Assembly (NCBI GenBank): GCA_944336975.1
Contig: CALVLH010000016.1
Coordinates: forward strand, 1-35,908
DNA length: 35,908 nucleotides
Source of the DNA: an uncultured Clostridia bacterium
GTDB lineage: Bacteria; Bacillota; Clostridia; Christensenellales; Borkfalkiaceae
Direction of reading: 5' to 3'
In this document: in pieces, positions 1 to 35,908 of the stretch
Layout: each line of letters opens with the position of its first letter
How positions within the stretch are numbered: position 1 is the first letter of the stretch
Notes under the pieces: model-generated
The model's input: the letters and a program-made list of their open reading frames with translations, nothing else
Told to the model about the DNA's origin: nothing
Database searches by the model: none
Program-made: the position numbers and the translations under genes

Positions 1-22
1 GTTTTGCATTTCCGAACACCGC

Positions 23-45
23 AAGATTTATTTGAACTAAATCTT
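23..45. repeat. 8-bp inverted repeat upstream of parE
   Basis: AAGATTTA and TAAATCTT flank a 7-base loop and form a perfect 8-bp stem. Neither strand carries a T-run directly after the stem, so it is not a good intrinsic terminator. It may be the end of an upstream gene's transcript or a protein-binding site. Confidence 0.4.
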
Positions 46-66
46 AAAAAGTGTTGCACTTAGTTT

Positions 67-92
67 GACAATTCATCGACAATTCACCGACA
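67..92. promoter_or_regulatory. tandem 11-base repeat with GACA cores (possible operator)
   Basis: GACAATTCATC is followed directly by GACAATTCACC and a third GACA, so the GACA cores sit exactly 11 bases apart (67, 78, 89). The array lies 27 bases upstream of the -35 element of the parE promoter. The cores resemble the Spo0A box (TTCGACAAA or its complement), and one-helical-turn spacing suits a dimeric regulator. The regulator's identity is inference. Confidence 0.35.
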
Positions 93-118
93 AAAAATGT
101 GTTTTTCTCTCAAAATTG

Positions 119-147
119 TTGCTCAAAAATACAAGATGTGGTATAAT
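119..147 (+). promoter_or_regulatory. extended -10 promoter of the parE operon
   Basis: The -35 is TTGCTC (119-124), the spacer is 17 bases and the -10 is a perfect TATAAT (142-147), preceded by TGG at 139-141 (extended -10). Transcription would start near 154, about 29 bases before the parE start codon. This looks like a primary sigma-factor promoter with a weak -35 compensated by the TGn element. Confidence 0.75.
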
Positions 148-182
148 GAATGAAAAGTATACGCATTTTTTGAGAGGGCTGC

Positions 183-2243
183 ATGGAAGAACAACATTAC
201 GACGCCAGAGACATCACCATTCTCGAAGGGCTGGACGCGGTCAGGCTTCGTCCCGGTATGTATATCGGTTCGACGGGGCAGAAGGGACTGCACCATATCC
301 TTTGGGAGATCGTCGACAACGCGATCGACGAGGCGGCGAACGGCTATGCGGACCGCATCGACGTCATCCTGCACAAGGACGGCAGCGCGTCCGTCGAAGA
401 CAACGGAAGAGGGATCCCCACAGACATTCATCCTAAGACGAAGGTCTCGGGCGTGCAGGTCGTCTTTACGCAGCTCCACGCAGGCGGAAAGTTCGACGAG
501 CACAATTATTCCTATTCGGGCGGACTGCACGGCGTGGGCGCGTCCGTCACCAACGCGCTCTCCAAATGGCTGAAAGTCACCGTATGGAAGGGCGGAAAGA
601 CGTACGCCATGGAGTTTCATTCCTATTATGACGAGGCAAAGGGGAAATACGAATCGGGCATTCCCGTCGCGCCTCTGTCGGAGACGGGAGAAAAGACGAA
701 AAAGCACGGCACGCTGGTGCGGTTCATGCCCGACGACGCCGTCTTTTCCGCGACGGAATTTTCGCTCACTTCGGTGTCCAACCGCCTCAACGAACTGGCG
801 TTTCTCAACCGCGGCGTGACCATCACGCTCACGGACGAGCGCGTCACGCAGAACGAGGCGATCACCGACGAGGACGGGGAGGTGCGGCAGCTCGATCTCA
901 TGGGCGCGACCAAGCCCTATCAGGTGGTGTATCGCTATAACGGAGGCATCTCCGATTTTGCGGCGTTCCTCAACGAGGGAAAGACGAAACTGTACAACAC
1001 GCCCCTCTATTATAAGGCGGAAAAGGACGGCATCCTCGTCGAATTCGCCATTCAGCATACGGGGGATTTCACGGAGAGCTTGTTCTCCTTCGTCAACAAT
1101 ATCCCCACGCCCGAAGGGGGCTTTCATGAAATGGGCTTCCGTTCGGGGCTTACCCGCGTGCTCAACGATTATGCGCGGGACAACAAGCTCATCAAGGACA
1201 AGGACGCGAATTTCGTGGGGGACGACTTCCGCGAGGGACTGACCGCCGTTCTGTCCGTCAAGATGAAAAACGTGCAGTTCGAGGGGCAGACCAAGACCAA
1301 GCTGGGCAATCCCGAGGCGCGTTCGCCCGTGGAGAGCACGGTGGTGGAGGGGCTCAGAAAGCTCGCGTCCCTTCCCGTCAACAAAAAGGTGTTCGAGGAC
1401 ATCATCAAAAAGGCGCAGGGGGCGGCGCGGGTGCGCATCGCGGCGCGGCAGGCGAAGGACACCGCGCGCGCGAAGAACAGCATCGACTCCCTGACGCTCG
1501 TGGGCAAGCTCGCGGCGTGCTCGGGGAGAAAGGCGGAACTCAACGAGCTGTTCATCGTGGAAGGCGATTCCGCGGGCGGAACGGCGAAGCAGGCGCGGAT
1601 GCGGCAGTTCCAATCCATCCTGCCCCTGCGCGGAAAGCCGCTCAACGTGGAAAAAAAGCGCATCGATCAGGTGCTCGCGAACGAGGAGATCAGGACGATC
1701 ATCTCCGCGCTCGGCGCGGGCATCGGTTCCGATTTCAATCTCGATAAACTCAACTACCATAAGGTCATCATCCTCTCCGATGCGGACCAGGACGGATTCC
1801 ACATCCGCTGCATCCTTCTGACTTTTTTCTATCGTTATATGCGCCCGCTCGTCAACGCGGGGCACGTCTATATCGGGATGCCGCCGCTTTACAAGGTGTA
1901 TAAGCAGAACGGCAGCGTCGAGGAGTACGCTTACGACGACAAAGAACTCGCCGAGAAGATCGAAAAGGTGGGCAGGGGGTATCTCATCCAGCGCTATAAG
2001 GGACTGGGCGAGATGAGTGCGGAACAGCTCTGGAATACGACCATGGATCCCGCGCGGCGCAACCTCATCCAGGTCACCATCGAAGACGCGACCGCCGCGG
2101 AACAGATGGTCACCACGCTCATGGGCGACCGCGTGGAAGGAAGAAAAGAATTTCTCAACCAAAATGCGAATTTCAATAAGACCGACGCGTTCATGGATCG
2201 GGTGAGCTTGAAGAAGGGAGGCAGCGGCGATGAAGAAGAATAA
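183..2243 (+). CDS. parE: Type IIA DNA topoisomerase subunit B (topoisomerase IV ParE-like)
   Basis: This is the ATPase and Toprim subunit of a type IIA topoisomerase, which passes one DNA duplex through another using ATP. The 686-residue protein has the GHKL ATPase motifs [17 protein letters not shown] and [10 protein letters not shown], the K-loop QTKTKLGN, and a Toprim domain with EGDSAGG starting at residue 460 and DADQDG at 533 (usually DADVDG). The ATG at 183 follows AGAGGG with 4 bases between. It overlaps the A-subunit gene by 14 bases, so the two are translationally coupled. I prefer topoisomerase IV over gyrase because dnaA, dnaN and recF are absent nearby and the partner lacks a canonical GyrA box. 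GyrB cannot be excluded from one locus. Confidence 0.85.
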
Positions 2244-4680
2244 ACAGGAAGAACAGCAACAGCCGACCGGTAACCTGTTCGTCACCCCGCTTGAAGAGGT
2301 CCTGCCCTCGTCCATGCTCCCGTATGCGGAGTTCGTCATTCTCGACCGCGCGCTCCCGCGCGTGGAGGACGGATTGAAGCCCGTCCAGCGCAGGATCCTC
2401 TATACCATGTACGAGATGGGGCTGATGCCCGACAAGCCGCACAAAAAATCGGCGCGCATCGTCGGCGACTGCATGGGTAAATATCACCCGCACGGCGACT
2501 CGTCCGTCTACGACGCGATGGTGCGCATGGCGCAGGATTTCAACATGGGCATGACGCTCGTCAACGGACACGGCAACTTCGGTTCGGTGGACGGCGATCC
2601 CGCCGCGGCGATGCGGTATACGGAAGCGCGTCTCGAACCGCTCGCGCTCGAACTTTTGCGCGATCTGGAAAAGAACACCGTTTCCTTTTCCCTCAACTTC
2701 GACGATTCGCTCAAAGAACCGGACATGCTCCCCGGGCGGTTTCCCAATCTGCTCGTCAACGGCGCGTCGGGAATCGCGGTCGGACTTGCGACCAACATCC
2801 CGCCGCATAACCTCGGCGAGACGATCGACGGCGTGATCGCCTATATCGACAAGCCGTCCATCAAGCTGTCGGAAATGCTCGCTTACATCAAGGCGCCCGA
2901 TTTCCCCACGGGCGGGTATATCATCGCCAACGAGCTCAACCAGGCGTATAAGACGGGCAAGGGCAAGATCGTCCTCCGCGCCAAACTGCGCGTGGAAGAG
3001 GCGGAGGGGAACAAGAAGAACATCATCATCACCGAACTTCCCTATCAGGTGAACAAGGCGACGCTCCTGCGCAAGATCGCGGAACTGCGCGAGGAGAAAA
3101 AAGAAGAGCTCGCGGACATCACCAAGGTAAGCGACGAGTCCGACCGCAACGGGATGCGCGCCGTCATCGAGGTGCGTGCGGAGGCGGACGTCAACAAGAT
3201 CCTCGGCATCCTGTACAAATATTCCGATCTCGAAGTGACGTTCGGCATGAACATGGTCGCCATCGCGAACGGAAAACCCATGCTCATGGGGCTCATGGAC
3301 ATCATCCGCTATTATGTGGAGTATCAGCGCGAAGTGGTGCTCCGCCGCACCAAGTTCGATCTCAATCAGGCGAAAGAACGCTGTCATATCCTCGAAGGGC
3401 TCATCATCGCCGTGCGCAACATCGACGAGGTGGTCGCGATCATCAAGAAGGCGGAGTCCGTCTCCGACGCGCGCGACAAACTGCGCAAGCGGTTCGACCT
3501 TTCCGAGCGCCAGGCGCAGGCGATCCTCGACCTGAGGCTGGCAAGGCTGACCAAACTTGAAGTGTTCAAGCTGGAAGAGGAACTCAAACAGCTTCGGGAA
3601 CTCATCAAAAAGCTCACGGCGATCGTCGGGAGCACCCGTCTGCAATTGCAGGTGGTCAAAGAAGAGCTCGCCGAGATCAAGAAGAAATATCGCACGCCGC
3701 GCCGTTCGGTGCTCGTGTTCGGCGACGACGAAGTGGTGGTGGAGCGCGCGGACGTCCGCGCGCCCGCCGTGCAGAGCTGGCTGCTCATCGCGGCGGACGG
3801 CAGACTCAAATGCGTGAGCGAAAAGAATTACAACCTGTCCAACAAGGCGATCGGGGAGAGATCGAAGCCCGGTTCGGTCATGATGCAGGCGATCAACCTG
3901 CCCTCCGACGAACAGACGGTCGTGTTCAGCAACAAGGGCAACTGTTACCGTCTCGTCCCCGAGGCGTGCGCCTGCAAGTTCTCGGAAGAGGGCTTCGCGC
4001 TCTCCGATCTCTACGAAGACGCCGCGGCGGACGAATACCCCGTCGGGCTCAGCCGCGCGGAATTCCCCGAAGGAAACGCGCTGTTCATCACGCGCAAGGG
4101 ATACCTCAAAAAGACGGCGTGGAGCGAATATAACGTCGGGAAGACGATGTTCCAGGCGATCCGCCTCAACGAAGGGGACGAACTCATCTCCGTTCAACCG
4201 GATACGGAAGGGGAGGAAGTGACCATTTTCTTCGTCACGCGGAAGGGGATGTGCCTGAATGCGAAGAAGGACGACATCCCCGCGCAGGGCAGAGTCGCGG
4301 GCGGCGTCCGCGGCATCAACCTGCGCGAGGGCGACGAGGTCGTGTTCGCTTCGCAGATCGACGGCGAAGGCGAGATCGTGGTCGCGATCACGGGCGGAAG
4401 ATACAAGCGCGTCATCGCGGCGCAGGTGGACCCGCTGCCCCGTTACCGCAAGGGCGTGATGATCGCGTCGCTGAAAGGCGACGACGAGGTGATCTTCGCC
4501 GATTACGTCACCGTGCCGTATATGCTGGCGGTCGTCACCGAAGAGGGGACGATGACCGAATTGCTCACGGAAGACATCCCCATCGACGCGACCAACACGC
4601 GCGGACGCGCGCTCAAAGGCGTAAAGTGGAAGCCGGCGAAACTCTTTGCCATGAAATACCGCGAAGCGGAAGAAGAATGA
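2230..4680 (+). CDS. parC: Type IIA DNA topoisomerase subunit A (topoisomerase IV ParC-like)
   Basis: This is the DNA-breakage subunit that pairs with the preceding gene. The 816-residue protein shows the winged-helix region with [15 protein letters not shown] (the quinolone-binding region, with Ser and Asp at the usual sensitive-type positions) and the catalytic tyrosine Tyr130 in AMRYTEAR. A coiled-coil tower follows, then a C-terminal beta-pinwheel of repeated blades. The C-terminal domain lacks a QRRGGRG GyrA box. The nearest match is [10 protein letters not shown] at residues 686-695, which occupies a later blade in gyrases too, so wrapping activity is doubtful and a ParC role is favoured. 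The ATG at 2230 has AGGGAGG 8 bases upstream, inside parE. Confidence 0.85.
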
Positions 4681-4741
4681 TTCCGACGCGCATCCCCCGC
4701 GATCCTGCGGAAGCGCGCGGCAAATAAAGTGAGGAAAGACT

Positions 4742-7700
4742 ATGAACAAGAGAGTAGTGATCGATTTCAGTCCGGAATGGCTCCTGTCGCATCAAGACGA
4801 TTACGATGTATTTCCCGTCGAACGCTTTGCCGAGCTCGTGCATTCGAGTGATTATGACATGGACGTCATCGATTATTCGGCGACTTCCTGTTGTATCGCG
4901 TGGAATAATTCCGAAATGAGCTTCGACGCGATGAAGCAGTGGGTGATCTCCGCCCTGCAAAACTGCTTTGACTGCGCAGGCGAAGAGGAATTCGTCTCCT
5001 TCGGAGAAGAAGAAGAGTATGACGAGATCGACGAAGAGGGGATCGCCGCGTTGGCAAAGGAGACGGAGGAGTGGAGTTCGGCGCTCGATCGGGAAGACGA
5101 TACGGAGGGCGCGTCCGACGTCGCGGAGGAGACCGAAGAAAGCGACGGAGAGCAGCCGGGCATCGATACGGAGCTCTTTGACGACGAAGACATCCCCGAG
5201 CGCCCCGCTTCGAGGTCGGACGCGTTGTACGAACGCTTCTTCGCCAAGCGGAAACCGCAGGCGAAAGACGTCCCCAAAACGCTTCCCGAGATCCTGAAAA
5301 TGGTCGAAGATCTGCGCAAAGCGCTGTCGGAAAAGATCATGGGACAAGATCACGCGGTGGAAGAGTTCGCCTCCGGGCTGTACAGCGCGGAGATCCACAC
5401 GAGAAACGGAAAACAGCGCAACAAGCCGCGCGCGGTCTTTTTGTTCGCGGGGCCTCCCGGCGTGGGCAAGACCTATCTCGCGGAGACGGCGGCGAATTTC
5501 CTCGGGCTGCCGTATCTGCGGCTGGACATGAGCGGATTTTCCGACAAGGAGATGGGCGCGGAATGTTTCAGCGGCGTACAGCCTTCCTATAAAGCCGCGC
5601 ACGCGGGGCAGGTCACGCAGTTCGTCAGCGACAATCCCGAATGCGTCCTCCTCTTCGACGAGATCGAAAAGGCGCATCTGAGCGTCATCCAGCTCTTCTT
5701 GCAGATCCTCGAAGGCGCGCGCCTCAAAGACCTGTTCACCGAAGAGGAGGTCAGCTTCGAGCGGGCGATCATCATCATGACGACGAACGCGGGCTCGCAG
5801 CTCTATTCTGAGACGGAGAAGCGCAACTTCTCCGACGTCTCCGAACAGAGCGTCATCCGTGCGTTGCGCAACGACCTCAATCCCGAGACCAAGGAACCGC
5901 TGTTCCCCGCGCCCATCCTTTCCCGTCTCGCGGAGAGCACGGTCATCATGTTCAACCATCTCGAACCGTTCGCGCTGTGCGACATCGTGCGCCATCAGCT
6001 CCTGTCCCACCGTTCCGACTATGCGGACAGCTTTCGCCTCAACGTGTGCATGGACGACGACATTCCCAAGGCGATCCTCTACTCGGTGGGCGGAATGACA
6101 GACGCCCGCACTTTGAAGGGCGCCGCGAAATCGCTCATGGACGACGCGATGCTCGAACTGTTCGACCACGTCGGCGGCGGCGAGGACGATACATGGTTCG
6201 AAAAGGTGGAAGAGATCCGCTTCACGCTCGATTTCGACGACGCTTCTCCCGAAGCGGCGGCGCTTTTCAGAAAACGCGAGGAATTGCGCCTGTTCGTCTT
6301 TACGGACAGGGACCATCTTCCCGTGGGCGGAAGGGACTTCGCGCTGATCAGAACGGGCGAACTCGACAAGGCGAAAGAGATCCTGCGCGGAGACGTCGAT
6401 TGCGCGGTCGTGGACTTTTCCTGCCGTTCCAGGCAAAGAAAATACGTCCCGCGCGATCCCGAAGATATTGATTCGGACGGCGTGGAGCTGTTCCGCTATC
6501 TGCGCGAATATTATCCCGAACTGCCCGTGTATATCCTCAACGCGGAAAAGGGATACGGGGGAACGTCGGCGTTCCGTTCCTTTATCCGTGCGGGAGCGCG
6601 CGACGTCATCGATGCGTGCGGCGGCGAGGAAAAGACGGCGGAGCAACTGGAACGCGTCGCGCAGAACGTGAAGATGCTGCACGAGGCGACCGCGCTGTTC
6701 CGTGCGAACAACTCGCTTTCCTTCAACTGCGCGCAGGTGCTTTCCGAGGACGGGACGAAGGTGGAGATCAAACTCGCCGATCTCAGCCTGAAAAAGAACA
6801 TCGCGGCGGAGGACAGCGGATTTATTCTGGACAGCTGTACGCGGCCGAACGTGCGCTTTACGGACGTGATCGGCGCAAAAGACGCCAAGGAAACGCTCAC
6901 GCAGTTCATCGAATTCCTCAAAAATCCCCGCAAATATCTTGCAGGCGGCGTCCGTGCGCCGCGCGGCGTGCTCCTGTACGGGCCGCCCGGCACGGGCAAG
7001 ACGTTGCTTGCCAAAGCGATGGCGGGAGAATCGGACGTGACCTTCATCCAGAAGAACGCGACCGAATTTTTCAACAGATATGTCGGCGAGGGACCGCGAT
7101 CCATCCGCGAGACCTTCCGCATGGCGAGAAAATATGCGCCTGCGATCCTGTTCGTGGACGAAGTGGATTCCATCGCGAAGCCCCGCACGGGCAGCGAATC
7201 CACGCACAGCAGCGAAGAGTTGCTCACCACCTTCCTTTCGGAAATGGACGGATTCGTCTATGACGAAAAACGCCCCGTGCTCGTGCTTGCCGCGACCAAT
7301 TTCGGGATCGAGGACGACGGGAATTCCCGCGCCGTGCTCGACGCCGCGTTCGTGCGCAGGTTTGACCGCAAGATCCGCATCGACCTTCCCAATACCGAAG
7401 AGCGCGCGCAGTTCATCTCCTATTACCTCAAAAAGCACGGCATCGATTACATACAGGGCACGGCGATCGACACGCTTGCGCGGCGGACGATCGGGCGCAG
7501 CCCCGCCAATCTCGAGATGATCGTGGAATACGCTCTGCGCTCCAAAAAGGGCGAAAAGCTGACCGAGGCGGAATTGCAGACGGCGATCGACGCCGAACGA
7601 TACGGAGAAGAGCGCAAGTGGAAGGAAGAGACCGTCCGCAAGACGACGCATCACGAGGCGGGACACGCCCTCATCGGCTGGCTGACGGGCAAGACGCCCA

Positions 7701-8176
7701 CCTATCTCACCAATATCTCGCGGGGCTCGTTCGGCGGGTATATGCTTCCCGCCATCGACGAGGAAAAGTTCGAATATACCCGTAAGGAGATCCTCGACGA
7801 CATCTGTTGCGCGATGGGCGGCAGGGCGGCGGAGATCGTCTATTACGGCAAGGAACAGGGCGTCTCTACGGGCGCTTCGAGCGATCTCAGGCAGGCGACG
7901 GAAAATGCGAAAAACCTCATCTGCCGTTACGGCATGGACGACGATTATCCCTTTGCGATCGACGCCGCGGCGCTCACGGGCGAACTGAAAGAACAAGTCT
8001 ATCGCCGCGTCGGCGAGATCGTCAAGAACGAGCTGAGCCGCGCGATCATGCTCATCGAAGAGAACCGTCCCGCCATGGATGCCCTCGTCGAGGCGCTTTA
8101 CAGCAAAAACGGCATGGACGCGCACGAGATCGAAGAAACGCTCGCGCCTTACCGCAATCGGCTCAATCAAAAATAA
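4742..8176 (+). CDS. Fusion ATPase: Clp-type AAA+ / receiver-like / soluble FtsH AAA+ zinc protease
   Basis: This 1144-residue protein has five parts. Residues 1-80 are unrecognised and about 80-170 are strongly acidic. A Clp-type AAA+ module (about 190-480) has Walker A GPPGVGKT 237-244, Walker B with D306 and E307, and sensor TTNAGS. A receiver-like domain (about 514-625) has an aspartate at 558 but Asn at the Thr/Ser position and no clear conserved lysine. An FtsH half (about 700-1140) has GPPGTGKT 747-754, D806/E807, the zinc motif HEAGH 971-975 and likely third ligand D1048. Both ATPases and the peptidase look intact. No membrane segment is visible, unlike ordinary FtsH. It lies 61 bases after parC without a terminator, after a GTGAGGAAAG ribosome site. 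ATP-dependent unfolding and proteolysis of a specific substrate is inferred; the substrate is unknown. Confidence 0.9.
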   Translation: MNKRVVIDFSPEWLLSHQDDYDVFPVERFAELVHSSDYDMDVIDYSATSCCIAWNNSEMSFDAMKQWVISALQNCFDCAGEEEFVSFGEEEEYDEIDEEGIAALAKETEEWSSALDREDDTEGASDVAEETEESDGEQPGIDTELFDDEDIPERPASRSDALYERFFAKRKPQAKDVPKTLPEILKMVEDLRKALSEKIMGQDHAVEEFASGLYSAEIHTRNGKQRNKPRAVFLFAGPPGVGKTYLAETAANFLGLPYLRLDMSGFSDKEMGAECFSGVQPSYKAAHAGQVTQFVSDNPECVLLFDEIEKAHLSVIQLFLQILEGARLKDLFTEEEVSFERAIIIMTTNAGSQLYSETEKRNFSDVSEQSVIRALRNDLNPETKEPLFPAPILSRLAESTVIMFNHLEPFALCDIVRHQLLSHRSDYADSFRLNVCMDDDIPKAILYSVGGMTDARTLKGAAKSLMDDAMLELFDHVGGGEDDTWFEKVEEIRFTLDFDDASPEAAALFRKREELRLFVFTDRDHLPVGGRDFALIRTGELDKAKEILRGDVDCAVVDFSCRSRQRKYVPRDPEDIDSDGVELFRYLREYYPELPVYILNAEKGYGGTSAFRSFIRAGARDVIDACGGEEKTAEQLERVAQNVKMLHEATALFRANNSLSFNCAQVLSEDGTKVEIKLADLSLKKNIAAEDSGFILDSCTRPNVRFTDVIGAKDAKETLTQFIEFLKNPRKYLAGGVRAPRGVLLYGPPGTGKTLLAKAMAGESDVTFIQKNATEFFNRYVGEGPRSIRETFRMARKYAPAILFVDEVDSIAKPRTGSESTHSSEELLTTFLSEMDGFVYDEKRPVLVLAATNFGIEDDGNSRAVLDAAFVRRFDRKIRIDLPNTEERAQFISYYLKKHGIDYIQGTAIDTLARRTIGRSPANLEMIVEYALRSKKGEKLTEAELQTAIDAERYGEERKWKEETVRKTTHHEAGHALIGWLTGKTPTYLTNISRGSFGGYMLPAIDEEKFEYTRKEILDDICCAMGGRAAEIVYYGKEQGVSTGASSDLRQATENAKNLICRYGMDDDYPFAIDAAALTGELKEQVYRRVGEIVKNELSRAIMLIEENRPAMDALVEALYSKNGMDAHEIEETLAPYRNRLNQK

Positions 8177-8197
8177 TAAAAAAATTTCAGATTGATA

Positions 8198-8226
8198 TTG
8201 CAAACGGGAAGCGTTTGTGATATAAT
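8198..8226 (+). promoter_or_regulatory. extended -10 promoter of the YbjN-YbjN-RyR operon
   Basis: The -35 is TTGCAA (8198-8203), the spacer is 17 bases and the -10 is TATAAT (8221-8226), preceded by TGA. It lies 22 bases after the fusion protease's stop codon, so this operon can be expressed independently of the parE-parC-protease operon. No terminator separates them, so read-through is also possible. Confidence 0.8.
8201..8217. promoter_or_regulatory. palindrome CAAACG-N5-CGTTTG between -35 and -10 (putative operator)
   Basis: A perfect 6-bp inverted repeat with a 5-base centre fills most of the spacer of the promoter at 8198-8226 and overlaps its -35. This is a classic repressor position. 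The binding protein is unknown. Confidence 0.5.
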
Positions 8227-8254
8227 AAATTGATTAATTTGAAAGGAGGAAATT

Positions 8255-8731
8255 ATGGCGAACAACAACAATGCTAAGCATGGGGCGTCGGTGTTCCGCA
8301 CCGTATGTCAGGCGCTCGATGACAGAAAGTGGGTGTATCAGAAGGATGAGGCGAATCTTCATGTGCGCGTAACGGTGACCGGGGAGGATCTTCCCATGAC
8401 GCTCAATATCCGCGTCGACGACGAGAACGATCTGGTGAAGATCCACTCGACGCTGTTCAAGATCTCGGAAGAGAAGAGGGTAGAGGGAGCGCTCGTGATC
8501 AGCGCGATCAACTATCGCCTGATCGACGGTTGCTTCGACTACGATCTCCGCGACGGAGAAGTGCTGTTCCGTCAGGTCTCCTGCTATCGCGGCGGGATCG
8601 TAGGAAAGGGGATGATCGACTATATGATCCGCTGTTCGCTTTCCACCATCGACGAATATAACGACGACCTGCTGATGTATTCCAAGGGGATGCTCAGCTT
8701 CGACGACATCATCAAGAAGATCAACGAATAA
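8255..8731 (+). CDS. YbjN-domain protein, first copy
   Basis: This 158-residue soluble protein looks like the YbjN (type III secretion chaperone-like) fold. It has an N-terminal helix, a beta-sheet stretch around GEDLPMTLNIRVDD, and then FKISEEKRVEGALVISAINY and GCFDYDLRDGEVLFR, typical of the family. No catalytic residues are expected. It is a paralogue of the next gene, sharing the GEDLPM, E-R-V and INY blocks. The start has a near-perfect AAGGAGG site 7 bases upstream. It is the first gene of a three-gene operon that follows the Clp/FtsH fusion. YbjN proteins are thought to act as chaperone-like or regulatory binders, so an adaptor role for the neighbouring protease is possible but is inference. 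Confidence 0.8.
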   Translation: MANNNNAKHGASVFRTVCQALDDRKWVYQKDEANLHVRVTVTGEDLPMTLNIRVDDENDLVKIHSTLFKISEEKRVEGALVISAINYRLIDGCFDYDLRDGEVLFRQVSCYRGGIVGKGMIDYMIRCSLSTIDEYNDDLLMYSKGMLSFDDIIKKINE

Positions 8732-8743
8732 GGAGGGGGAATC

Positions 8744-9211
8744 ATGTCCGAAGCTATGGAAAAAGGAAAGAAAGTATTCAACCAGATGAGCTCCGCTCTG
8801 AAAAAACTCGGATTGAAATTTGAGACAGATGAAGAAAAGCTCAAAATTCATTTCATCATGAACGGCGAAGATCTCCCCATGGACTGCTATATGCGCGTGG
8901 ACGCGGACCGTCAGCTCATCATCTTCCAGTCGCCGCTGTCGTTCAAGTTCAGCGAAGACAGGAGAGTGGATGCCGCCGTCGCGATCTGCTCGATCAACTA
9001 TCTTCTCCGTTACGGCGGGTTTGATCTGGATATTCGCAACGGCTATACGCTCTTTCGTCTCGTGTGCAGTTACCGTGACAGCGTGATCGGCGATGAGCTG
9101 TTCAAGCTGATCCTCGGTACCGCCGTCGGAACGACGGAAAACTACAACGATAAGCTGTTCGCCTTGGAAAAGGGAAAGATGAAGGCGACCGATTTCCTTC
9201 CCGACAACTGA
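8744..9211 (+). CDS. YbjN-domain protein, second copy
   Basis: This 155-residue protein is a diverged paralogue of the preceding gene. Shared blocks include GEDLPM, the MRVDAD strand, FSEDRRVDAAVAICSINY and GGFDLDIRNGYTLFRLV. It has no signal peptide or membrane segment. The C-terminal tail ends in a charged KGKMKATDFLPDN segment that differs from the first copy. AGGAGGGGG sits just upstream of the ATG, and only 12 bases separate the two genes, so they are surely co-transcribed. Two kept paralogues suggest a hetero-oligomer or two substrates. YbjN folds are structurally similar to chaperones of secretion systems, but no such system is visible here. Confidence 0.8.
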   Translation: MSEAMEKGKKVFNQMSSALKKLGLKFETDEEKLKIHFIMNGEDLPMDCYMRVDADRQLIIFQSPLSFKFSEDRRVDAAVAICSINYLLRYGGFDLDIRNGYTLFRLVCSYRDSVIGDELFKLILGTAVGTTENYNDKLFALEKGKMKATDFLPDN

Positions 9212-9227
9212 TTGCGCGGAGGCCGTC

Positions 9228-9521
9228 ATGGAGAAGGAATATGTTCCGCACCCCGTCGATACGAGCGACGTCACGGTGAACGACGAGATCCTCGCATTGG
9301 CGGAAAAGCTGGCGGAAAACACGCATGAAGTCTGGGCGCGGGGACGGATGGCGGAAGGTTGGGTATACGGCGAAAAGACGGATCCCGACCGCAAGACGCA
9401 TTGTATGCTCGTACCTTATTCGCAACTCACGGAGAGCGAAAAGGACTATGATCGCCGTACTTCGCTGGAAACGCTGAAAGTGCTCCTCAAACTCGGATTT
9501 TCCATCGAAAAAAAGGATTGA
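9228..9521 (+). CDS. Small RyR-domain protein
   Basis: This 97-residue protein consists almost entirely of one RyR domain, the module first defined in the ryanodine receptor. Its hallmark string is visible as NTHEVWARGRMAEGW, then YGEKTDPDRKTH, LVPYSQLTESEKDYDR and LETLKVLLKLGF. It has no signal peptide. The start follows GGAGG 6 bases upstream. It is the last gene of the operon, and a terminator follows 24 bases after the stop. The function of bacterial RyR domains is poorly known. Suggested roles include ligand or protein binding. Its position beside the YbjN pair and the Clp/FtsH fusion is the main functional clue. Confidence 0.85.
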   Translation: MEKEYVPHPVDTSDVTVNDEILALAEKLAENTHEVWARGRMAEGWVYGEKTDPDRKTHCMLVPYSQLTESEKDYDRRTSLETLKVLLKLGFSIEKKD

Positions 9522-9544
9522 ACGTTTCGGGCGTTGCCCGAGAA

Positions 9545-9580
9545 GAAAAACAGACCGCAAACGCGGTCTGTTTTTCTTTT
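9545..9580 (+). terminator. intrinsic terminator after the RyR gene
   Basis: The stem ACAGACCGC/GCGGTCTGT (9550-9558 with 9563-9571) has an AAAC loop and is followed by TTTTTCTTTT. The stem is preceded by AAAAA, so it could also work on the opposite strand. Confidence 0.9.
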
Positions 9581-9738
9581 GCCGCCTTGCCGCGGAAGCG
9601 CCGAACGCGCCCGCCGTTTTCGGAAAGGGAAAATAAGCGGAACGCCGCGCGGAAATATGCGCAAGTTCGTACGCGCGTCGGACGACGCATTTATGCAATT
9701 TTGCCAAATATTGTGCATATAATTGACATTTTACGAAT
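9581..9738. other. gene-free spacer
   Basis: No coding region, RNA gene or clear signal is visible. It is GC-rich to about 9690 and then turns sharply AT-rich. A TTGACA at 9723-9728 has no good -10 at 17 bases. Confidence 0.6.
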
Positions 9739-9777
9739 AAAAATAATTTTTTTCGGGGCGAAACGACAATTATTTTT
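9739..9777. repeat. nested inverted repeat upstream of the lipoprotein/opp promoter
   Basis: AAAAATAATT (9739-9748) and AATTATTTTT (9768-9777) are perfect 10-bp complements. Inside lies a second hairpin, TTTCG (9751-9755), GGG, CGAAA (9759-9763). It ends 20 bases before the -35 of the next promoter. It could be a regulator site, a terminator remnant or part of a small repeat element. Confidence 0.5.
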
Positions 9778-9796
9778 GTATAGCGCCATATCGTGT

Positions 9797-9825
9797 TTGA
9801 CAAATGAAAATTGTGGTGATACAAT
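9797..9825 (+). promoter_or_regulatory. extended -10 promoter of the lipoprotein/oligopeptide-importer operon
   Basis: The -35 is TTGACA (consensus, 9797-9802), the spacer is 17 bases and the -10 is TACAAT (9820-9825), preceded by TGA. Transcription would start near 9832, leaving a leader of about 164 bases before the first gene. Confidence 0.8.
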
Positions 9826-9857
9826 GATAATATTGTAAAAAAAGTCATTTTTCACAA

Positions 9858-9906
9858 AGAGGGGTACCCCTCTATTCTTTGCCAAGGGCAAAGAATAAAA
9901 ATTCTT
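9858..9906 (+). promoter_or_regulatory. leader RNA with overlapping hairpins
   Basis: Three inverted repeats lie in the untranslated leader. They are the 16-base palindrome AGAGGGGTACCCCTCT (9858-9873); ATTCTTTGCC-AAG-GGCAAAGAAT (9874-9896); and AAGAAT-AAAA-ATTCTT (9891-9906). The last two share one arm, so they exclude each other, as in an attenuator or riboregulator. No known riboswitch class is recognised. It could instead be a small dispersed palindromic repeat. Confidence 0.45.
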
Positions 9907-9995
9907 AATCGGAAGGCGCACGCTTCTGAAAGATCCGTGCGGATCGCGGAGAGCGCGGAGGAAACGCGCCGCGACAACGCGAGAAGGAAGAAACT

Positions 9996-11138
9996 ATGAA
10001 AAAGAAGTTACTGTTTGCGCTCACGGTAGCCGTCATCGTCTGTATGGCGCTTCTGGGGGCGTCCTGTACGCAAACGCAGATCATGCCGCCGGAGATGGGA
10101 TACCCTCTCAAGGTCACGTACGATTTCAACGGAGGGCTTTGCGCGGACAATGAGTCGATGGATTTCTATTTCAAAGAAAACACGCCCGCGTTACGCCCCG
10201 GCGTGTCAGACGTTCTTGGCGACGTCGTCAAGGCGGGCTATTTCATCAGCGGCTGGACGGTCGCCTATCAGGACGAATCGGGAGAGGTGCAACCGACGGA
10301 TAAGATCTGGGATTTCGACAACGACCGCGTTACGAAGGATATGATCCTCATCGCCAACTGGGAGGAAAATCCGCGCGTGGAGATCGTGTTTCTGGACGAA
10401 GAGGGTGATCGCATCCAATCGCTGCCGTCCTCCGTACAGTCGGCGTCGTCCGGTTCGGACGAACTCATCCTGCACGAAGCGGAAGCGGACGGCTATACGT
10501 TCTATCAGTATTTTCTGGACGAGGAGTGCACGCAGCCGTTCGATCATTCCTATGATACGATCAAACTCTCTTATGACGTAAACGATCCCAACTATCACAG
10601 GATCGTCTACGCGAAGATGCTGGAAGGGAAATGGTTCATCGTACGCTCTTCGGGCGACCTCAACAAGCTCTCGCAGCATCAGAACGACGACGTCTATCTC
10701 GCGGCGGACATCGATCTGACCGATCTTCTCGGCAACAAAGGAAGCTGGGGCGGGGTAACCTCCTATAACGGCAGGTTCAACGGAAACGGACACACTATAT
10801 CCAATTTCACATATACCGTCACGCAGGGATCTGCGGCGGGATACGGCATCTTTGCTTCGCTCGGCGAAAATGCTATCGTGGAGGATTTGAAGATTGCGAA
10901 TGCGGACGTGCAGATCACGGTCCGTTCCAATCAGGCGGCGAGCTGCGGGTTCTTTGCGGGTACGATCGGCGCGGGCGCGACCGTGCGCGGCGTCACGTTG
11001 GAAAATTGCACTTACAAGCTCAACCGTACGGCGGGCGGCGTCAATTCGCAGGTCACGACGGACGAGAGTTTCTTCTTCGGCAGCAAAGGCGAGGGAGCGG
11101 CCGTCTCCTACGAGGGCACGATCTCCGCGCTCGTTTAA
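9996..11138 (+). CDS. Lipoprotein with InlB-type and GLUG-like repeats
   Basis: This 380-residue protein is exported and lipid-anchored: it has a KKK N-terminus, a hydrophobic segment and lipobox LGASC with Cys24. Residues about 34-125 contain an InlB B-repeat (Flg_new) pattern, beginning KVTYDFNGG and ending in the ILIANWEE strand. From about 214 the pattern AADIDLTD, FNGNGHTISNFTY, YGIFASLGENAIVEDLKIANADV matches GLUG-type beta-helix repeats found in surface adhesins. GAAGGAAG precedes the ATG. It opens the cluster with the peptide importer and surface protease, so a role in binding material at the cell surface is plausible. No enzymatic motif is seen. Confidence 0.8.
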   Translation: MKKKLLFALTVAVIVCMALLGASCTQTQIMPPEMGYPLKVTYDFNGGLCADNESMDFYFKENTPALRPGVSDVLGDVVKAGYFISGWTVAYQDESGEVQPTDKIWDFDNDRVTKDMILIANWEENPRVEIVFLDEEGDRIQSLPSSVQSASSGSDELILHEAEADGYTFYQYFLDEECTQPFDHSYDTIKLSYDVNDPNYHRIVYAKMLEGKWFIVRSSGDLNKLSQHQNDDVYLAADIDLTDLLGNKGSWGGVTSYNGRFNGNGHTISNFTYTVTQGSAAGYGIFASLGENAIVEDLKIANADVQITVRSNQAASCGFFAGTIGAGATVRGVTLENCTYKLNRTAGGVNSQVTTDESFFFGSKGEGAAVSYEGTISALV

Positions 11139-11210
11139 GCGGACACCCGCTCTGCGGGATAACAATCGGGAAAAACAGGTGATCATCATCTGACAGGAGG
11201 AAATATACGA

Positions 11211-13826
11211 GTGAATAAGACAGTCAAACTCACATCTCTCGCTTTGGCGGCGGTGCTGTCGCTGGGCGCGGCGGGAACGCTGACCGCCTGTAACAAGAAC
11301 GGCGGAAAGTTCGATACGGAAAAAGATGCGGTGACGATGAGCCTGCAAGGCTGCGACGGCGTGTTCAATCCTTTCTTCGCGTCTTCGCAGTACGATTCCG
11401 AGGTCGTCGGCATGACGCAGATCGGGATGCTGGGGTCGGACAGCGAAGGCAACGTCTCTTACGGCGACGACGAGGCAGTCGTCGCGAAGGATTTCACGAC
11501 CGTCATGTACGATAAGAACGGCAACGTGGTCACAGACGGCGATCAGGCCGAGTTTACGGAATTTTCCTTTCTCATCAAGAAGGGGATCAAATTTTCCGAC
11601 GGCGTCGATCTGACCATCAAAGACGTACTGTTCAGCCTGTACGTCTATCTCGATCCCGTCTATACCGGGTCCACGACCATTTATTCGACGGATATTGTCG
11701 GGCTGGCGGCTTACAGAACGCAGAACCCCGAAGCGGACGAGAACGCGTCCGCACAGCTCGAACTCACGTTCACCAACGAGGCGACGAAGCGCGTTCAGCG
11801 CATCAAAGATTACTGCCAGAACATGATCAACGACGCGGCGGGCGACAGCCATCTCAATACTCCTTTCGAGGAAGCGCAGTTGGAGGAGATCAGGGCGGAC
11901 ATCGAGACGACGAAGGAGTATTTCACCGAGGAACTCGGCGAAGTATATCAGTCGGCGGCGGAAGGTCTGGAAGATACGATGAACGAATACACCTATATTT
12001 CCGAGGAGTATCAGGCGTTCTTCCTTTCCGAAGGGCTCATCACCCTGCTCGACCGCAACAACGACGGCAATATCGACAAGGATGCGTCGGGCAAATATAT
12101 CGTGGACGAAGAGTCCGCGGAGAGCCTGTGCGCACTCGTGGACGATTATGCGGACAGAAACTATTCTCAGTTCGAGGGCACGACGGACGCGGACAAAAAA
12201 GTCGCGGCGAAAAAGAGCTATGCCATCGAGCTGGTCTGCGGCGAGTATTTCGGCGAAGCCTATAACTGGTCGGGGATCCAGGAGATCGTCTCTTACCGCG
12301 ATACCGCGGTCAAGCTGACGACGGAGTTCATCGCGGAAGCGAAGTCGGAATACCTGCAGAACGGCGCGGGCAGAGTTCCCAATATCTCCGGCATTACCAC
12401 GGAAAAGGTCACGTCCTTCAACGGGAATACGCTCGACGGCGAATACGACGTGCTGAAGATCAAGATCAACGGCGTCGATCCCAAGGCGAAGTGGAACTTC
12501 GGCTTCAACGTCTCCCCGTTGCACTATTATTCCACGACCGATTACGAAGGGGTGGACTACGTCAACGGATTTGACGGGGTGAGCAACTTCGGCATCAAGT
12601 TCGGCGACAAGGAGTTCATGGACAGCGTCGTCAACAGCGTGGACAAGAACGGCGTTCCCGTGGGCGCAGGTCCTTACAAGGCATCCCGCGACACGGGCAC
12701 GGAAGGAATGACGGGCTATGTGACGGCGACCGAATTCCGCAAGAACAACATCATCTATTTCGAACGCAACACCTATTTCGAAACGCTCGGCGGCTCCATC
12801 CATAACGCAAACATCAAATATCTGCGTTATCAGGTCATCAACGCGAATCAGATCTTCAACACCCTCAAACAGGGCTCCGTGGACTTCGGCGAACTGACGG
12901 CAAAACAGAGCGTCATCAACGAACTCAACGGCATCGATTCGCTCTCTTACAGCCTGACGAAATCCAACGGTTACGGCTATGTCGGCGTCAATCCCAAATA
13001 TGTCCCCGACGTGACTGTCCGCCGCGCGATCATGATGGCGATGGATCCCACGCTTATCACGAGCAACTACTATACCAACGGACTCGCGGAGATCATTTAT
13101 CGTCCGATGACCAAAGTGTCGTGGGCGTACCCGAAAGATGCTACGGCGTACTATCAGTACGACAACAGCGGCGAAGAGATCCTTCAGATGCTCCTTGACG
13201 CGGGATACGAACAGCGCAACGCGAATACCCCCGACGTTCAGATCGGCAAGGTGGAAAACGGAAAGTTCACGCAGCTTAAATACACCTTCACGATCGCGGG
13301 CAGCACGGAAGACCACCCCGCATGGAGCATGTTCCGCAAGGCGGAAGAGATCCTCGAAAGCATCGGCTTCGACATCAACGTCAAGACGGATACCTGGGCG
13401 CTTTCCAAACTGTCGAGCGGACTTCTGACCGTCTGGGCGGCGGCATGGTCCTCGACCATCGATCCCGATATGTATCAGGTTTATCACAAGGATTCCACCG
13501 CGACCTCCACGCTCAACTGGGGCTACGACGTGATCAAGGCAAACCTCAACAACGTGTACGACTATGAAAAGGGCATCGTGGAAGAACTCAGTCAGATCAT
13601 CGATCTCGCGCGCGAAACGGAAAATCAGTCCCGCCGCGCAAGCTACTATTCGGAAGCGCTCGATCTTGTCATGGGGCTCGCGATCGAACTCCCGCTCTAT
13701 CAAAGAAACGATCTGATGGCATTCAACTCGGATAAGATCGACCGCGCGTCGCTCACGCCCGAAAAAGAGCTTTCACCGTATAATTCGCTTCTTTCCCGCA
13801 TTTGGGAAATGGATTTCGTAGACTAA
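11211..13826 (+). CDS. oppA: Oligopeptide ABC transporter substrate-binding lipoprotein (OppA/DppA family)
   Basis: This is the extracellular binding protein of a peptide importer (SBP_bac_5 family). The start is GTG, with AGGAGG 10 bases upstream. The signal peptide ends at lipobox TLTAC with Cys27. Family signatures include the region around LIKKGIKFSDGVDLTIKDVLFS and the late YQVINANQIFNTLKQGSVDFGEL segment. At 871 residues it is much longer than usual members (about 540). An extra, mostly helical and acidic stretch lies at about residues 170-390 and contains DRNNDGNID (281-289), which resembles a calcium-binding loop. The four following genes encode the rest of the importer. Substrate specificity cannot be read directly; peptides are inferred. 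Confidence 0.9.
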   Translation: MNKTVKLTSLALAAVLSLGAAGTLTACNKNGGKFDTEKDAVTMSLQGCDGVFNPFFASSQYDSEVVGMTQIGMLGSDSEGNVSYGDDEAVVAKDFTTVMYDKNGNVVTDGDQAEFTEFSFLIKKGIKFSDGVDLTIKDVLFSLYVYLDPVYTGSTTIYSTDIVGLAAYRTQNPEADENASAQLELTFTNEATKRVQRIKDYCQNMINDAAGDSHLNTPFEEAQLEEIRADIETTKEYFTEELGEVYQSAAEGLEDTMNEYTYISEEYQAFFLSEGLITLLDRNNDGNIDKDASGKYIVDEESAESLCALVDDYADRNYSQFEGTTDADKKVAAKKSYAIELVCGEYFGEAYNWSGIQEIVSYRDTAVKLTTEFIAEAKSEYLQNGAGRVPNISGITTEKVTSFNGNTLDGEYDVLKIKINGVDPKAKWNFGFNVSPLHYYSTTDYEGVDYVNGFDGVSNFGIKFGDKEFMDSVVNSVDKNGVPVGAGPYKASRDTGTEGMTGYVTATEFRKNNIIYFERNTYFETLGGSIHNANIKYLRYQVINANQIFNTLKQGSVDFGELTAKQSVINELNGIDSLSYSLTKSNGYGYVGVNPKYVPDVTVRRAIMMAMDPTLITSNYYTNGLAEIIYRPMTKVSWAYPKDATAYYQYDNSGEEILQMLLDAGYEQRNANTPDVQIGKVENGKFTQLKYTFTIAGSTEDHPAWSMFRKAEEILESIGFDINVKTDTWALSKLSSGLLTVWAAAWSSTIDPDMYQVYHKDSTATSTLNWGYDVIKANLNNVYDYEKGIVEELSQIIDLARETENQSRRASYYSEALDLVMGLAIELPLYQRNDLMAFNSDKIDRASLTPEKELSPYNSLLSRIWEMDFVD

Positions 13827-13838
13827 TAATCTGATCAT

Positions 13839-13863
13839 GCCGTCCGCAACCGCGGGCGGCTTT
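13839..13863 (+). terminator. weak hairpin between oppA and oppB (attenuator)
   Basis: The stem GCCGTCCGC/GCGGGCGGC (one G-U pair) has an AACC loop and is followed by only TTTG. It probably stops part of the transcription or protects the upstream mRNA, giving more binding protein than permease. The oppB ribosome site follows directly. Confidence 0.5.
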
Positions 13864-13874
13864 GAGGAGCACAG

Positions 13875-14885
13875 ATGAAAAATTCAATGTTCAAATACAT
13901 CGTCAAGCGCATCCTGCTCTCCATCCTCATTTTGTTCGGCGTGTCCGTCATTATCTACGCCCTCACGCGTCTGATGCCGCAGGATTACCTCGACAAAAAG
14001 TTTGAGTCGCAACTTTCGCAGGGACTCATCTCGCGGGAGGAAGTGGAACGGATCAAGGAGCTGTACGGACTCAGCGACAACTCCTTTACGGGCATCATGC
14101 TCGGATACCTGACCTGGATCGGAAACGTCCTCAAAGGGGACCTCGGGACTTCCTTCATCCACAATCAGAAGGTCACGACGGTCATCTTCGAGAACATGGG
14201 CGTCTCCTTCGGCATCGCCTTCGTCGCGATGATCCTGGAATTTGTCATCTCCGTTCCGCTCGGCATCAAAGCGGCGACCAATCAGTACGGAAAAGTAGAC
14301 TATACCGCCACCGTCTTGTCCATGATCGGCATCTCCTTGCCGACTTTCTTCCTCGGCGCGATCATGATCAAGATCTTTGCCGTGGATCTCGGATGGTTCC
14401 CCGTCAACGGGTTGACTTCGACTAGCCTCACGACCGATGCGTCGGGTTGGGAACGCTTCTGGGATATGATGTGGCATCTGGTGCTCCCGATGACGACGCT
14501 CGTCATCCTCTCCATCGGCGGACTGATGAGATATACGAGAACGAATATGCTCGAGGTGCTCAACGCGGACTATATCCGCACGGCGCGTGCGAAAGGATTG
14601 TCCGAATCGGCGGTTATCTATAAACACGCGTTCCGCAATACGATGATCCCGCTCGTGACCATCATCGCCGGCACGCTTCCCAGCCTGTTCGGCGGTGCGA
14701 TGATCACCGAGCAGATCTTTGCCATCCCCGGGATCGGACTCAAAGCGTACGAGGCGTTGCAGGGCGGAGACGTCCCGTTTATCATGGGATACAATATGTT
14801 CCTCGCCATCCTCACCGTGCTCGGAACGCTGCTGTCCGACCTGATGTACGCGGTCGTCGATCCGCGCGTAAAACTGACGAAATAA
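13875..14885 (+). CDS. oppB: Oligopeptide ABC transporter permease (OppB/DppB)
   Basis: This 336-residue inner-membrane protein forms half of the translocation channel. About six hydrophobic segments are visible, starting with the N-terminal helix ILLSILILFGVSVIIYALT. A periplasmic loop follows, with the family's LGTSFIHNQKV segment. The cytoplasmic EAA loop is ADYIRTARAKGLSESAVIYKHAFRNTMIP, the coupling helix to the ATPases. It ends in the typical VVDPRVKL. Length and order are standard for the family. GAGGAG precedes the ATG at 13875. It is the second gene of the importer set and is followed after 13 bases by oppC. Confidence 0.95.
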   Translation: MKNSMFKYIVKRILLSILILFGVSVIIYALTRLMPQDYLDKKFESQLSQGLISREEVERIKELYGLSDNSFTGIMLGYLTWIGNVLKGDLGTSFIHNQKVTTVIFENMGVSFGIAFVAMILEFVISVPLGIKAATNQYGKVDYTATVLSMIGISLPTFFLGAIMIKIFAVDLGWFPVNGLTSTSLTTDASGWERFWDMMWHLVLPMTTLVILSIGGLMRYTRTNMLEVLNADYIRTARAKGLSESAVIYKHAFRNTMIPLVTIIAGTLPSLFGGAMITEQIFAIPGIGLKAYEALQGGDVPFIMGYNMFLAILTVLGTLLSDLMYAVVDPRVKLTK

Positions 14886-14898
14886 GAGGAGAAGTACC

Positions 14899-15978
14899 AT
14901 GGAAGAAGAAAACAAGCAACTTCAGCCCGAGCCTTCTCCGTCGCCCGAAGAGCCGCAGATGCAGGATACGGGCGTGGCGTCCCTCGCCGACAACGTGCGC
15001 ATTCTCACGCCCGCACAGATGGTCATCAAGCGGTTCACCCGCTCCAAACTGTCCATGATCGGGCTCATCACCATGATCGTCCTGTTCGTGTTCTCCTTCA
15101 TCGGACCGTTGTTCAGCTTTCTGCCCTTTGTCTGGGGCGAACAAGAAGTGGACTATTCGGGCGGAAAGGTCTCCGTCCTCATCCGCGAAGTGACGTACGA
15201 AGTGGACGGGGAGGACTTCGTCTGCTATTACGTTTCCGAAACGCAACACACCATCAACAACGAGGGACCGATCACTCCCGAGCACATCCTCGGGACCGAT
15301 CAGAACGGATGCGACATCTTCTCCCGCCTGATGTACGGCGGAAGGGTATCGTTGACGGTCGGACTCGTCGTCATTTTCCTGGAAACGCTGTTAGGCGTGC
15401 TGTTGGGAGGCCTGGCGGGCTATTTCGGCAAATGGGTGGATCAGATCATCATGCGATTGGTGGATATATTCAACTGTATCCCGATGTGGCCCATTTTGCT
15501 CATCATATCGTCCATGTTGGACGCAAATAACGTGACGGACGTCGCGAAGCTGTATATCATGATGGCGATGCTGACCTTGCTCGGCTGGGCGGGGACGGCG
15601 CGGCTGGTGCGCGGACAGATCCTCACCCTGCGCGAGCAGGAATTCATGACCGCCGCGGACGCGATCGGCCTGAGGACTTCGCGCAAGATCTTCCGTCACC
15701 TCATTCCCAACGTCATCCCGCAGCTCATCGTCACCATGACGCTCGGACTGGGCGGCATCATCCTCACGGAGGCGACGCTCGGCTTCCTCGGCATGGGGCT
15801 TCCCTCCTCGTATGCGACGTGGGGAAACATGATCAACGCGGCGACGACGACGGAATATCTGGAAAACTACCCGAACATGTGGGTTCCTGCCGGCGTGTGC
15901 ATCGTGCTGGCGGTGCTCGCCTTCAACTTCATCGGCGACGGTTTGCGCGACGCGTTCGACCCGAAGAGCAAGAGATAA
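14899..15978 (+). CDS. oppC: Oligopeptide ABC transporter permease (OppC/DppC)
   Basis: This is the second channel subunit, 359 residues. An N-terminal cytoplasmic tail of about 60 residues, rich in Pro and Glu, precedes the first membrane segment (IGLITMIVLFVFSFIGPLF). An external loop contains the family motif HILGTDQNGCDIFSRLMYGGRVSL. The EAA loop reads REQEFMTAADAIGLRTSRKIFRHLIPNVIPQ. The end, DGLRDAFDPK, is typical. AGAGGAGAAG lies just upstream of the start. It would pair with OppB in the membrane and contact the two ATPases encoded next. Confidence 0.95.
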   Translation: MEEENKQLQPEPSPSPEEPQMQDTGVASLADNVRILTPAQMVIKRFTRSKLSMIGLITMIVLFVFSFIGPLFSFLPFVWGEQEVDYSGGKVSVLIREVTYEVDGEDFVCYYVSETQHTINNEGPITPEHILGTDQNGCDIFSRLMYGGRVSLTVGLVVIFLETLLGVLLGGLAGYFGKWVDQIIMRLVDIFNCIPMWPILLIISSMLDANNVTDVAKLYIMMAMLTLLGWAGTARLVRGQILTLREQEFMTAADAIGLRTSRKIFRHLIPNVIPQLIVTMTLGLGGIILTEATLGFLGMGLPSSYATWGNMINAATTTEYLENYPNMWVPAGVCIVLAVLAFNFIGDGLRDAFDPKSKR

Positions 15979-15993
15979 GGCGGAGGGGTACGG

Positions 15994-17180
<1,187 letters not shown>

Positions 17181-17184
<4 letters not shown>

Positions 17185-18212
17185 GCGAAGTCATCCTGCG
17201 CGTCGAACATCTGAAAAAATACTTCCCCCTCAACACCGATTTCTTCGGCAGGCCCACGCGCTTTCTCAAAGCGGTGGACGACGTGTCGTTCACGCTGGAA
17301 GCGGGCAAGACGGTGGGTATCGTGGGCGAGAGCGGATGCGGCAAGACCACGATGGGCAGGACCATCCTGCAACTGTATCCCGTGACCGAAGGTACGGTAG
17401 AATTTGACGGCGTGGACATCACGCATTTCAAGCCCTCGCAGATGCGGAAATTGCGTCCGCAGATGCAGATCATCTTCCAGGATCCCTATTCCAGCCTCAG
17501 CCCGCGTCTTCCCGTGGGGGAGATCATCGGCGAAGGCGTCAGGGAGCACAACATCGTACCCAAGAGCGAATACAAAGAATATGTGCTCGGCGTGATGAAA
17601 AAATGCGGACTGCAACCCCATTATTTCTCCCGTTATCCGCACGAGTTTTCGGGCGGACAGCGGCAGAGGATCTGCATCGCCCGCGCGCTTGCCCTCAAGC
17701 CCAAACTCATCGTCTGCGACGAGCCGGTCTCCGCGCTCGACGTCTCCATTCAGGCGCAGATCATCAATCTCTTGCAGGATCTGCAAAGCGAAGAGGGGCT
17801 TTCTTACATCTTCATCTCGCACGACCTTTCCGTCGTGGAGCATATTTCCGACTATGTCGGAGTCATGTACCTCGGTTCGATGGTGGAATACGGGGCGAAA
17901 GAGGATATTTTCCGTTCTCCCATGCATCCCTACACGCAGGCGCTGCTCTCCGCCGTGCCCGTGCCCGATCCCGACGTACATAACAAACAGATCCTCCTTT
18001 CCGGCGACATCCCGTCACCTGCGGATCCGCCCAAGGGATGCAAATTCCACACCCGTTGCGGAAAGTGTATGGAGATCTGCAAAGAAAAGGCGCCCGAATA
18101 CCGCGATTACGGGAACGGGCATTTCGTCGCCTGCCACCTCTACGGGCAGGACGGCGGCGCTTTCGCCGCCGAAGAGGACAAACAGTCCTTGGTGACAAAG
18201 GACAAGGAGTGA
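17181..18212 (+). CDS. oppF: Oligopeptide ABC transporter ATPase (OppF/DppF)
   Basis: This is the second ATPase subunit, 343 residues. Walker A is GESGCGKT (49-56), the signature is FSGGQRQR (156-163), Walker B is LIVCDEPVSALD and the switch histidine is in FISHDLSVV. The C-terminal extension again has clustered cysteines (CKFHTRCGKCMEICKEK). Its start overlaps the oppD stop by 4 bases (ATGA), with AAGGAGGG upstream, so it is translationally coupled. Only 7 bases separate it from the giant protease gene, which argues for one transcript. Confidence 0.95.
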
Positions 18213-18219
18213 TCAATTC

Positions 18220-21200
18220 ATGCGAATCGGCAGAAAAAGCAGAAAAATCGCCTTGTCGGCGCTGAGCGTAACGCTCGCGGCGACGATGGCGTTCACCCTT
18301 TGCGCGAACGCGCTTCCCGCAGGAAAAACGAACGCGTCCGGCAAGAGCATCGAGAACGTGACGGGCAAATACGATACGACCGATCTGAGAAACTCTCTCA
18401 TCAATTCCGATCTGCTGGCGGAAAGCGCCCGCGATCAAGACGAGCAGTTCTGGATCTTCGTCAATCTGAAAGGGGACAGCGTCTCCGAGCGTTACGATCC
18501 GTCGTCCGATGAGTCGCTTTCCGAATATGCGACGAGCGAGGAGGCGTCTTCGATCAGCCGCACGCTCATCTCGCGTCAGGCGGCGTTCCTCAACGAGCTC
18601 GATCGTCAGGGGGTGGAATATACCTATAAATATTCCTATACCGTGCTGGAAAACTCGGTCGGTATCCGCGTCCGCTACGGCGACATCTCCCGCATCTGCA
18701 AGATGAGCGGCGTGGAAAGCGTGGCGGTCTCCGAACATTATGCCGCGCCGCAGTCGGTCACGACCAACGACGCGAACGCCTGGAATACGGGCATTTACAA
18801 GACGGAAGGCATCGAATACGAAGGCGAGGGGATGCTCGTCGCCGTTCTGGATACGGGCTTCGACGTCTCGCACGAGGCGTTCCGCGAAATGCCCGCGGAA
18901 GAGACGCTCGCCGTCGACAAAGAGGATGTGGAAAACCTCGTGTTCGGCGACAGGAGCAGCGGTTTCCTTACATACGATAACGAGACTACCGTCGATGACG
19001 TATATTATAACGACAAGATCCCCTTCGCGTACGACTATGCGGACAAGGATCCCGATGTATTCCCGTCCTATTCCTCGCACGGGATGCACGTGGCGGGCAT
19101 CATCGCCGGGAACAGCGTGGAGACGATGTACGATGCGGACGGCAAGCCGTTGCTCGATTCGGACGGAAACGTGCTCAACTTCCGCGGCGTTGCGCCGCAG
19201 GCTCAGCTCGCGATCTGCAAGGTGTTTACCGACGACGATAAGAGCGACGTGCTCGGCGGCGCGGAGCAGGTGGATATTCTCGCCGCGCTGGAAGACTGCA
19301 TCAAACTCGGCGTCGACGTCATCAACATGAGCCTCGGGTCCTCCGCAGGATTTGCGCAGGAAGAGGACGAATATACCGCGGGCGTGTATGCGCGCATCCG
19401 CGAGGCGGGCATCAGCCTGGTCGTCGCGGCGAGCAACGATTATTCTTCGGGATACGGCGGCCCCACGGGTACCAACCTGACGAGCAATCCCGACGCGGGC
19501 ACGGTCGGCGCTCCGTCCACCTATGACGAATCGTTCTCCGTCGCTTCCATCGACGGTCAGCCCGCTCCCTACATGATCGCCAATCAGGGCACCGAAAACG
19601 AAGCGTACGTCTATTTCAACAACGCGGCGGACGGTTACGGCAACGAGACCGACTTCCTCGACGATATGTTCACGAAGTTCGCCTCCAAGGTGAGCGACGG
19701 GCAGTTGGAGATGGAATACGTCGTCATCCCCGGCTACGGGCGTTCGAGCAACTATATCGGACTCAACGTATCGGGCAAGATCGCGGTCGTTTCCCGCGGC
19801 GGCGACGTGTCGTTCGAAGACAAGATGGCGACCGCGAAGCAGAAGGGCGCGGCTGCCTGCATCATCTACAACAACATTTCCGGAACGGTGCAGATGTCGC
19901 TGGGCTCGGAGAAAAATCCCATCCCTACCTGTTCTGTGACGTTGGAGATCGGACAGCAGCTTTCGGCGGGCGCGACCAACCGTACGGGCAAGATCCTGCT
20001 CGACCGCTCCTTCAAGGCGGGACCGTTCATTTCCTCCTTCTCTTCGTGGGGGCCTACGCCCTCGCTCGGGTTGAAACCCGAGATCACCGCGCACGGCGGC
20101 GACATCACTTCCTGCGTGCCGGGCGGCTGGGCGGAATACAGCGGCACCTCCATGGCGACGCCCAATATGGCGGGCGCGCTGTCCCTCATCCTGCAACACA
20201 TCGCGGAGACGTATCCTTCGCTGTCTGCGAACGATCGCCTCACGCTTGCATATCAGACGGTCATGAGCACGGCGACCATCGCAAAGAACGAGTTCGGCAA
20301 TCCCTATTCGCCCCGCAAACAGGGCGCGGGACTTGCCGACATCAAGAAGGCGATGGAGACGAAGGCGTATCTCTCCGTAGACGGTTCGGATAAGGCGAAG
20401 CTGGAACTCGGCGACGATCCCGACCGCACGGGCGAATATGTGCTCACGTTCCGCCTCAACAATCTCTCCTCGGCGGCGAGAAGTTATCGCCTTTCGCTGG
20501 ACGTATTCACGGAAACGGTCGCGGCGGACGGAAGAACGGTCGCGGAACGCGCCTATATGCTGGACGGGATGTACGATTATTCGGTCACCGCGGACGGAAA
20601 GGCGGCAGGGGAGAGCATTGCGCTCCCCGCAGGCGGAAGCGTGGAGATCAGCGTGACGCTCACGCTGGACGCGGACGCCAAGGCGTATCTCGACGACAAC
20701 TTCGCAAACGGGATGTACGTCGAGGGCTTTGTCCGCCTGGAAGATCTGGGCGGCGACGACGCGATCGATCTGAATCTGCCTTATCTCGCGTTCTACGGCG
20801 ACTGGTACGACGCGCCGATGATGGATTACAGCTCCTTCGAGATGGCGGAGATCATGCAGGACGATTCCATTCCCGACGACGAAAAGCCGCAGGCGAGCAT
20901 CTACGAGACGACGCCGTTCGGAATGTACGACAACGAGCAGTACATCATCCCCATGGGCGAATATGTGTACGAACTGCCCGAGGGATACGATACCGTATAT
21001 CCCGACATGGATAAGGCGTCCGTCTCCATGTACGACTCGGAAAACAATCATACCATATATGAGTTTTATGCGGTGTATGCAGGAATGCTTCGTTCCGCGA
21101 AATATATGGAGCTCAGCATTCGCGACGCGGTCACGGGAGAGCTGGTGTTCTACGAGAACCGTCCCAACGTCCGTAAAGCGTACGCTTCGGGCGGAAGCAT

Positions 21201-24200
21201 CCATCCTTCCTATGTCGAACTCGAATTCAATCCCGCGGAACTCAACCTCTCCAACAACAGACAATATGTGTTCTCCATGAAGGGAACGCTGGACAGCATC
21301 GGCAGAGAGGACGAAAAGGAACGGACGGGGAATACCTATTCGTTCACCTTCACGGTGGATACCGAAGCGCCCGAACTGCACGATTATAACATCCGTTTCG
21401 AACCTTATCAGGAGAACAAAGAGACAAAATACAAGGTCTATCTCGATCTCGAGATCTCGGATAACCATTACGCGCAATCGGCGTTGCTGTGCTACCTGGA
21501 TGCGGAAAAGAACGAGCTCGCCATGCTCACGGGCTATACCGTGCCCGTGAACGGCGCGAAGAACTCCACTTCCAAGCTGAGCGTCGAGATCACCGACTAT
21601 TACGAAAATCTCGACGAGATCTACGTGCAGGTAGACGACTACGCGCTCAATGCGGCGGTCTATAAGCTGACGTTGGGCGGGTTCAACGGCGATTACGGCT
21701 TCAAAGACACTTCCGACGCCATCGATTATCCCGACGAGATCTCCTTTGCCGAAAGCGAACTCACGATCGCGACGAACGAGGTCGTCAAACTGACTCCCGT
21801 CGTCTCTCCCGCCGACGCGACGGCGACCGGCTATTTCTGGACGAGCAGCAATCCCGCGGTAGCGGAAGTGAAGGACGGCGAAGTGATCGGAAGAAGCGCG
21901 GGGCGCTCGCTCATCACCGTATATTGCGCGACTTGGGCGGACCGCAGCAAGCCTTATGCGGAGATCATGATCAACGTGACCGAGGATGAGGCGAAACTGC
22001 CCGCCATCAAACAGATCAAGTTCGGTAAGATCATCGCGGAGGACGACTCCATGCAGGATGCGACCAATACGACGGTCGCCGTCCATCCCAATCAGAATTT
22101 CAATCTCAACGCGACGATAGAACCCTGGTATTACGACCGAGAAGTGCAGATCGTCTACAAATCGAGCAACGAGACGGTCGCGACGGTGGACGAAGAGGGG
22201 AACGTCAGAACGCTTCGCGAGGGAAATGCGACGATCACGGCGACTTATCAGGGCGAGAATATGATCTATTCCGCATACGTCACGCTGGCGGTCGGCTCCG
22301 ACTTTTACGTTCAGAACGGGATGCTCATGTCCTATCACGGGATCGGCGGCACGGTCGTGATCCCGCTCGATCTGAACATCTCCTACATCGCGGAAGAGGC
22401 GTTCAAGGACAACGACAACATCGAGGTTTTGGAGATCTCCGCGCCGTGTGCGGAACTGTTCAAGGATTCGTTCGTGGGCATGACGAAACTCAGGCGCGTC
22501 ATCCTTCCCGAAACGCTGACCTATGTCTACCGCGACGCGTTCAGGGATTGCACCGCGCTGGAAACGGTGGATCTGCGCTGTACGTCGGTCACGTTCGGCG
22601 AAAACAGCTTCAACGGCTGTACTTCCCTCAAAAACATCCGCAGCATCGAGGTGACCGACTCCTCCGTGGATATGGACCGCACCAACGTGCTCTCTCTCAG
22701 CGACGATCAGATTTCCTTCGTTTCGCCCCGTCTCACGACGATCAAAGGCTATGCGTTCAAGGGCTGCACGGCGCTGGAATCGGTCGATCTGACCTGGTTG
22801 CGCACGTCGGGCGCAGGTGCGTTCGAAGGCTGCACCGCGCTGACGGAAGTCACGCTTTCCTCCCGTTCCAAACTCGCGGAAAGTATGTTCAAGGGCTGTA
22901 CCTCTCTCACGACGCTCATCTATACGGATACCGACACGCTGAACTTTGCGAGCGCGTCCGTATTCGAAGGTTGCAACATCACATCCATTCAGCTTCAGGG
23001 TTCGAATTATACGATCGAGGACGGCGCATATTATGCGGGCGCGGACAAGACGGAACTTGTCTGGGTCATGCAGGATAAGACTTCCTTCACCGTTCCCGCG
23101 AGCGTGAAGCGCATCGGCGAAAACGCGTTCGGCGGCAATAAAAACCTCAAACAGGTCACATTCGAAACGGGCTCCGCACTGGAAGAGATCGGCTCTTACG
23201 CATTTGCAGGAAGCGGCATTCAGTCGATTGTCCTTCCCGCAGGCGTACATACGCTCGGCAAGGGCGTGTTCAAGAACTGCGCCGCACTGGAAAGCGCCGA
23301 TCTGACGTGCGAGATCACGCAGATCCCCGACGAGACGTTCAGCGGCTCCGCGCTGACGAGCGTTGTCTTCGATCAGGCAAAGATCACGTCGCTCGGGAAC
23401 CGCGCGTTTTACGCGACGGCGCTCACGGGGGTGGACTTCTCGGATACCGCGATCGCCGCGATGGGCGATCAGGTATTCGGCGACTGCTTCGATCTTGTCA
23501 GCGTCGTCATGCCCAAAGTGACTTCGCTCGGATACGGCACGTTCTCCTCCTCGCTCTTTGTGGAAGGGGAGGACGCGTACGGCGTTCCCTATACTTATGC
23601 ATATTCCTCGCTGGAAAGCGTGACTTTCCCCGACGGCGCGACGACGCTGGGGACGGCGACCTTCTCTTACGAGGCGCCCAACTATTCGCTCGTGAGCGTG
23701 AACGTTGCGGATTCCGTATCCGAGCACATCACGGTCGCGACGGCATATCTGTTCAACAACTGCGAAGCGCTGGAAACGCTCAGCCTCCGTCATCTGCAAA
23801 AGGTGGAGGAGTATGCGTTCTATAATTGCTATGCGCTCGGAAACAACGACGAGGCGGGCGAACAGCTCGTGCTGTCCAACGTGACCGAAGCGGGCGATTA
23901 CGCCTTCTACGGCTGCGCATGGTTGCGTTCCCGCGATCTCGGCAAGCTGACCGCGATCGGCGATTATGCCTTCGCGCTCACCACGCATTTCACCGAGGCG
24001 GATCTTCCCGAGGCGAGGACGATCGGCGATTATGCCTTCTGGCTGAGCGGCATCCGTTCGCTGAACATCCCCAAGGCGGAAAGCATCGGCGTTCACGCGT
24101 TCGGCTATACCGATCTTTCGGGCGAATTTGTCATTCCTGCGTCGGTGACGTATGTCGGCGAAGGTTCGTTCACGGGCATTCCCGGATTGACCGCGCTCGC

Positions 24201-25395
24201 TCTGGAACGCGAATATGAAGATTATTTCGTGCGGGACGGCGTCCTGTACCGCGTGCTGGACGGAGGATATGAGCTGCTCGTCTATCCTTCCGCAAAGGAA
24301 GGCACGAGCTATACCGTCCTGGACGGAACGGTGCGGATCGGCGAAAACGCATTCGATCAGAACCGCAAGGCGGACGACAAGACGCCTGTCGGAGCAAATG
24401 CGCTTCAAGAGGTTGTTCTTCCTTCCTCCGTGCGCGTCATCGGCGACAAGGCGTTCTATCAGGGAACGGCGAAGACGTTCACGTTCTGCGGACTGGTTGC
24501 GCCCGTGCTCGAAGCAAAATACGTCGATCCCGACGATTACGATCCCGACACCTATGAAAATTATGTGTTCGGCGTGTTGGGCAACGGCGCAAAATATTAT
24601 GCGAACTTCTATAACTTCCTCGCGATCAATCTCTATGCGGTGCCCGCGGGCGGTGTAGAGGCATTCGGATTGACGTTGCGTTATCCCTCCAATGCGTCCG
24701 GATTTGACACGATCGTCTATTCGGGTTATTTCGATACGGTGGAAAAGACGGCAGCCGTCGCGTCCGACGAAACGCTTGCGGCGATCGCACTGCTGGAAGA
24801 AATTCCGACGATCGAACAGTTCAACGCGCTGAAGACGTCGAAAGATACCGCGCTCCTTGCGGAATATAAATCGCAGGTGACGGCTGCGCGCCGCGCCTAC
24901 AACAACGTGACGGATGCAACGCAGAAGGGATTCATCACGGCGGAACTTTCCGAACGGCTCGTCGCCACGGAAACGGCGATGAGGGAGGTCCGCGCATTGC
25001 TCGGGGATCCCGCTTCGGTCAGCCGTATCACGGTGGAGCAGAATCCCGCCAAGACGGTGTACACGGAAGGGGAAGCGTTCGATCCCGCGGGGCTTGTGCT
25101 CAAAGTGGTTTACGACGATTTCTCGGAAGAGACGGTCACCTCCGGATATACTTACGGGACCGACGCGTTGACGATCAATAACAGTTATGTCGAGATCGTC
25201 TACAACGGCGCCAAGACAAGCGTGAATATCCAGGTGCGCGCGGCAGAAACGACCGATCCGACAACTCCCACCGAAACGCCCGACAATACGGGACTTATCA
25301 TCGGGATCAGCGTAGCGGCAGGCGTCGTCGTGCTCGGCGCGGCGGCAGCGGTGACGGTCATTCTCATCCGCAGAAAAAAGCGCAATGAAAAATAA
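18220..25395 (+). CDS. Giant cell-surface subtilisin-like (S8) protease with PA, Ig-like and leucine-rich repeats
   Basis: This 2391-residue exported serine protease has several parts. The signal peptide runs to about 31 (ANA) and a propeptide-like region spans about 60-175. The S8 catalytic domain has Asp211 (VLDTGFD), His287 (HGMHVAG) and Ser644 (SGTSMATPNMAGA), with a protease-associated insert at about 480-590. Next come an Fn3-like region (about 715-860), two Big_2 Ig-like domains (about 1168-1365), a long BspA-type leucine-rich block (about 1365-2147, repeats like AFKGCTALESVDL) and a helical segment. A Big_3-like domain, a Thr/Pro linker, one membrane helix (about 2358-2382) and a basic tail RRKKRNEK complete it. 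The catalytic triad is intact. It directly follows oppF, suggesting it supplies peptides to the importer. The start follows AAGGAG 9 bases upstream. Confidence 0.93.
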   Translation: MRIGRKSRKIALSALSVTLAATMAFTLCANALPAGKTNASGKSIENVTGKYDTTDLRNSLINSDLLAESARDQDEQFWIFVNLKGDSVSERYDPSSDESLSEYATSEEASSISRTLISRQAAFLNELDRQGVEYTYKYSYTVLENSVGIRVRYGDISRICKMSGVESVAVSEHYAAPQSVTTNDANAWNTGIYKTEGIEYEGEGMLVAVLDTGFDVSHEAFREMPAEETLAVDKEDVENLVFGDRSSGFLTYDNETTVDDVYYNDKIPFAYDYADKDPDVFPSYSSHGMHVAGIIAGNSVETMYDADGKPLLDSDGNVLNFRGVAPQAQLAICKVFTDDDKSDVLGGAEQVDILAALEDCIKLGVDVINMSLGSSAGFAQEEDEYTAGVYARIREAGISLVVAASNDYSSGYGGPTGTNLTSNPDAGTVGAPSTYDESFSVASIDGQPAPYMIANQGTENEAYVYFNNAADGYGNETDFLDDMFTKFASKVSDGQLEMEYVVIPGYGRSSNYIGLNVSGKIAVVSRGGDVSFEDKMATAKQKGAAACIIYNNISGTVQMSLGSEKNPIPTCSVTLEIGQQLSAGATNRTGKILLDRSFKAGPFISSFSSWGPTPSLGLKPEITAHGGDITSCVPGGWAEYSGTSMATPNMAGALSLILQHIAETYPSLSANDRLTLAYQTVMSTATIAKNEFGNPYSPRKQGAGLADIKKAMETKAYLSVDGSDKAKLELGDDPDRTGEYVLTFRLNNLSSAARSYRLSLDVFTETVAADGRTVAERAYMLDGMYDYSVTADGKAAGESIALPAGGSVEISVTLTLDADAKAYLDDNFANGMYVEGFVRLEDLGGDDAIDLNLPYLAFYGDWYDAPMMDYSSFEMAEIMQDDSIPDDEKPQASIYETTPFGMYDNEQYIIPMGEYVYELPEGYDTVYPDMDKASVSMYDSENNHTIYEFYAVYAGMLRSAKYMELSIRDAVTGELVFYENRPNVRKAYASGGSIHPSYVELEFNPAELNLSNNRQYVFSMKGTLDSIGREDEKERTGNTYSFTFTVDTEAPELHDYNIRFEPYQENKETKYKVYLDLEISDNHYAQSALLCYLDAEKNELAMLTGYTVPVNGAKNSTSKLSVEITDYYENLDEIYVQVDDYALNAAVYKLTLGGFNGDYGFKDTSDAIDYPDEISFAESELTIATNEVVKLTPVVSPADATATGYFWTSSNPAVAEVKDGEVIGRSAGRSLITVYCATWADRSKPYAEIMINVTEDEAKLPAIKQIKFGKIIAEDDSMQDATNTTVAVHPNQNFNLNATIEPWYYDREVQIVYKSSNETVATVDEEGNVRTLREGNATITATYQGENMIYSAYVTLAVGSDFYVQNGMLMSYHGIGGTVVIPLDLNISYIAEEAFKDNDNIEVLEISAPCAELFKDSFVGMTKLRRVILPETLTYVYRDAFRDCTALETVDLRCTSVTFGENSFNGCTSLKNIRSIEVTDSSVDMDRTNVLSLSDDQISFVSPRLTTIKGYAFKGCTALESVDLTWLRTSGAGAFEGCTALTEVTLSSRSKLAESMFKGCTSLTTLIYTDTDTLNFASASVFEGCNITSIQLQGSNYTIEDGAYYAGADKTELVWVMQDKTSFTVPASVKRIGENAFGGNKNLKQVTFETGSALEEIGSYAFAGSGIQSIVLPAGVHTLGKGVFKNCAALESADLTCEITQIPDETFSGSALTSVVFDQAKITSLGNRAFYATALTGVDFSDTAIAAMGDQVFGDCFDLVSVVMPKVTSLGYGTFSSSLFVEGEDAYGVPYTYAYSSLESVTFPDGATTLGTATFSYEAPNYSLVSVNVADSVSEHITVATAYLFNNCEALETLSLRHLQKVEEYAFYNCYALGNNDEAGEQLVLSNVTEAGDYAFYGCAWLRSRDLGKLTAIGDYAFALTTHFTEADLPEARTIGDYAFWLSGIRSLNIPKAESIGVHAFGYTDLSGEFVIPASVTYVGEGSFTGIPGLTALALEREYEDYFVRDGVLYRVLDGGYELLVYPSAKEGTSYTVLDGTVRIGENAFDQNRKADDKTPVGANALQEVVLPSSVRVIGDKAFYQGTAKTFTFCGLVAPVLEAKYVDPDDYDPDTYENYVFGVLGNGAKYYANFYNFLAINLYAVPAGGVEAFGLTLRYPSNASGFDTIVYSGYFDTVEKTAAVASDETLAAIALLEEIPTIEQFNALKTSKDTALLAEYKSQVTAARRAYNNVTDATQKGFITAELSERLVATETAMREVRALLGDPASVSRITVEQNPAKTVYTEGEAFDPAGLVLKVVYDDFSEETVTSGYTYGTDALTINNSYVEIVYNGAKTSVNIQVRAAETTDPTTPTETPDNTGLIIGISVAAGVVVLGAAAAVTVILIRRKKRNEK

Positions 25396-25675
25396 GGATC
25401 AAAAGAAAGAAAAGATCGTCTATGTCGACGACGGGCGCAAGATCGCTGACATGAGCCGTATCGGAAGATTCGGGCACGTGTACAGCGACGCGCAGATGGA
25501 GGCGCGGGAGAAAAAGAAACGCGCCAAGGAACAAAAAGACGATCTGCAAATGACCAAAGAAGAGCGCAAAGCGGCGTTCCGCGGCGGACTTTCCGCCGCA
25601 TTGCCCGCGTTTCTGATGCTCCTTGCCGTTGCCGCGGCGGTCTTTGCGATCGTTTGGCTGTGGTTTAAACCGTAA
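25385..25675 (+). CDS. Small single-pass membrane protein, unrecognised
   Basis: This 96-residue protein has a highly charged, helical N-terminal two-thirds (rich in Lys, Glu and Arg) and one C-terminal hydrophobic helix (about residues 69-93, ending IVWLWFKP). The ATG lies 11 bases inside the end of the protease gene. No good ribosome site is seen, so expression probably depends on translational coupling to the protease. The topology fits a tail-anchored cytoplasmic protein. It might help place or export the giant protease, but this is only inference from position. I do not recognise the family. Confidence 0.7.
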   Translation: MKNKDQKKEKIVYVDDGRKIADMSRIGRFGHVYSDAQMEAREKKKRAKEQKDDLQMTKEERKAAFRGGLSAALPAFLMLLAVAAAVFAIVWLWFKP

Positions 25676-25776
25676 AGTTTTCGCGCCGTGCGCAACTGCT
25701 TTTGCCCGAACGGAAGCGCTGCAACAGCTGCGGAAACGAAATCGGCTTGAATAATCTTATCAAAAGAGGAGAAGAA

Positions 25777-28700
25777 ATGAAAAAGAAGATTTGCTTGATC
25801 GTGTTGATCGCGATCGTTGCAACGCTTTCCTTCGTCTTTGCCGGCTGTGAAACGGAAGTGAAGAACAAATATGTCGTTTCGTTCGATACGGCGTACGGTT
25901 CTTCCGTTACGGCGCAGCTCGTCGAGGAGGGGGGGAAGGTCACGGTTCCCGATAACCCTGACCGCGAAGGCTATACCTTTGCGGGATGGTATAAGGACGA
26001 GGCTTGCACGGAAGGCAGCGAATTCAAGTTCGATACCGATACCGTCAGCGCGACCATGACCATCTATGCGAAGTGGACGCCCGTCCAGTCGGAAGACGTC
26101 GATAACGTCAACGGGTTTGTTTACACCGTCATCGAAGGGACGGAGACGCTGAGCGTTTCCGCAGTCAAGGACTTTGATTACGGCAAACAGGCGGAAGTGC
26201 TTGCGACCTATAACGGAATGCCTGTCGTGGAGATCGCCGAATACGGTATGCGTAACATGACGGCTGCGGAGCTTATCCTTCCCAACAGCATTGAGAAGAT
26301 CGGCGACTATGCTTTCTACGGAAACGCAGATGTGACTGTGGTAGATCTGTATGCGTCGTCTGCCGAGATCGGCGCGAGCGCGTTCCAGGACAGCGGACTG
26401 ATGGCGATCGACCTGGGCGCAGCGACGAAGATCGGCGCAAATGCGTTCCAGAACAGCCAGCTTTCCTTCCTTACCATTCCCGCTACCGTGACAGAAATCG
26501 GCGATGCGGCTTTGGATGCAAATACCTTGACCGAGATCGGTTTTGCGGGCGAATTCCCCGTTCTCGGAGCAAAGGTGTTCGGCGTAGGGGATAAGCCGCT
26601 CGGCGATGGTACGACCGAACGCGTCAGCTTCTATGCAAGCGAAAGCGCTTGGAATACGCTTGTTGCAGATGAGAAGGGCGATACGTTTGAAGATAAAGTC
26701 AAAGCGGCTCTCGATGTGAATGCGGGCTATATCATGTATCTCAATCCCGCAGATCTTGCGACCGCAGGCGTATATTACGGCGACGTGGACGTCTATATGG
26801 GCGTCGGTAGCTATGCGGTAGTTGTTGAATCGGATGAGATTTACACCGTTGAAGTTTATGCGCACACGCATGCATATCTCAATCTCGACGATGTCACGCA
26901 GAGACAGACTGTCGTCCTCGATCCCAATACGGGCAGAACGGAGATTCTCAAAGCAAACGAGCGCGGCGAAGTTATCAAGAACGGTACGCTCTATGACTAT
27001 GTCGGCGAAGAAACCTGGTATGAAGTATCCGATTCCGTAAACACGGTCGCGGCCGGCGCGGGCGTCATGAACGCCGCGGTCCGTATGCTGTCGTTCGGGG
27101 ACAACGTCACGGCTGTCGGTGACTACGTATTCTTCAATTCCAATTTGTTCAGCGTTTCGTTCGGCACGGGCATCGATACGATCGGCGATTATGCATTCTT
27201 GAACAATTCCTATATTCAGGAAATCATTTTCCGCGGCGAGACCGCTCCTTCTTATGTGGGTGCCGGAGCCTTCTGTTATATCGATACGGTAGGATTTATC
27301 CCTGTCGCGTTTGCAAATGAAGCATATGGCGCGGCGAAGATCTGGACGCCTCTCCAGTATGCGGAAGATTACTGGACGGGAACGCCTTCTCAGGTGGGCG
27401 ATTTCGTGGCGGCGCTCAACGAAAGCCTGGAAGCTCTGGGCGATCAGCTTTCCAAAGACGGCGACGGGAACCCCATCCGCTATACGGACGGCTCTTACGG
27501 AATGTTTGACAAAATATCCACGTCCGGACAGTTTGCGCTCGGCAAGACGTACACGGCTGATTTCGGTAAGGTGATTATGTCCGGTACCGGCACGCACTAT
27601 GTGTATATCTCCCTTAATGAGGGCGATTATGACGGAAACGGTGCATTTGCGGGCTCGGCTTACGGCTATTGGAGCTATGCGACGGGGGATGACGATTCCA
27701 ACGCGCCCCTCAAGATCGAGATCCTGTACGGTTACAGCAATGCCAATCAGCAGATGCGCAGATTCTTTGCATACGGCAAGCTGGACGGCACTGATTTCGT
27801 GACGCGCGGCGGCGAATACGGGGTGTTCGGCGAACTCGGCAAGGAGATCGTCAACCTCGACGGTTACGGCACCATTACCTATAACGCCGCAGACGGTGCT
27901 ACTTATGTCGGTACCTATGTTAAGGACGGCGACAAACTCACGGTCAGCGGCATTGCGGGCATCGAAGAGATTACCTTTACTGCGGGGGAAGAAGGGGCAG
28001 CTTCCGGCATTGCGTACGGCGGAAAGACCCTTACCGCGCTCGGCGCAGAAGCGGGCGTCTATTACGACTGCGCGAACCGCGCGAAACTGGAAATGGACGG
28101 CAAGAGCTATACCGAGGGCGACAAGACCTATTCGGGCAAACTCATCCTTACCTATAACGGTGCGGTTGTGGCGAATACGGGCTATGTCGTCGACGGTTCC
28201 TACATCAAGTTCAACCTCAACGGTACGGACAAGAGCTGGGATTATTCCCGTACTGCTTCCGATTACGTCGTAAAGGGATATTACGATAACAGCTATAATC
28301 TCCAGATGAAGTTTATCGTCGAAACGGCGACCGAACTCCGCGGCGAATACACGGGCGCGAACGGCACGCTTACGTTGGACGGTTACTTCAGCGGTACGCA
28401 GGGTGACAAGGTTGTGACTTATACCGTATTTGACGGAGTCGCGAACATTGCTGTCTTTGATACGGAAGGTAACGTTGAAATTGTCTATCTGAATACGGAA
28501 GATAAGACTTATACCGTTGCTTCTGCTCCTGAGGCAGGTATGTACTATGTCGGTTCGTCCGCAAGCTATCGTCTGTATCTTGACGGTCAGGGAAAACTCA
28601 TTTATTACTCCGGTTCTTACGCATACGGTACTTATGAGTTCGATGCGGAGAAGGGCGTTATCAAGTCCAAGATCAATACCGAAAACGCTTCCACGACGGA

Positions 28701-29622
28701 CGGTATGCTCGATCTCGAAAAGGGATACGGATATCTCGTCTATGACTACTATGGCGACACCTATATGGCAGTCAGCAAGGTTCCTTTCACGGTGTTTAAT
28801 TTGGGAAGCTGGACGAGTGCTTCGCTTTCCGTTTCCGTGATCGGATATGCAGAATCGGAAGGGGAATGGTCTGATTTCAGCGTAAGCCTTTCCGTATACC
28901 AGTCGGGCACGATTCTGTTCTTCAGTGAATACGGTCAGCCTTTTACCATTTACGACCTCGGAAAAGACTTCTCCGACAGTTTGACCTTTACGGTAAACAT
29001 GACTACCAGCAAGTTCAAGGCGACGGACGTCAAGTTCACGGCATCCGTCAGCAAAGAGGGCGTCATCTCTCTGACCGCGGAGCTTTCTTATGCGGGCGGA
29101 ACGGAAGTTCTTACCGTGGTGGAAGGCGAAGGCGAGAGCGCGGTCACGTCCAAGTATATGCTTTGCTGGCTGAATAAAGAGAAGACTCTTGCCGGTGTTT
29201 ACGAAATCAAAGAATACGGTTCCAGTATCTTCTGCGGATCGATTGAATGGACTGTCCCTGACAGCGCATTCAAGGCATCCAAGATCGATATTGACAGCGG
29301 TGATTACTTTGAGATCAGCGTGACCGGATATGGTACGGAAGAGCAGAAGGTCGAATTGATCAGTACGTCCGGAAAGCTCTATGACAGCAGCGACAAAGCG
29401 GAACATAAATATTACAAGATCAATATTTTCTCCGATACGCAGCTGTGGGTAGCAAATGACTATATTGACGGCGCAGAACCTGAAATCGCAAATTATACTG
29501 TGGAAGAAATCGAAGGGGTAAAATATTATACCTTTACGAGTACGGCAACAAACAAAGTCGTTACTTTCCACTGGACGGAAGGCGGATATTTCTCGGTTGA
29601 CAGCGAAGTCGATCCCTCGTAA
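25777..29622 (+). CDS. Large lipoprotein with InlB-type repeat and BspA-type leucine-rich repeats
   Basis: This 1281-residue exported protein starts at ATG 25777, right after AGAGGAGAAG. An in-frame TTG at 25702 would bury the signal peptide and is rejected. The lipobox FAGC places the anchor at Cys24. Residues about 30-100 form an InlB B-repeat (YVVSFDTAYGS ... GYTFAGWYKDEAC ... IYAKW). BspA-type leucine-rich repeats appear at about 105-300 (EKIGDYAFYG, EIGASAFQDS) and again at about 430-505. The remaining 770 residues are tyrosine- and glycine-rich beta repeats of unknown type. No enzyme motif is seen. Third codon positions look more AT-rich than in the neighbouring genes. It is probably an adhesin or substrate binder at the surface. 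Confidence 0.85.
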   Translation: MKKKICLIVLIAIVATLSFVFAGCETEVKNKYVVSFDTAYGSSVTAQLVEEGGKVTVPDNPDREGYTFAGWYKDEACTEGSEFKFDTDTVSATMTIYAKWTPVQSEDVDNVNGFVYTVIEGTETLSVSAVKDFDYGKQAEVLATYNGMPVVEIAEYGMRNMTAAELILPNSIEKIGDYAFYGNADVTVVDLYASSAEIGASAFQDSGLMAIDLGAATKIGANAFQNSQLSFLTIPATVTEIGDAALDANTLTEIGFAGEFPVLGAKVFGVGDKPLGDGTTERVSFYASESAWNTLVADEKGDTFEDKVKAALDVNAGYIMYLNPADLATAGVYYGDVDVYMGVGSYAVVVESDEIYTVEVYAHTHAYLNLDDVTQRQTVVLDPNTGRTEILKANERGEVIKNGTLYDYVGEETWYEVSDSVNTVAAGAGVMNAAVRMLSFGDNVTAVGDYVFFNSNLFSVSFGTGIDTIGDYAFLNNSYIQEIIFRGETAPSYVGAGAFCYIDTVGFIPVAFANEAYGAAKIWTPLQYAEDYWTGTPSQVGDFVAALNESLEALGDQLSKDGDGNPIRYTDGSYGMFDKISTSGQFALGKTYTADFGKVIMSGTGTHYVYISLNEGDYDGNGAFAGSAYGYWSYATGDDDSNAPLKIEILYGYSNANQQMRRFFAYGKLDGTDFVTRGGEYGVFGELGKEIVNLDGYGTITYNAADGATYVGTYVKDGDKLTVSGIAGIEEITFTAGEEGAASGIAYGGKTLTALGAEAGVYYDCANRAKLEMDGKSYTEGDKTYSGKLILTYNGAVVANTGYVVDGSYIKFNLNGTDKSWDYSRTASDYVVKGYYDNSYNLQMKFIVETATELRGEYTGANGTLTLDGYFSGTQGDKVVTYTVFDGVANIAVFDTEGNVEIVYLNTEDKTYTVASAPEAGMYYVGSSASYRLYLDGQGKLIYYSGSYAYGTYEFDAEKGVIKSKINTENASTTDGMLDLEKGYGYLVYDYYGDTYMAVSKVPFTVFNLGSWTSASLSVSVIGYAESEGEWSDFSVSLSVYQSGTILFFSEYGQPFTIYDLGKDFSDSLTFTVNMTTSKFKATDVKFTASVSKEGVISLTAELSYAGGTEVLTVVEGEGESAVTSKYMLCWLNKEKTLAGVYEIKEYGSSIFCGSIEWTVPDSAFKASKIDIDSGDYFEISVTGYGTEEQKVELISTSGKLYDSSDKAEHKYYKINIFSDTQLWVANDYIDGAEPEIANYTVEEIEGVKYYTFTSTATNKVVTFHWTEGGYFSVDSEVDPS

Positions 29623-29656
29623 CAGAGCGGAGACGGCAGTCAACGCTTAACGGAGC

Positions 29657-29696
29657 AAAAAACTCCCTCATCGGTTGATCCGATGAGGGAGTTTTT
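29657..29696. terminator. strong bidirectional intrinsic terminator
   Basis: A perfect 13-bp stem, ACTCCCTCATCGG (29662-29674) with CCGATGAGGGAGT (29680-29692), has a 5-base loop. It is flanked by AAAAAA and TTTTT, so it can work on both strands. It closes the lipoprotein transcription unit. Confidence 0.95.
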
Positions 29697-29863
29697 CTGT
29701 ATGGTGCAGGACAGTTCGCGTAAGGGGCGGGTAGTTCGGCGCAAGGTACGCGATGATGCGCGGGGGGAGATGGGAAGAGGCGGGCAGGCAAGCGCTGTCG
29801 GAGGGCGCGTCGGGCGGATAAAAACGGCCGTCGGTATGCAGATATCTGCCAAAATCGACGCGG

Positions 29864-29892
29864 TTGACACCTGCGGCGGAAAATGATATAAT
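29864..29892 (+). promoter_or_regulatory. consensus extended -10 promoter of spoIIID
   Basis: TTGACA (29864-29869), a 17-base spacer and TATAAT (29887-29892), preceded by TGA, match the primary sigma-factor consensus at every hexamer position. Transcription near 29899 leaves a leader of about 145 bases. A fully sigma-A-like promoter is unexpected for spoIIID, which is SigE-dependent in Bacillus subtilis. An additional SigE promoter is not evident to me. Confidence 0.8.
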
Positions 29893-29953
29893 AAAAGAGA
29901 AATTTTGCGGGTGCGGAAGGGCACCGGATCCGCCGCGGGAAGAGTTCATATCC

Positions 29954-29971
29954 GACAAATTCCCGACAAAA
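29954..29971. promoter_or_regulatory. tandem CGACAAA motifs in the spoIIID leader (Spo0A-box-like)
   Basis: TCCGACAAA and CCCGACAAA have GACA cores at 29954 and 29965, again 11 bases apart. The first matches TTCGACAAA at 8 of 9 positions. The 20-base stretch is nearly the same as the array at 75-97. Binding by Spo0A is inference. Confidence 0.35.
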
Positions 29972-30004
29972 ATCGGCGCAAGCCGTATGAAGCGCCAAAA
30001 TCCG

Positions 30005-30047
30005 ACATAGAATGAAGTATCGCCAAAGGGGGAGAAAGATTCTATGT
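30005..30047 (+). promoter_or_regulatory. hairpin enclosing the spoIIID ribosome site and start codon
   Basis: ACATAGAAT (30005-30013) and ATTCTATGT (30039-30047) are perfect 9-bp complements. The ATG of spoIIID (30044-30046) lies in the second arm and the GGGGGAG ribosome site (30028-30034) in the loop. This could limit translation until the hairpin opens. Confidence 0.5.
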
Positions 30048-30310
30048 GGGAGTATATGGAAGACCGCGTGCGCAAGAACGCGGAATATATGCTGGAAACG
30101 GGCTGTACCGTCCGCGCGTGCTCGGCGCATTTCGGCGTCAGCAAGTCTACGGTGCACAAGGACGTGACCGAACGGCTCAGGTGGCTGGATCCGCTGCTCT
30201 ATGAGCAGGTGCGAAAGGTGCTCGCGAAAAATCTGAGCGAACGCCATCTGCGCGGCGGGTATGCGACCAAGGAAAAATACGAACGGAAATACCGCGCCGA
30301 ACGGCGCTGA
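30044..30310 (+). CDS. spoIIID: Sporulation transcriptional regulator SpoIIID
   Basis: SpoIIID is a small DNA-binding protein that switches gene expression in the mother cell during sporulation. The 88-residue length fits the family (about 90). The helix-turn-helix segment reads FGVSKSTVHKDVTERL, almost identical to the family's hallmark, and the conserved HLRGGYATKEKY tail follows. The start at 30044 matches the family N-terminus (MWEYMEDRVRKN against MHDYIKERTIKI as I recall it from Bacillus subtilis). Its presence indicates an endospore-forming lineage, though not proof that this strain sporulates. The next gene starts 7 bases after its stop, so the two share a transcript. Confidence 0.95.
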   Translation: MWEYMEDRVRKNAEYMLETGCTVRACSAHFGVSKSTVHKDVTERLRWLDPLLYEQVRKVLAKNLSERHLRGGYATKEKYERKYRAERR

Positions 30311-30317
30311 GGGGCTT

Positions 30318-31004
30318 ATGGAAGAACAGAAGAAATACAATTCGACCGAAGAGCGGCTGGAAGCGTTTCTGCTCGCGCGCGGCGCAGCGTTTGCGGGGTT
30401 TTGCGAGATATCGCCATTGCCCGAACTGCCCGCGCTGCGCTACGCGGTCTCGTTCGGCGTCAAGCTTTCGGACGCCGTGCTCGCGACCATTGCGGACGAG
30501 CCGACGCAGATGTATTTTCAGCATTACCGCACGGCGAACGCGCTTTTGGACGCGATCGCCTTTTCCCTTTGCGGAGAACTCGAACGGGAGGGGCACGCCG
30601 CGTTTCCCGTGGCGGCGAGCCAGAGCTTGGGCGGAGAGCGGCGCTATGCGGGCGTGATCCCGCACAAGACGTGCGCCGTCCTTGCGGGGCTCGGCTTCGT
30701 GGGCAAGAGCGGACTGTTCCTTCACCGAGAATACGGGAGCAAAGTGCGCCTGTGCACGGTGCTGACCGATCTGCCGCTTTCGCCTTTGCTTCCGCGCATG
30801 GAGAACGGGTGCGGCGGATGCACCGCCTGCCGCGACGCTTGTCCTGCGGGCGCGATCTACGGGGAACTCCCGCATACGGACGGCACGCGTAATTTCGACG
30901 CGGAAAAATGTTCCCGATATATGAAGGAGCATTTTCAGGAGATCGGCAGAGGTTCGGTCTGCGGGATCTGCATCCGCGTCTGTCCGAGAAATCGCCTGCG
31001 CTGA
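30318..31004 (+). CDS. 4Fe-4S double-cluster protein (QueG-like C-terminal half)
   Basis: This 228-residue protein has two ferredoxin-type cysteine groups: CGGCTACRDACP around residues 170-181, and C ... CGICIRVCP at the C-terminus. The order and the SGLFLHREYGSKVRL segment match the epoxyqueuosine reductase (QueG) iron-sulfur half. It is shorter than QueG (about 380 residues), so I do not assign queuosine synthesis. It more likely belongs to the 4Fe-4S double-cluster-binding group of unknown redox role. The ATG at 30318 is chosen because GAGGGG lies 3 bases upstream, while an earlier in-frame ATG at 30261 lies inside spoIIID. Neighbours give no specific partner. Confidence 0.8.
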   Translation: MEEQKKYNSTEERLEAFLLARGAAFAGFCEISPLPELPALRYAVSFGVKLSDAVLATIADEPTQMYFQHYRTANALLDAIAFSLCGELEREGHAAFPVAASQSLGGERRYAGVIPHKTCAVLAGLGFVGKSGLFLHREYGSKVRLCTVLTDLPLSPLLPRMENGCGGCTACRDACPAGAIYGELPHTDGTRNFDAEKCSRYMKEHFQEIGRGSVCGICIRVCPRNRLR

Positions 31005-31037
31005 TGTGCATTTCGACAGATTTTCATTTTACAGTTG

Positions 31038-31066
31038 TTGTCATTCGGGCGGGATTGTGTTATAAT
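31038..31066 (+). promoter_or_regulatory. extended -10 promoter of the activase operon
   Basis: The -35 is TTGTCA (31038-31043), the spacer is 17 bases and the -10 is TATAAT (31061-31066), preceded by TGT. Transcription would start near 31073, 25 bases before the start codon. Confidence 0.8.
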
Positions 31067-31097
31067 AACGGAAAGGCAAAAGAGAAACGGTGACAAA

Positions 31098-34043
31098 ATG
31101 TCAAAACGATTGGGCATCGACGTCGGATCTACCACCGTAAAGGTGTGCGTGATCTCGGAAGAAGGAAAAATTTTATATTCTTCGTATGAGCGGCATTTCT
31201 CCCGCGTGAAGGAATGCGTTCTGAGCGAACTGCAAAAGGTCCGCGCGTTCGGCACGGACTTTTGCGCTTGTATTACGGGTTCCGCGGGATTGGGGCTTTC
31301 CCAGCGCGGAAAGATCCCGTTCGTGCAGGAAGTGCAGGCGGCGTTCGTCGCTATCCGCAAATTTTATCCCGACGCGGACGCGGCGGTGGAGTTGGGCGGT
31401 GAGGACGCAAAGATCATCTTCATCACGGGCGGCACCGAACAGCGCATGAACGGGAGCTGTGCGGGCGGCACGGGCGCGTTCATCGATCAGATGGCGACCC
31501 TTCTCAACATCTCCGTTTCGGAGATGGACAAGCTCGCGCTGAACGCGGAACGGGTCTATCCCATCGCGTCCCGCTGCGGCGTGTTTGCCAAATCGGATAT
31601 TCAGCCACTCCTCAATCAGGGGGCGAGAAAAGAGGACATCGCCGCCTCCATCTTTCAGGCGGTCGTCGATCAGACGGTCTCGGGACTGGCGCAGGGCAGG
31701 CGCATCAAGGGCAAGGTGCTCTTTCTCGGCGGCCCGCTCTTCTTTCTCAAAGGACTGCGGGCGGCGTTCTGCAAGACTCTGAATTTGGACGAAGCGCACG
31801 CGATTTTCCCCGAAAGAGCGCCCTGTTTCATGTCCATTGGCGCGGCGCTGTATGCGGAAAACGTCAGGGAGGAGCCGATCGACGAGATCATCGCGCGGCT
31901 GTCCGCCGTATCCGACAGCGACGACATCGTCACGGGCGAGCCGCTGTTCTCTTCGCATGAGGAATACGACGAGTTCATCCGCAGGCACATGCGGAGCGAT
32001 CTCCGATTCGAGGACATCCATAAATATAAGGGAGATGCCTATCTCGGCATCGATTCGGGCTCGACGACGACCAAGCTCATGCTCATCACGCCCGACTGCA
32101 AGATCTTATATTCGCATTATCAGTCCAACAACGGACAGCCGCTCAACATCGTCGCGGACAGGCTGCGCGAGATCTACTGGCTCATTCAGGACAGGATCGT
32201 CATCCGCGGCGCGTGCGTGACGGGATACGGCGAGGATATGCTCAAAGCGGCGCTCAAGATCGATTTCGGCATCGTGGAAACGGTCGCGCATTTCAAAGCC
32301 GCGCTCTATTTCAATCCCGACGTGGATTTCATCATCGACATCGGCGGGCAGGACATCAAATGCTTCAAGGTCAAGAACCGCGCCATCGATTCCATCATGC
32401 TCAACGAGGCGTGCTCCTCGGGGTGCGGATCGTTCATTCAGACGTTCGCAAAGGCGATGGGCATGGAGATCGACGAGTTTTCCCGCCTCGGGCTGTTCGC
32501 GAAACATCCCGTCGAGCTGGGTTCCCGCTGTACCGTGTTCATGAACAGCTCGGTCAAGCAGGCGCAGAAAGAGGGCGCGAGCGTGGAGGATATTTCCGCG
32601 GGACTCTCTTCGTCCATCGTCAAAAACGCGATCTATAAGGTCATCCGCGCCAAAACGCCCGACGAACTGGGAAATCATATCGTCGTGCAGGGCGGGACCT
32701 TCCTCAACGACGCGGTGCTCCGTTCCTTTGAAAAAGAGACGGGGAAAGAAGTGGTGCGCCCCGCGATCGCGGGACTGATGGGGGCGTTCGGCGCCGCGCT
32801 GTACGCAAAAGAGGCGACGGCGGAAAATACGCTCATCAGTTCTCTCGTCACCGAAGCGGAACTGTCCCATTTCACCTATTCTTCCCGTTCGGTTACCTGC
32901 AAAGGCTGTACCTCGCACTGTAATGTCAACATTCTCACGTTTGCGGACGGGCGCCGCTTTATCTCGGGCAACAAATGCGAGAAGGGCGCGGGAGGAACGC
33001 CCCCGACCGACCGTCCCGACATTTACGCGTTCAAATACGAAAAACTGCTCTCTTATGAGACGGGAAAACCGGGCGTGCGCGGAAAGGTCGGGTTGCCTTT
33101 GCAGCTCGTCATGTACGAACAGCTTCCGCTTTGGTCGGGATTTTTCGAGACGTGCGGCTTCGAGGTCGTGCTTTCCGAAAGAAGTTCCCGCGAACTGTAT
33201 TTCAAAGGACAGCATACGGTCGCGAGCGATACGGCGTGCTATCCCGCCAAACTCATGCACGGGCACATCGAATCCCTGCTCGACAAAGGGGTGGACTTCA
33301 TCTTCTATCCCTGCGAGAGTTATAACCTCGACGAGCACGATTCCGTCAACCATTACAACTGTCCCGTGGTGGCGTATTATCCCGAACTTTTGAAGGCGAA
33401 TAACGATCGGCTGAATGCGGACAATTTCGTCATGCCGTATATCGACCCCAACATGGAAAAACCGACCGTGAAGGCGCTCTGCCGCGCGCTGAAAAAATAT
33501 CGGCTTCCCGCTTCTCTCGTGCGCAAGGGACTGCGCGAGGGGATGCGCCGGATGCAGGAATATCACGAGAGCATCGTCGCAAAGGGGCGCGAGATCCTCG
33601 CCCGCGCGGAGCGGGACGGCAATCAGGTCATCGTACTCGCGGGCAGACCTTATCACGTCGATCCCGAGATCAATCACGGCATCAACAAACTGCTCAACTC
33701 GCTCGGGCTGTCCGTCCTCTCGGAGGACGCCGTCTACGAGGAGGGGAGCCTCGTCAAAGTCAACGTGCTCAATCAGTGGACGTATCACGCGCGGCTGTAC
33801 CGCGCGGCGGAGTTCGTCTCTCACCGCGATCACGTCAATCTCGTGCAGCTCGTCTCTTTCGGGTGCGGCATCGACGCGATCACGACGGACGAAGTGCGCG
33901 CCATTTTGGAAAAAGAAGGCAAACTGTATACGCAGATCAAGATCGACGAGATCAACAATCTCGGCGTCGTGAAGATCCGCCTGCGCTCCATGCTGGCGGC
34001 GATCGAAGAACAGAAGGCGGAGAAAAACCGCCCGCAGGAATAA
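31098..34043 (+). CDS. Tandem CoA-dehydratase-activase-like ATPase (HgdC/BadF family) with DUF2229-type C-terminus
   Basis: This 981-residue protein has two ASKHA (actin/Hsp70-like) activase modules. Each has the phosphate-binding start (LGIDVGSTTVKVC; LGIDSGSTTTKLM) and a cysteine pair: Cys121 and Cys160 in the first, Cys439 and Cys478 in the second, both 39 residues apart as in the known activator HgdC. The C-terminal third has HgdB/DUF2229-like motifs (SDTACYPAK, YPCESYN, CKGCTSHC). Known activases use ATP to push electrons from an Fe-S cluster into a dehydratase or related enzyme. The ATG at 31098 is chosen because an earlier in-frame TTG at 31035 lies within the promoter. The substrate is unknown. 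The gene is co-transcribed with the next after a 4-base gap. Confidence 0.88.
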   Translation: MSKRLGIDVGSTTVKVCVISEEGKILYSSYERHFSRVKECVLSELQKVRAFGTDFCACITGSAGLGLSQRGKIPFVQEVQAAFVAIRKFYPDADAAVELGGEDAKIIFITGGTEQRMNGSCAGGTGAFIDQMATLLNISVSEMDKLALNAERVYPIASRCGVFAKSDIQPLLNQGARKEDIAASIFQAVVDQTVSGLAQGRRIKGKVLFLGGPLFFLKGLRAAFCKTLNLDEAHAIFPERAPCFMSIGAALYAENVREEPIDEIIARLSAVSDSDDIVTGEPLFSSHEEYDEFIRRHMRSDLRFEDIHKYKGDAYLGIDSGSTTTKLMLITPDCKILYSHYQSNNGQPLNIVADRLREIYWLIQDRIVIRGACVTGYGEDMLKAALKIDFGIVETVAHFKAALYFNPDVDFIIDIGGQDIKCFKVKNRAIDSIMLNEACSSGCGSFIQTFAKAMGMEIDEFSRLGLFAKHPVELGSRCTVFMNSSVKQAQKEGASVEDISAGLSSSIVKNAIYKVIRAKTPDELGNHIVVQGGTFLNDAVLRSFEKETGKEVVRPAIAGLMGAFGAALYAKEATAENTLISSLVTEAELSHFTYSSRSVTCKGCTSHCNVNILTFADGRRFISGNKCEKGAGGTPPTDRPDIYAFKYEKLLSYETGKPGVRGKVGLPLQLVMYEQLPLWSGFFETCGFEVVLSERSSRELYFKGQHTVASDTACYPAKLMHGHIESLLDKGVDFIFYPCESYNLDEHDSVNHYNCPVVAYYPELLKANNDRLNADNFVMPYIDPNMEKPTVKALCRALKKYRLPASLVRKGLREGMRRMQEYHESIVAKGREILARAERDGNQVIVLAGRPYHVDPEINHGINKLLNSLGLSVLSEDAVYEEGSLVKVNVLNQWTYHARLYRAAEFVSHRDHVNLVQLVSFGCGIDAITTDEVRAILEKEGKLYTQIKIDEINNLGVVKIRLRSMLAAIEEQKAEKNRPQE

Positions 34044-34047
34044 GACC

Positions 34048-35325
34048 ATGCAAGAGAAAACGCAAGAACGGGAAACGGTCGACTATACGGACGATTATCC
34101 GAAGTTCACGCCCGAAATGAAACAAGACTATACCATCCTCATTCCCGATATGCTCCCGTGGCATTTCGATCTTCTGGTTCACGTCATGCGGAGCGAGGGG
34201 TATAAGGTAGACGTCCTGCACAACGACAGCCGCGCCGTCATCGACGAGGGGCTCAAACACGTCCACAACGATACCTGCTATCCCGCGCTCTGCGTGATCG
34301 GGCAGTATCTCGACGCGCTCAAAAGCGGAAAATACGACGTGAACAGGACGGCGGTGATGATCACGCAGTCGGGCGGCGGATGCCGCGCGAGTAATTATCT
34401 TCCGCTCATCCGCAAGGCGCTGAAAGCGGAATTTCCGCAGGTGCCCGTGCTGTCGCTCAACTTCTCGGGGCTGGAAAAGGGCAACGGGCTGGAGATCACT
34501 CTTTCCATGCTGCTCAGGCTCGCCTATGCGATCTTTTACGGCGATCTCATCATGAGCGTTTTCAATCAGACCAAACCTTACGAAATCACGGAAGGGGATT
34601 GCGCCGCGGTGCGCAAAGAATGCGTGGAAAAACTCAAACGCGCCCTCGACGACGGGAGTTATAAGAAGTTCTCGCGCAATGTGCGGGCGGTGCTGGACGC
34701 GTTTGCCGCCGTCCCCGTGAAAAAGGAAGAAAAGGTCAAAGTGGGCATCGTCGGCGAGATCTATGTCAAGTATTCTCCGCTCGGCAATTCGCACCTCGAG
34801 GATTTCCTCCTTTCGGAGAATTGCGAACCCGTCGTGCCCGCGCTCATGGACTTTATTCTCTACTGTGTCATCAACAACATCAACGACGCGAAGTTTTACG
34901 GACACCGATCGCCGTCCGTGCTTGTATTCCGCCTTGCTTATCGCTGGCTGTACGGGAAGCAGAAAAAGCTCATCCGCCTGATGAAAAAACACGGCAGATA
35001 CGAGCCGTTGCACGATTTCGAACACCTGCGCCGCTGTGCGGACAAGGTGATCAATCAGGGCGTGAAGATGGGCGAAGGCTGGCTGATCCCTGCGGAAATG
35101 GCGGCGCTCGCCGAAACGGGAACGGACAACATCGTCTGCGCACAGCCGTTCGGGTGTCTGCCCAATCACATCGCGGGAAAAGGCGCGGTGCGCGCGCTGA
35201 AAGCGCTCTATGAGCATGAAAATATCGTGCCCGTGGACTACGATCCGAGCGCGACGCGCGTCAATCAGGAGAACCGCATCAAGCTCATGCTCGCCACCGC
35301 AAGGGAAAATCTGAAAAAGTCCTGA
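34048..35325 (+). CDS. 2-hydroxyacyl-CoA dehydratase-like (HgdB/DUF2229) protein
   Basis: This 425-residue soluble protein has motifs of the dehydratase D-component family: HNDTCYPALC near residue 72, SGGGCRASNY near 110 and CAQPFGCLPNHIAGKG near residue 368. These cysteines are the candidate Fe-S ligands. Together with the preceding gene it rebuilds the activase-activase-DUF2229-HgdB layout that often occurs as one long polypeptide in gut Clostridia. Here it is split into two genes. AGGA lies upstream of the ATG. True dehydratases, benzoyl-CoA reductases and double-cubane cluster proteins share this fold, so the reaction cannot be assigned. No CoA-transferase or acyl-CoA dehydrogenase genes are nearby. 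Confidence 0.85.
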   Translation: MQEKTQERETVDYTDDYPKFTPEMKQDYTILIPDMLPWHFDLLVHVMRSEGYKVDVLHNDSRAVIDEGLKHVHNDTCYPALCVIGQYLDALKSGKYDVNRTAVMITQSGGGCRASNYLPLIRKALKAEFPQVPVLSLNFSGLEKGNGLEITLSMLLRLAYAIFYGDLIMSVFNQTKPYEITEGDCAAVRKECVEKLKRALDDGSYKKFSRNVRAVLDAFAAVPVKKEEKVKVGIVGEIYVKYSPLGNSHLEDFLLSENCEPVVPALMDFILYCVINNINDAKFYGHRSPSVLVFRLAYRWLYGKQKKLIRLMKKHGRYEPLHDFEHLRRCADKVINQGVKMGEGWLIPAEMAALAETGTDNIVCAQPFGCLPNHIAGKGAVRALKALYEHENIVPVDYDPSATRVNQENRIKLMLATARENLKKS

Positions 35326-35357
35326 CGAAAAATATATGATCGAGGGGAACGGAGAGG

Positions 35358-35662
35358 ATGGATGGGGAAGAGAAATATGAGACAAAAAGGCGATTTTTGT
35401 CGCGGACAAAATAGTCCTGAAAAAAAGGAAGAAAAATATCGTCATTGAACGCCGTGAAATAGAGAAACTGTGTTACGCGCGTCCCACTTTCCTGAATTAT
35501 CTGTTTGCGGGGGTCCATCAGTTATTGCCCGGTCAGTTGGCGATCTGGCCGAAAAGACCGCTGAAAGAAGGAAAAAAAGCGGGATATGTATTGTGGGTCA
35601 GGTATGTCGATTACATTCATATTCCGTACAGCCTGCAACTGCTGACGGAAGAATTATATTGA
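35358..35662 (+). pseudogene. short frameshifted gene, unrecognised
   Basis: From ATG 35358 (GAGGGG about 10 bases upstream) the reading gives MDGEEKYETKRRFLSRTK and then hits TAG at 35412. A -1 shift in the AAAA run at 35408-35411 continues without a stop to TGA 35660-35662. That second part reads like real protein (CYARPTFLNYLFAG, LPGQLAIWPKRPL, YVLWVRYVDYIHIPYSLQLL) but has no start codon of its own. The joined product would be about 101 residues with a basic N-terminus. It could be a decayed gene, a sequencing or assembly indel, or programmed frameshifting. I do not recognise the family. Confidence 0.4.
35395..35411. repeat. palindrome TTTTGTC-GCG-GACAAAA
   Basis: A perfect 7-bp inverted repeat with a 3-base centre. 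It overlaps the frameshift point of the short broken gene and contains GTCGCGGAC. It resembles two facing GACAAA motifs like those near 75 and 29954. Confidence 0.4.
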
Positions 35663-35908
35663 TATTTGATTTCTGTCGTCAGGACAAATTTGTTTTAATT
35701 TGTTGATAATCCGACAGTCGATTGCAGAGCGCTTTACTGCGGTAGCGGTATCCGATTTTTGCCCGTCTGATTTTAAGACAATAAGGGTCCTCAAACAAGC
35801 ATCAAAAAAGCCGCTTTTTTGCCTAGTTTTTATAGAAAAACCTTTGTTTTTCAGCAATTCAAATTTTCAATTCCCCAAATTTTCCCCGAGATCAAGAGTC
35901 GGTGCGAA
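35663..35908. other. AT-rich sequence without a recognised gene
   Basis: I see no supported gene, tRNA or strong terminator. Short inverted repeats occur: CTGTCG (35673-35678) with CGACAG (35712-35717), the palindrome ACAAATTTGT (35684-35693), and AAAAAAG-CCG-CTTTTTT (35804-35820). The composition is clearly more AT-rich than the rest of the window. Confidence 0.5.

Follow-up and report, generated by a model that had tools for sequence, protein, structure and literature searches.

A Clp-type AAA+ module, a predicted receiver fold and an FtsH-type AAA-M41 protease in one chain without a membrane segment: a rare bacterial fusion family with YbjN genes at some of its loci

The bacterial ATP-dependent proteases of the FtsH and Clp families are, to our knowledge, either membrane-anchored (FtsH) or built from a Clp ring that recruits a separate peptidase. 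The stretch of DNA analysed here (35,908 nucleotides of contig CALVLH010000016.1 from an uncultured Clostridia bacterium, hereafter the window) encodes a protein that appears to unite both, which raises the question whether it could act as an unfoldase and a protease by itself. A soluble chain with two motor families and its own protease would allow the sharing of work between stacked AAA+ rings to be measured in an enzyme made by one gene. For YbjN, which is widespread and chaperone-like in fold but has no settled job, it would also provide a partner open to testing. The gene and the parts of its product (hereafter the fusion) are as follows.

4742..8176, + strand: fusion protein, 1144 residues, ATG start
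Residues about 1-90: N-domain (AlphaFold2 model)
Residues 95-175: acidic low-confidence stretch, pLDDT under 50 (AlphaFold2, whole chain)
5294..6175, + strand, residues about 185-478: Clp-type AAA+ module, AAA_2 (Pfam, motifs, alignment)
6263..6847, + strand: predicted receiver-fold domain (residues about 510-655) with beta-hairpin (657-685)
6839..7606, + strand, residues about 700-955: FtsH-type AAA module (Pfam, motifs, alignment)
7607..8146, + strand, residues about 956-1135: M41 zinc protease (Pfam, motifs, alignment)

The original prediction had placed two AAA+ modules of different families and an M41 protease in this one chain, and Pfam agrees: residues 229-382 match AAA_2 (E 1.6e-32), 743-881 match AAA (E 2.9e-48) and 962-1132 match Peptidase_M41 (E 1.7e-29). 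In comparisons with NCBIfam, the Clp-type module aligns with the second AAA of both ClpA and ClpB. The FtsH alignment covers residues 700-1130 and scores 336.8 bits with FtsH_fam, far under the equivalog cut-off of 600. The order along the chain is N-domain, Clp-type AAA+, receiver-fold domain, FtsH-type AAA and M41 protease.

Homologues were collected in an alignment of 29 rows from 28 genomes, to which the source genome contributes two. One N-terminally partial sequence (L083) was retained; L086 (at a contig edge), two G391 fragments, G561 (cut) and G777 were left out. Two loci that share contigs with others (L067 with L011, L069 with L010) were each counted once. AAA_2, AAA and Peptidase_M41 are all present in 29/29 aligned members. 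It had been asked at the outset whether two genes had been joined by misassembly. Since the whole architecture recurs in these 29 members from 28 genomes, in a single open frame each, and a 72% identical homologue (L009) comes from an independent record, we reject an assembly artefact as next to impossible.

A soluble protein had also been predicted, and this is upheld: the window protein has no 19-residue stretch above a Kyte-Doolittle value of 1.15, and an N-terminal membrane anchor was not found. By the same 19-residue measure the ordinary FtsH of the source genome (654 residues) shows two hydrophobic peaks of 2.74 and 2.26. Among the aligned rows, a 19-residue window above 1.6 occurs only in L082 (1.69) and L089 (1.73), in the N-terminal part of each; the other 27/29 have none.

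Both motors and the protease carry their catalytic residues. In the Clp-type module Walker A spans residues 237-244 and Walker B ends in D306/E307; from Clp anatomy we take N349 to be sensor-1, R395 the arginine and R456 sensor-2. Walker A, Walker B and sensors in an AAA_2-type module place it with Clp/Hsp100. The FtsH-type module has Walker A at 747-754, Walker B at D806/E807, arginines R872/R873 and a Y780-V781-G782 pore loop, and HEAGH stands at 971-975. The positions given in the original prediction for both Walker A motifs, the HEAGH site, the Walker B glutamates E307 and E807 and the protease glutamate E972 are correct. Invariant in 29/29 aligned members are K243, T244, D306, N349 and R456 of the Clp-type module, K753, T754, D806, E807, sensor-1 N853, R872 and R873 of the FtsH-type module, and H971, E972, H975 and D1048 of the protease; HExxH with a distal Asp zinc ligand, as expected of M41, is thus found throughout. 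E307 and R395 are each retained in 28/29. The aromatic of the pore is present at Y780 in 26/29 members and at Y283 in 22/29, the other 7 having a gap there. Between residues 350 and 396 no member (0/29) has an [ILVM]G[FLM] tripeptide, the IGF/IGL-type pattern that, at this place, we take to be the ClpP-docking tripeptide of Clp unfoldases.

The Clp-type module might nevertheless be a structural or regulatory cap instead of an active ring, replacing the membrane anchor of FtsH and holding a hexamer together. We consider this improbable. It would suit the paralogue L062 of the source genome, in which the Walker B Glu of the Clp-type module is replaced by Gly and the FtsH module is intact, and it would suit the sequence PSYKAA, which the fusion has where the GYVG pore loop of Clp would presumably lie, a position at which part of the family shows a gap. 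The near-complete retention of E307 and the invariance of the sensor-1 Asn and sensor-2 Arg speak against such a cap.

The domain between the two motors was approached by structure prediction. The whole-chain AlphaFold2 model has a pLDDT of 78.8 and a pTM of only 0.49, so it does not fix the placement of the domains; its top PDB folds by Foldseek are FtsH, AFG3L2, YME1 and chloroplast Ycf2-FtsHi chains. When region 508-702 was modelled alone, from four sequences (pLDDT 75.5), the best PDB matches were the receiver domains of NtrX, NtrC1 and HupR, and every one of the 32 Foldseek matches at E<=1e-3 is a receiver-bearing protein or a CpaE-type pilus-assembly protein with the same fold. Pfam gives no match for the domain, and the receiver-like domain of the original prediction is therefore supported as a predicted fold. 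Of the 29 members, 26 have Asp at acceptor position D558 and only 15 have D or E at the acidic position 522, and positions 622-626, after strand 5, hold no conserved Lys; the roles of acidic pair, acceptor Asp and Lys are assigned here from general knowledge of receivers. The family does not keep the complete phosphorylation site and, because true receivers preserve the acidic pair and the Lys and this family does not, we call the domain a putative pseudo-receiver.

AAA+ unfoldases typically carry exchangeable N-domains. The N-terminal regions of the fusion family are of several types that do not match one another (profile comparison, best probability 7%), and a short clade of the family is mostly without them. 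They do not appear to be copies of YbjN (profile probabilities <=1.05%). A Clp_N assignment of N-domain type C is likewise rejected: in the one member scanned (L087) Pfam shows nothing of that kind.

Judged from sequence, the fusion family is real, diverse, patchy and rare. Its members are 33-75% identical to the window protein, and the source genome holds a 953-residue paralogue with 35% identity. Relatives in named records have best-segment identities of 72% (L009), 43% (L010) and 54% (L011); the labels of these records read uncultured Firmicutes or Clostridia. A match across both AAA modules and the protease is present in four (G000, G002, G009, G036) of 41 genomes from the same genus and order. 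An order-wide sample yielded 28/396 genomes at E<=1e-90, spread over 17/142 genera; for G391 the matches are pieces at the ends of contigs. At E<=1e-150 the source genome stands alone among 291 genomes sampled class-wide, and in a phylum-wide sample of 398 it is joined by two others, G561 (truncated by a contig end) and G777. Followed through these samples, as the original prediction had proposed, the family is thus rare, with 28/396 genomes of the order and 2/397 others of the phylum sample. No phage record (0/50,697) and no plasmid record (0/72,556) covers >=80% of the fusion protein in one place. Viral contigs were scanned for the best 80 of 405 loci and the best 80 of at least 596 loci; no locus among the best 80 of 405 encodes two Walker A motifs in one chain together with an HExGH placed >300 residues C-terminal to either of them.

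In a tree with 22 cellular FtsH proteins, all from related genomes, the FtsH halves of the fusions form a single clade on a long branch, with support 1.0. Across the four domains the pairwise distances are correlated (r 0.755-0.866). This agrees with a single fusion that was passed on intact; shared ancestry alone would produce it too.

Downstream of the fusion gene the window contains three small genes.

8255..8731, + strand: YbjN-family protein (PF10722, E 2e-10), 78 bp downstream of the fusion
8744..9211, + strand: YbjN-like protein that clusters with the preceding one (PF10722 match under the cut-off, E 0.013), 12 bp gap
9228..9521, + strand: RyR-domain protein, 97 residues (PF02026, E 5.5e-35), 16 bp after the YbjN-like gene

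The order in the window, all on the + strand, is gyrase/topoisomerase B, gyrase/topoisomerase A, fusion, YbjN, YbjN-like and RyR, and gene clustering shows the same order at L009. A promoter-like site at 8198-8226 separates the first YbjN from the fusion gene, so the two may not share one transcript. Within about 1.5 kb downstream of gyrA the fusion is found at 0/18 other loci of the same genus; a gyrA-linked core gene is rejected within the genus, which makes the cassette an accessory one. The original prediction was sound in domain content, active-site numbering and the lack of a membrane segment; the YbjN, YbjN-like and RyR partners and the paralogue had escaped it.

YbjN was then followed through the family. 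The 29 fusion-bearing genomes contain ten YbjN Pfam matches, in 9 genomes, every one of them between 58 and 2112 bp away from the fusion; the other 20/29 lack a YbjN Pfam match altogether. A custom profile seeded with ten neighbours of this kind was applied to 30 loci (the 29 alignment rows and L086). It detected YbjN-like genes near the fusion in 12/30, on the same strand throughout, the nearest lying <100 bp away in eight loci. In the remaining 18/30 no YbjN-like gene was found in the flank, some flanks being cut by contig ends. Gene calls in the neighbourhoods were made by a simple script that can miss genes, and where a locus ends near the fusion gene (e.g. L071, L073, L089) absent neighbours say little. 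Order-wide, YbjN is present in 7/28 fusion-bearing genomes (a count that misses G320 and G352, both matched in the 29-genome search) vs 41/368 other genomes, a mild enrichment. Twenty YbjN loci from fusion-free genomes were also inspected, in 16 of which the custom profile detected the YbjN gene itself. Five of these 20 adjoin another AAA-matching protein, of 655-741 residues (three of the five were scanned and are AAA + AAA_lid_6); the other 15 show no such AAA neighbour. YbjN thus pairs with AAA+ proteins repeatedly in this order, not always. Its fold and a proposed peptide-binding role are treated in two papers (PMC5398634, PMC9503650).

Scattered relatives with the same layout, often beside YbjN genes, suggest that the fusion is probably an unusual self-contained machine for destroying proteins. 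The reading towards which we lean, with some reserve, is a cytosolic stacked unfoldase-protease that is loaded or tuned by YbjN and serves an accessory stress or conflict response. One chain would supply the N-domain for recognition, the Clp-type unfoldase, the receiver fold as spacer or regulator, the FtsH-type module and the M41 protease. Six copies would stack two AAA rings coaxially, and substrate would enter the Clp ring, pass to the FtsH ring and be cleaved in the M41 chamber. Clp unfoldases take substrate in at the N-terminal face and release it at the ClpP-docking face, and in FtsH the protease ring sits below the AAA ring; with the FtsH module downstream in the chain, the domain order fits such a stack. 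The conserved residues of both AAA modules and the protease, with the docking tripeptide missing throughout, are compatible with it. YbjN proteins may bring peptides or substrates. ClpP was found in 9/9 fusion-bearing genomes checked (of 29), and the machine would work as an accessory ATP-dependent protease alongside cellular ClpP and membrane FtsH.

Other neighbours bear on what could trigger it. PF02026 (RyR) matches occur in 15/29 fusion-bearing genomes, 13 above cut-off; within 2 kb of the fusion they are found only in G000, G320 and, below cut-off, G390, and in G002 the RyR gene lies about 10 kb away. L009 also carries a RyR gene, and a profile of the window and L009 RyR proteins matches the C-terminal ends of fusion-adjacent genes at L071 (E 6e-4) and L076 (1.5e-4). 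Kinase genes are present at 5/30 fusion loci, some with PP2C, vWA or TerD. L074 has vWA and kinase genes after the fusion, with a PP2C match there that stays under the cut-off (E 7e-4), and the neighbours of L075 cluster like these; at L088 an FHA-kinase, a PP2C and a gene of the kinase-WD40 cluster precede the fusion; L087 has a kinase-WD40 gene, and L064 has TerD (E 1.9e-39) and a kinase. A CARF-nuclease-like gene precedes the fusion at L065 (PADLOC CARF_PDDEXK, E 5.6e-36). In some lineages RyR, kinase/PP2C/vWA or TerD neighbours could act as the trigger. Tentatively, the fusion may represent another type of self-compartmentalised degradation machine of the bacterial cytosol: two motors and a protease made by one gene, with exchangeable N-domains, loading by dedicated YbjN peptide-binding chaperones, and gating by a ring of pseudo-receivers and by RyR, TerD or kinase signalling.

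The same neighbours could point to a conflict or stress effector, a protease that is held off until a signal (a nucleotide via RyR, CARF or TerD, or phosphorylation through kinase/PP2C) activates it and that then destroys host or invader proteins. We consider this less probable. The RyR gene of the window operon, the TerD, kinase, vWA, PP2C and CARF genes just listed, the patchy distribution and the non-conserved site beside gyrA would all agree with it, as would the best PADLOC match to the FtsH-type AAA, the anti-phage ATPase model IetA (E 1.5e-40, residues 664-954). However, the partners vary among lineages, many neighbours are housekeeping genes, and the first YbjN and the RyR protein of the window have no PADLOC match. 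Further PADLOC matches to the same AAA are DolB, TRIP13 and others. Because each covers one AAA module and the NCBIfam model for IetA-type ATPases scores 120.5 bits against a cut-off of 510, we take these matches as general AAA similarity and do not assign the fusion to a known defence system.

What the fusion shares with FtsH, YME1 and AFG3L2 is an FtsH-type AAA whose arginines are intact, together with the HExxH and the distal Asp; it differs from FtsH and other M41 proteases in lacking a transmembrane anchor and in adding a Clp-type AAA+ and a receiver-fold domain on the N-terminal side. Its likeness to the Clp/Hsp100 unfoldases (ClpA, ClpB, ClpG/ClpK) lies in the first AAA+, with the alignment to ClpA and ClpB given above, and N-domain type C matches ClpA N-domains weakly in a PDB profile search (E 0.034, not significant). 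Unlike Clp/Hsp100 proteins, it has a single Clp AAA+, no ClpP tripeptide and a built-in protease. In tLST ClpG + FtsH, met among the plasmid matches, a Clp unfoldase and FtsH are likewise encoded near each other, but as separate genes, with FtsH described as membrane-bound (PMC8290217). The MoxR-vWA-FtsH ternary systems share a two-AAA FtsH-type protein and a signalling neighbourhood (Kaur et al. 2020, PMC7159879). Both of their AAA are described as FtsH-type, the first as inactive and the MoxR-vWA pair as the core (PMC7159879), whereas in the fusion the first AAA is Clp-type and conserved and the M41 protease is present. MoxR is absent from the Pfam matches of those neighbours scanned, a scan that covered selected genes. 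The original prediction knew of no characterised protein with this domain order, and among the literature matches listed for the architecture and its neighbourhood none describes the fusion; a description may exist beyond the literature searched.

The short clade has neighbours of its own. Clustering places a DUF1292-like gene directly upstream of the fusion at 5/5 loci (one was scanned and does not reach the Pfam cut-off, E 0.0064); on the downstream side, 3/5 loci have an FtsK_gamma-type gene (clustering, with Pfam for L085).

YbjN-like genes adjoin AAA-matching proteins of 655-741 residues at five loci of fusion-free genomes (L261, L264, L266, L267 and L268), and for three of these proteins AAA and AAA_lid_6 were confirmed. 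This suggests that the partnership of YbjN with AAA+ proteins is a broader one. In the window, the following site lies in the gap that runs from the fusion gene to the first YbjN gene, and TG precedes its second hexamer:

8198-8226, promoter-like site, TTGCAA-17-TATAAT

The fusion has a paralogue in its own genome:

L062:10285-13146, fusion paralogue

According to the family alignment, the Walker B Glu of its Clp-type module is replaced by Gly (FDGIEKAH), and its FtsH module and protease residues are retained. HEAGH is present in a relative from outside the order (L174, genome G777), where, judged by eye, Walker A and Walker B of the FtsH module and Walker B of the Clp module appear degenerate. 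Clustering of the neighbours of the short-form fusions (L062, L063, L084, L085 and L090) identified a DUF1292-like gene directly upstream in all five loci; in three of the five it also placed an FtsK_gamma-type gene on the downstream side.

Elsewhere in the window, an oligopeptide ABC transporter gene cluster precedes the gene of a probable surface protein:

18220-25395, protein of 2391 residues, containing subtilase (S8), BspA-type leucine-rich repeats and Big_2
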